Assembly (NCBI RefSeq): GCF_000004825.1
Contig: NW_008805090.1
Span: 124,001-188,000, forward strand
Source: Heterostelium album PN500
Lineage: Eukaryota > Evosea > Eumycetozoa > Acytosteliales > Acytosteliaceae
Direction of reading: 5' to 3'
Length of the DNA: 64,000 bases
The notes below the pieces were generated by a model. It worked only from the letters and a program-made list of their open reading frames with translations, made no database searches and was not told where the DNA came from. Made by a program: the position numbers and the translations under genes. Positions 1 through 64,000 of the stretch are shown piece after piece. Every line of letters starts with the position of its first letter. Within the stretch, counting starts at the first letter, position 1.

Positions 1-1499
1 GTCTTGACCGCCAATCACATACATTACACCCTTGTGCAGAGTGGCAGTGTGGAAAGAGCGAGCGGACGGCACCGGTCCGGCCGAAGCAGGAACCACCAGC
101 GTCCAGCTCTTTGTCTCGAGATTCAACGAATACACATCGTTTGAGAGCTGTGAGCCAGCGACACCACCGAACACCAACATCTGGTTGCCATCGACAACAG
201 CAGAGTGTCCGAAACGAGCACTCGGTCTTTGACCCTCCGTGAATAACTCACTCCACAATTGAGTATCTATAGATAACAATACACATTGTGTGAACATTAG
301 ATATTGTTTTTATGTTTACTACTATTAATATATATATATATATCTACTTACCAAAATTATAAACATGTAAAATCATTCTTTAGACCAGAGTTACCACCGT
401 CACCACCAAAAACATACATTGAATTATTGTATATTACAGAAGTATGATATGATCTTGGTGTTGGTCCACTATTTAAACTAGACCATGATTTAGTTGCTAA
501 ACAATTTGTAAACACATGTTAATTACATTTCAAATGTGTTGATGGTTGTGTTTTGTTTTGTTTTGTTTTGTTTACTTACAAAAATTAAAAGAATAAAAAT
601 CATTGGTTGGTGTGGAATCACTTGTTAAACCACCATAGATGAACATGGTATCGTCGTAATACGAACATGAATGTCCAGATCTAGCTTGTTCATTTGATGA
701 AGTAACCTTTAAATCTACAATATAATCTTTAAAATTATGATTAAATATATGTATGTTAAATATATTTGTATAATGATTGTTTAAGATATGATTACTTACT
801 TCCAAATTTAGTGTTGGCATCGTAGTGTTGATCGTTGTCGTGATAGATAAGAGAATCGTTGGTTGGTGACGATGACGATGAAAACAAAGAGGATGGTGGT
901 GAGTTGTCAGAGTTGGATGGTATCGATTGTGATGTCAGCTGTGCCAATGTCGTACTCGATCTATAGGTTGGTTTGAATCCAGCCGACGATGTAAGTTGAC
1001 TACGTTTCATTTCGTCGACTTTGCTATTTCCAATATTACTACTAAAGCTATTGCTATTTGAATTTGTTAGATTTGGACGATTGTTACCACTGCCAGTTGT
1101 TGATGTTGATGTTGTTGTATTCGGATGATTTCCGCCACTACCATTTAAAACAGGTGAATTATTATTATTGTTTTGTAAATTATTTGATGACGTTGAAGAT
1201 GATGATGAAACATTGTTGTTATTATTTATATTGTTGTTGTTGTTGTTTGTGAATGATGGTGATGGTGATACATTTCCTTGATGACTACCGGGTGATGATG
1301 ATGACGATGGCGAATGTGATGATGCTGCTGCTGCTGCCGAGGAATTGGAGGTGTTTGATGTCGAGAGATTGAAGGTCGGTGACGATGGTGGAGGTGGTAA
1401 CTTGACGATCGGTGATGGTGCTGCCGGTACCTTTGAGAGCAACGAAGATGATGATTTCGACGATGCTGGTGTAGTTGATTTACCTAGAAAGTTTGACAT
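1..1499 (-). CDS. Kelch-repeat protein, N-terminal part (3' end outside window)
   Basis: The gene reads leftward off the window edge. Exons fit at 800-1499, 580-714, 352-496 and 1-266, with GTAAGT donors. The first 230 residues are low complexity (Ser, Asn, Thr, Pro). From there on, at least four kelch-type blades are visible, each with a paired Gly-Gly (FIYGG, YVFGG, LVFGG, YVIGG) and a downstream Trp or Tyr, for example RSFHTATLHKGVMYVIGGQD at the edge. Kelch blades form a beta-propeller used for protein binding; the partner is unknown and any C-terminal domain lies outside. Oddity: exon 3 carries one base too many near 366-374, in a run of four T, so the kelch frame is lost just before the donor; without that base exon 3 joins exon 4 in phase. 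I take this as an assembly or sequencing slip, or a recent break. Confidence 0.85.
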
Positions 1500-3553
1500 G
1501 TTTTTCTTTTAATTTCCACCCTGTTCTTGTTCTTTATCAGAATATATCTATATTATTATATTGTTCTTGTTTTTTCTGATTTTGTTTTGTTTTGTTTTTT
1601 GAAACCAAACTAGTTTCTCTCTAATTCGAATAGATATATCTATATGTTTGTTTTGATCAATGCTGTTTATCTGTTTTATTTGTTGATCTAAATTTAATTA
1701 TCTAAAAATGATAATAGTATAAGTATACTTTTGAACGATCGATCGATTGTTTATAAATAGAAATTAAAAAAAAACATGAATAAACTACTTTTACAAAAGT
1801 ACAAAGTTATTTTTCGCTAAAACTACAAAATGACTGATTAGATTTGTGATTATACTAAATCCTTGATAGGTAGTATTTGTTTAGATAGCTAGCTATGTTG
1901 TTAATGAAATTGCTAATCGCTAATTATTTGATTTTGAAATGTAATTGTGAGATGAAAGATATGATATTTATTGAAACACACCCAAAAAAAAAAAAAGCAA
2001 AAAGGAAAAAAGGACAAAAAGTAAAAAAAAAAAATAAACGAGATTGTTTGATTGGATGGATTGGTTTTGTTTGCTGGTCTTTTTACCTTTGCCGCTATTC
2101 TATTATAAATATTTCTCTCTCTCTTTTGTCTTTTTTTGTCGATCTTAATATTATTATTATTATTTGATTGATTGATGTTGATGATGATGATGATGATGAT
2201 GATGGTTATGTATGAAGTTGGTGTTCTTGTTACTAATTTTAATTATTTTTATTTATATAAATATGTATTTTGTAATTATTATATATTTTATTGTTTTACT
2301 ATTACTACTATTAATAACAGCACAGTCACGATTGAGAATAGCGACGCGTCGAATGTTTAAATTAATGCTAATAATGTTAAATTTTTTCAAAGTGGAGAGA
2401 TATCAAACCAAAATTAAAGTGCTTGTTTTTTTTTTCAAGGTGGTTTGAATTTTTTTGATTTTTGATTTTTTTTTTTTTTTGATTGTGATAACATTAAAAG
2501 TGTGTGTGATAGATCAATTAATTGTAATTTGATTACTACTAATATACTATTGTATATTATCATGTTGGGGTGGAGTGCGATATTAAATATTAACTTTACT
2601 GTGCTATTGTCATTCGTTCCGATCACACTTGTTTTTAACAAAAAAACTTAAACTAATATATACCTTTAAGGTTGTGTAAAGTTTGCTACTACTTTTTTTC
2701 AGATCTTGAAAACTTTTATTGAGAAAAAGATATAAATATATAATAATCTAATAGATAGATAGATAAAAGAAGGTAACTATCTATCAGCAGAGGTAGTTAG
2801 TTATCAATCAAAAATGGTGGAAAAAGACTTTGAACTTATTTTGATTTAAAATTTACAAAAAAAACAAAAAAATAATAGTTTTGCCATGAAAACTACCTCC
2901 AGAAAAGATTTTATTTTTTTATTTTTAAGTTTAACAAAACTAGAAGATATTTTCTAGGCTAGATATTTTTAAGTTTGGTTTCACTAAATCAATCAACAGC
3001 AGCAATGATAACAAAATTTTTTTTATATTTTTAAAAAATAAGATTATAATATTGATCAAAATAAATAAATAAATAACATTATAAAATAATTTACCACCAA
3101 AGTTAACTTTTTTGCCAATATTCATATATATTCAGATTTGATGGTTCTACAAGAACAAGATGATATCAAAAAAATAAAAATAAAAAAACAAAATAAAATT
3201 AAAAAAAAAAATTAAAAATTTCGATTATCTAAAAAACAAAACAAATAAATTAATAATTTAATTAAAATTTCACAAACTTGAATTTTTGAGATCTTTATTT
3301 ATTCGTGATACAGAAACAACAAAATAACAATTTTTCTTTGTTTATTTTTATTTTTATTGAAAAGTGTGTTTTTTTTTCTTTCATTTTGTCAATTTTTATT
3401 CTGTTTATTTATTTCAATTTATTTAATTATAATAATAATATTGACTGTACAGTATAAAAAAAATAAAATAAAATAAAAATTAGATTAAATTTAAATATAA
3501 ATTTATATACATATAAATAGAATATATATAGAAATATATCAATCAATCAATCA
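1500..3553. other. Long A+T-rich intergenic region
   Basis: This divergent spacer lies between the kelch gene (leftward) and the PX-dynamin gene (rightward). It holds poly-A and poly-T runs and a (GAT)n microsatellite near 2179-2204. Short open frames at 1895-2641 are Lys- or Ile-rich translations of low-complexity DNA with no domain signal. I see no RNA gene or mobile element. Confidence 0.6.
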
Positions 3554-3640
3554 ATGTTAAATCCACAGTTAGGTTATAATGATGATGATGATGACGGTGT
3601 AGAGGAAGAAGGTTTATGGACAACTCCTGTTACTTCGCCT

Positions 3641-3671
<31 letters not shown>

Positions 3672-4833
3672 CACCAATACAACAAACACAACAAACACAA
3701 ATAACAGCACAACTTAATAATGTAAATAACAATAACAATAGCAATAGTAATAATAGTAATGGTAAAACATCACCTACGATTGTCAATAAATTGAATAATG
3801 GTGGAAATATACCATCATCAGTACAGAAATACAATAATGTTGGTAATCAACAGAGTATATTCAATACTGGTATGATGATGGCTAGTACCGATGACATCGG
3901 TGAATCAGATTTCGATAGAGTTGTTAATATTACCAATAAACAAAAACAACAAACACAACATAAATTATATCAACAGCAACAGCAACAGCAACAACATCAA
4001 CAGCAACAACATTTCGAGAGTAGTGATCCTGAAGATGAGGAAAATGAAGAAGTTGATATAAATAAAAAGAAGAAACAACAACAGCAGCAGCAACAGCAGC
4101 AGCAACATCATCAACAACAGTATCAACAAAAACAACAACAACAACAACAACAACAGCTTCATCAACAAAAACAACAACAACATAAGGATGAAAGTAGTGA
4201 TCCTGAGGATGATGATGATGAATTCGAAATGAATAAGAATAAAAAGAAAAAAGCAATGTCATCTAGCACCAACAACAGTAATCTATTAATGAGACACTCA
4301 TGGTTGTTGAGCAACGAATCGATCGTGTTCACCAAAGAGAATATTATGTATAAAATGACAATGGGAAATGTTCATATCACCAACCAAAGAGTGGTTTGGG
4401 AGTGTTCCGATGAAACTCTTCCCGATGTTTATTTAGATGTTTTACAAATCTATCGTAAGTTTTTCTTTATTCAAAACCTTTCAATGATATATATATATAG
4501 ATATTTGAAATTTGAAACTAACAACATACATATATAATAATCATCATGATTGATAAAATAGATACTGCAATGTCTGAAAGTCCTAGAACAAATTGGAAGG
4601 TATCATGTGCTGGAAGTGACTTTTTATTCTTCTTCCCATCGGCAGAGGAAATCAAAGAGACCAACGCATACTATCAGCAGTCTAAAAAGAAACTTTATGA
4701 ACAGAATCCACAACTCTATCAAAAACATAAGCTTCAACAAAAGCAGAGACAACAAGCTCAATCTGAACAGCAACAAGCTCTAAAGTTACAACAACAAGAA
4801 CAACAACAACAAGCTCAAAGATTACAACAACAA

Positions 4834-4865
<32 letters not shown>

Positions 4866-7317
4866 GTTACAACAGCAGCAGCAGTTACAGCAGCAACAAC
4901 AAATTAGAAATAATAACAATAACAATAGTAATAATAATATTAAAAAACCAATATCACCTCCAAATGAAGCATTATATCCAGCACTTAATGAAAATGGTGG
5001 AAGTGGTGGAGGTGGAGTTGGTAGAGGTAACAATGGAAATGTTCAGAGACAGACAGGAGGAGCGAATGGAAGTGGTGGTGGTCGCAGACACAAAGCATCG
5101 ATGGAAGACGATTTTGTTACTATTTCCGAGGGATATAATGTCGGTGGCAATGGTGATATGTCGTGGGTTGAGGAATCGAATGGCACCGACCAGGCGGGAT
5201 ACTTTGATATCGAGGTGAAAGACCCACGTCATGCGCACGAAGACGGCAATACCTATGTGACCTACGAGATCGTCGGAAAGTACAAGGACGAGAAAGGACT
5301 CGTAGATATCAAGACACGTCGTCGTTACAAGGAATTCGAGTGGCTGCATCAACAGCTATCGTTGCCATCGAACCAGCACCACGCCAAAGTACCGACACTT
5401 CCACACAAATCGATGATCCAGTTTTGGAACAAGACCGATCAGACTGCAGTGGTAAAGCGTTGCTTCCAACTCGATTCCTTCATGAAGGAGATATCGAGTT
5501 CCGTCTACTTTAGAAATCATCCGGCCACCAAGGAATTCATGAGCAGTCGCTCCATAACGCTACAACAGAGTACAATAACCGACTTTATTGGAAATACAAT
5601 CTCACCGCACCTCGCCAACGCCGGAATCATTGGTATTAACGATCAACCATTAGTTGATCAAACATTTATATATAATTCAAGTAACTATTTAATTATTAAT
5701 AACTTCAATTGTTAACAAACAAGAATACTAACTTTGATCGTTATTATTATTATTATTATCATTTAGTTATTGAAAGAGATTATTGGTTAATTAGAAGATT
5801 AATGAAGAAATGGGATTTACTTCCAAAGAAGTTACCATTCCCAAAGTTTTTAGTTGTTGTTTTGGGTACTACATCGGCTGGTAAGAGTTCTTTCATCAAC
5901 AATTTCTTTAATATGCAAGTGAAGCGATCTGCAATCGGTCAACTCGATACTCATTTCACATTAGTTGAAACTATTCCAAAAGAACAATTTGCATTATTAA
6001 GTGATAAAATGTCTGATAGAGTAAGTTTATTTAAATTTGATAAAGAAAGACAAAGAAAGAAAGAAAATATTACAACTTGATATTAATTTATATAATGATG
6101 ATAATAATAATAATAGGAGAAAACAAAGAAATTTACAAGAGAACAATTAAATGAAAAGATAACAACGGAACCAATGAGTGATCCAAGATACGGTCATGTA
6201 TTCCTCTACATGGATACATCGTATACACTCTCACGATATGATGCTCAACTCGGTCGCTACGATGATATCATCTCCAAGTATGGTTTGGTTAGAAGTATTC
6301 TTATTAATGAAGAGTATCTTACTGGTACTCCCGATGAAATGTAAGTTTAGTTTAATAATAATTAATTAGTTAGTTATCAGTTAAAATTGATATTAATAAT
6401 AATAAATTATTATGATACAAATTATAGTATATATCAAAAGAAAACAATATTTTTAGATTCACCAGGTTTCGAATCAAAGAAGGAAAACACTCAAGATACG
6501 CTACTTGGAAATATAAAGATCATTCAATTCTTTTATTCGACGAGTGATTTAACGCTGTTTATGATGCCCGCCAAGAACATATCTTTGGTGTCACCACAGA
6601 TTCAGATTCTAGAGATATGCGTTATGTATAAGCTGTACGGGCCAGAGATTGTCGATCAGATGGTAACAAAGATATTCAAGCAGCGGTCCGACCAGCAGAT
6701 GTCGTTCCCATCGATTTCCGAGCTCACCAGAATCATCGTCAATCAATTTAAGCGTGAGGATAGACGACCCAATCAGGAATACGTTGGAACACTGGTCTGG
6801 GACAAAATTAGATTTTTGTTGACTCAGATCGATGACATCTCCAACTACGAAGATACCAACCTTCGCGAACAGTACTTTGAACTCGGAAGACTGCTCGGAA
6901 AGAGTCTTACATTCTTAGATCCACCGACCTACACACAGTGTATGGCGATCGCTTTGCCACTGGATCGCATATACAAGTCTCCCGAGGAGCGACGTATCAA
7001 GACCGGTGATCTCGACTCACTCCTTGCCTACATTAGAAGTCTGAACAACGAGAGCAGCTATCACGGTAGACTTGAGTCGGCTATCCAAGAGATGTCCATT
7101 GCTCTATTACCACATATACAAAGTAAGTTAGTTGGTAACATATATATTCAAAACGATCAATATTAACTTGGCTTAACTATTATTATCAATCCTAGATTCA
7201 TGGAAGAATTATTTAGATTTGAATCAATGGATAAGCAGTGATTCTGCTTGTGTCGACCAAATCAGAGATAGATCAAATGCCAGAGTCAGAGGTTCATCGG
7301 CAATGGATAAGCGATAG
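3554..7317 (+). CDS. PX-domain / dynamin-type GTPase with N-terminal GRAM/PH-like domain
   Basis: Six exons fit in phase: 3554-4454, 4562-5680, 5767-6020, 6117-6340, 6428-7122 and 7196-7317, giving about 1104 residues. Order of parts: Asp/Glu and Gln-rich leader (to about 230); a GRAM/PH- or GLUE-like segment (about 240-340, GNVHITNQRVVW then FLFFFPSAEEI), split by intron 1; a long poly-Gln/Asn stretch; a PX domain (about 515-640) with RRRYKEFEWL and a Pro-rich loop; then a dynamin-superfamily G domain with P-loop GTTSAGKS and G3 motif DSPG, followed by an alpha-helical region. PX domains bind phosphoinositides, usually PI3P, and dynamin-like GTPases remodel membranes, so an endosomal membrane role is inferred. 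The G4 motif is not obvious by eye. The final exon, after the last intron, adds only about 40 residues. The 3' end converges on the next gene 298 bp away. Confidence 0.85.
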
Positions 7318-7615
7318 TTTGTTGTTTCATAATTAAGAATAATTCTTTCTTTTGTATATTTTTAATAATACTTTATTTTTCTGTAATAAATCAACTTTAA
7401 ATTTAAAATGAAACTTGTGTTTTAGTTAACTTGTTTTGCTTTTTATTATGATTACTCTTGTTTGTTTAAACTACCTATGTTTTTAGATATATGAATTTGA
7501 TTTTAATTGATTTATTTGTTATTTATTAATTTATAATAATACTTTGTTGTTGTTATTGTATTGGAGTAATCAATCAATTAGGTATTGAAGTTTTTGTTGT
7601 TGTTGTTAATTGCTT

Positions 7616-8831
7616 TCAGGCAAAATCACGTTCTACTTTAATTCTATTCTTATCGATCATGGCTCCATTGAAATGTTTAATTGCATCGATTGCATCACTT
7701 TCTTGATAATAAATTACGTATGCTGTTCCCATTGATCTGCTACTTCTGTCGTATTGTATTCTAACTTCTTTTACATCACCTGCCTTATTGAAAATAGACT
7801 AAGTTTTATAATTATAGATGGAAAAGAGTTAATATTATATAAATACCAATCTGTTTAAACTTATAATTTACCTTTAAATTCTCTTCAGTTACATCATAAC
7901 CAAAGTTATGAATCTTTAGACGATAACCACTAAAGTATTGACGTGGTGCAGGATTTCGATTGTCAAAGATGCTGGTTCGCAATCTATTTTCTTCGTGATT
8001 TGGATTTCTACTCTTGAGTGAGAATGGTGCTGATGATTCGAATCTGTGGGGTCCGCCATCGTTGTATATATGATAATGATGAGTTGCTCCACCGCTAGTA
8101 TGGTGGTGGTTGTTATTGTTATTATTGTTATTATCGTCGTCATAGATATCATCTTCAAATCTATCTCTGATATCGTCTTTTCTTCTTATGACACCACCTC
8201 TTGCACCTCTAATTGGTCTACTGATGACCAATCCACCAACAACACCACCTCTACCGCCACCACCACCGCCAGATCTTCTTCCTCCTCTCTCTAGATCTCC
8301 TCCTCTGTCTTCCCTATGAGGTCTGGCTCCACCACCAAGAATAGGAGATGATCTGCGTAGTGGTGCCTGTACAAGAGGTGATCTCTTTGGTGATTTTCTT
8401 GACTTTACCAAGGTGTCTGTCTCACCACCCTTGAATAGATTGTTCTCTGTTGTGATTCTCAGCTCTGTAAGCTTTGGCTTTGCTGCTGCTGCTGTTTTCT
8501 TTGCATCTTTATTTTCAATGGTGATTCTTAGATTTGGTAAATCATCTGCTTTGCCTGTCTTTAACTTTGGTGCAGATGTTGTAGTTGTTGTTGTTGTAAC
8601 TGGTCTCTTTGAAGATCTAACCGGTTTAACTGGTTTTGCAATTGGCTATCAATAATATTAATATCACATGTGTGATTGATAGTCATGTCAGTCATAGTTC
8701 TATCTTTAATGTAACTGTGTTTCTCATTCATTCATTCATACCTTTGAAGATAAAGTCAACTTTTTACTCTTTGTTCTATCTTTTCTCTTTTTAATGACAT
8801 CAGATAAACTTAATTTTATATTATCTGTCAT
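7616..8831 (-). CDS. Aly/REF-like mRNA export adaptor (RRM protein)
   Basis: Three exons (8742-8831, 7872-8645, 7616-7798) give about 348 residues. The N-terminus, LSLSDVIKKRKDR, resembles the UAP56-binding motif of Aly/REF (LSLDDII followed by basic residues). The middle is Arg/Gly-rich (RGG-type, RSGGGGGG) with Asn and His runs. The C-terminus is one RRM from GYRLKIHNF to the end, with IQYDRSSRSMGTAYVIYY, which matches the Aly/REF hallmark YDRSGRSLGTA. Aly/REF proteins couple TREX and the helicase UAP56 to mRNA export, so nuclear RNA binding is expected. The RRM is split by an intron after NLK. The gene lies directly downstream, in the same direction, of a second protein of similar plan. 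The family call is firm; orthology to a named THO subunit 4 is inferred. Confidence 0.85.
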
Positions 8832-9202
8832 TTTATTTAATTTAATTTATTTTTAATTTTAGAAATACAATTTATATATATATTAAAAAACAAAAAATAA
8901 CAGTACCAAAAGAAACGATTTGAGGAGAATTTTTGAAAAATTTGAAAAAAAATGAAAAAAAAAATAATATGAATATTTGTTCAAGATCTTTACCAAAAAA
9001 ATGTTCAATAACAATCTTTGGTACCAGTTATTACATTTTACATTTATTGATTTTTTATTATTTATTATTATTACTTTTTTTGTTTATATATATTTTAATG
9101 TGTGACAAATATATTAATTACTATATATATATATAGTTAATTTTTATTTTATATTTATTTTTTTTTGAATACTTTTTTTTTTTTTGTATTGGAAAACAAA
9201 CT
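8832..9202. other. Short A/T-rich spacer between two RRM genes
   Basis: This spacer contains T and A runs and TATA-like repeats around 9120-9135. It must hold the promoter of the downstream (leftward) Aly/REF-like gene and the 3' end of the upstream one. No distinct element is recognised. Confidence 0.5.
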
Positions 9203-10155
9203 TTAATTTACCATTTCATCTAAATGCTCTGACGATTCCGATAAAGTTGGTGAGATGATTGTAAAGGTTGTGGAGGTGGTTGTTGTTGTTGTGGTTGTGT
9301 TGTTGCTGTTGCTTGGTGATAGTGTGTTGTTCAAGTCCAATGAGATCTTTAGTTCGGAGCCATCGATTGGAACACCGTTGAATCTGTCGATCGCTGTGAG
9401 AGCGTCGATTCTACGGTGGTAGGTGACGATTGCTTCTACCGGTGAGAGATGTGTGAGTAAGTCTACATCCTTTAGTTTACCGATGACACTGAACACCTTG
9501 GTCAGATCACTCTGTGTGACGGACGGCGCAATGTTGGCGACACGCAAAGTAACATTGTTTTCATCGCGTTCTCTCTTCTCGACCTGACTATAGTCTCTGA
9601 TACCTCTAGAGTCAAACAAAGAGTGATCGATCTTCTTTGCCAAGTTTCTCTTTCTATTGAGTAATGCTTGATTTCTATAGTCATTGTTGTTTCTATTATT
9701 GTTATAGTTATTATTTTGATGCTGCTGTTGTTGATATTGATGTAATGGTCTAAATTGTTGATCATTCTTGATTGTTATTACTATTTCTCCATTTCCTCCA
9801 TTACTATTGTTATTATGTTTGTTCTAAATATATATTATAAGATTTGTCTCATTAAATAAAAATGTTGGTATAATCTTTCAACGATGATTTTATTACATAC
9901 ATGATGATGATGATGATGATTATTATTGTGTTGTTGATGTTGATTATGTTTCTTATAATTGTTATCTCTCTTTTTTACATAAAATGAATCCTTTTTCTTT
10001 GATTTGATGATATCACCCAAACTCGACTCTAATGGTGATTGATTTGTAGAGGTTTGAGATTCACCACCACCGCCTCCAGCAATACTTGCTGCTTTTGGTA
10101 GTGATCTCTTTTGTTTTCTTTGTGTAGAAATGATTGAATCTAATGATTGATCCAT
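9203..10155 (-). CDS. Second RRM export-adaptor-like protein with two UAP56-binding-like motifs
   Basis: Two exons (9901-10155 and 9203-9823) give about 291 residues. It begins MDQSLDSIISTQRKQKR, very close to the UAP56-binding motif at the N-terminus of animal Aly/REF (MSLDDIIKLNRSQR type). A second copy, SSLGDIIKSKKKD, occurs about 40 residues later. The middle is Gln/Asn/His-rich. An RRM spans about 185-260: VTLRVANIAPSV is RNP2-like, VEAIVTYHRRIDALTAI is the RNP1 region, and NGVPIDGSELKISL is the last strand. RNP1 lacks the usual aromatic pair, so RNA binding may be weak, or the fold may serve protein contacts. The tail is Thr/Ser-rich. Likely role: a TREX-associated adaptor, perhaps in the Aly/REF or POLDIP3 class. 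The intron interrupts the His run. Adjacent to another adaptor in the same orientation. Confidence 0.75.
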
Positions 10156-10501
10156 TTTTATATATAAAAACTATTTATAAATATAAACTAACTATATATT
10201 ATATTAACTATTAATACAAACTAATTTGTTGTTAAAAAAAAAAGTTGCAAAAAAAAAAAAAAAAAACAAACTGAAAAAAAAAAAAAAAACCAAACCATCA
10301 ACCATGTGTTTTGAAAAGTGATAAGTTTTTAAACATTTTAAAAGGAGCTAGTTTAGTTCAGATTTGACTTTAAATAACTCAAAGAGATAAACTTTAATAT
10401 TAAATTTATAATACAATCTTTATTGATTATAAAAAACATTCATTCATACATTAATTTTGGAATAGACCTTTTTTCTCTGAAAAATTCCAGGATCGGAATT
10501 A
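10156..10501. other. A/T-rich spacer
   Basis: This region contains A-homopolymers (10236-10290), which probably lie in the promoter of the leftward RRM gene, and the 3' end of the GTPase gene. No other signal is seen. Confidence 0.45.
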
Positions 10502-11245
10502 TTATTTGTTGGATATTGAATGACATTTTGATAACCAATTCATAAGTTCAGGTACACCTTTTCTTGACACTGACGATACCATCAAAACATCCATTATACG
10601 TGGTGAATTCTCGTTCAATCCCAACATATGGCTATTTAAATCCAATGCCTGAATCAATTGTTCTCTATTCAATCCCTTAATATTGATTCATTGAGTTAAT
10701 AATAAGCTTCGGAAAATAGCAGTAAAAATAGAAATAATAGAAATAATTATACATACTGGTCTATCAATTTTACTACCAACTATCAGCATTGGTGCACCGT
10801 TTGTATACTCTAATGCATCGTGTAACTCAGCTTTGGCTTCACCCAGTTGTTGGGGATCGGTTGTGTCAACCATGAATATAACAATGAGTTTCGAGGAATC
10901 ACTGCTACCAGCAGTATAGTTTCTCCAGAGTGCTCTCAAGCCTTGTTGTCCACCCAGATCCCATGCCTTAAATGTAACATTCGATGCAACCTATCAGTTA
11001 TTTTGTAACAATATATTAATAAATGTTTACATTATTATTGTGATTCCTGAGGAAACGCAATCACTTACAAAATGATCCATATGAGGTCTTTGTGTTGGCA
11101 TATGTGCTTTCAATACATCTTTCGATAGAACTTGAAGTAGTGTTGTCTTTCCTGCATTTCCAAGTCCAATGATAATCAGAGAACCTTCTTTCTTGAGGAA
11201 TCCCAACCAATTTAGAAATGCTTCGAACCAATCAAATAAAAACAT
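10502..11245 (-). CDS. Sar1/Arf-family small GTPase
   Basis: Three exons (11069-11245, 10757-10990, 10502-10675) give about 194 residues, normal for the family. The N-terminus MFLFDWFEAFLNWLGF is an aromatic amphipathic helix, as in Sar1. P-loop GLGNAGKT is like Sar1 (GLDNAGKT). The switch-1 Thr lies in MPTQRPH, again Sar1-like (VPTLHP). G3, however, reads WDLGGQQ, with the Trp and Gln typical of Arf rather than the Sar1 FDLGGH. The G4 motif is SKID where NKxD is expected, and G5 is VSSVS. Sar1 drives COPII coat assembly at ER exit sites, and Arf/Arl proteins act at Golgi and other membranes. By N-terminus this is a divergent Sar1, but its mixed motifs leave an Arl-like role open. Nucleotide affinity may be altered by the Asn to Ser change in G4. 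Confidence 0.8.
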
Positions 11246-11685
11246 TATTATTTTATGAATTATTAATATGAATATATATTTTAAAACTTCTGTTGTTAAA
11301 ATATAAATGTGATAGTAAATTTTAATGTTAATTTAATTTATATACAATTTGTTGTTGTTGTTGTTGATCTTCTTCTTTGATGTAATTTATGTAATTAAAA
11401 ACTCAACAACAAAAATGATTATTTATAGTTTTGTGTTGTTTTTGTTTTTATTTTTTTCATCTTCATATATATTCAGGTATTCTAAAACGAATCTTTAAAG
11501 TTATGATTCAACAAGAAGTAAATAATGCAATGCTGGTAAAAGCAACGAAACAAACAAATATCACTTCTTTCTTTTTTAGCAACAACAATAATGAAAATAC
11601 AAAAAAGACAAATCTACTACTTACTGTAATTAGCTAGTTATTGGGATTACCTATCAAGTAACAATAATTCTATCTAATCTATCTA

Positions 11686-11800
11686 TGAGTCATTTATTGT
11701 ATTCATTAACCTCTAAACACACACACACACACACACAAGTAGTGTAAGTTTAAAACAAAAAAAAGTGATAGCAGAGTGCGTGACTCATTTTTATGACTCA
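11686..11800. promoter_or_regulatory. Cluster of three TGA(C/G)TCA palindromes
   Basis: TGAGTCA at 11686-11692 and TGACTCA at 11781-11787 and 11794-11800; each is extended to nearly ATGACTCAT. This is the AP-1/Gcn4-type bZIP half-site pair. The cluster sits in the divergent spacer, about 450-560 bp from the GTPase start and 370-480 bp from small protein A. Binding is inferred from the motif only. Confidence 0.35.
11717..11737. repeat. CA dinucleotide microsatellite
   Basis: About ten uninterrupted AC units are read directly. Confidence 0.9.
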
Positions 11801-12168
11801 TCTCTATGAAAAATAAGAAAAAACAAAACATTTTAATTATTATTTTCATTTTTTAATAATAAATAAAATCTATATATAAACAAACTTTATCTTTATTTAT
11901 TTATTTATTGAATTCATAAAGATAAATAGAAATCTTTTATTGTTGATATATTAATTGAACTGATTTCTGACAGGTCACACACATTGTAAGGTCATTTTTT
12001 GAGATTATGATTGTCGTTTTTTTTAAAAGTTTTTTTTTTTGATTTATTTTTTTAAAAAAGGGTTATTAATGACCAGAGAAAATGTTGATTGTATTGTTTG
12101 TTTGTTTTTCAAAATTGATAGTATTACATTAAATATATTTATATATAAATATACAAATTAAATAGAAA

Positions 12169-12509
12169 ATGAAAGATACTACACTTAGACAAGAAGATAT
12201 CATTAAAAGAGACTTTAGAAAGAACACTATCCCAAGAAAGGATAATATATTTTTCCAATTTGAGCAGATCTCTGGTCTATCTATGTTTCAAACCAAAGAA
12301 AAACTTTGTTGTTGTAAATTATCTTTCAATTATATAAGAGAAATTATAACTAGTTTATGATTTTATATCTAAAATAAATAAATAGAATAGATTACTTACT
12401 TACTTTATATATACTTTCAAATAACAACAACAATATAGATATCGTTTTAGCATCGATACTTTTCTATTTAACTCTTGGAATTATGAAATCAGTTTCAAAT
12501 TATGTATAG
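12169..12509 (+). CDS. Small two-exon protein A (paralogue of the protein at 41980-42345)
   Basis: Exon 1 is 12169-12313. Exon 2 is most simply 12451-12509; acceptor 12439 is also in frame. The product is about 67 residues. I do not recognise the family. Its reality rests on a second copy on the other strand at 42 kb: a 45-residue block (LRQEDIIKRDF onward) matches it at about 27 of 45 positions without gaps. The core IPRKD-x3-FQFE-x-ISGLS-x-F-x3-EK-x2-CCK is shared. In both copies the intron interrupts the same codon, next to the Cys-Cys pair, and the second exon is 59 nt. Here exon 2 encodes a short hydrophobic end (SILFYLTLGIMKSVSNYV), which could be a tail anchor. The donor GTAAAT is weaker than usual. 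No signal peptide. Function unknown. Confidence 0.6.
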
Positions 12510-13408
12510 ATTAATTAATTTAAGAAACAACTACAACAGCAATCATATTTAAAAAAAAAAGTTGATCAATTCGACAAAGAAGGAAAACAACAACAACAAC
12601 AACAACTCACATTAATAACAGTAGTTTTAAGTAATTAAAATAAACTATTATCTCAAATTTGTATTATAGCAATAATTTAGATCCTTCTTTTCTTTTTTAT
12701 TTCACCTTAACTAAATTAAGATCTTGATTATTAAAGATCTTTAGTTTTTTTTGAACTTGTTAGCCTACTTTTCATTAAACTTTTATTAAATAAACTTTTA
12801 CAAATATCAATTTGTGTGTTATGATTTTTTTTTTTTTTTTTTGATATGAATGCAACTCCAATACTGGGTATGCCCAAAAACCAATAAACAAACAACGAAA
12901 CCATAGGTTTTGGAAAAAAATAATTTAAAAAAAAATCAAAATAAAAATATAAATATAATATTATAATTTATATTGTTTTTATTAATTATTCTATAACTTT
13001 GTGACTTTCTATTATTTATTTTTTTAACACCATATTAGTTAGGTTATTTATTGTTAACAAGTTTGTCATTCATTGTGTGTTTTGTTGTTTTTTTTTGTTC
13101 ATTATTGATTTTGTTTTTATAATATTAAAAAAATAGTAGCAGTAGTTAGTAGTACCAATTAGAAAAGAATAGGTTGAACTTCTTACTTTTACAACTCACA
13201 CACAAACACTCTAATAAAGTAAAATTAAAAAAAGTTTACTTTTATATATTAAATTATATATAAATATTATATATGGTTACATATTAAAAGATAGACTTTT
13301 TTTTTTGTTTTAGGAAGTAGTTAGTAGTAGTAGTTGTTGTTGTAGTCGTAGTAGTTAGTCAATCGATCATTCATTCAAGAGAAACAAAGAAAGAAGGAAG
13401 GTTTAAAC
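12510..13408. other. A/T-rich spacer upstream of the myotubularin gene
   Basis: It contains T and A homopolymers, a short CAA run near 12590-12605, and TAG/GTAGT-rich sequence at 13315-13360 just before the start codon. It likely carries the myotubularin promoter. No gene is seen. Confidence 0.45.
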
Positions 13409-15921
13409 ATGTCGAATCTAGTTGATAACTTTTTTTGGAAGGTATGTTTATGTTATGTTATGTTATGTTATACTTGATTATGAAATGAAAATGATGATGA
13501 TTAAAGTAGATTAATATTGTCTAATTTGTTTTATATTATATATTTGTTTGTTTTATAGTTCTCTGGTGAAAAGATAGAGTGGAAATCATATAGTAGTAAA
13601 CATACAGATGAAGGACCACTTACAGGATATTTTTACTTGACAAACTACAGGTTTGCATTCAATCCGATGCATTCCAATAAGAAGAAAGAGTCTGTTGAGA
13701 TACCACTGGGAATGATCGCAAAGTTTGAGCGATCCACCAACAAAAGAGATCAGATCGTAGAGATTCACTGTAAAGATATTCGTATTCTCAAGTTCTACTT
13801 TGGCAAGACTGACACTGACTTTCTCGATGAAGTGGAAAAGCGATTCCACAACCTCTATCCCTATACAATAGAGAAAGCATTTGCATTTTTCAATCAAGAC
13901 AGATATCCCGATACAAAAGGTTGGAGAATATACGATGCTGTACAAGTAAGTAGATCTAAAGTCAACAGTTGTTATCAATCATGTTCAAACTCGTTTTTAA
14001 CAAATTCGTTTTGCTTATTATTCTCAAGGAATATAAAAGACAAGGAATATCAACGACATCGAAAATCAGTCAATGGGTAATAACCTATGTAAACTCTGAC
14101 TATGCACTGTGTGATACCTATCCAAAGATATTGGCTGTACCATTTGGAAGTCAGGAGATACTGTCAAAGGTGGCAAACTATCGCACCGGAAGAAGATTAC
14201 CGGTGTTGTGTTGGCGACACCGACAGAGAAACTCGGTGATTGTGCGTAGTTCGCAACCAAAGGTTGGTGTGTCCAGTAACAATTGTCCGGAGGATGAAAA
14301 GTTGATCAGCTTGATAATCGCTGCCAGCGGCAATCAGAATCTGACGGTGGTGGACGCGCGTCCACACGTGAATGCTCTGGCCAATCGTGCAATGGGCGCA
14401 GGCTATGAGAATATTCACCGGTACAAAAACACGGTGCTCGAATTCGCTGGCATCGGAAACATACACGAAATGCGTTCCAGCTACAAGAAGCTGCGCGACG
14501 CCATAGCAGAGTCGGTAACGGACCAGCTGCACTTCTTTACGAATCTCGAGAATTCCAAGTGGTTCGAGAATATATTGCTGCTGATAGAGTCGTCCGTGCG
14601 TATTGTTGAGTTGATCGAGGACAATCGCTCGGTTCTCATTCATTGTTCGGATGGGTGGGATCGTACCAGCCAGCTTAGTTCGCTTTCGATGCTGATGCTC
14701 GATAGCTACTACCGCACGATCGAGGGATTCGCTGTGTTGATTGAGAAGGAGTGGCTATCTTTTGGACACATGTTTTGGCGTCGAACTCATGGCAAGATCG
14801 CCGACGACCGTTCGCCTATTTTCATACAGTTTGTCGACTGTGTCTGGCAGATCACCAATCAATTCCCGCGACACTTTGAATTCAATGAGCGGCTGCTGGT
14901 GGAGATGCTAGACGCACTGCACTCCAACCAGTTTGGAACGTTCCTCTGCGACTCTGAGAAGGAGCGATCGAACCGCGCGTCGGGAACGACACCATCGTTC
15001 TGGTCGTACGTCGAGTCGAATCGCGTCGCCTTTACCAACCCACTCTTTTTGCAGGACGATAAACCGTTGTATCCGCTGAACGATATCAAACAGATGAGAA
15101 TATTCGAAGCATATCACTGTCGATACATGGGATATCAGGTTCTGACACGGTGCGACTCACTCGTCGAGTTCTCACAACTCAAGGATTCGGCAATTAAGAC
15201 ACTCACCAGCGAAAAGACAAAGTTGATCGAGGAGAAAGAGATTTCCAATCAGAGAAACGCAGATTTACTGGCGGACTCTGAGAAAGTGCATGAAACCATC
15301 GATGAACTAAAGAATCAGATCGTCTTTAAAACACAGATTTGCGAGTCTCGTGAGATGGAGATGCTGAATCTTCGCAAGGAGAAAGACTATCTCCTGGAAA
15401 TCATAGAGAAGAATCAATTGGATACCAATGTACATTGTAACGGTGGCGGTGGTGGCAACATCGATAGCGGTGGAGTGTTAACCGCTGGCGGAGGAGTAGG
15501 AGTTGGAAGTGTAAATATTAGTTTGGTCAATGGCAATGGTAATCACGGTAAGCACAACACAGAGTTGAGTTCCATTCTAGACTACAGTATCAAGTCTCTG
15601 CAGAACAAGATAACCTCGCTGGAATTCAACCAATCGATACTCGATAATGAGAGCAACAAGACAAAGAAAGAGAGTCAAACTCTACTGAAATCCATCGCTG
15701 ATCTAAAGAGTCAGCTGAAGGAGCAGGCCGATCAAATCGAACAACTCAACCAAATCATAGCAAAGCGCAAAACAAAGAGTAAAACGCAGAAGCAATTACT
15801 CGAAGACAAACAGAAATACGTAGAGGATCAAGAGAAAGTACAATTAATTTTAAGAGAACAAAGAGATCAATTAGAATCTCAAATACAAGAGTTGAAATCA
15901 AATATAAATAATAATAACAAT

Positions 15922-15957
<36 letters not shown>

Positions 15958-16848
15958 AATAATAATAATAACAATAGTAATAATAACCATAATAGTTTAA
16001 GTAATATAAATATGATAAATAACAATAATAATAATAGTAGTTTAAATAATATAAATAGTAGTAGTAGTTTTAATAATCATGATGATTCCGATCAAAATGG
16101 TGTGAGTTCTTCAGAGACGACATCTACGCATGAAGAATCAACCAAATCAAATGCAAATATATTTGATTTCTTTATAGGAAAATCAAATAGTGATTCAAAA
16201 GGAAAGTCACCATCGAATAAAAAACAACAACAACAATCATCAAACAATGTAAATAGTAGTCGAACATCAAACAAACAACAACAGCAACAACAACAACAAA
16301 AAACAACAACAGCAACTAAAGATGGTAGTCCAAAAATGAGAATGAGAGGTTTTTCCATGATGGGAGGAAGAGATTTTGTAGATTTTTCAATCAAGAGGCA
16401 ACGATCTTTGAAACCAGCATTCCAAATGCATCAGAATGAGATATCGAGTGCCGAGATCATCGATGACTACACGTCGGAGAAACGCTCTAGTCAACTGGAA
16501 TCGACTTCAATGGTCAATCCCATCGGTAACGGCAGTAATAGCACACCTGGTTCACCATCGGTTGCTGGCATCAATGACAACCCGCATCTGGAGATCATCG
16601 ACAAGGTGCTGACATGCAGTGGATGCTCTGTAGACATACCAAAGAATGCGCCACACGCCAAGCGAAAGCACGACAAGATCCATTGTGTGCGTTGCGAGAA
16701 GGAGTACCAGGCGCTCAAACAGAGAAATCGACGATGTGCCAGTTGTGACCGTGCACTCGACCACAACCCGAAAGTGATATGCGGTCAACTCTACTGTCCG
16801 TCTTGTATCACAAAGATCATAGATGGTTTCAACGATCTTGGTTTCTAG
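13409..16848 (+). CDS. Myotubularin-family phosphoinositide 3-phosphatase
   Basis: Exons at 13409-13441, 13559-13945 and 14029-16848 give about 1079 residues. The first exon is only 11 codons (MSNLVDNFFWK). Parts: PH-GRAM domain (about 20-130, GYFYLTNYRFAF); myotubularin-related phosphatase domain (about 150-550) with the active-site loop HCSDGWDRTSQ, catalytic Cys346 and Arg352 both present, so an active enzyme rather than a pseudophosphatase; a coiled coil (about 575-650 and 690-790) broken by a Gly-rich insert; a run of more than 20 Asn; Gln-rich stretches; and a C-terminal Cys-rich end with CSGC, CVRC, CASC and CPSC pairs that looks like a two-zinc ribbon or LIM-like finger. Myotubularins remove the 3-phosphate from PI3P and PI(3,5)P2 on endosomes and autophagosomes. 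The zinc end replaces the FYVE domain found in some animal relatives and may also target membranes (inference). Confidence 0.92.
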
Positions 16849-17454
16849 AACTAAACTACAATCCAATTCATATCCAATTCATACAAAACAATGTTCACCA
16901 TCATCATCATCATCAATCTTTAACAAATAATATAATTGATGAATCTATTGTAGCTTTTTTTTTTATTTCAATAGATTATCAATCAAAAACCGAAAGATTC
17001 TCAATGATCTTCAAAGTTGTTGTGAATGAAATAAAAATTTGTCAATAAAGATAGAGAGATAAAAGAACTAGTAGATTTTTTTTTGCAACTCATAAATAAA
17101 TACTTTTTTGTAGATGTGATAAACGATCATAAATCCACTCAACTGACAAAAATGCATGATTTCATTTTAAAAAAAAATCTAAATTTACAAAAAATTAAAA
17201 TAAATAAAATAGTCTGAATTCGATTCATCATTCATCGTGATGATTTTAAAATTTTAATCAACCCAACACTTTTTTTTGGATCCAAAAACAGTTTTTAAAG
17301 ATCTTTTTATTCACAAAAATCTTATTTTTTTCCACCTCCCCAATCAAGAGTTAGATTTAACAAAAAACAAACAAAAATTTATTAATTTTAATCCACACAA
17401 TAATACTTCTTTATACTTATAATTTATACTTATACTTACATAAATAAGAAATAA
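16849..17454. other. Spacer between the myotubularin and repeat-protein genes
   Basis: A/T-rich, with a short CATCAT run near 16898. It includes the 3' end of one + gene and the promoter of the next. Nothing else is recognised. Confidence 0.45.
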
Positions 17455-20138
17455 ATGCCATTCCCTTTAACAGCAAGGTAATTACAATTATAAATCACTA
17501 TTGTAGTGTTTTTTATCATAATCATCAATCGTCACTCATATATTTATGATTTAATTTATTTAGAAAATCATTACGTGATAATGAAGAATTCTTAACCAAA
17601 GCAGAGGAAGAGATTAAAACTGCTCTCGGTGTAGAATGGAAAATAGAGTTTGACTGGGACGTCCTCTTTGATCTACTTGATGCCAACACTCAAAAACAAA
17701 TTGTAAATTATAAAAAATTTAATTTATCATTGATGATAACAATCAAAAAAGAGAGAATATTAATATAAATATACAATTAATTAGGGTGATGTATTTTATA
17801 AATCTTTATGTCCACAAATTAGTAAGTGTGTTACCACTGCCGCCAAAGATGAGATTGTAAAGGAAGCATTGATCAATGCAAATTCCGCTGCCAAGGTTGT
17901 TGTTGCCGTCAATCAAGACAAGAAGAATTCAACCTATTGGAAATATGAATTCAGTGGTGGTGCACTCCAATTGCTATTCAGAGCCTCGATTGCAAATATC
18001 AATGATGCCGGATATGCCAAGCTCTACACAATCACACCGACTGAGGGTACCTACACCTTGGGTACTCGTTTGAATCTTATTAAGAACCAAGAGAAGATCC
18101 AAGCTGCCTTTGAAAAGCTATCGGCTGTCACCAAGCGTGATTTCTGTTTCGACGACGCCTCAATGGAGCAGGTCTACCCAGCATTCGATACCGTCTCACA
18201 AAAGGAATCATTCGGTGATACCTTTGCTCAGATTTTGGAGTATGCTGTTTCCAACATTGAGAAGCGTTGCAAAGATGATATAACACTTGAGGCCTTCCTT
18301 GAAAATACCCAATCCGGTATAATTGGCTTTAGATTGGCACCAAAGCAATCTACCTATTGGTTATGGTCTTTTGAGAATAATCAAATGATTATCAGTAAGA
18401 ATCAATTTATTATTAATAATGTTATCATTCTTTTAAATACTAATATATTATTATTACAATAATAGGTTTCAAACAACTTGCCAACATCAATGATAATTCA
18501 TACTTTGATTTTACAAAGGTCCTTAAAGTTGAGGGTGTTTTCTCCTTGGTTTCTCGTTTGGATTTACAAAAGTATAAGGAGAAGTTCGATCAGGCATTCG
18601 AGAGAATCAATGCTGCAACCAAACAAAACTGGGTTTATGATGAAGCATCACTTGAACAAGTATGTATTAATTATTGGAGGTGATGGTCGATAAGATTAAT
18701 TAGGGATTGTACTAATGTTCTGTTATTTTTATAAATATAGGTCTATCCCTCATTTGATGAAGGAAATAGAAATCGTATTGGTGAAACATTTGCTGATATC
18801 CTCTCGAATATTGCAACCAATATTGAAAGACGTTGCAAGGATGAATTGATTTTAGAAGCTTTTGTAGAGGCAACTCCAAATGCTACTATTATATTCCGTT
18901 TAGCACCAAAACAATCATCGACGTGGTTGTGGGAGTTTTCCAACGGATCATTGATTATCAATTTCAAATCTCTTAGTAATATCTCCGATAACAACTATCA
19001 TGATTTCGTCAAGGTATTACCAGTACCAGGTGTATACTCATTGGTCACTCGTCTCGATCTAAAGAAGTATCAAGAGAAATTCGATGCTTGTTTCGAAAGA
19101 TTAAAGGTTGTAACTAAAATGGATTGGAGTTATGATCAAGCAGCTTTGGAACAAGTATGTATAATAATAATAATAAAAATTACCAGGAATTCAAATTATT
19201 AACTCTTATACTAATTAATATTTATAAATATTCTCTATTTATAGGTCTACCCATCATTGGATGAAGGAAATAAAAGTCGTCTTGGTGAGACATTCTCTGA
19301 AATCATTTCAAATATTGTCTCTAATATTGAAAAGAGATGTAAAGAAGAGATGACATTGGAGGCATTCATCGAGTCAACTGCAAATGCAAGAATTGTCTTC
19401 CGTATTGCACCAAAACAATCGGCAAACTGGATTTGGGAGTTTTCCAACGGAGATTTGGTTGTCTCCTTCAGACAGATTTGTAATATTAATGATAACAGTT
19501 ATCTTGATTTCATTAAAGTCGTAAGTATTTTTATTTTAAAAAAATCTATCATTATAGTTAATTTACAGGATTAATAATAACAACAATTAAATATTAATTA
19601 TTATTATTATCCGGTTTTTATAGTTAAGTTCACCAGGTGTTTTGAGTTTGGCAAGTCGTCTCAATATGAAAGAATATCAAGAGAGAATGAATGAATCGAT
19701 CGAAAAGATTAAAACATGTCTTGGTACTGACTGGGGTGTTGAATCATCTTCATTCGATGATATCTATCCATTTTTGGAGAGTGAATCCGATAAGACACGT
19801 ATTGGTGAAACATTCAATGATGTCCTTAAAGCAATCTCTACAAATATCGTAAAGAAGTGTGCTGATGAAATGGTCAAGGAGGCATTCATTGAGAACACTG
19901 CAAATGGTAAAATTATTTTCCGTTGTGATAAGAAACAAACTGGTTATTGGGTATGGAAGTTTGAAGAAGGTAAGCAATCGGCAATATTAAAACAACTTAA
20001 TCAAATGGGTAATATAGTAAGTACTAATTACATCACTTATTATTACTACAACTATCAACAGGTAATTTAGTTGTCTCGTTCAACAGACTTTGTAATATAT
20101 CCGATAATAACTATTACAATTTTGAGAAGCTTCTCTAA
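17455..20138 (+). CDS. Protein of about five tandem 138-residue repeats (unrecognised family)
   Basis: Eight exons (17455-17477, 17564-17702, 17785-18394, 18466-18659, 18741-19154, 19245-19520, 19624-19969, 20062-20138) join in phase to about 692 residues. There is no signal peptide or membrane segment. The chain is one unit repeated about five times. Shared landmarks are a (V/I)YP start, a GETFxDIL helix, NIxxRCKDE, LEAFxExT, FRLAPKQSxxWLWxF, an INDNSYxDF segment, and a final SLxxRLDxKxYQEKFD helix. The first unit is the most divergent (WKYEF and LINANSA in place of WLWxF and LEAFxExT). Exon 5 is exactly one repeat, 138 codons, phase 0 at both ends, and introns 4 and 5 interrupt the same EQ|VYP point. 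This indicates growth by exon duplication. Alternating helices and Trp-rich strands suggest an alpha/beta fold. I do not recognise the family; the function is unknown. Confidence 0.8.
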
Positions 20139-20386
20139 AGCGTGTATGTTTAACTATGCCAAACAATTCAATTTAATCCAAAAACATAATATAATGATTA
20201 TCATATTGTAATTTAAGTGATGTTTTAATAAACTTGAAAGATTTTAATTATTGAATTTAATTTATCTAGATTTATTTATCTATGATATTCAAAAAATGAA
20301 AACTCTGATCATGTCGTACAATTTATTATATATTTTTTGTAATTAATTTTCTGTTGCTAATGTTTTTTTTTGTGCTTACAATACAG

Positions 20387-20582
20387 AAGTTCAATCTGTA
20401 AAGAGATTGAAGAATTTAACGAAGACAAATTTGATACCAAAAGAAAAATCAACAAATTAATTCTTTTGGGTTTCTGTGGTGATCGTCCAAAGTGTAGATG
20501 TGGAATTCATATGAAGCCAAGACAAAACGGTAGGAATGGTTCTTCCTTTTATTCATGTGCAAACTTTACAAGTGGTAATTGA
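20387..20582 (+). pseudogene. GRF-type zinc-finger fragment
   Basis: This open stretch of about 65 codons follows an acceptor-like TACAATACAG and ends at a TGA at 20580-20582. It has a GRF-finger-like core: PKCRCGIHMKPRQNGRNGSS then FYSC. In intact GRF fingers (topoisomerase III-alpha, NEIL3, APE2) another Cys follows a few residues later; here the frame stops first. No matching upstream exon was found. It may be the remnant of a lost gene, or an alternative last exon of the repeat protein just upstream. Not tied to any mobile element. Confidence 0.35.
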
Positions 20583-23264
20583 TGAAAAGATTCAAAAGTG
20601 TTGTTTAGTCCTCTTAAATAATATTATAGTGACAAGTATATGTGAAAAAAGAACTATTTTTACTATGTCAACAAATATCTTATAGCAAACATGTGTGTCT
20701 TTAAAAAATCACCTGTTTATTTATCTTTATTTGTTTGGTTGTAAACTGAAAAATGAATCGAATCAAAATAGCATTGGGAGTTGTAATGAAAATTAGGGAT
20801 GTTTTTTTTTTTTAAAAATAATTTTTAGTGGGGGAATTACACCAATCAAATTTGAATTAAATTTGTGGTTAAGGCTTTTATGGTTTTTTTACAACAGTTA
20901 TTAATCAAACAACTTGTGGGTGGTGTGGTAAAATTATTATCATTATAAAATTTAAATTTAAAAATAAAAACAAAAAACAAATAATATGAAATCACTACTT
21001 ACTGCACGGTGAGACAATCATTGATTCAATAAATTAGTTAAACAAAAATGAGGTGTAGATACATCGGTCATTAATTTTCATGTCTCTTCACAATCCCACA
21101 GGTAACATCAACCTAGCCAAATATAGACATATAGAGCCACCCCCACCTTGCAATCAGACTATATCATGTTCTGATTGGATCGATCTCAACAGAAACTGTA
21201 TTGTTAATCTATAACAGCTCATTTTCAAAATAAAAATAATATTAGAGAGAGAGAGTGGTATCTAAATATAATTCACAAAGTAGAATACAGTCACATTTTT
21301 ATTTTATAAAACTAAATAATTATTTTATATTGTTTCATTTCTTAATCAAACAACTTTATCTGTCTATCTATTTTTTATTTTCACATTGTACAGAAGCAAC
21401 ACCACAATCAACATTTAAGAGATTTTAGATTGTTGGCCATTAGTGATTATCATTATTTTTTAATTAATTTGGTGTCATTATTGGAACAGGGATTTTAGAT
21501 AAATCAATCATTAATATAATGACCATAAATATAATATTGGTATGTATATCAATCAATTCAAATTCAAATTTATTAGTGTGTTAATGATTTAATGATGATG
21601 CAACTTTTATAAAATTTTGTTAAATTTTATATGTTATATAAAGTCTTTTTTATGATGATACACATCACAATTATCTTATTTTTCTGATAAAATCTAGTGT
21701 TGTTGATGTTGTTAATTGTCTATCTTTTCAATCTCATCTGTCAATCATTTCATTTGCTCAACTGAAAAGAAAATGAAGTGTGGTCAAGTGTTTTTTTATT
21801 ATAATTTTTAATAAAAAATAAACATCATTTTATTTATATATCTTTAATTAAAAAAAATTATATTTTTGTGTTGTTTGTTTGTTGTTAGTTAGCTCACTGG
21901 CGAAGAGTCAATATTATTATTAATGGTTCAAATTTCTTTGTTTTTAAAACAACTGTAGAACCAATATATAACCAGTTCTATTGATCAATTTGTGATTGTT
22001 ATATAACATATCATACCCACCACATCTCACTCTCATCTTTCCTGATTTCCCACACACACTAAACAACCACCGTGTTTATTTTATATAAATAATATTGTAT
22101 ATTATATAGTTTTTATTTAAAATGAATGGAATGATACTACCCTTTTAGTTATATAATTGATGATCATCAGTATCAATTTGTAAGGGGCAAAACCTACTGT
22201 TTGTGTAATTTCCAAATTTGATTAATAATTAGGATAAATAAAGACACAACACACAGAAACAAAATAATTTTTATTATATAATCAATCAATCTATGTTCAA
22301 AAAAAGCAAACTAAACATCAGTCAAAGGGTCACCTACCACCAACACCACTACCACCATCTTCTCTTTGGTGATATTAACTATATATTCCTTTCAACAAAG
22401 CTCAAATTCTGATCATTCATTCTATTTTCACTCATGAGAATAGAATAGAATAGACTATTACTGTAGTTGTTAATATTATTTTTGATGAATGTTGATGTAA
22501 TGTGTTTTAACCTAAAATTAATCTTGTTGGCAAGAGATAGATTTGATCAAACAAACCAAAAACAAAACATAAAATATAACACAAATAAAACAAAACTAGT
22601 TAAATAAACAAAATTAATTAATAGAATTGTACAAAAAAGCAAACAAGCAGAAGTACAAACAGATAAATAAAAAAACTTATTTTAATTAGTTTTCAAATCA
22701 AACAATTAATTATATAAGTATATAATTGTTTATTATCTATTCACTCAGTAATTATAATAATAGTAATTGTTTGTTCACTTTATTAGTATATTTAGTTTAG
22801 TAATTAGTTTATATTGTTTTTGTGGTGTTTGCTTTTCTTTTCAATTGGATATATATTTAATTTTAATTTGTTCACCAAACACACATTAATTAATACTAAA
22901 AGTAGTTGTAAAAATATTATTGATATTCGACTCTAATTTCTATTTATAATTCATCATTGAAGTACTTTTAGTTTCTATTTGGAAAACAATACTTGATAAT
23001 TATCTTTTTATATCCGAAAATTTAATCAAGTATATTTTTCCAGTTTGTCTGTTGTTTTTTTTGTAATACCAAATAAACTTCACCATATAAACAAAAACTA
23101 ATTTAAAGAAATTTTTATTATTTTCATCAATATCAATTAAACAGATTCTTATTATTTATTAATATTTAAACAAAACAAATATAATTAATATATATATATA
23201 TTACAAATAATAATTAAAAAAAGTTTTTTTTGGAAAAAAAAAAAACTATCTGGAAAAAAAAAAA
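20583..23264. other. 2.7 kb A/T-rich upstream region of the Tag-family gene
   Basis: No gene is seen on either strand. It contains G-box-like sequences: TTGTGGGTGGTGTGG at 20914-20928, ACCCACCACA at 22015-22024 and CCCACACACA at 22049-22058. It also holds a GAATA microsatellite near 22437-22453, a CCA-rich patch near 22330-22360, and long A/T runs. G-boxes bind GBF, which drives post-aggregation genes in Dictyostelium. Use of these sites is inferred. Confidence 0.45.
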
Positions 23265-26200
23265 ATGATCCTTTCATTTAAAGGACTCATTGAAAGATGT
23301 ATACATCTTTCATTAATATTAGTAGTTTTATGTTTTATAGTTAGTGTAAATAATATAATTAAAAGTAATAGCAATAATCAAGAAGATGTAGTAGTCGGAA
23401 AGTACAGTGATCGATCACTTTTATCGTATTTCAATGTTGGTCTGTCTGATATGATCTATAAAGGTTTTCAACATCAGACGAAACCAAAGTCAAACAAGTT
23501 GATTCTCCTAAAGAATGGCAATATCAATCCAGCTCAGAGACCATCGATGTCGAGTAGCAAACACTCAGTTAGTTTCGCGTCGTTGAGGTTGCAGCGTTCA
23601 AAGTCACTGTTTGTTCAGGACAACGAGCTTCACCAGTATATCTCGCAGTTCGATAGTTACATCGTACACATGCCAACAAAGATCAACTATGAACAACGCG
23701 AAAAGCTCGAGCAGTTCCTAGTGGCGACACAACCGGTGGCACCATCGACCATCTCCACTTCCTACCGTTCGCAGATCGTCTCCTACATTCCCGAAGATTC
23801 ATTCCTGGTGTTTATGTCTCATGACCAAGCTCACCAACTCGATTCCAATCAATGGGTATCGTGGGTCGGCAAATTGGATGCAATTCACAAGCTCTACTTG
23901 CCACACTTGAACTCGGAGCACAGAGAACCCTATGGAAAGGTGGTTGTTGCACTGTCATTCGGATTGTTGGAGCATGAAATGTCGGATCTTCTCAATCGTT
24001 GGAATCGAGCAGTCACTGAGCTCGTTGGCGTGTATGCGCGTGTCTCGATTGTCTCTGGCTCGCCAAAGCGTATCACCGTCTCGCTGCAATGCGAGAGAGC
24101 TGGATGTAACATTCTAAAGACAGAGAGATTGGTGTACAATTGGATTGCCGAACAACTGGAATCGCATACCATTGAGAAACTAGGACAAGTCGTTCTCGCC
24201 AATAAATTTGCACCACCCATTATGTTGGCGACCTCGACCGGTGCCAACCTTCCACTCAACGACTACACTCGTGTCCCAATCAAGGGTGACGGTCAAATCG
24301 TTGGTATCGCCGATACCGGTCTCGACATGTCACATTGTTTCTTCAACGATCCAAACACACCAACTCCCTACAACACCATCAACAAGAATCATAGAAAAGT
24401 CATTGCATACTACTACAATTCATCGGAAGGTGATCAATTCGATGTTGTTCAAGGACATGGTACTCATGTTGTAAGTAATCATTACTTATCAATCAAGCAA
24501 GTAATCAATTAAATGACTAACATTTTTAAAATTGATCAAATCTTTTTTATATAGGCCGGTTCTGTAGCAGGTATGACAATTGATGCTAGTCAACCGGTTG
24601 CACAATTCCGTGGAACTGCCTATAATGCCAAGATTGCATTTGTCGATATCTCAATTAATGGAACTAATCCAGAACCAGGTGATTTGATTTCGATGTATCA
24701 GAAGGTGTATGATACTGGTGCAAGAGTTCATAGTGATTCATGGGGATCGCATTCATCTACTGGTTGGGATGCACTCTATGGTTTGCCTTCGAGAGAGATC
24801 GATGAGTTTGTTTGGAGTCATCCCGATATGCTCATTGTCAGAGCAGCTGGTAATGACGGTCAATCTGCATATCTATCACTGCTCACTCAAGCTGTAGCAA
24901 AGAACTGTCTCACCGTCGGTGCACAACAGAGTTCAACCGATAGTTTCAAAGTGACTCCAGATTACATTCCAAACGATGCCACCATCCAGAGTATCATTAG
25001 CTCAACATGTCTTATCGATCCGACTACCTGTAATTTCACATCTGCCGATTGCTGTGCAAAGCAAGCAACCAACAAATTCTATGCAGTCTGTTGTTCGCCA
25101 TCAATGACACAAGCCACCAGAAATACAACTAGCAATACAGCGCTATACAATCAAAACAACATTGCTTCATTCTCTTCGAAAGGTCCAACACACGACTCTC
25201 GTGTCAAACCAGATATTGTTGCACCCGGACAATTTATCATCTCCTCAATGTCGAACGGACAAAACAATACCAACCAATGCGGTGCCACTGGAGCGCTATC
25301 GACTGATTCACTTCTCGCTCTCGAGGGAACATCAATGGCAACACCACACGTAGCAGGAGCAGCAACATTGCTGCGTCAATATTTGGTGGAGGGATACTTC
25401 CCCTATGGTACACCGAATACATCCAACTCGATCAACCCAAGTGCCTCACTCTTGAAAGCAATCCTTATCAACTCGGCATCTCAGCTCAACGGAACCATGG
25501 TCACACCAGACAACAAGATATCACCAATCCCTGTTAATCCACCATTCCCAGGTGCCTCGTATGTCAGTGGTTGGGGAGCAATCAAGCTCGGTAACTTTTT
25601 CAACTTCCAATCGAACGGAGCACCAGCTGCTGCAAATCCAACACAATTCTTCATTGGTGGATTCGACAATAGCAATCCAGAGAATCCAGTATTCAAAGAG
25701 CAGCTATTCGTTCAGAACAATACATACAATGCATCGTACTGCATTAGATACTCAGACAACAGCGGTGTTCCCAACTCTGGTTCGATCAAAGCAACACTGG
25801 TATGGAGTGACATGCCTGCTTTCCAAGGTGCAGTCTATGATTTGGTGAACGATCTCGATCTGGAAATGATCCTGGATTCTACCTATACACTTGGAAACCA
25901 ACAGCCATCTTCAACGGGCGGTCCATCTCCACCCGACAGAAGAAACAACGTCGAACAAATTCAAGCGCCAGCAACCGATGGAGTAACTTACAAATTCACA
26001 GTGCTCAGTACTACTCTAATCTCCAAAGAACAACCATACTCGATTGTCATCAGTGGTACAGGACCTGGTAAATTCCAATGGGCTGAACAATGTCCAGAGT
26101 GTGGATCTACAGATATGATTGTTTGTTTGGTGCCAAACGGTGTCGGTCAGAAGAAGTGTCAGAAGAACTTGATGTGGGGAAGTTGTATCGTCAGCTCGTG

Positions 26201-28637
26201 TAACTCTGGATTCAGCTACAACTCGTTGACCGGTTCGTGTTCTGCTTTCTTGAATTACAACTACATCGTTATCATTGTTGCTGGTGCAACGATGGCACTG
26301 CTGTTGTTCATTGTCGGTCTCATCAAGTACAAAGAGTACAAGGATAAGAAGAAGTACGGTGCCGACGCCAAGAACTCGCTGGGACTATCGATCACACCGA
26401 AACCAAAAGATGCCAAAGTATCGATTCCCGAGCTCTATTCATTCGTTCATCCTTTCATTCTCCGTTTGGTATTCTCAGCGGGTTGTTCACTCATCGCCAC
26501 TGCAGCCAACATTCTCCAGCCATACTACATCGGTATCATCATTCAAGACATTCCAACTACCAAATCAATCACCGACCTTACAACACAATTCATTGTTATC
26601 TTCTTACTTGCATTCATTGAATTCTTATTTACAACCATTTCATCTTGGGTATCTGGTATCGTTAGTGAACTTATGATTATGAGTATTCAAGGTGTAAGTA
26701 GTATTAAGAGTATTCATTACAACATATAACTAACTAATATTATTGTTAATTAGAAAATATTTAAAGCAATTATGGCACAAGATATGGGATTCTTCCATAA
26801 GAATAATACTCCTACTCTTATCAATGTGTTGATTGTAGATGCACCGATGTTGAGATCTGCAGTCGCCGGTATCCTGATGACTTTTGCTACGAGCACCTGT
26901 AAGTTTGTTGGTAGTTTGGTGTTTTTGTTTACCATTTCTTGGAAGTTGTCGCTTGCATTCTTTGCCACTGTTCCAGTGCTTGTCATCGTTACTAAAGTAC
27001 AGTCGTCGTTCACCAAGAAACTGACACGTCTGCTGCTGTTCAACAACAGTAAGGCATCGCAATGCGCCTCTGAAGCAATGGTTAACATTCAGGTGGTCAC
27101 TACCTACTGCAAGCAAGAGCGTGAAATAGAACGTTACATCGAGCATCTTCAAAGTGTTTTCGCCACTGCCAGACGTTTGATTATCACCAACACTTTCGCC
27201 GCTTCGATTAAATGGCTGATGGTAGAGTCACTTGCATTCACTGTGCTCTACTACGGTGCTTACCTATCGATCAACGGTGAATTCTCAGTGGGTCTACTCA
27301 TTTCCTTCTCACTGTACGTCGGTTACGTTGTAGACTCATCATCATCTATCTTTGGTATCTACGTCAGCTACGTTCAATCTCTTGCATCTGCACATCGTGT
27401 ATTCCTCATCTTGAGATCTGCGCCAAGAAAGAGAACAACTCTAGAAGAAGAAGTAGCTGAAAGAGAAGCTCTTAAACGTGCACTTAAAGATAATGAAAAA
27501 GACAAAGATAACAATAATGATAATAATAATAACAACAATAATAATGATGATAATAACAACAACAATAATAATAATAATGATAATTCAATTAGTGTGACAG
27601 AACCAAATAATAATAATAATAATAATAATGATTTAGATGGTCAAACAACAAATAATAATAATAACAATAATATAGTAGGTGATTCACCAACAGGTGTTGA
27701 TTCAGAGAATAATAACAACAACAATAATAATGAAGAAGAATCAGAAGCAAAGAAACAAAAGAGATTAAAGAAAGAAGAAAAGAAGAAAGCAGATGCATTT
27801 ATGTCAGAGAATGGTATTTCAGTGTGTGAGATGACAACTCTACCATCGACATTTGTAGATCTTGACGATGTACAAGGTGAAATCGAATTCAAGAGTGTAT
27901 CGTTCAAGTATCCAACAAGACCGGATATCGAAGTACTCCACAACATCTCGTTCAAGCTGGAGACTGGAAAGTGCTACGGTTTGGTCGGTCCCTCCGGTTC
28001 CGGAAAGTCAACGTGTCTCGAGCTGATGGCTAAATTCTACCAGCTGAAGGAAGGTGCCATCTTCCTGGACGGCATCGACATCACAAAGATTCGTCCATCG
28101 AATCTACGTTCATTCGTCACCGTTGTGCATCAACACCCGTACCTCTTTGACAAGACGATCGCACAGAACATCGGTTACGCACTGGACAATCCGACCACCG
28201 AGGAGATCATAGAGGCAGCAAAGATGGCGAACGCACACGACTTTATCATGGAGTTGCCCAATCAGTACGATACACAACTCGGTCAAGCCGGTAACCAGCT
28301 GTCCGGTGGTCAGAAGAAGAGAATTGCCGTGGCGAGAGCGATCTGCTCGAAGCGTAAGATCATGTTGCTCGATGAGATCACCGCTGAGCTAGACCCCGAG
28401 AGTGAAGAGGCTATCACCAACTCGATCAAGAAGCTCACACACGGTCACACCGTGGTGATGGTCGCTCACAAGATCGCCGCCGTCAAGGACTGCGACAAGA
28501 TCTTTGTATTGGAGAAGGGTTACCTCGTTGAAGAAGGTAATCACAACGAACTCATGGACAAGAGAGGAAGATACTACAAGCTATTCTCAAATAGAGTAGA
28601 AGAAGACGACATGGATTTACCACTCACCATTTCATAG
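23265..28637 (+). CDS. Tag-family subtilisin-like serine protease / ABC transporter B fusion
   Basis: Three exons (23265-24470, 24555-26693, 26754-28637) give about 1742 residues, the size of Dictyostelium TagA-TagD. An N-terminal hydrophobic signal or anchor ([16 protein letters not shown]) leads into a pro-region and then a subtilisin (S8) domain with all three catalytic residues: Asp350 in GIADTGLD, His398 in GHGTHV and Ser662 in [12 protein letters not shown] Cys-rich insert lies between His and Ser. A membrane helix (about [17 protein letters not shown]) is followed by an ABC-B half transporter: six-helix TMD, a poly-Asn and charged insert, then an NBD with Walker [10 protein letters not shown] (Lys1533), signature LSGGQ, Walker B IMLLDE and the H-loop His in AHK. 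In D. discoideum, TagC cleaves AcbA to make the spore-differentiation peptide SDF-2, TagB acts in prestalk signalling and TagA in cell-fate choice. Which paralogue this is cannot be decided here. Intron 1 sits beside the catalytic His. Confidence 0.95.
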
Positions 28638-28971
28638 GAAAATCAAATAATAATATTTTAAACAAACGAACGTTACATTATATATATATAAAATAAATTT
28701 TAAATAAATAAAACAACAGATCAATCTTAAATTATATTCAAATATAAATATTTAAAACAACGATTATTATAAGATATTGATTAAGTTTATAAGATATATT
28801 GATATTATATATTATATAACTTTTTTATAATAATGTAATTTTGTTTTGTTTTGAAGTTTTGTTTTGATATCAAATAAAAAAATATATTTAATCTGCTGTC
28901 TGTTCTGTCTAGTAATACTATAGTTTATCTTTATATTTATAATTTAAATTTGTATGAAATGTGTTGCTAAT
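28638..28971. other. Convergent 3' spacer
   Basis: This lies between the ends of the Tag gene (+) and the bc1 subunit gene (-). It contains several AATAAA-type poly(A) signals (for example near 28690 and 28872). No gene is seen. Confidence 0.5.
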
Positions 28972-29788
28972 TTACTCTCTGAATTGACGACGGATTTCAA
29001 ATTCCTTCTCGACTTGTTGCATGACACCTTCGACTTGATCGGTGTAAATCTTATCCTTCTCTAAATCTGACCATAAGTTCTCTGTTTAATATATATTAAA
29101 TGTGAAGTGATTATATATAAAAATAAAAAGATTAGTAAAATGATAATATGATGATCAAGAAATTAATTTCTTTGATAATATATATATATATATATGTATT
29201 ACCTGGCAAGTAAATCTTCTTAACGTTGCAATCAAAAGCAATAGCCTTTCTTCTGTCTCTCTCGACGAGGACTTGTGGTGGCAATCTGTTGAGGGCTTCC
29301 TTCATGACTGGAGTTTCATTGTAAAGATCGGCATAGTACAATCCTATATATATATAATAATGAATTTCACTATTGTAAGTTAAATTGTCTCTTTATTTAA
29401 CTATTTCATATTATTATCTTTGTCATCATAATATTAATAATCATCATCCTCATCATCATCTATCTAAAATATTGAATGGAAATAACTATGAAAGTTATGT
29501 AATCTATTTAACCGAGTGAAATCTATTTTCTTTCTTGCTATCTTGATACAACTACTAAATTGTTTTCCATTATATATCGATTGATCTAACCTGAATCTGT
29601 ATCGCATCTGTATTTGTAAGCTAGTTTATGTAGTTGATGATAATGATGATCGAGAGTGCTAAATTTGATATGATTCTATAATAATGTATATATAAAAAGT
29701 TGCAAGTCATACCAATCTTTCTGTATTCTAACCATGAGTTTTGAAGTCTCTTGACGACAGTTTCTGGGAGGAATTTAACGAATGACAT
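28972..29788 (-). CDS. Cytochrome bc1 complex subunit 7 (QCR7/UQCRB, 14 kDa)
   Basis: Three exons (29713-29788, 29203-29343, 28972-29081) give about 108 residues, the usual length. Landmarks of the family are visible: LQNSWLEYRKIGLYYADLYN, then VMKEALNRLPPQVLVERDRR, and the acidic-basic tail (DQVEGVMQQVEKEFEIRRQF). The protein is a matrix-side accessory subunit of mitochondrial complex III. The first intron is long for this window (about 370 bp). The second intron contains a TA repeat near 29178-29196. The start is fixed by the short in-frame exon 1 that begins MSFVKFLPETVVKRL. Confidence 0.92.
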
Positions 29789-30139
29789 TATTAATTATTT
29801 GTAATATATGATTATTTGGAATAATAATGATCAATTGATGATGATTTTTTATTATTTTTTTGTTTTTTTTTTTTTTTCAAGTGATTGCGAAAAAAATTCA
29901 AAAAAACTCAGAACTTCGTAAATCACTTGCAAACATTGTTAATACTTAAAATTTTATCAACAGACAAGACATAGAGTTTACATAATAAAATTACTATTTA
30001 CAAATATTGTCTTTATTTTTATAAATTGTTTTGATTTCTAGTGGTGTCTTGGTTTTTTATACTTGACTGCTAGTAGTAATCGGAAAGAAACCTATCGGAA
30101 CCTATCACCAAAACCAACAACCAATTCAAACTTTCTTGC
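29789..30139. other. Spacer between two leftward genes
   Basis: A/T-rich, with a T run at 29862-29876. It should hold the promoter of the bc1 subunit gene. Nothing else is recognised. Confidence 0.45.
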
Positions 30140-30726
30140 TTAAAAAAAATAATAGTACATAAATGTTAATACATAAATTGGAATTGAACCAACACCACAA
30201 GCGAAAACTACACTCCATCTAGAGTAGTCAAAGACTGCCTCCACAGTATTATCCATCATTTCATCCATTATTCCTTTACCATTTCTAGTTCTTGATCCAC
30301 CTCTACAAATTGCTTTAATATTAAACAAATAACCAAATGCAGGACTATGTTATATATATTTCAAATAAGTATTAATTGTTGTGTTAATTTATAATAGTAT
30401 GTAAATATAATATATGTATAAGTTTACCTAAAAAATTGTATACCATGTAATGTCATAAGAATACCGAATAACCATGGATTCTTTGAATATATACTCATTA
30501 GAAGCTTTGTCCAGCCATAGGAAATAGAGAATCCCAATACATTTGCAACGGGTATTGAATATGCAGCGATACGTCTCTTGATCAATCTCGATTTTAGAAC
30601 GACATCGTCTTCGTCTTGTCGTGGTGTGCTATGACCTAAATACAACACCACACCATCGAATATCAACTGTGTCAATGAACTTCCAAGAAACCCAAACGTA
30701 ATCAACTCTTTATATGAGTTAAACAT
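30140..30726 (-). CDS. Small multi-pass membrane protein, unrecognised
   Basis: Two exons (30428-30726 and 30140-30344) give about 167 residues. Hydrophobic segments lie near residues 10-28 (LITFGFLGSSLTQLIFDGVV), 54-68, 72-88, and at the C-terminus (VVFACGVGSIPIYVLTFMYY), so three or four membrane passes are likely. A basic loop (SRLIKRRIAAY) precedes the second segment. Size and layout recall Mpv17/PMP22-type inner organelle membrane proteins, but the family's Trp-Pro signature is not seen, so no family is assigned. Its start lies only 183 bp from the divergent ankyrin-like gene, so the two probably share a promoter region. Confidence 0.7.
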
Positions 30727-30909
30727 TTTAATGTTATCTGTTTATCAATCTTGTGCGTAACAAATTATCTTTTTTATTTCTTGTTTTTAGTTTTTTACTT
30801 AAAATTATCTTGATATTTTGATTTGGATAGCAGTAAATCTTATTTCGACTTATTGTAAAAACTCTACTATTGTCAATTACAAATTATTTATTCAATAATT
30901 GTCACTCAT

Positions 30910-32742
30910 ATGGATAAAATATTATTTCAAGCATTATTTAATAATATTGTATTGAAAGAGTTGATATTTAATCAAGTTAAGATCATATCTAAATGGAATG
31001 ATCTCAAATCTTATAAATGGGATGAAGTTGTAAAACAACCTGAAATCTTGGCATACAATGGCTATTTCGATTTATTAAAGGCCTATCTAAATGATCCCAG
31101 TACTCCTGTGCCTCCAAGGAGTGCACAGATTTTCAGTATGGATTCTTCGGTTTGTGTTGGAGCAATCAGAGGTGGCAGCTTAGAGATGTTTCAATATCTT
31201 TTGGACTATTATGAGATCGATCGAAGACTTAAAGTAGTATCGGAGCAAGGTATTATCAATGACTTGTTGTCGTGTGCTTCAGAGTATGGTAGATTTGATA
31301 TCGTTAGATATCTACTGGACAGATTCCAATCGTTTAGATCGCGATTCAGCATCACCAATGCAATGGCATCCGCACCATTATCCGGAGATTTGGAGTTACT
31401 GAAATTCCTAACTCTCAAAGCCAATGAAGATCTGGACGACGAACAGAGTCGTTCTCTCTCTACCAAGCTAAGATTGAGACAACAGAATTGTTTTGACAAT
31501 GCAGCAATTAAAGGTCGAATCGATATTATTGAATGGCTGGTGCTTAATCGATCACAGGATCTAGCGAAATCGAATATGCTGTATATTGCAATTGGCACCG
31601 ATAATCTTCAGTTGATAGATTACCTGGTGAAGGAACACAGCGATCTAATTGATATGACAGAGGAACTACCAGCTGATAATTTTGGTTATTGTCAAACAGA
31701 AACTATCCAGCGGATGCTGAGATATGGATTCAAGTTTTCTGAGGATCTACTGGATATGGCTCTCATTTTTGAGAATCAAAAATTGTTCAAGTGGCTACAT
31801 ACCAATACGACATTCCAATGTACATTGGAATCACCGATGGATCGCGCAGCAGAATATGGATATATCGAGTTCGTCAAATGGCTCAGTGAAAACACAACAA
31901 CTGGTTGTACAACCGATGCAATGGATAAAAGTGCAGAGCTAGGACACTTTCACATTCTGGAATGGCTCCATCTTAATAGAAGTGAAGGATGTACAACCAA
32001 TGCTATGGATAATGCATGTCATGAATATAGAACGGCAATAAAAGATGGAGTACTCTTTAGAAAACAACTTGAAATGGTGAAATGGCTGCACTACAATCGA
32101 ACTGAAGGTTGTACAACTGCTGCTTTCGATCAAGCTGCGAAAATAGGCAATTTAGCGATTGTCGATTGGCTGCATAAAAATCGAACCGAAGGATTCTCCT
32201 CGGGAATATTAGATAAAATCGCACTGAACGGACACATGGAGCTTGTAGAGTGGTTCGAGAAGAACACCAATGAGGAATTCGATTTGGATATACTCGATCA
32301 GAGTATAACCGTTGGTAACTTAAATCTTGTCAAGTACTTACACGCGAGAAACAGAGACGATAACCGATATCTATTCACAACGGCAACGATGAATCACGCC
32401 ATCTTCAAGGAGCGTCTCGATATCATGGAGTGGTTGCATTCGAACGTACCAGAGATATGCAAAAACACCACCATAGACAAACCGCTCTACTATAACTATC
32501 AAACCATTAAATGGTTGGAGGAACATCGAAATCAATACTATTTCCAAAGATCAATCGATGTTGTCAAATGTATAGAGTACTATTTCAGTAACTCTCAATA
32601 CGATGCATTGGAATGGACATTAAATAATCTCTCAATCTCCGATCAACAACTCATTGGCATACAAAGTAATATGATTGAAAAGTATCCACAATTGTTTAAA
32701 TCAACAGATATCATTAATCAACATATATTTAAAAAAATATAA
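30910..32742 (+). CDS. Ankyrin-like repeat protein (dictyostelid WLHxNRTEGCT type)
   Basis: Single exon, 610 residues. After a short non-repeat N-terminus (IISKWNDLKSYKWDEV) come ankyrin-type helices in which each unit ends in a variant of LEWLHLNRSEGCTTNAMD or VKWLHYNRTEGCTTAAFD. At least eight units are visible, sharpest from about 295 to 475. Such repeats form large families in social amoebae and also resemble ankyrin-type proteins of giant DNA viruses. No catalytic domain is seen; a protein-binding role is inferred. The lack of introns, unlike most neighbours, is normal for this family. Confidence 0.9.
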   Translation: MDKILFQALFNNIVLKELIFNQVKIISKWNDLKSYKWDEVVKQPEILAYNGYFDLLKAYLNDPSTPVPPRSAQIFSMDSSVCVGAIRGGSLEMFQYLLDYYEIDRRLKVVSEQGIINDLLSCASEYGRFDIVRYLLDRFQSFRSRFSITNAMASAPLSGDLELLKFLTLKANEDLDDEQSRSLSTKLRLRQQNCFDNAAIKGRIDIIEWLVLNRSQDLAKSNMLYIAIGTDNLQLIDYLVKEHSDLIDMTEELPADNFGYCQTETIQRMLRYGFKFSEDLLDMALIFENQKLFKWLHTNTTFQCTLESPMDRAAEYGYIEFVKWLSENTTTGCTTDAMDKSAELGHFHILEWLHLNRSEGCTTNAMDNACHEYRTAIKDGVLFRKQLEMVKWLHYNRTEGCTTAAFDQAAKIGNLAIVDWLHKNRTEGFSSGILDKIALNGHMELVEWFEKNTNEEFDLDILDQSITVGNLNLVKYLHARNRDDNRYLFTTATMNHAIFKERLDIMEWLHSNVPEICKNTTIDKPLYYNYQTIKWLEEHRNQYYFQRSIDVVKCIEYYFSNSQYDALEWTLNNLSISDQQLIGIQSNMIEKYPQLFKSTDIINQHIFKKI

Positions 32743-33348
32743 AACTATAACAAGTTAATGTTTGATTCAGAGGTTAAGGAATGCTCTTTGAGACAACTTT
32801 TACAAATTACCTTAACACATACACACATAGCCAATTGTTAAATAATAAAGATAATTATTATTAATAGCCTAAAATAGTATACCAATCATCAATTTAGTTA
32901 TTAGTGTTATTATTTTAAATATATATATATATTTTTAAATTCTTTATATATTTAATAGATGCTAAATTAAATATACTATAGATAGTAACAATGACACTTG
33001 TGAAATAGTTTTATTAAAGACAACAATTTTTTTTTTTTTACTTTTCTATTGTTAACATCAAGCAACAAACAAAGATATTATTTGCATCAATTTCCTTTTT
33101 ATTACCATTAGATACTTGTGTAATTTGCATTTTAAACCTTTTTAATTATAATTACAATGAATAACAATACTTGATTTATAATTAATAAATTATTAATAAT
33201 AATAAAAAATGAAAATAATAATAATATGAATGTACACTCATCTACATATCATCTACAAAGTTATTTACTTGTTTACTTTGTCTCATTCTATTAAAAAGAA
33301 ACAAATAATAATTAATTTGTATACGATTATTATAATTAATAATAATTA
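32743..33348. other. A/T-rich spacer
   Basis: It contains a TA run at 32920-32931 and poly-T at 33030. It carries the 3' end of the ankyrin-like gene and the promoter of the next. Nothing else is recognised. Confidence 0.45.
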
Positions 33349-35739
33349 ATGTCTGATACTCAACAACAAATTAGTCAAGAGAATACTCAAGGTGGAGTAT
33401 CTCAAAAGTCTCATCAAGATGATCAGAAAAAGACTGTTGATACCGGTGACCAAAGACAGCAACAACAACAACAAAAGTCGTCTGCTCCTGTAGAGTCGCA
33501 AGGTCAAGTTGGTTCCAGTAGTAGAGACGATCAGAAAGTCCCGGAATCATCGAAAACCTCTTCTGATGTTTCGCCAACCGGTGAGCAAAGATCATCATCC
33601 TCACCTTCCGAGGAGCAGCAGCAACAGCAGCAACAGCAGTATCCACATCGTCAAGAGCGTCAAGAAAGTCAAGAAGGATCTGATATTGCCGTGGAGCGTC
33701 TGGAAGAATCTGGATCCGGTTACGAAGACTACCCAAGCAACAGCGGCATCAGTGATATCAGCACCATCAAGAAAAAGAACAAAACACATGACAACATTGG
33801 TGGTGCTTCCGGTGTATTTAGTAACTTCTTCAAGAGAAAGGTATATACTGTTATTATTATTATGAAGATGTTATTATTGTTTCGTATAACTAATTCTCTA
33901 CATGTGTAATAATAATAACCACCGTAAAGAATCCAGATGAAAAGGTATTCATTGCTCAAAAGGAGAAACTTGACAAGATGGCCAAGGATATCAAGAGTTC
34001 GATCGATTCTTTCACATCGCAGTTTAAACACCAACAAAGTCAGAGTGATATCGTCGGCAACGAATACCAGCTTCCAAGCTACTTTGATTCGATGGTAGAG
34101 CAACTCAGTGATGTGCTCGACACCTACAGTGACAAGGAAAAGATTCTCAAGAGACACATCAGAGACATTGAGAACAGATCCACTGAGAGATCCAAACACT
34201 GGAGATTCTGGGCCAATCTGATCAGTCGTGATCCATCGTTGGTTGACATGGTTAACACTAATAACTTTTTAGAGATATCATCTCAATCTGTAAGTATCTA
34301 TTATTTATTAGTTAATTAATTACACACATTCTAACACCAAATTACAATTATATATATTTGTAGATTTTTGATTCACCATTGGATTTACAAGAACTTCGTG
34401 CTTTTGAAGAGCTTTTAACAAACACTCTCAACCCTGGATTCAACAATGAGAATGTTGCCAATGTCCTGAGCATCCAAAAGAGAATCCTTCCAAGAGAACA
34501 TGAATCAACCCTTCGTAATGCATTGTATCAATCAAAGGTAAATATATTTATATATATATTGATTCAATTTGATTATTATTATTCTATTAACATAGTATAT
34601 ATGTATTTCTATAGTCTTCAAATAAGATTGACTTTGTAAACTTTGAACAAAACTTTTCGGAAAAGAATATTTTGTATATGGAGATGAAGAATATCGTCCA
34701 GTTTTGGCAGACAGAGAAAGAGGAGCAATCAAAGAAACTGACCTCCATTCTCTCGGACATTAGCAAGATGCACAACGAGAAGCAGAGCACTTGTCAATCG
34801 CTGGCAGAGTCTATCAACAACGATACCGATCTCATCAGAAAGCACAACATCCAGATCAGGGAGCTCGCGGGTCAAATCGAAAAGTTGAAGAAGGAAATCT
34901 GGAATCTCGAGGAACAAATCTCGACCAACACCAAGAAGCTCGAGGAGCACAACAGAGACGATCGTCCGGAGCTACAACTCCGTAAAGACTCTGACATCAT
35001 CAGATCCAGACACGATACCGCACTCGGTGTTTACGATCTCGTCGAGAAATTCCATCGTGGTTACGTCGTTGCTTTCTTCAACTACAAGAAACAAGTATTG
35101 GAATCGATGGAAAATAGAATTCAATATTTGGTAAGTAGTAGCTGCTCTCTGGTTTGGCAATAATAGAATAGTTATTATACTTTTGAATCAAACTAATAAT
35201 TACTTGCTTATCGATAATTATAATTACAATAGGAGAAGATTAGAGATGAATGCAATGAAAACAATCAGAGAATCGGCGATGCCAAAGGAATGGATTTGGT
35301 GGTGGAAGCTGACAGACTCTTGGGTGTTGCCAATAGAATCTCGGAGGATGAGAATGTCGATGAAACCAGATTGGATAACGACAAGAAGCGTATCTCAAGT
35401 TTCATTGAGTCGATGGAACGTGACCACAAGATCTCTTACTCTCAGATCAAGAGAAGTCTTACAAGTGATGTAGAACCATCACAATCTTCAACTTCAACCA
35501 CATCCACATCTCAAAAAGATGTTGGACAACAACAACAATCTCATCAACAACAGCAATCACCAGTTGTCGAGGAACAACAACAATTAAATGTTCCGCAACA
35601 ACAACAACCATCACAACAGCAACAACAACAAGGTGGTGTTGAATCCAGTGCTATTGCTGCATCTGACAAAGACAAATCATTTGATGAAGTCAGAAAAGAA
35701 GAGAAAAAGATGGTTCAACCAGTTGGTCCAGCTCAATAG
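33349..35739 (+). CDS. Coiled-coil protein with BAR/Vps5-like helical region (tentative)
   Basis: Five exons (33349-33840, 33930-34289, 34364-34537, 34615-35130, 35233-35739) give about 682 residues. Residues 1-150 are Gln/Ser-rich and disordered. Residues about 150-590 are almost entirely helical: KDIKSSIDSFTSQFKHQ, a Trp-containing segment (SKHWRFWANLISRDPSLV), a strong coiled coil from about 370 to 470 (LAGQIEKLKKEIWNLEEQIS), then VYDLVEKFHRGYVVAFFNY. The tail returns to Gln/Ser. There is no PX domain, signal peptide or membrane segment. The long helical module with a mid-protein coiled coil could be a BAR-like dimer, as in sorting nexins, but no family signature settles it. The function is unknown. 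Confidence 0.75.
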
Positions 35740-36325
35740 AATAGATATATCAATCTATCAATCTACTCTATGTCTATATCCTATCCTATTTCATTCTATG
35801 TATATTTCAATCAACCAATTAATTCTTGTTAATTTGTCACCTTAAAAAAAAAAAAAAAACTCGCAAACTTATTTTTTTAATAAATATTTCATTAAAAAAA
35901 AAAAAAATCCTTTTAAAAATTTTGCCCATGATTTTTAGGAATCGTTTTTTTTTAAACAATAATGGCGGTTGATTTCAACTTCCATAATTCGCAATGCATG
36001 TAATTTTCATACATTAATAGTAGGCTTATAATTATACACACTGTTTATATATCGTTTTTTTATTTTTTATAATTATATATCTTTTAAAATATAAATATAA
36101 AAACATTTCATAAATTTGTAACTTCACTCTTTTCAAACACAAAAAATCAAAATTAAATTTAATCATTTATCTAAATAATTTATTTCACCTGTCATTTTTA
36201 TATATATTTAATATTTTTGACTTTTGATTTGTTTTTTTATATTTATTTATTTATATGTTTAAAAGTATAATTATATATTTAGTATAGTAAATATATATTT
36301 ATCTAGATAGAGTATATTTAAAGTT
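35740..36325. other. A/T-rich spacer
   Basis: It contains long A runs (35844-35860, 35893-35906) and poly-T. It carries the 3' end of the coiled-coil gene and the promoter of the SET gene. No gene is seen. Confidence 0.45.
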
Positions 36326-39300
36326 ATGAGTAAAGCTGACAATGATGAAACTGTTACAATCAGTAAGGCTGAAAATGATACCTCTATGATCGATATTGAT
36401 CCCGTGGCAAACACAACAGATAAAATAGTAAAAGAAGATGATAAAAATAGTAATAGTAATAGCAATAGTAATAGTAGAAGTATATCAAGAGAGAGAAATA
36501 GTAGTTCTCAAAAAGATAAATACCAACATAAGGACGACGATGACAAACACAAAGATCTAGATAACAAAACAAGCAAGGAGACTGATAAAGATAGAGATAG
36601 AGACTCGCGAAGTAGAGATAGAAGTAGAAGCAGAGAGAGAAGAGACAGAGATAGAGACTATCGCGATAGAAGTAGAAGTAGGAGTCACGAACGATACCGA
36701 GATAGAGATAGAGACTATCGCGATAGAAGTAGAAGCGGTGAGCGATACAGTCGATCCTATCATAGTGGTCATCATCATAGAGATAGAGACTATCGCGATA
36801 AGAGTCCGAGCGACACCTCTCGGTCAAGACGTGGCAAGTACGGTCCACACGATACCTATGGCGTTGCAAAGGGTGGCGGAGCAACGAGTAGTCATCATCA
36901 TGCGAGTGAGCAGCAACAGCGCTACTATGGACGTGACGGTGGCGGTCCACCCTCATCCTATTACAGATCGTCGTCTTCGTCGTCATCAGACTATCCTTAT
37001 CCACCGTCACATCATCGCGGTGGTGGTAACGAGCATTATAGTCGCGGCTACAGAACCCATCCATATGCAATGTATCCACCACACTCCTCTGTTGGCGAGT
37101 CCGAACATCTACAACAACAACAACATCGTCAACTGCCTCCTCTTCCTCCTCCTCCTCACCATCATCTACATCATTTCAGCAATGCATATCCAACGCGACC
37201 ACCATTACCACTACCACCAACAACAACAGCAGCAGCAACATCAACAACTCCCGGTACATCAGCTGCCGATGAATATCTGTATAGATCAATCAACGTCACA
37301 TCACCACTTCCTCTACTACCGACACCACCTACATCTGCGCTATACTCCTCACATCACCAACTTCAACATCAACACCAACACCACCTAGCAGCTGGTGGAT
37401 ATCCACCAACAGCAACAGATTCAACTCCAAACAAACAAAGTAACAGTAATTCCAACTCTAGCTATTTGTATAGTTTCAATTCAAAGAAAGAAAAGATTAC
37501 AAAGGAGAAGGAAAAAGAAAAAGAGACACCATCTAAACATTTACTTTACGATAAGTATGAAGAAAAGCAGCATAATAATAATAATAATGGAAATAGTAGT
37601 ATTAAAGTTAATGGCAACACATCATCATCGATCGATAATATTAAGAGTATAAAGAGAGATAGAGCAAGTGAATTGATGTCAATTCGTAAGGATTTGAAAA
37701 AGAAGAAAACAGAACACGATAGTAATTCTACAACTAGCTCCACACCTTCGAAATCAGTAGCCAGCAGATCACCATCGAGCTCACCATCCAGTGACAGCGA
37801 TCCTTATCCCGTAGTAGTAAAGAAGTCGACCAACAACAGTAGTAGTAGTTTAGTCAAGAAGAAGACGATTGTATTGAGTGAAAGCGAGAGTGATAGCGAT
37901 AGTTATACTAGTGACAGCGATTCAAGTGGTAGCTATACGAGCGGGAGTGATAGTGGTGACTACACTTCATCTTCAGACTACTCTAGCAGCGACGACGATA
38001 GCGATACATCTTCAAGCAGCGATGACGACTCGGATGTTGAACAACAAAATAAGAAATCAAAGAAAGTTGTCAATTCTGTGAAATCCACTTCTTCTTCCGC
38101 CAACTCTTCAACATCAAAGGTGGAAATGAATGGTAAAACAACAACTAAAGAAAAGGAAATTGTTAAAGAAAAAGAAAAAGATAAAGATACTCAGAAAACA
38201 TCAACTGTTAAGCCTTCTTCTTCTTCTGCTACACCAAAGACATCTTCTAAACCATCTACACCAACAACTCAATCAGCCAACTCTACATCCAAACAAGCAT
38301 CTATCAACAAACCTCCTACTACACCAATCTCAAAGTCCGACAAAGAATCATCATCTTCTGCTTCAACATCAACAACTAAAGATAAATCAACACACTCTAA
38401 ACAACACGATGAAAAAGAAAAATCAACCAACAGAGATAAGGAAAAGACAACAGAAAAAGATAAAGAGAAAGAGAAAGAGAAGGTAAAAGAAAGAGAAAAG
38501 GAAAAAGAGAAGGAGAAAGAAAAAGAGAAAGAGAAGGAAAAGGCGAAAGAGAAAGAGAAAGAACCAATCAAAGAACTAGATAATAATAGTAAAGATAAAT
38601 CAAAAGATAAAGATAGAAGTAGAGATAGAGATAGAGAAAGAGATAGAGAAAAGGATAAAGATAGAAAAAGGCATAGTGATGACAAATCTAGCTCTTCATC
38701 AAGAAAGAGTGAATCATCATCAAGTAGACATTCAAGTGGTGGTAGTATTAGTAGTAGTAGTAGTAAGAGTCATCATTCAAAGACAGATTCAAAGAAATCA
38801 ACTAAGGAATCATCATCATCCTCAAAGGATAAAGATAAACTAGTTTTGGCAACACCACCAAAAGGTGAAACCAGAGAAGAGGAAAGGGAAAGAATCATGA
38901 AGTATTTGGCAGCAAAGAATGAAGAGGCCAAGAAGAATAAACCAAAGAATGAAGACAACTCTATTATGAACCTACCCGAACCACAGGCAATCAAAATGAT
39001 AGAGGATAACATCGAAAATGGTGCAAGCTATTCCCAAATTGCTGTTTTAATTCAAAAGGCAAGAGGAAAATCATTTAAATATACAAAATCAAGTAATGTA
39101 TCTTTATTATTATTATTATTACTACTTTTAAAAAAGAACAACTATACTAACATAGCATGTTAATGATTAGATATCTATACAGAGAGAAGAAAGAGAACAT
39201 TACAAGAGGATGATATCGCTATTTGTAATTGTGATATCATTGATAATGGAGATTGCGGACCGGAGTGTTTGAATCGTCGGTCTTTCATCGAGTGCGAACC

Positions 39301-40450
39301 CTCCAACTGTAAGCTAGGCAAACACTGTAAGAATCAACGATTCCAACGACAGGAGTACGCTCTTATCGCACCTTTCAACGCCAAGAAGAAGGGCTGGGGA
39401 CTGAAAGCAAAGGAGAAGATCAGCGCACACCAATTCGTTATCGAGTACTGCGGTGAGGTTATTACACGTGCGCAATCAATGGACAGAATGCGTGAGGCCG
39501 ACGGCGAGAAATACTTTTACTTCCTGACACTCGACAGCAAAGAGGTGTTGGACGCCTCGCGAAAAGGCAACCTCGCAAGATTCATCAACCATTCGTGCGA
39601 CCCCAATTGCGAGACACAGAAGTGGAGCGTCGACGGCGAGACTCGCATTGGAATATTCGCACTGAAAGACATCGAAGCGGGAACCGAACTCACCTTTGAC
39701 TACAACTACGAGCGTGTCGGATCGTCCAAGCAGAGTTGCTACTGTGGATCTGTCAACTGTCGCGAGTACCTCGGAAACAAAGCGCCTTCAAGTCGTAGCT
39801 CCTCCAAGCCACCAACTGCGTCATCCAAAGATAAAGACAAGGAAAAGGAAAAGGATAAGGATAAGGAAAGGGAAGGCAAAGAAGATGCTCTACAAAGTCA
39901 AACGGCATCGCCAACCACTCCACCATTCTACAGTGACTTGGATGATGGTAGCTATGTAAATGGTAACAGCGGTGGTAATGGTAGTGAATCGATGGATATG
40001 AATGGCGATGGAACGACAACAATGAACGATCAAGTAGTACCACCAATGGATTTGATGACTATGGATCATAGTGACCATCTTAAGTATCTGCTGAGCGAAC
40101 GATTTGAAATGCCGAATCGATACTTCTACCAGACCGAACTGTCAGAGGAAACACAAGATAAACTGATACGCTCGAAACACATATTCCTTCAGAGAAACAT
40201 CAGAGTGGTCAAACTCTTCTATAAACAACAACTTCAACAACTTTATCTACAATACAACATAACACAGACACCTCCACTTTCACCACTGATTCCAGAACAA
40301 CAAGATTTATCACCAAACATATCGACAACAATCAACACCAACAATGTTAACAAACAATTACCTCCACCCAACAGATTGAAATCATTTAATGAGATTATCA
40401 ACTATTTAAATAATGCTAACAATAATAATAATAAGAATCAACAACAATAG
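36326..40450 (+). CDS. Set2-type histone lysine methyltransferase (AWS-SET-postSET)
   Basis: Two exons (36326-39092 and 39183-40450) give about 1344 residues. Exon 1 is low complexity: Arg-Asp-Arg-Ser repeats like splicing-factor RS domains (about 90-160), His/Tyr/Pro-rich stretches, acidic Ser runs and a long Lys-Glu region (about 700-760). Exon 2 holds the enzyme: AWS Cys cluster (CNCD ... CLNRRSFIECEPSNC); SET from KKGWGLKAKE, with VIEYCGEVI, the AdoMet and active-site motif RFINHSCDPNCETQKW and ELTFDYNYER; post-SET CYCGSVNCREYLG. The motif order and NCETQKW point to the Set2/SETD2 group, which methylates H3 Lys36 during transcription. A C-terminal SRI domain is not recognisable by eye, though a helical stretch (SEETQDKLIRSKHIFLQRNI) lies there. 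The RS-like N-terminus suggests contact with RNA processing (inference). A histone H3 gene lies about 750 bp downstream on the same strand. Confidence 0.9.
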
Positions 40451-41195
40451 TGTTAGGACACTAATTGTTGTATTATTTTTTTGTTTTTTTTTTTTTCAAA
40501 CTTATCGATTGTTATTTATTGATTTTTTATTTGAATTCTTTTTTAAATTATTTTACTTATCTTTTTTTTTAGTCGTTAAAAAACACTTTTTTTAAATTTG
40601 AAAATTTGAAACGGATATATTTTTGACACATGTTTCCAAGAAACCGTTTCTTTTTATTTTTTAATTTATTTTAATTTTTCAAAAATTTAACAAAAAAAAA
40701 ATTAAATATTTGAAAAAATATTCCACACACAAAAGCAATTTATTCACAACATTTTTTTCTTCACATCAAATTATTTATCTATAATTTTATTAAAATAGTA
40801 AGTATTTATTTTTATAGTTTCATTTATTCATTATCACTATCAATTCATATTAGATAATCATGTTAGTTTACAATTAAATAGTATATTTATGTTTTCAACA
40901 AAAAAAAAAATAAAAAAATTTACATATAATAATAATGATTATCATAAATATCATCAACCTTGTTTAATAATATAATAACAATAGTTTTTTTTTTTGTGTG
41001 TAAATAACTAAGAATAAAAAAAGAACGTTAAATTCTTGTATTCTTTTTATTTTATTTTATTTTCATTTAATTTCTTTTGAAAATCTAGAAACTTTCGTCG
41101 CAAAGTGAAAAGATTTGCATATTTATTTATTTATTTTGGTTTTTATAAACTTTATAACTTGTTATTAATTATTATTTTTTCAAATTAGATATATA
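40451..41195. other. Upstream region of histone H3
   Basis: Poly-T and poly-A rich. Holds an inverted pair, GAAACGG at 40608-40614 and CCGTTTC at 40644-40650, and a TATA-like TTTATAAACTTTATAA near 41141-41156, about 45 bp before the start codon. No gene is seen. Confidence 0.45.
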
Positions 41196-41540
41196 ATGGC
41201 CCGTACCAAACAAACAGCCCGTAAATCCACTGGTGCCAAGGTACCACGTAAGCACATCGGTTCAAAGCAAGCCCACAAGCAAACTCCAGTCTCCCAAGGT
41301 GGTGTCAAGAAGGTTCACAGATTCCATCCAGGTACTGTCGCACTCAGAGAAATTAGAAAGTACCAAAAGTCTACCGATCTTTTGATCCGTAAATTGCCAT
41401 TCCAACGTTTGGTTCGTGAGATTGCTCAAGAGTTCAAGACTGATCTTCGTTTCCAATCTGCAGCTATTGCTGCTCTTCAAGAAGCTTCTGAGGCTTACTT
41501 GGTCGGTCTCTTTGAAGATACCAATCTTTGCGCTATCCAC

Positions 41541-41576
<36 letters not shown>

Positions 41577-41609
41577 TTGGCTCGTAGAATCAGAGGTGAA
41601 CGTACTTAA
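41196..41609 (+). CDS. Histone H3 (divergent N-terminal tail)
   Basis: Intronless, 137 codons plus stop. The core is typical ([40 protein letters not shown], ending RRIRGERT). The tail keeps K4, K9, S10, K14, K18, K23 and K27. It differs from the usual sequence from position 19 on: [20 protein letters not shown], so R26 is His, S28 is Gln, and one extra residue moves the K36 equivalent to position 37. The core segment SAAIAALQ resembles replacement H3.3 (AAIG) more than replication-linked H3 (SAVM). It packages DNA in nucleosomes. No histone stem-loop is seen; the 3' flank is A-rich, so polyadenylation is likely. Its codon use is biased, as in highly expressed genes (GGT, CGT, AAG). Confidence 0.97.
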
Positions 41610-41979
41610 ACAGGTACCGTGACCGACTCAATATTAAATATAACCCTTTGTAATTATTTGTAAAACAAAAAAAAAAAAAAAACAAAACCAAAAAAAATAG
41701 AAAAATTAAAAAAGTTAAAAAAAACAAAGAAAATAAAAAATAAAAAAAACCAACAACAAAGTAATAAAAGACAAAGGATAGATAATTATTGGATACAACT
41801 TAGTTATCTATCCTGGTAAAAAAAAAAAAAACTATCAATCAAATCCTAATTCAATATTATTTATTTCTATGATATAGTTTATTTTTATTAAATCTATGTA
41901 CAATTTAATTATTTTATTTTTGTTTTCTTTAAACATCTTTATGGATCGTTTGTGATCTTGGTTTTTTTTCCTTTATCAT
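41610..41979. other. A-rich 3' flank of H3
   Basis: Repeated poly-A runs (41668-41760, 41819-41831) and AATAAA-like signals. No gene is seen. Confidence 0.45.
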
Positions 41980-42345
41980 TTAAAAGAAAAAGTTTATCAT
42001 ATGATTGACACTCTTTAAACAACTGTATGCTGAGAATACTACAAACATAAACATTACCAAATCCGTTTGTTTTTTTTAAAATAATTATTTTATACAACAA
42101 CTTTTGATTAGAGAATAGAGGAGAAATAAAAATGTTAATTAAAAAATAAATATTTGCTACTTACAGCAGAAAACTTTTTCGATATCTTCAAAAATGGACA
42201 ATCCTGATATATGTTCGAACTGGAATCGCCAAGAATCCTTTCTTGGTATGGAGTCTGCTCTAAAGGTTTTTTTTATGATATATTCTGGTTTTAGTTCTTC
42301 ACATGATTTATTTAGATTGTTTCCTTTCTCTTTTAAACCATTCAT
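41980..42345 (-). CDS. Small two-exon protein B (paralogue of the protein at 12169-12509)
   Basis: Exon 1 is 42165-42345 and exon 2 is 41980-42038, joined in phase through a consensus GTAAGT donor; the product is about 79 residues. It shares IIKKTFRADSIPRKD, FQFEHISGLS and EKVFCCK with protein A, ungapped over 45 residues at about 60% identity. The intron interrupts the same codon, and exon 2 is again 59 nt. Exon 2 here reads LFSAYSCLKSVNHMINFFF, hydrophobic but only loosely like A (LKSV against MKSV). The N-terminal 15 residues (MNGLKEKGNNLNKSC) are extra. Two conserved copies on opposite strands 30 kb apart argue for a real, dispersed family of short proteins. The function is unknown. Confidence 0.6.
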
Positions 42346-42707
42346 TTTTTAACTTTTAAAGAAATCCAACTAAGGAAAAAAATAAATAATATATAAAAAA
42401 AAAAAATATAATGGTTAATAAAATAAAAGAATAATAATATTATATTCTATTATATGCAGGTATGACAAATTTTATACATATAACATGTATGTAATAAAAT
42501 TTTTATTATTTGTTAAATTTTTTTCAATGATAGTGGTTGTGGCTGTTTTTCACAATTTTTTTTTCTAAGTTTTTGCAATAGAGATTAATATTAAAAAAAT
42601 AAAATAAAATATCAAACCTTGTTAGATTTTAATAAAAATTAGATAAATAGAAAGTATTTTTATAGTAGATTTAGAATATAAAGTTTGTTTTATTCTTTAA
42701 AAAAAAT

Positions 42708-42938
42708 TTGAAAGAGTTTGGCCTCTGTTTTTCGATGGGTAAAATGAGTTTTCCAATTTGCATCGGAGTTCGGAGCAAGCTACAACGAACCCGAGAGATC
42801 AAAGTATACAGGGACAGACATATTTATCAATGTTATAAAAGATTCAATCAATTTCTCAAAGATCTTCAATCAAAAAATGGTTATTGTAATATGGGAAATT
42901 TATATGAGAAAATCAATGATTGGCAACTAGCGAAATAG
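42708..42938 (+). pseudogene. Coding-like fragment, unrecognised
   Basis: An open frame of 76 codons with non-repetitive, coding-like composition (FGLCFSMGKMSFPICIGVR, later CYKRFNQFLKDLQ, ending NDWQLAK). It stands out from the surrounding A/T sequence. I see no domain, no partner exon with clear splice sites, and no clear start context. It could be a single-exon small gene or a remnant. Confidence 0.25.
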
Positions 42939-43491
42939 ATATTTAACAATGGACCCTACTGATTAAATAAAGCACATATATCAAATAGAAATGGTTCAAC
43001 ACACGATATGTGATCTTGAATTTCTATCGATTCCTTGAATAGTGGATATAAGCTGGTATCTTTCACTTTGCCAAGCTTCACTAAATATTAAATTTTTGGT
43101 TTTTATTTGAATCAAACACAATCAAATCAACAATAACCATATAAAATTCAATTGTATAATGTTAGCGATACGAAAAAGCAACTTTGTATGATAGTAGATT
43201 GACAATAAAGTGAGTTAATAAATGAATAAATGAATAAATATATAATATATATGAATATAAATATATAAATATAAAAATAAAAAAAATATAATATTTAAAT
43301 AAATATAAAAAATATAAATAAATATAACACTGAAAATAAATATAAATATTAAGATGAATATAAAGATAAATATAAATAAATAAATATAATACATATAATT
43401 GATATATAGAGAAATAAATAAATTACTGGATGAATAAATATATGTATGAAAGGAAGAAAGAAAGAATGGGTGGATGAAAGATTGAAAGATT

Positions 43492-43493
43492 GA

Positions 43494-43529
<36 letters not shown>

Positions 43530-43530
43530 A
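43492..43530. repeat. AAAG tetranucleotide microsatellite
   Basis: Nearly ten uninterrupted GAAA units, flanked on both sides by imperfect copies (GGAAG, GAATG). Confidence 0.85.
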
Positions 43531-44392
43531 TGGATGAAAGGAAGAATGAAAGTGAATTAGGTGCTAATTCACTGCAGTGCAAATAAATAGAAATATAGTG
43601 TAAGAATATAAATATGTAAAGCGTTGACAGCACAATGTGCACTGGACTAATACAGTACTTATATTGTATTACCTATATCTATTTATTTATAGAATGATAC
43701 ATACCATATAAACAAATTAAAGGCAAAACTAACCTATACTTTTTTGGAGAAAAAAAAATAAATTTGAATTAGTTATCTTGAATATACTTGATTATTTACC
43801 CACCCTGCACTGAGTGTGCTCCTGGTAATCCATTCTATTATTATTCACGACTATCATATCAAAATGGAGAAAATCTACATGATAACCGGGTGGCTCGTTC
43901 GATGCACCTTTATTGTTGTTACTCAACAATATTTTTCTATTTAAAACAAAAAAGTTAATGAGTAAGAATGTTTATCCAAATTGATTTTATATTGTAAAAT
44001 TATATTAGTGTGATTCAAACAGGCAAGAGCCAGTTTTGTTTTGAATTGAAAAAAGATTAATGTTAAATTATAATTACAATGGTTTATTTTTTTTTTTTTT
44101 CTATTTTTGGAATTGGACCGATAATGTTATTTTTTTTTTGGGTTTTCATTGATTTCTCAATCCTAAAAAGATTAATGATTAATTTAACAGTATCTTTACT
44201 CAATCTTCTTAAAATTTATCTTTTATCTTAATAATCTCTGATTCCATGGATCTTAAAGACATTCCCCAAAAAGAAAAGTAAAAGAAACTTTGCTTAATTT
44301 TTTTTAAGGTTGTGCAAACAAAAATATCAGATATTTTTTTTTATTTTACTCTTTTTTTTTTTTAATTTGGTTGTAAATATTGTAAATAATAG

Positions 44393-45569
44393 GTGTCATA
44401 TATGTCAATGTATAATATAAATAATTTAATAGTTTTGATTGTAATTTACTGCTCATTGTCAACAGTGGTTTTGACTGAGACACCACCTTCACTTTTACTT
44501 GCATTCAGAACGTCTATAAACGATCAGAGCTTATCAACTGCTCTCAATGTAACTTCACTCGGAGATGGGTCTGTCATCAGAGCAAAAGATTTTGATGGTT
44601 CTACAATGGCAGTGTTTCCAGATGTAAACAATGATACTGTAAGAACAAATACAAGTTTTATTAGTTTATAGTGGTGTTAACAACTACTAATTAATTATCT
44701 TCTAATAGGTGTTAATATTTGGAGCAATTGAAGTCTATTGGAATATATATCAGTTAGATTACCAAACTTTAGAGTTGACTAGTTTAGCGATCTTTAAGAA
44801 TCCTTCGCCTTATGCATATCAAGCCACTGCATTCGGTTATGAGCCATCTCTTCAGTTAGTTTTTAATGTTGGATATGTAGGTGCCAAAAAACAATTTAGT
44901 TTTGTTAGTTGGGATTTTAAAAATAGTTTATTGTAAGTGGAAAAGAAGTTTGGATATATCACGTCTTTGTTAGTCGACTAACAAACAAATCATTGCAATA
45001 GAAATACACAACCATTATCTTTAGGTATTAATACTGTTGGACAACCAGTTGGATGTTACAGCCAAGAAAGTGGTACATATTACATAATGGTTGGAGTGCA
45101 AGGCGGTAATCCACGTCTGGTCACCTATGATGTCGCTGGAAAGACTTTGTCACCCACTCAATATGAGCTGACATCGGAGTTCACCAGTGAGCCATTCTTC
45201 TCTATCTTTTGGATTGCGGATCAACAACAGCTCTATGGTGTAGAGATTTCCACAAATACAACCAATGGTTCACAGCTAACTAGTTTCAATCTTTACAAGA
45301 TCAATCTAAATAATAATCATGCTGCAAAATCATCATCAACAGCAAACTTATCATCGGCATCTTTGGAGCTTGCCTATAGTATTGACAGCATCTTTATAAG
45401 TAGCGAATTCACACCATACGTAGTCGATACCAATATAATCGTTTTCTTCACAGTCAACAATGAGGGAAATCTTGTGACGACAGCACTCGACTTGAATAGT
45501 ATGCAATCGGAACAATCCGTATCAAACCAATTCTACAACAAAGATTTAACAGTTATGTATTTGCCTTAA
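44393..45569 (+). CDS. Secreted protein, unrecognised
   Basis: Three exons (44393-44638, 44709-44932, 45002-45569) give about 345 residues. The start could also be the Met three codons later (44402). A clear signal peptide (INNLIVLIVIYCSLSTVVLT) is followed by Ser/Thr- and Asn-rich, beta-strand-like sequence with several N-glycosylation sites. Repeating hydrophobic strand pairs (VLIFGAIEVYWNIYQLDY, YYIMVGVQGGNPRLVTYD) suggest a beta-propeller-like or sandwich fold. There is no membrane anchor or catalytic motif. It is probably secreted or lumenal in the endolysosomal system. The family is not recognised. Confidence 0.75.
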
Positions 45570-45866
45570 GAGTAATAATAACAACAAAGATATTACATTA
45601 CATCACATTACATTCATAATTTATTCCAAAACTTAAACAAAGTCTTTGTTCATTCATGTATCACCCAATTTCAATGAATTTAAAAAGGTTCCTTTAAAAT
45701 GTGCGAGAAATTTTTTGGAAAAAAAATGAGCAAAATGAAATCATGATTAAAAATATCAATGATCAAAATAAAAAACATTAATTAATCTTTAAAAATTATT
45801 TTTTTCAATTACCATTTTTATTTATTTACATACATATATATTTTTTTTAAATAGTTTTATAATTTC

Positions 45867-48056
45867 ATGTCATCAATGATGAAATCTAAAGGAAAGAAGG
45901 CAGCTTTGTTTGATGATGACATTCAGTTAGAGTGTTTCTACAATGACAACAATTGGGATGCAAGAATATTTGATAAACAAGCTAGACCTATAGGTTCAAC
46001 TGCCAGATCAGAATTTACAACAACAGAAAGTAATAATCTCAAAAAATAAAAATAAATGAAAATTTTTTTTTAACTTAATTATTGTTTATATTTAATAGGT
46101 AAAGAGATTCAAGTTAAAATAGGTTTAAGTGAATGGAATAAGTTGGTTAAAGACAATGAGAAGTTAGCTTTACAAAGCTATTCGATTGAGCGTGCTTCCT
46201 ATGTTGGAACCGCCGAGACACATTCAGTTAGAGTCCAATGTAATTTCGATATTTTGGTGTTTTCAACGAATCAACAGATTCCACTGTTACCATCCTCCAT
46301 TGCATTGACATCATCAAGTATTAAATATTCATCACACATCAACGATGCCGAGCCAAATACAGTTGATAAGAATTCGTGTATTGGTGTCATCGACAATGCA
46401 CATCAATTCTTCCCAGAAAAAGCAGGAAAATATCACTTGAAATTGGAGGTACTGGTCAACTATCTCACAGCAAAGAAGAATGGTTTCGGTTTCTCCTCGC
46501 CAAAATCGACTTTCAATCAAATTTCAATATCCGTTCCACGTGAAGTACAAATCAAGATCGATCCTGTATCTTCACAGACCGAGCACGTAAAGAATGACGG
46601 TGAGTCAATATCCACATCGACCGCTTCGATTCCACCAACTCCCTACATTAAAGTACAATGGACTGACTTTGAAATCGAGGAGATCGTTCAGGTCACAGCA
46701 GCTACACCGGTCGAAAAGAAACAATCGGAGCAAGCCAAAGCAACCGTACAACAGTATACATTGTGCTCGGTTGGCGAAGGTGTTGTCGTTTTAAATAGTT
46801 CCATTAAATACTCGATGGTCAGTGGAAGTCTTTCATCGATGGAGGTCATCATTTCAAACAATCTCAATGTTCTCTCAGTCGAGGGTATGGGAATCAAGAA
46901 ATGGGAGTGTTTCCCTATTGCACCGCTCGTCGAAATCTCCAATGCCGCCAGACCACCAGCCACAGAGAAGCTCGTTAAGATTCTATTAAATTCACCAATC
47001 GAAGACAACTATATTTTCAATCTTATCTCCGAGTTTGAGATGTCATCGACGTCGTCGGACATTGCTATCTCCAGTATCAGATGCAGAGGTTCAGAGATTT
47101 CCAGAGAAAAAGGTTTTCTCGTCGTTGAGAAATCTACTGCCAACGTCGAAGTCGAGCATTTGGCACGTGAGGGTCTGACTTTAATCGATAAAACAGAAGT
47201 ACCACACCCATTGGCCCAGATGGCAAGCGGTCCATTGCTCTTGTCATACAAATTTTTGGATCCAAAGTACAAGTTGGACATCAGAATCACCAAGCACTCT
47301 GACCTTCAAGTGTTGGTTGCTATTTGTGAGAGTGCTCACTTCATGGCCACACTGAGTTCAGAGGGTGCTCTCTTGAAAAAGTTGATCTTCAACATTAGAA
47401 ATACACAACAACAATATATTAGAATTCCAATTCAACATAGATTCGAGATTTGGTCTACAATTGTCGCTGGTAAAGCAGTAAAGCCAGCACAAGACGAGAA
47501 TGGAAGTGTTATGATTCCACTTTCAAAGTCATCCGGCACTGAGCGTGGCATCCAAAAGCCATTCCAAGTAGTATTGGTATACAAGCATGCCGCTGACACC
47601 GAGCTATTCAACGAAGGTAAACTCGATCTCACTTTCCCATCGATCGATATACCAATCAGTCAACTCTATGTGTCTCTCTACCTACCAAAGGACTACAAAT
47701 ATTCACAGATCGATGGTAACATCAAAGAGGTTTCACATTTCTTTGGAAAGGTACCAGATGATTCAGTCTGTGAATCTTCGAAAGCAGCTCCTCAACAAAT
47801 GATGCTACAACAAATAATGCCACAACAACAAATGATGTCCAATATGATGTCCAATCCAATTTTATCCAATTCTAATATAGGATTCGGAGGAGGAGCGACT
47901 CCATTGCCATCGGACGATAATGATACTGCTGGATTGAAGCCAGTTATTGTCAATATTCCAAAGTCAGGTATGTGGATCAAACTTGAACAATTACTTGTCA
48001 TTTCTCAAGAGATTCAAATCTCTGTTAAATACTCCCAAAAGAAAAAATGTTGTTAA
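45867..48056 (+). CDS. Conserved-looking 706-residue protein ending in a Cys-Cys motif
   Basis: Two exons (45867-46029 and 46099-48056). There is no signal peptide or membrane helix. Most of the chain is beta-rich, with alternating strands and few low-complexity runs apart from a Met/Gln patch near 645 (MMLQQIMPQQQMM). Near the C-terminus, VNIPKSGMWIKLEQLLVISQ precedes the last residues QKKKCC. A basic stretch followed by two terminal cysteines is the geranylgeranylation signal of Rab GTPases, or may serve palmitoylation, so the protein may be lipid-anchored (inference). The architecture, with repeated strand blocks, could be Ig-like or arrestin-like. No family is recognised. It ends 148 bp from the convergent CLC gene. 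Confidence 0.75.
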
Positions 48057-48204
48057 ATAAACAATCAAACATATTGTGATCTGTAATTAATAAAATCATT
48101 TTTAAAAACATTAAAACAAAGTATTTTGAAGCTTATTGTTCTTATCTAGAACATTTATTTAAAAACATTTATTTATATGTATGTGTATTCCATTACTTTT
48201 GGAT

Positions 48205-50841
48205 TTAAATTAAATCTTTTCTTGTTACAATTCCAACTACTTGATTATTAATGTCAACTATAAATATTTATGATTGAGATGATTAGTAAAATGATTGAAT
48301 AATAGATTATTAATTATCAAACTAATAAAAATAATAATCAAATACTTACTAACAGTTAAATGCCTTAATCCCATAGTTCTAAATAATTTATAACATTCAC
48401 TGAATGAGAATGTATCATGAATAGTAATACTAGAGCTATTCATATCTAATAATAATTAAATAAACAATGGTTAAAAAAAACAAATTACTTTTGAAATCGA
48501 TATATTAATTAATAAATATACTTACATGGTCTTAAATCAACTAGTTTTTCTTCTTCATATTTGTTGAAATCAAAATCTTCTAGTTTTGGTACTTTCTTTG
48601 AGGTCTCTTCGATGAATTTCTGATGTCTAAAGTTATCGTCTAAAATGATTTCACCGTTTTGTCCACGATAGAAGATCTTGTGTTTAAGAAGTACGAGAAT
48701 TGTACTTCTCAATACAAGTCCGAGGTATTGGCGTTTGAAACCGTTTTCACCGGTGCACACCACCGGGTATCCATTGTGGTTGTTGTTTTTCAATGTCTCC
48801 AAGAGTACGCGAACCGTGCAAATCTCTGGAATGACAACGACCTGCTTATTCATGATTTCCGGCACCTTCTTGGCAGCCTTTGAGTGCGGTGGCAAACTCT
48901 GAAGGAACGGAATATATTTCAGCTCCATGAGATGCTCATATACCGATTCGTTGAAGAAGTCTCCTACCCACTTGGCAATCATAACCGCTAGAATGATAGG
49001 CACCAGATATTGCGTTCCTTCGGTCAACTCGACCATAATAACCACCAGTGAAATAGTCATTCTGCAGTAGCCAGCCATCATAGCGGCCGTTCCAACCAGC
49101 GCATAAATAGAGGCATCGATACCTTCGAACCATAGTCCGACCACTTGACCAACGAATCTACCGAATCCAGCACCGACCATCATCATCGGTACGAAAAGAC
49201 CACCGGCAACCCAAAGACCACTGGTAATCACCGAGAGGAAGAAATAAATACAGGTGAACACCAAAAGTACACCAAGCGTGAATGAGTTATTGGTACGAGA
49301 ATACAATCTTCTCAATGCTAAATCTGGATTTACAAATAACAATGATGCCATCTCACTATACATTCCAGGCTATATAATAATAAAATCAATTTAAAAAAGA
49401 TTAGTTTCAATAGCAATGAGGTTGTTATCGTTGTTTTTTGTTTACTTACAGGACAAAAGAATTGTTCCATTTGAGCATTGGTTTGATCTTCACAGACAGA
49501 TGGTTCAACTTGGATGTTCGATTGATAACGACATGGGAATATCGATGGTGAGTAGAAACAAATGACAGAGGTGATGACCATAACGACGATCGCTTCAATT
49601 GAACGGAGTGATATATTCTTTTTGAGGTAATCTCTACGCCATTTGTTGAGATGAATGTTTAGGAATACAAAGAGTGCACCGAATGCACCACCGAGAACAC
49701 CGAGGATGCAGAAGCACAACAGCTCTGAATAGCGGTAGAGATAGAGTCGCGAGAATCCAAATGTCAACAAACCAGTGTCGTGCATGTCTGGCGACGTTCC
49801 GAAACCTTGTAGCAAAAAGTTGGTCGTAAAAGTAGCGATCATACAACAGAAGAAGGTACGCCATGTCAGTTGACGACTCCAGAACGACGATGCCTCTTCG
49901 ATCGAGAAGAGAACACCACCGATCGGTGCACCGAAAGCAGCGGAAATACCAGAGGCAGCGCCCACCGATATGAAATCACGCTTATCTCGATCGTTCTGAT
50001 ACTGCAGGAACAGCTTTGGGTAGAATTCAAAGGTGGACGAACGGAACTGACTGACGGCAGCACCGATTGCCGAACCGATGTGAATCATCGGGCCTTCCGG
50101 ACCAACAAAGAGACCACTCGAATAGGACATGATCAACGAGAAGATCTTTCCAAACAACGATTTGAATCCCAGTGAATTTGGAACTTTGACACCGTTCAGG
50201 TAACCTTTTACCTCTGGAATACCAGAGCTACTTGCCATCGGACCGGCAACAATCACCAACAAAATCGATATCGTAGCATATAACAAATTGATTCCTAGAA
50301 ATGTTAAAAATGCTTTACTAGATGATCCTTCAGTTATATCTATCAGAGATAATCAACAATTGTTAATAAACAATCAATAGATCAATGTTCTACACATTTA
50401 TAAACATTATAACCTACAGTTTTGTACAGTATAGAATTTAAAACCTTGAAGATGATCAACCGTTGATTTTATAATATATGCAAAGCAACCTACAATAACA
50501 CCTATAAGTAAACATATTATCCATTTACCTAGTGTTTTCTTTAAGTGTTTCTATAGAATATGATTTTTGTTAGTTTAGATTTTGTTTTTTAACTTATTAG
50601 CAACATAACAACTTACTATTCTTGTTTTATTTTCTAGATCTTCTCTTAGTAATAGATTATCATTTACGGTAAAGTCTAAACTCTGTACATTTTTCATCAT
50701 ACGAATTTCATAGGGTGTGAGGTGGTGAGATCTTCTACGATGAGTTACAGGAGTCTGTGTCTGAGGTGATGCATTGTAGAAACCGTCGTTGCCATTGTTG
50801 TAGGCATCGTTCACCATTGGACGGTTTAATGAACCTCCCAT
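48205..50841 (-). CDS. CLC-family chloride/proton exchanger (CLC-6/7-like)
   Basis: Six exons (50617-50841, 50418-50550, 50339-49450, 49370-48536, 48445-48350, 48257-48205) give about 743 residues. CLC signatures appear in order: SSGIPEVKGYLNGVKVP; VGPEGPMIHIGSAIG with the gating Glu; FSIEEASSFWSRQLTWRTFF with the proton Glu, as in CLC-7; and GLWVAGGLFVPMM. Both glutamates are present, so 2Cl-/H+ exchange rather than channel behaviour is expected. The C-terminus has two CBS domains (PEIMNKQVVVIPE ... and the final DINNQVVGIVTRKDL). The N-terminus is cytosolic, with a His/Arg-rich stretch (RRRSHHLTPYE). The likely site is endosome, lysosome or contractile vacuole membrane. A small variation: the usual Gly before SGIP is Ser. 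The last exon encodes only 17 residues. Confidence 0.95.
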
Positions 50842-51194
50842 TCTCTAACAATTATACATCCAATGACGTTGAATAGTTAAAAACAACCTTTCTTTGCAAA
50901 AAATCTTTATCTTTATAATAAATAAACTTATTTCTCTTTAAAATAAATATTGCTGTAATAATAAAGTTGGTTATTATTTTATTTTCTCATGAATCTGACA
51001 ATCAGAAAAGATTTCTATTGGGATGAATCATATCATTTTTAGAATTTTCGAAAGAAATGTTTGCAAAACAATTTTTTTTTGATGTTTTTTTTGGATCATT
51101 TTTATTAAAAGTGGGTGAATTCAAATTATTTAAGCATATGTCAACATGTTATTAAGATCTTAATAAAATTTATTTTTTATTCATTAGTTATTAG
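50842..51194. other. Spacer upstream of the CLC gene
   Basis: A/T-rich. It holds the CLC promoter and the 3' end of the I29-type gene. No gene is seen. Confidence 0.45.
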
Positions 51195-52112
51195 TTAGTT
51201 ATTTGCAGATGTGTTGACAATCAATTTTGAATCAAGTTTAATTGGTACAGCTCTGCCTGTTATAGAATTATGTCTTTGTGAGTTGATGCAAACGATATCA
51301 ACACCACCGTGTGGCACATTTGTTCTTAAACTTGAGTTGTTGTCATTGCTGTAGCTTAGCAACATCTGATTGTTGTTGTGGAGAATTTCAGTGGTGTTTG
51401 ATGGTGGTGGTGAAGTTGATATGGTTTCACTCGTAGAGGAAATTGGAACTACATTCAATTCTGGACTACCTACTTCCATGTCTTTATGATGGTTGTCTTT
51501 GTTGGTGTGCAACTTCTTATATCGCTTGTATCCAAAGATCGTTCCAGCCGTGACAATGGCAGCGAACAATACACAGCCAACAGCAACTCCAGCGATTTCA
51601 TAAGTTGATAAAGTCGCACTAGTAGCACCGGTTCCACTCTCCATTGCATCCATTCCTCCTGTGTATGTATTAACAAACTCTTGATATGTCATATCACTAA
51701 ATTGATTTACACCCACTAAATATTTAATTAAAGTTAGATTTGTGTATACTTTTTCAAAAAATAATTAACTTATTAATTGATACTAACAAACTTGTTGTTG
51801 TTCAGCTGGATATGATACTGTTGTTTCAACTTCTGGATTGGCAGCCAATTCCTCATCGGTTGGATTATCGATATCCACTTGTGCAGTGTTGGCATTGTTC
51901 TCGGCGACACTCAAGGTATTTGTCTTCCAGTTTTGAAATCGTTGTTGCATCTCTGCAGAATCGTATTGTTTGCCATACTGAGTTGCCCATGTTTGAAAGT
52001 TTGAAAAAAGTACGGCATTAGATGGAACAGCCTCAGTTCCACTCATGAGCAAGTAAACAACAAAACAATATATTAAACAATATTGTTTGATATTGTTGAT
52101 TTTATTAAACAT
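51195..52112 (-). CDS. Membrane-anchored orphan cathepsin propeptide (I29 inhibitor-like) protein
   Basis: Two exons (51788-52112 and 51195-51715; donor GTTAGT) give about 281 residues. Signal peptide at 1-28. Residues 35-118 form a cathepsin-L-type propeptide: the full ERFNIN pattern is readable from Glu54 (E-x3-R-x3-W-x2-N-x3-V-x3-N), and LGVNQFSDMTYQEF (109-122) is the GxNxFxD motif. Between the two lies an acidic insert of about 25 residues. No protease domain follows; there is instead a Ser/Thr-rich spacer, one transmembrane helix (about 148-170) and a 110-residue cytosolic tail. Free-standing I29 proteins such as CTLA-2-alpha, silkworm BCPI and Drosophila crammer inhibit cysteine proteases, so a surface or lumenal inhibitor or protease chaperone is inferred. 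The protein is encoded head-to-head with a papain-family protease that lacks this very propeptide. Confidence 0.8.
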
Positions 52113-53412
52113 TTTTACAATTTGATAATTAATAATTTACAAATACAAATTATTTACAAGTTATTTACAACGATGTTACTACTAAAATTACAATAATTAA
52201 GAAATAAATAGATAAAAGAGATAATTATAAATACAAAGAATAGATAAATAGAATAATAAGAATAGGAAGGATAATGGAATTTAAATAATTTGTAATTTAT
52301 TCATTTTGGACAAAGGTCAAACAAAACAAATCACTACACTTTTTTTTTAAACATTATTAATTACAATAACGGCCATAATCAAAATTGACAGATATGTATT
52401 ATTATTATTTGAATTAAACATATACTTTATGACAATACTAATTTAATATAGAACATACATACACTTTTTTAAATTGGTCATGAGTTTCATTCAAACTCGT
52501 TTTATTTTATGCTAATTTTAAAATAAGATTGAAAGTACTGTCGTCGTTCATTTATAAACAATTTAAAACAGGACACTTTGACATAGACTACCCTACCAAT
52601 CCACCAATCAACTACCCCAATTAACTGATCAAACAAAGAGTGATTTTTGTTTAGCCCATGGGTTTTGATTGTTCCATGCGATTCGAAACAACAAAAAATT
52701 CCTATTCTTCCCATTTTATTTGAAATTCATAAAATTTAATGATTTAAACACATTAAAAAAAAGGTGTGTTTTATTTTTGTGATCACCCCACTAACATCCA
52801 AATTTGTGTTTTTACAAAAACAAAAAGACAATCTTTTAATTTATTTTTGCTCCCCCAATGTAGTACTACTTCATTATCTGTATTTCTATATATATTTGAT
52901 TCTTTTTCTGCAGCTACTACTATTTTAAATCTCTATCTATTCCACTAGTTCTGAATATTTTAACTCTCATATCTTTTTCTTACTTTGGTATTAATATATA
53001 CAAATCTTTCTAAAAAGAACAGCCAACAATCAACAATTCAACAAAATAAAAGATAACTCAAATTCAGAGGTAAAAGATATATAATATTTCGTACAATGTA
53101 ATCCAATCATTTCACAGAACAAATATGTATTATTTACAAATCGAGGTTATTTTATAACTGTTTAGAACTTTAGGTTGGAAAAGTATCCATAAGGTTGGTT
53201 GTCTAAAAATCTAATTTTGATTCCAATACATATGTATTTTACACTTTTTATTCCAAAACCAATTTAAAATTGTTGGCTTTCTTCAAAATTGGATAGAATG
53301 GCCAAATATTCTGATTAAATAATTGTCATAACAGATTATAAATACCATATCATCTAAAATCATTTGTTATTTGTATTTATTCTTTCAAACTAAATAAAAT
53401 TATCAAAAAAAA
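52113..53412. other. 1.3 kb bidirectional spacer between orphan propeptide and CAP-papain genes
   Basis: A/T-rich, with no gene. A balanced-composition patch at 52500-52700 has an open frame (leftward, 70 codons) without domain content. The region must supply both promoters. Confidence 0.45.
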
Positions 53413-55111
53413 ATGATTCATAAATTATTTTTAACAATTTGTATAATAGTAAATCTAATTTTTTTTGTCCAATCACAATGTACAGCCGATGATATTAAAA
53501 ATATTGTTAATGTGCATAATACTATTAGAAATGATGCCGGTATTACATTTGGTCCAAAACCACTACAACCTCTACCTCAACTGACTTGGAGCAACACCAT
53601 TGCCCAAAAACTTCAATCTTTTGTCTCTAGTTGTCAATATAATACTGTTCCAGGACCGAATTTTTCCAACTATGGTTATGCTTCCTTTAGAATTGGTGGT
53701 AAATTTGATCCAATAAGAGTATGTATTTATTACATTATTTATATTTATTTTTTGAAAATATCTCAAAATTAATATGTTTTTTTTTAACAATTTTTCAAAG
53801 ACTCTAAATAAAACATACTATCATGATGCACCATTGTACGATTGGAGTACAAAGAGTTGTAAAGAGAATTCTTGTTGCTATACCTACCCCACTGTAAGAT
53901 TAAATTTACCAATAAATTAAAAAAATAAACATTTCTAATGTTCTTTGTTTTTTTTATAATTTTTTATAGTTGGTTTGGGGTTCTACAACAGAGATAGGTT
54001 GTGGAAAGATGTCATGTGATTCAATAACATGGTTACTCTGTGGATATAGTCCAAGTGGAGGTATCGTTGGAATGAATCCATATCCATCCATTTATGATAA
54101 TCCTTCACAACCAACAAATACACCACAGCCTACATCTCGCCCATCAAATACTCCACGACCGACAAATACTCCACAACCAACAAACACTCCAAACCCAACA
54201 CCAAGTAAATCTACACCACCATCACAATCGGGTCTAATTGATGGTGTTTTATCACTAGTCAATGGTATATTGGATTGGCGTACAATTAATGGTGTGGTTA
54301 CATCAATTAAAGATCAAGGTATGTCTAATTATATTATATGATTCATATAAGTGATTAATATTTATTAATGTATCCAATATATTCAGGTCAATGTGGGGGC
54401 TGTTGGTCATTCACTAGCGCAGCCTCTCTGGAGAGTAACTATTTAATTAATAATACTGGTTCATCAAGTGATTTAGATCTATCGGAACAATATTTCATTG
54501 ATTGTACATATGGAAGAGATGGTTGTAATGGTGGAAATGCAGGTGATGTATTTAGAAAGTTCCAGCAATCAGGTGCTATCATGAACAGTGATGATCCATA
54601 CTCTGGTAGATATACAGGTCGTTGTCAGTTCAACACACCGACCATCAAGTGGACCGGTTTCAAAACTGTTCAACCCAACAAACAAGCATTCTTAGATGAA
54701 CTAAAATATGGACCGATTGCAGTATCTCTCTATGCTGACCAGGGATTCATGAACTATAGAAATGGTATATACAGTTGTCGACAGAATTCACAGCCAAATC
54801 ATGGTAAGCTCTATACAGTATAATAATATCAATATCCTTGTATTAACATATTAATTGTATTTGTTAAACAAACAACAGCTGTTGTAATAATAGGATATAA
54901 TGAAATTAGTGATTATTGGATTATTAAAAAGTAAGTAATTATAATTAGTATTATTGAATTACAATTTGATGTTTGTTTATTAATTAAATAATTTAACTCT
55001 AGCTCATGGTCACAGAATTGGGGCCAGTCAGGTTTTATGACCTTAAATGCAGCCAACTCCAATTGTAATTTATATATGTATCAAGCATATAGACCAGTGT
55101 TTTCAATGTAA
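53413..55111 (+). CDS. CAP (SCP/PR-1) domain fused to a papain-family cysteine protease
   Basis: Six exons (53413-53718, 53801-53893, 53970-54318, 54387-54803, 54879-54930, 55003-55111) join in phase to 441 residues. Signal peptide 1-21. CAP domain about 25-185: VHNTIRNDAG, PQLTWSNTIAQKLQSFVSSC and LVWGSTTEIGCGKMSC with LCGYSPSGGIVGMNPY; the canonical GEN and HYTQ motifs are altered. Then a Pro/Thr linker of about 40 residues (NTPQPTNTPNPTPSKST), mucin-like. Then a mature C1A peptidase from DWRTINGVVTSIKDQG, with Gln249, Cys255 (GQCGGCWSF), His388 (NHAVVIIGY) and Asn406 (NSWSQNWGQSGF): all catalytic residues present. There is no I29 propeptide before the catalytic domain; the CAP domain and linker occupy its place. 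Three introns fall at or beside Gln249, His388 and Asn406. A secreted or lysosomal protease is inferred. Confidence 0.88.
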
Positions 55112-55138
55112 GATAGTGAGAATGGCTTGTTCATTCAA

Positions 55139-58100
55139 TTAGTAGCAATCGATTTTATTTTTATCTTTGTTATTTAAACCAACAGACTTTAAATCAATAA
55201 AGATTGAAATATCCTCTTCTTCATCCTCTGTAAACTGTGTTTCTTTTGAACATTCAGATTCGAATGTTTGTAAATCTAATGTCTTTAGCAAATGAATTTG
55301 TTGTTGTTGTTGTTGTTCGCCATCAGTATCTCCTAGATCATCACTAATCTCTTTGTTATTATTATTATTCTCTCTGAATACTATTAAAACTTGTTTCAAA
55401 CAATTGATTGTGGCAATCTTGATAATGTTATCCTCTAAGCTATTCTTTAGCTTATCAACCAACAAAGTAATAGCATTTATCTTTAACAAAGCATTTAAAC
55501 CCTTGATTATTTAAAAAATAAATGTTAATAATTTATAATCTTAAAATTGTAATGAAAAATTCTTACATTCTCCATTGATAGTATATTTAAAAACAATTTA
55601 ATACAGGATGACTTTACTTCCCAGTAAGTATCATTCATCAATCTTGATATATAATAGTTGAATTGATATTGATGGTTCAGTTCTTTGTTATGAAGAAGCT
55701 GACTGACGAATGAATTGGTATGTGCTTGGTGAATCCACTTGATAACCAATTCAATTGATGATCTTGGATATGTAATAACAAAAGGATTAGTTAGTTAGTT
55801 GGTTATTAAAAATATAGATAGTTGTTAACATATGATTGATGATTTAAACATACATTCTTGGATATGATTCTTCGTCACTAAAAAATAATAAAATCGAATA
55901 AGGGAAAGGATAGTTTTGATTGAGATTGTTGAGTGTCGGCGGTGCAATATCTAAAGACTCTTCTTCGTCGGCTAAAAAGTTGGTAGCTTCCTCTTGTGTT
56001 CTCGAAAGCATCTCACGGAACTCTTCATCATTCCATTCGAAATCGATATCTCCAGTGAGTGATTGTACTTCTGTTGAATCTGTCATTGATAGTAAATCAG
56101 ATTGTTGTTGTTGTTGCTGAAGATGTTGTTCTTGTTGTTCTTGTTCTAATTTCAACATCTCTGTATATTTAATTAAATTAATTTGGTTGTGATTCATTAG
56201 CTCGTCGTTGATCTGTTTCTTTGGTTTACTGTCGTCGATGATATGAAAGTGTGCACGATCACCTCCGGCAGCGACACTATTGGAGTTGGCAATCAGCTTG
56301 TTCCAGGCAGGCTCAAACGAAGAGAGAACATTGATAACATCTAGAGAGGACGATCGAACATAGCTGTCAGAGTCAACCAGCTTGTTGATAACCATAGAGC
56401 ATACGTTGTGATCCAATAACCATTGACCGATCAATGTAATCTCACCAAGAGTTTCACCATCTTTGAATATAGAGAATAAAAACGATAGAGCAACCTCTCT
56501 TATATCTGCACTCGGACTCATCAATACCTTTGATAAAGATATCAGTAATCTATTTAAAAAGTTCTTGATTTTAAAATTATCAAATTAGTATGTATATAGA
56601 TCAGTTATTTAATAGATCTAATTGATAGTTACATTATCAGAGAGTATTTGTTTTTGATCTTGATTGATAAGTTTGTGTAATGTTTGAAAAGTCTGTTTAG
56701 CTACTACTCTATATTGTGATTTGAGTGAATCCAATAATGATGTTAATGCTGTATCATGATCGATTTGATTGGTGTCATTGTTGTTGTTGTTATATAATGA
56801 AAGAATATAATGTAAATCAAAATATTGAATACAATCGATTGCTTCTCTCTGCGTTTTGGTTGATGTCTTCAATGAGCTTGATTGTTTGAATGCTTGAAGA
56901 GTTGCAACTTTGAAGATGAAATCGACCCATTTATTATGATTTTGAATGTGAATTCGATTGTTGTTACTATCAGTATTACCAATCAATATAAGTTTGGTAC
57001 TGTGAATCAGACTGAACATGATTGAATCTGTTATGATTAGACGATTGTTATCTTGATTATCTATTATTATAGCAATGATTGAATTTAGCTGATCAAACAA
57101 ATGATTATTATTATTATTGTTGTTGTTGTTGCTGTTGTCGTTAAATAAATCACTTGAATCCAATACACCTATTAAATCGATTGAAGTAATCATCAGATCT
57201 TTTTGTTTTGATTGTAAAAGTCTAGATACTATTCCTTCGAATAATGGTTTTAATGAAAGGAAATGATTATATAACAACTGTGATGATGATGATTCTATTT
57301 CTAGTTCTTGTTGTTGTTGTTGTTGTTTTTGTTGTTGTTTTATAACACTTGAAGTTGCTAAAGATATAAACTCTATTACTCTTTCTCTAACCAATCTATC
57401 ATTGTTTAATAGCATTAAGCATGATTTTTGTATCTGAATATCATTAGAAAATCGGTTAGTTAGTTTATATTATATTTAAATTTACATTGATGATAATGAA
57501 TAACACCTACAATATTATTTTTAATTAAAAACTCTATGTCATTATGATGATTCAAAAGATGAATGAATAGATCCAAGAGTGATAGCTTGACATCTATGTT
57601 TGACTGAGACTGACTGTCATTTACTAGAAATTGATTGATATACTCTGATATTATAGTGGTGTTCTCTTGATTCTTGCATAGATGAATGATTGTATAGAGA
57701 AGCTTCTCTGCACTTCTAGATACCTATGATATTGATTTTTATAATGTTAGTAAACAATTATAAATAAAAAAGACAACTATCATTGATTGACAGGGTGACA
57801 TACAAAATTTGATGGATATTTAAATGATTCGAATATATTGTGTATTAATGTATTTAATATGCTAATGTAATCGTTGTTGTAAATGATATGATCGGCTATC
57901 TCGCTGTTCAATGTCAACATTGTAATGATACAATTGATGGCGGTGTCTCTTATCAGTGCATTATCATTCGATGTGAAATGTACAACTATTTCATTTATTA
58001 TTTTCATTACAATATTATTGTTATTACTATTATTATTATTGTTGTTATTCTGTTCTGTTACTACTACTACTTCTTGTTGTTGATAATTATCTAATAGATA

Positions 58101-58520
58101 TTTATATATATTATTATGTCTTAATAGTAATGATATAAACTTTAAGTTTAATGATATTATTTGTTCATCATTTTGAAATTGTTGTTGATTGTTATTGTTA
58201 TTGTTATTAGTATGTATGTTATAATTTGATTTCTTTAATACTCTTATTGGAATATCTAATAAACTATAGGTTTGTAGTAACAATAGCGATTGCTGAGGAT
58301 CTGTAAGTAGTCGATCGAATCTATCTTTTAGTTTTTCGAATCTGGTATCTTCTGAATCCTCTACGATTTCATTAGATTCCAATGCTGATAGCATCAATCT
58401 GATTCTCAAATCACTTGAGCCAATCAGATCTTTGATAGAAACATCTTCATAACTACATCCACTGTTATCACCATTGTTAAATAAACCAATATTATCACTA
58501 TTACTATTAGCTGCTATCAT
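55139..58520 (-). CDS. HEAT/armadillo-like helical repeat protein
   Basis: Six exons (57804-58520, 57511-57723, 56633-57433, 55854-56563, 55567-55762, 55139-55501) give about 999 residues. The chain is helical throughout, with HEAT-like pairs: NALIRDTAINCIITMLTLNS, DVKLSLLDLFIHLLNHHNDI, ADIREVALSFLFSIF, DSYVRSSSLDVINVLSS and DTYWEVKSSCIKLFLNIL. These are interrupted by poly-Asn and poly-Gln inserts. There is no enzyme motif, signal or membrane helix. The phrase YWEVKSSCIKLFLNI resembles BRAT1 (ATM-activator, Integrator-associated), and PSMD5-type chaperones are another possibility; neither is settled by eye. It is a cytosolic or nuclear scaffold (inference). Its stop codon lies only 27 bp from that of the convergent CAP-papain gene. 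Exon 4 starts at an acceptor within ATCAAG, the only one that preserves the frame. Confidence 0.75.
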
Positions 58521-59277
58521 GATTGATTTGATTTGATTTGATTTGATTTGATTTTTACAGATTCTTTTTTTTTGATTATTAAGCTGGGAAAATATCTTAT
58601 ATTATAATTGTAAATAACTAAAAACAATTGTTTAAATCTGTAGATGACAATTGAACTTCCAAACTTACTTTAAATTTATTTAGAAAAAATTAAATTAAAA
58701 AATTTAAATAAAGATAAATTGTTTAAAAATAATTAATTATTTACAAGAAGAAAAGAAGTTTTAGTTTTATAGATAATAATTAATTTAGTTATTTTTTAAA
58801 ATTCTAAAAAATAAAATAGTATTTTCTATCTTTGTAAATTTATTATTTTTAAAAGATATTAAAATTATTAATTAATTGATATAAATATTATATATATACT
58901 TTCAATATAAATAATTTGATCCCATCAAATTAATCTGGAAACAACTTGGTGTCGAAGAAATTTAAAAATTAAAATTTTTACTAAATTTGGTAAAAACAAT
59001 GATTTTTTGAAACTGTGTTTGCCAACATGTTTCAATATCTAAATTTAGAGAAGGACATTTCCAAGTATCTTCTTTCATTTGTTTAATTTTAATTTAAATA
59101 GAAAATTTTTATTTACAATGTACAGATTTAAAATGTTTGTGTTTTATCGCGTTGAAATTTACAAGATTTTGAACATCGTTCGATTTTTTTAATAGAGGTA
59201 CTAATTAGTAGGATATCGGTTGGTTATTGTCGTCGAATAAATAATATTACTATGTACAATGGAAAGTTGACCTATGA
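58521..59277. other. A/T-rich spacer
   Basis: Begins with tandem TTTGA units (58525-58553) just upstream of the HEAT-like gene start; the rest is A/T-rich. No gene is seen. Confidence 0.45.
58525..58553. repeat. Short TTTGA pentanucleotide tandem repeat
   Basis: About five GATTT/TTTGA units in a row in the probable 5' UTR of the leftward HEAT-like gene. Confidence 0.7.
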
Positions 59278-60716
59278 TTAATATAGACCGTTTGGATCGT
59301 AGACACCGTCGAATGTATCTTCGCATATCAAATCGGTGGAGGTGGTAACCGAGGTTGCTTTATCTCCTGAGGCCTTCTGACGAATGTTGTTCCAGAGACC
59401 GATTGTCATTAGCTTGTGACCGGTTGCACTTGGGTGGAAACAATCGACCGCTGACAATGTACCTGAGGTATAGGTGGTGTTGGTCATGAATGGCTGGTAG
59501 ACAACACCTACTGTAGTGGTAGTTTGGTCGACATCGGATCTCCAGTATTGTATGGCATTTTTCAAACCTTGATTGGCTGCATCGATAACACTTTTCAATG
59601 TGGTACTCGATTGAGACCAGAGACATGGGCATATATTGTTTGCTTGATTATATGTTTTACAATTTGATGGTGTACTAGAGTAAACTATAAATAAATTGTT
59701 AGTTTCATTAGAAAATGAGTTTATTTTTCTAATATTGTATTATTATTTACATTGACTAAGTTGTGGCAAACCAATCATATTAATAATTGCTTTGTTTGGG
59801 AATGCTGCAGTGAGACTGGTAATTAGATCATAATAATAGCTTTGCCAAAATCCTGGCATTGTTTGGTATGCAGCTTCAATACCAGAGCAAATTGAACATG
59901 CTTTGAAGAGTCCAATGTATACATTGACCATCTTCCATTTGGTATTGTTAAAGGTGCTACCTCCAAAGTATGCAGAACCTTGATTGATTACAAAACTATG
60001 TAAAGAAGAAAGGTTAATAAATATATAATTGGTTTGCTATAATTATAATTTACATACCTCATTTGTGAGTCTAGACTTTGTTCATTACCTTTGGAAGCAC
60101 CATTTAAACCATCATAGGTTGGATAGTAAACATTGGTACCACGAATACCATTTAACAAATTAGCTGATCCACCATAAATTGCAGCACCTGTTCCAGTAGT
60201 AAAGATATTACGGATGGTCCAAGCATTTGTAGAGTTACCAGTAACAAATGAAAGACCACGGTACTCGTTTACAGAAGCATTGGATGCATCGTTTGCAGCG
60301 AATCCCGATAAAACAGTATCTCCAATTGAAAGGAATATATTGAAATCCTTTGTTTTTGAGGAAAAAATAAATTGTTAATAATTTTCAAAGATTAATTATT
60401 AATACAATCTTTTAGACTATGGAAGAAAATATACTTTTAGATATATTTGAAAATTCCATATTAATTTCTTTTAGTATAAAGAAATTATTCCAACCAACTT
60501 ATTTTTAATAATATATTGAAATATATTTATAAAGTTGGATAATTGTTTTACAGTTAGGTTTTAATATATTTGTTAATTTACACTTAGGTAAACATCTTTG
60601 GCATAGACAACTGGGGAGACTGGATTTAGACCAACATCACATGTAGGATAGAGCTGTGATCTTGAATATGACAATAAATATGAAAAAATATAAAATAAAA
60701 TTATTCTTTTTGACAT
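59278..60716 (-). CDS. Secreted SGNH/GDSL lipase (phospholipase B1-like)
   Basis: Four exons (60582-60716, 60058-60347, 59751-59995, 59278-59684) give about 358 residues. Signal peptide MSKRIILFYIFSYLLSYSRS. Block I of the GDSL family is FLSIGDTVLSGFAAND, but the residue in the nucleophile position is Thr (GDT) rather than Ser (GDS). Block V is intact: VDCFHPSATGHKLMTIGLWN, with Asp and His of the triad, very close to animal phospholipase B1. Block II/III (GGSANLLNG) and the Cys-rich SICSG and NICPCLW segments are also of that type. Expected role: hydrolysis of phospholipid acyl esters, secreted or lysosomal. The Ser to Thr change may lower activity or make it a binding protein. Six or more cysteines suggest disulfides. 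Confidence 0.88.
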
Positions 60717-62783
60717 TTTTTAGTAGGAAGAAAATACAATGGTATTTTATATAAATAAATAGAATTTAGTATATACAGATAGAATACAATATTTGTATTT
60801 CTTAAATCGTTGGTTAAGATTATATTTGATTTGATGATAGAAAACAATGAATTCATGTCCTTTATATAGGTTGTTTTTTTCCTTTTTTGGAACGAGCCTT
60901 TCTAGAAATAACCTTTTATGAATTTGCTTTACAGGTACTAGTAAATTTAGCCTGAGCGAGGTGATTCGATTTGAATCTTAAACCTATAGTGATCTGACGT
61001 GATCTGTCGCTGGAGATAAAGTAGTTGCCTCATTTTCTACATGTGCTTAACATATCACTTTTTTACTCTTTCTTTTTCTTGAAAAGTAACCACTTAAATC
61101 TTGATGTAAATTCCAAATTCTTTTAAAATTGATTTACTACCAAATAGGGAGTTAATTAATTACCTATCCTATAGAAACGAATTTGCTATCGAAAAAAAAA
61201 GAACCATCTTCATCTCAATAGTGTATGTTACTTTGTAAAAATAGTAGTAAAATACTAAATCTTTGAAAAGTTTACATTTTAAAACAAAAACAATAACAAC
61301 AACAACAACAAAAGGACAACTTTTTTCACAGTTAAAGATTATAACTTTCAATGTGTCTAAAAAGGTCCCATCATCATAAAAGACTCTAAAAAAAATCAAA
61401 CACTAAAAAAGTAAAAAAGAAGAATTTTAATTAAATTGAAAAAACAGCATTTGACCACTCACTACGCCCACCAATTGAGATGTTGTATATTTGCAGCTAT
61501 AGTAATGACTATTGTAATAGCTATAGCTGTTTTGCATTTGCAATGATTGAAGTGGGATACAATATGAGTGTGTGTTTTTAATGTTTTTTTTGTTGTTGAA
61601 CAACAACCACTACCACTACCACTACCACCACTGCCACCACAAAAGGTCAAGTGCAATGGTACAGTGCTGTGGGTTATGCGTTGGGGTGGTCACATTTTGT
61701 GCTTTGTTTTTATTGATTGTTTAGTTGTTACCATATAAAGCAGTTGAAATTGTAGATGGTGAATAAAAGCAATGATACTGGTGATCTTTTAATTTGCGAT
61801 AGCCCCATCACACATTAAAAAAAACACTTATAAATCAACAACCTCCACCAATCTCCATCAACAAATTAAATGAAATTTTGATCGATCACAAACAATGATC
61901 AAAAAAATTAAAAACACACCTTGACACACAACTAATTTCATTTGGTGGGTGAACAAGGCCTGTGTTTACTAAAAACAAAAATTTTAACTGTCATTTCTCA
62001 ACTTTCTTTAACCTTACCTTACATTAGATTCTTTTTGTTTGTTTCTTTCTGTTTCTGTTTGTGCGTGTGAGCGTATGTGTGGGTGTTTATTTGATTCGTT
62101 GCATCAATAAAGCTTTGGAGAGTGCAGTCAGATGAAATTAGAAGATCGTCTCTTGCCTAGGGAAGAAAAAAGATGATTTAACACTTTAATTTATTTTTGT
62201 ATGACTGTTTGACAGTTTTTGTTCACACGATCAAAAATGTTTGTTATTCTCTCTCTTTTTCTTTTAAAACAATAAAATTCAAAAGAAACTTACAAACTCA
62301 CACTTTGTAAATCCATGTTTGTGAACTTTTCTTATAATTACTGAACCAGTTATTCTGTTTTTTTCTTACTTTTGAAAGTCAGAAACAATCACTGAAAATA
62401 TGATTTATCATATTGCCCATGCTATTACCTATTGTTTAATTTGACTTTTCTGACTGTTACAAAAACCGGTGAACATCAACCATATTATTACTACTTTATT
62501 TTACTTTAAAACTTTTTAAATTTAAATCACAGAACTGTTACAAAGAAAAAAACAAAGCAAAAAAAAAAAATAGAAGTTCATTTTTAAATGGTTGCAGATG
62601 AACTGATCACAGTAGAAAAAAAAAAATTTTGGAAAAAAAAAAAAAAACAAAAAAACACTCATTAATTCAATAAATTTCATATTTGTTTTAGTTTTAGTTT
62701 TTATTTTTTTTTGTAAATATATATTAGTAGTATTAGTAACAATTTCAAGTATTATTAGTAACAACAACAGAAAACAGTAGAAG
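60717..62783. other. 2 kb divergent spacer between SGNH lipase and SDH subunit genes
   Basis: A/T-rich, with a CCA-rich patch (61610-61640), a short inverted repeat (AGCTATAG at 61495-61502, CTATAGCT at 61521-61528), and a GTGTGT-rich patch (62058-62085). Balanced-composition islands at about 60940-61030 and 62100-62160 have no convincing frame. The 3' part holds the SDH promoter. Confidence 0.45.
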
Positions 62784-63763
62784 ATGTTCACTAGTAAGAT
62801 TTTGTTCAATAGCCGTTTGGCATCGCTCAACTTGAAGAACAAGAATGTGGTCGGAGTCACCTCTACTTTGTTCCCAGTCGGTGGTGTGAACGCACAATCA
62901 CAACCATTGTTCTTGCAACAACAATACAATGAGCTCCACAAATTAGATTCACGTGGTCGTCGTCTCTTCTCGAGCAAGCCATTCACCATGGTCGAGACTA
63001 AGCTCGAGGATGTCCAACAACCAGAGCGTCCAATCTCCCCACATTTAACTATTTATAAACTCCCAATGCCAGCTATACTCTCAGTCACTCATCGTGCTAC
63101 TGGTATTGCTTTAGGTGTTGGTATGTATTAAAACCAATCAAAACAAATCAAAACAAACAAATCAAGTCAAATCAACAGGAGGAAACAGATAAAGATGATA
63201 TAATATCATATCATATCATATCATATGATTTAGGATTATATGAACATAGATAGAGATATAAATGTAATCTAGTAATAGATTATAATGGTTGTTGATGTTG
63301 TTGATTTGTTTGTGTATTGACAAGAGTACAATTTCATTAATAATAATTGGATCTTCTCTCCCTCTCTCTCCTTCTCTTTCTATTATTGTAGGTTTGGCTA
63401 CCCTTGCTGGTTTGTCAGTTTTTGGTGCACACGATGTTCCATATTATATTGAACTCTTCAAGCAAAGTTACCCAAGTTTGGTCTATCCAGCCAGATTCTG
63501 TGTTGCTTTCCCAATCACCTTCCATGCTTTTGCTGGTATTAGACATATCGTAAGTAGATCTACAACCAATGGTTAATTAAACAAACTTTACAATGAATGT
63601 TTTATTTACATTAAATAACAACAACAACAACCTACTATAGTATTGGGATACATTTTTGAAGGGAATTAACACTAAGCCAGCCGAGTTCACTGGTATGATC
63701 ATTCTTGCAGCCTCTTTGGGTGTCTCTTTAATTGTTACTTTCTGTCAATTGACATCAGCCTAA
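62784..63763 (+). CDS. sdhC: Succinate dehydrogenase cytochrome b560 subunit (complex II)
   Basis: Three exons (62784-63120, 63392-63549, 63641-63763) give about 205 residues. The N-terminus is a basic mitochondrial presequence (MFTSKILFNSRLASLNLKNK) extended by a long leader. SDHC signatures follow: RPISPHLTIYK, LSVTHRATGIALG (quinone-site Ser and Arg), and FHAFAGIRHIYWD with the haem-ligand His region. Three membrane helices are visible (ALGVGLATLAGLSVF, FCVAFPITFHAFAG, IILAASLGVSLIVTF). The protein anchors complex II in the inner membrane and binds haem b and ubiquinone. The intron between RHI and YWD splits the most conserved motif. Confidence 0.96.
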
Positions 63764-64000
63764 ACAGTAATTTAAACATTTTTTTTTAGTAAACAACATT
63801 CAATATATTACATTAATAAACAACAAAAACCACAATCCAATTAGATAATCTATTCTTAATATAGCATTTGATATATATCTATAGAAATCAAATAAATGAA
63901 ACTTAAAGTAAGTAACTATTGTTGTTTTAGTTGGTTTTTTTTTTTTTTTTTTTAATAATACAAGACTTTTGTTTTTCTTTATTTTATTTAAGATAAAGAA

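Follow-up and report, generated by a model that had tools for sequence, protein, structure and literature searches.

Propeptide-less CAP-papain proteases of Heterostelium album PN500 lie head to head with predicted membrane-tethered I29 proteins: a candidate two-component zymogen

The arrangement of a recurrent gene pair in the genome of Heterostelium album PN500 suggests that a protease and its propeptide may be encoded as two separate proteins. At ten loci a gene for a CAP-papain (CAP-C1) protease stands head to head with a gene for a predicted membrane protein. The linkage of the two genes was checked within this one genome, from which the pairing is known: a divergent partner with a transmembrane (TM) segment adjoins all ten of the CAP-C1 genes found, and an I29 propeptide domain is readable in nine of these partners. 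The two genes almost certainly make up one functional unit, which on balance is probably a two-component zymogen whose membrane-tethered propeptide would act in trans. Cathepsin L-type enzymes, by the textbook account, need a propeptide on the same chain to fold and to stay silent; if the reading is correct, zymogen control can be divided between two genes, with the propeptide carried on a separate membrane protein that has a cytosolic tail.

One pair lies in the window, the whole stretch of 64,000 nucleotides that was analysed. Both of its gene models are based on GT-AG splice sites and comparison within the family, not on transcripts, and its features are as follows.

51195..52112, minus strand: gene for the tethered I29 protein, 281 aa, ATG at 52112 (splice sites and family comparison)
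52112-51788, minus strand: exon 1 of this gene (gene model)
51787-51716, minus strand: its phase-1 intron (GTTAGT..ATTTAG)
51715-51195, minus strand: exon 2 (gene model)
51675..51998, minus strand: I29 domain, residues 39-122, split by the intron (Pfam PF08246, E 2.3e-12, full model 1-59)
51534..51596, minus strand: predicted TM helix, residues about 149-169 (Kyte-Doolittle 2.31 over 21 aa)
51252..51305, minus strand: conserved tail motif, residues 246-263, GVDIV...RHNSITGR (alignment of 7 members)
52113..53412, no strand: intergenic region common to both divergent genes, 1300 bp from start codon to start codon
53413..55111, plus strand: gene for the CAP-C1 protease without I29, 441 aa, six exons (gene model)
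53413-53718, 53801-53893, 53970-54318, 54387-54803, 54879-54930 and 55003-55111, plus strand: exons of the CAP-C1 gene (gene model)
53506..54041, plus strand: CAP domain, residues 32-157, across two introns (Pfam PF00188, E 8.5e-10)
54270..55087, plus strand: Peptidase C1A (cathepsin L-like) domain, residues 234-434 (Pfam PF00112, E 9.8e-51)
54401-54403, plus strand: Cys255 codon (alignment)
54800-54802, plus strand: His388 codon (alignment)
54929-54930/55003, plus strand: Asn406 codon, split by an intron (alignment)

The original prediction had described a protease with all its catalytic residues and no I29 propeptide, facing an I29-bearing membrane protein across a spacer of 1.3 kb, and each of these elements is borne out. 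More specifically, Gln249, Cys255, His388 and Asn406 are in place, Pfam gives CAP and Peptidase_C1 and no I29 match in the protease, the partner combines its I29 match with a hydrophobic segment at 149-169 that is predicted to span the membrane, and the start codons are separated by the full 1300 bp. The predicted layout of the tethered protein is signal peptide-I29-TM-tail. The sequence GYKRYKK directly follows the hydrophobic segment, and these basic residues, taken with hydropathy, suggest a type I topology. Both proteins have signal-peptide-like N-termini, from which, on hydropathy only, entry into the ER would be expected. Three features had escaped the original prediction, namely the extra residues of the I29 domain, the conserved cytosolic tail motif and the nine further pairs in the genome.

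The division of domains between the two proteins is consistent across the family. Pfam finds I29 (PF08246) in all seven aligned tethered sequences at E <= 0.01, with the C1 family absent from their matches; at the same threshold all eight aligned CAP-C1 sequences match the CAP model PF00188 and none has I29 in cis. Catalytic Gln and Cys are found in eight of the nine modelled CAP-C1 proteins and His and Asn in all nine. Each of the nine modelled partners has a TM-like hydrophobic segment (Kyte-Doolittle 2.0-2.6), and no such segment occurs in any of the nine modelled proteases. A phase-1 intron immediately 5' of N-x-F-S-D, as in the window, also fits the eight other modelled partners (the motif being degenerate in C7). 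Chance adjacency of the two genes was rejected because the arrangement recurs at ten loci. The I29 domains of C5 and C38b are genome matches at 24.4 and 26.1 bits (cut-off 24.4), and loci C15 and C13, not among the I29 genome matches, were recovered by sequence comparison. Two tethered proteins and one CAP region, used as queries against the genome, brought up no further pairs; such searches miss distant members, those with the tethered proteins leaving the C7 partner unlisted and that with the CAP region the window's own CAP, and the remaining matches were cis I29 genes or the TM stretch. In a C1 tree of 15 rows eight CAP-C1 proteins group at 87/89 and the long branch of C7 falls outside them, in a topology that is weak (7 of 12 inner branches open). 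Viral contigs, scanned with the CAP-C1 alignment, yielded 7 loci that match in C1 residues only.

A census of I29 in the genome places these pairs in context. Among 26 matches, 19 closely precede a C1 match on its own strand and are cis propeptides, and seven lie on the opposite strand, diverging from a C1 gene. With C15 and C13 added, every cathepsin L-type protease found thus has I29 either in cis or next door, except that of C7. Wherever an I29 gene found has no CAP-C1 gene beside it, it belongs to a conventional cis proenzyme. The tethered I29 might instead be aimed at other cathepsins, the cell's own lysosomal enzymes or those of its prey, with the adjoining CAP-papain independent of it. 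Free-standing I29 inhibitors of animals do act on cathepsins as separate proteins, according to the available portion of PMC4089206, but such a role is barely credible here, since it leaves unexplained the one I29 gene beside each CAP-C1 gene found and the cis proenzymes everywhere else. Of the five remaining C1 loci, three are cathepsin B-like and two X-like; none shows an I29 match in the 7-8 kb fetched, so the broader statement, by which any C1 gene lacking a cis I29 would be partnered in this way, was rejected. The weakest of these five assignments is that of L022, which is called X-like because of its likeness to L023; cathepsin X is among its PDB matches (E 1.2e-15), with plant enzymes scoring higher.

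ERFNIN, the motif of the I29 helix, reads E-x3-R-x3-W-x2-N-x3-V-x3-N in the window (F to W, I to V) and is only partly kept elsewhere in the family, C38a for example lacking the Arg. Asn112, Asp116 and Gly128, the Gly of YTG, are invariant in the seven aligned tethered members, and N-x-[FY]-x-D is present in eight of the nine modelled partners, the exception being C7. The window I29 carries additional residues ahead of N-x-F-S-D, ending in VSYP, and the distance from the helix-1 Phe to the Asp of that motif is 78 residues; it is 78-93 residues in eight tethered members, against 50-54 in seven cis propeptides. The tethered-family profile matches the cathepsin L propeptide 3f75_P (E 9.5e-9) and 6u7d (E 1e-9) in PDB, and the profiles of the two families match one and the same entry, 3f75, in its propeptide chain and its protease chain respectively. 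The bromelain precursor can be aligned with the tethered family over the segment that runs from N-x-F-S-D to YTGG. In the available portion of PMC4089206, the matching Gly of procathepsin L falls within the active-site contact stretch and G73 of crammer is reported to matter; CTLA-2alpha stays fully inhibitory after Gly-to-Ala at the matching site, and therefore that Gly is not decisive in every I29 protein.

Outside close copies and C7, identity between pairs is 25-40%, and the linkage is nonetheless kept. Identity matrices of nine pairs are strongly correlated (Mantel r 0.963, reached by 1 of 20000 permutations), and the correlation persists without C5 (r 0.907, 13 of 20000) and without both C5 and C7 (r 0.848, 143 of 20000). 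Because the pairs were duplicated as units, common descent accounts for part of the linkage and of the agreement in distances. This might be all there is to it, a relic propeptide fused to a TM segment and a separate CAP-protease having been carried through duplications without joint function, and locus C38b, where the reading frame is broken in both genes through decay or draft error, would fit such neighbours by ancestry. That reading is very unlikely, however, in view of the retained motifs and intron sites, the persistence of the linkage on eight contigs at 25-40% identity while the neighbouring genes differ, and dN/dS below 1 in both members: 0.17 (I29) and 0.31 (CAP-C1) for C38a-C5, and 0.34 (I29) and 0.18 (CAP-C1) for C14a-C14b, values that cover measurable pairs only, the window pair not among them, with several comparisons near or past saturation. 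Also against it is C7, the sole pair with Ser for the catalytic Cys and the sole pair with no I29 match (Pfam) in the partner; its protease has Ser at the Gln position as well (gapless alignment), and the catalytic Cys is present wherever the partner has I29. A relic or pseudogene reading was rejected on splice sites, motifs and dN/dS, the last from pairs other than that of the window. Thus the view that the two genes divide one function between them, and are not relics, is sustained by the linkage, the nine I29 partners, the co-divergence, dN/dS where measured and the joint absence of I29 and catalytic Cys in C7; inhibition or chaperoning in trans stays a proposal.

Spacers of eight other measured pairs (C38b outside this set) are 556-1776 bp long. 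Among the 400 commonest k-mers, no 8-mer to 10-mer of at least 40% GC occurs in at least five of eight spacers; two 7-mers are present in six of eight, a count made without a shuffled control and on which no claim is based. The 102 open frames of the flanks (about 1.4-3.2 kb per side) include none common to loci except tandem copies or overlapping stretches.

The cytosolic tail bears a further signature. Over their full length the tethered proteins share only 25-36% identity once close copies and C7 are set aside, yet Ser259, Ile260, Thr261 and Arg263 of the tail are invariant in all seven aligned members. The tail pattern has eight matches in the family and six elsewhere; the latter were taken as chance, the reversed-pattern control giving five. 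This conservation suggests that the tail may serve in sorting or signalling beyond simple inhibition. The invariant S-I-T-x-R, its concentration in the family and the congruent distances of the diverged pairs would all suit a receptor role in signalling or recognition: the I29 domain of the membrane protein would have become the site that binds its own CAP-papain, secreted as the ligand, the tail would pass the signal, and the pair would be kept as matched partners. This is rather unlikely, as the tethered I29 retains two marks of inhibitory propeptides, N-x-F-S-D and the active-site-contact Gly, the catalytic Cys accompanies I29 in a way that a pure ligand role would not require, and Pfam finds no signalling domain at E <= 0.01 in the seven tethered members apart from stray matches to IRF (2/7) and Podoplanin (1/7), taken as chance. 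Alternatively, the main task of the I29-TM protein might be transport: I29 would bind the protease as cargo, the tail would sort it from ER or Golgi to its compartment, endolysosomal or secretory, and inhibition would be secondary. A conserved tail adjoining a plain TM segment, and a protease without one, speak for this; it is decidedly improbable, no tyrosine or dileucine motif common to all tails being seen by eye in the alignment, and it overlaps the trans-acting propeptide so far as to be inseparable from it by sequence.

The favoured mechanism, a tethered propeptide acting in trans, can be outlined from the sequences. Both proteins would be co-expressed and enter the ER, where the I29 domain of the membrane protein may provide in trans the steric chaperone and inhibitor that cathepsin L has in cis. 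The domain would dock on the papain domain with the YTG glycine placed in the active-site cleft like Gly77 of procathepsin L, and a stalk of 17-22 residues would lead into the membrane at the point where a propeptide in cis continues into the mature enzyme. The partner would fold the protease, hold it latent and carry it on the membrane, the conserved tail would decide the destination of the complex, and acidification or cleavage might free the enzyme. Against a propeptide in trans, a papain domain preceded by CAP might reach its fold in another way, and the conservation of the tail exceeds what inhibition alone would need. More speculatively, and rather improbably, the tethered zymogens may double as a recognition system, in which a surface I29 receptor, a propeptide turned receptor ectodomain, holds its own CAP-papain and the SIT-x-R tail reports the partner bound or released. 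If true, the trans-acting propeptide would offer a ready genetic system for testing folding in trans and a means by which the cell could control the time and place of a secreted protease's release, and the matched pairs would allow partner specificity to be measured.

A membrane-anchored steric chaperone encoded beside a secreted enzyme is known from bacteria (Lif with LipA), in a fold and an enzyme unrelated to I29 and CAP-papain. The invariant chain is a type II membrane protein with a thyropin inhibitor domain, and not a gene pair. Free-standing I29 inhibitors are typically soluble, and the targets of CTLA-2, crammer and BCPI carry propeptides of their own. As described in the available portion of PMC4089206, the invariant chain binds and controls cathepsin L in trans, and is alike in exerting this control as another protein; CTLA-2, crammer and BCPI (MEROPS I29) are separate I29 proteins that inhibit cathepsin L-like enzymes in trans, no membrane anchor being mentioned in that portion. 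These three resemble the tethered family in carrying I29 on a protein that has no protease domain; the tethered family differs in its TM segment, conserved tail and extra residues, and in being encoded head to head with a propeptide-less protease. The cathepsin L-type proregion (procathepsin L, bromelain precursor, 3f75) belongs to the same I29 family by profile and differs in acting in cis, the tethered family being a separate TM-anchored protein with the longer span from helix-1 Phe to Asp. No comparable pair of a membrane-tethered I29 protein and a propeptide-less protease was found in the accessible parts of the open-access literature. In Dictyostelium, the tgrB1 and tgrC1 genes are arranged divergently, and gmsA of D. 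discoideum is a C1-family gamete gene. The tgrB1 and tgrC1 partners, which differ in being Tiger (IPT/Ig-like) proteins with no protease, are implicated in self/non-self recognition in the available portion of PMC3188802, and gmsA is described, in a source available in part, as gamete- and mating-type-specific.

The two genes of the head-to-head pair lie where the original prediction had placed them, with 1300 bp between their start codons:

51195..52112, minus strand: tethered I29 gene, encoding a propeptide domain on a separate membrane protein; single intron at 51787-51716, product of 281 aa
Residues 149-169 of that product: TM-like segment by hydropathy, followed by basic residues
53413..55111, plus strand: CAP-papain (CAP-C1) gene; six exons, product of 441 aa
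48509-50841, minus strand: neighbouring gene outside the pair, with several exons and, by eye, a likeness to CLC-type chloride channels; it follows immediately downstream of the tethered I29 gene, in the same orientation

The tethered protein has a signal-peptide-like N-terminus, an I29 domain at residues 39-122 that matches the full Pfam model (E 2.3e-12), the TM-like segment and, beyond the basic residues, a tail some 110 aa long. The CAP-papain protein comprises a signal-peptide-like N-terminus, a CAP domain, a Pro/Thr-rich linker and a papain domain, and no TM-like segment was found in it by hydropathy; signal peptides and membrane topology for both proteins are predictions from hydropathy only. 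The catalytic residues claimed for the protease (Q249, C255, H388 and N406) are all present, and its description as propeptide-less holds, Pfam giving no I29 match. Compared as a family profile, the papain domain has its best solved relatives among cathepsin L-like enzymes.

The pair belongs to a family within the single genome surveyed (32.9 Mb, 39 contigs). An I29 search returned 26 matches, 19 of which have a C1 match next on the same strand and are ordinary proenzymes; the other seven, all partial, are on the opposite strand, pointing away from a C1 gene close by. Comparison of the window proteins with genome loci added C15, C13 and, weakly, C7, giving ten CAP-C1 genes on eight contigs (C28, the window pair, and C14a, C14b, C38a, C38b, C5, C4, C15, C13 and C7), with CAP and C1 domains confirmed by Pfam in eight and by genome matches in C5 and C38b. 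A divergent membrane-protein partner stands beside every one of the ten, with start-to-start spacings of 556-1776 bp in the nine modelled pairs. No further pairs were listed when the genome was searched with one CAP region and two tethered proteins as queries, although such searches miss distant members. Of the remaining five C1 loci, L018, L019 and L021 are cathepsin B-like and L023 and, less clearly, L022 are X-like; no I29 match was found at any of them.

Invariant columns in an alignment of seven tethered proteins include F39, Y46, K63, P102, N112, D116 and G128, as well as S259, I260, T261 and R263 in the tail, and the gene models have a phase-1 intron immediately ahead of the N-x-F-S-D motif. 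Counted from the Phe of helix 1 to the N-x-F-x-D Asp, all eight motif-bearing members span 78-93 residues, whereas the cis propeptides taken for comparison (seven, out of 19 cis I29 genes) all span 50-54; the tethered domains thus carry about 24-43 extra residues, ending in all eight in a proline that exactly nine residues separate from the motif Asn. In the same eight, the glycine of YTG (or YNG) precedes the best hydrophobic window by 17-22 residues. The tail pattern H-x-S-I-T-x-R occurs in eight family members and six other places (reversed-pattern control, five); C13 has a one-residue variant, and the pattern was not found in the C7 partner.

Excluding close copies and C7, between-pair identities are 25-36% for tethered proteins and 32-40% for CAP-C1 proteins; those of C7 to the others are 19-22% and 25-27%, respectively. 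Head-to-head linkage is kept at all ten loci, and among 102 open frames in the flanks, which covered about 1.4-3.2 kb on each side, no gene is common to loci outside tandem copies or overlapping stretches, the matches between the flanks of L011 and those of L013 being, by their coordinates, ends of CAP-C1 genes. The two identity matrices correlate at r 0.963 over nine pairs (1/20000 permutations), at 0.907 minus C5 (13/20000) and at 0.848 minus C5 and C7 (143/20000). This speaks against partner exchange between pairs; it is also expected of units duplicating together, and is no proof of contact. Values of dN/dS, computed among C38a, C5, C4, C14a and C14b, a set lying outside the window, are 0.17 (I29) and 0.31 (CAP-C1) for C38a-C5, 0.34 and 0.18 for C14a-C14b (dS 1.1 and 1.8), 0.32 for the I29 gene of C38a-C4 (CAP-C1 saturated), and 0.31 and 0.11 for C5-C4 (CAP-C1 dS 3.2).

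The C7 partner was recognised by its position, signal-peptide-like N-terminus, TM segment and phase-1 intron; it has no Pfam I29 match and no N-x-F-x-D. In a gapless alignment the C7 protease has Ser in place of both the catalytic Cys and the Gln; with a shift by one residue, an adjacent Cys would come close. C7 lacks active site and inhibitor jointly, and the pair could be either decayed or an older form. Linkage, co-divergence, dN/dS and C7 together argue for a joint function of the paired genes. This reading draws on one genome and is limited by the common ancestry of the paired genes at all loci, and by C7, which is without I29, and C38b (G000:C38:374830-377930; about 2830-5930 of locus L013), where the reading frames of both genes are broken when set against those of C38a and C5. 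In C38b the I29 gene is broken in its signal-peptide region and the protease gene in its repeat linker; either both genes have decayed together or the draft sequence has errors in short repeats.

According to PMC4089206, the procathepsin L propeptide stretch M75-N-G77-F-Q79 touches the active site; the Gly matching G77 is important in crammer, whereas in CTLA-2alpha it is not; for BCPI it is the C-terminal region L77-R80 that matters; and CTLA-2alpha has the further effect of stabilising cathepsin L at neutral pH. The window tethered protein has Y-T-G128-G-M at the place of the contact stretch, and profiles of the tethered and CAP-C1 families match the P and A chains of PDB 3f75, a separate propeptide chain with its protease. 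Given these matches, the simplest mechanism would be a propeptide relocated to a membrane anchor, acting in trans on the neighbouring protease as originally proposed. The tethered I29 would bind the papain domain in the ER, help it fold and keep it silent and membrane-bound until acidification or cleavage lets it go; the tail suggests that the complex may be sorted or its occupancy sensed. For this pair we infer that the two proteins bind, that the protease is inhibited, that the genes are expressed together, and what the tail does. Counting against a trans-acting propeptide, the CAP domain ahead of the protease might itself aid folding. Free-standing I29 inhibitors are already known; no description of an I29 protein anchored in the membrane and paired with a protease that lacks a propeptide was found in the portions of the open-access literature searched, including passages of PMC4089206, PMC10380794, PMC10318531, PMC3407033, PMC4910948 and PMC3188802.

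Several other loci of this genome were noted alongside the pair. L007 (G000:C12:907220-908187) encodes a cis-type I29-C1 protein with a linker rich in Ser/Thr and Gly; its active-site stretch CGSSYAF, with Ser at the catalytic Cys (CGSCYAF in its relative L008), makes it a probable pseudoprotease. In the cathepsin L-like L006 (G000:C27:1280519-1281791) and L002 (C27:1259285), a long Ser-rich repeat sits inside the catalytic domain, after the region of the active-site His and ahead of that of the Asn. A further set of open frames, about 290-620 aa long, which may be unrelated membrane proteins, have a TM-like segment resembling that of the tethered I29 proteins:

G000:C14:637805-665556, six matches within 28 kb
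C14:548644
C3:2278303-2411023
C5:612207
C30:491987
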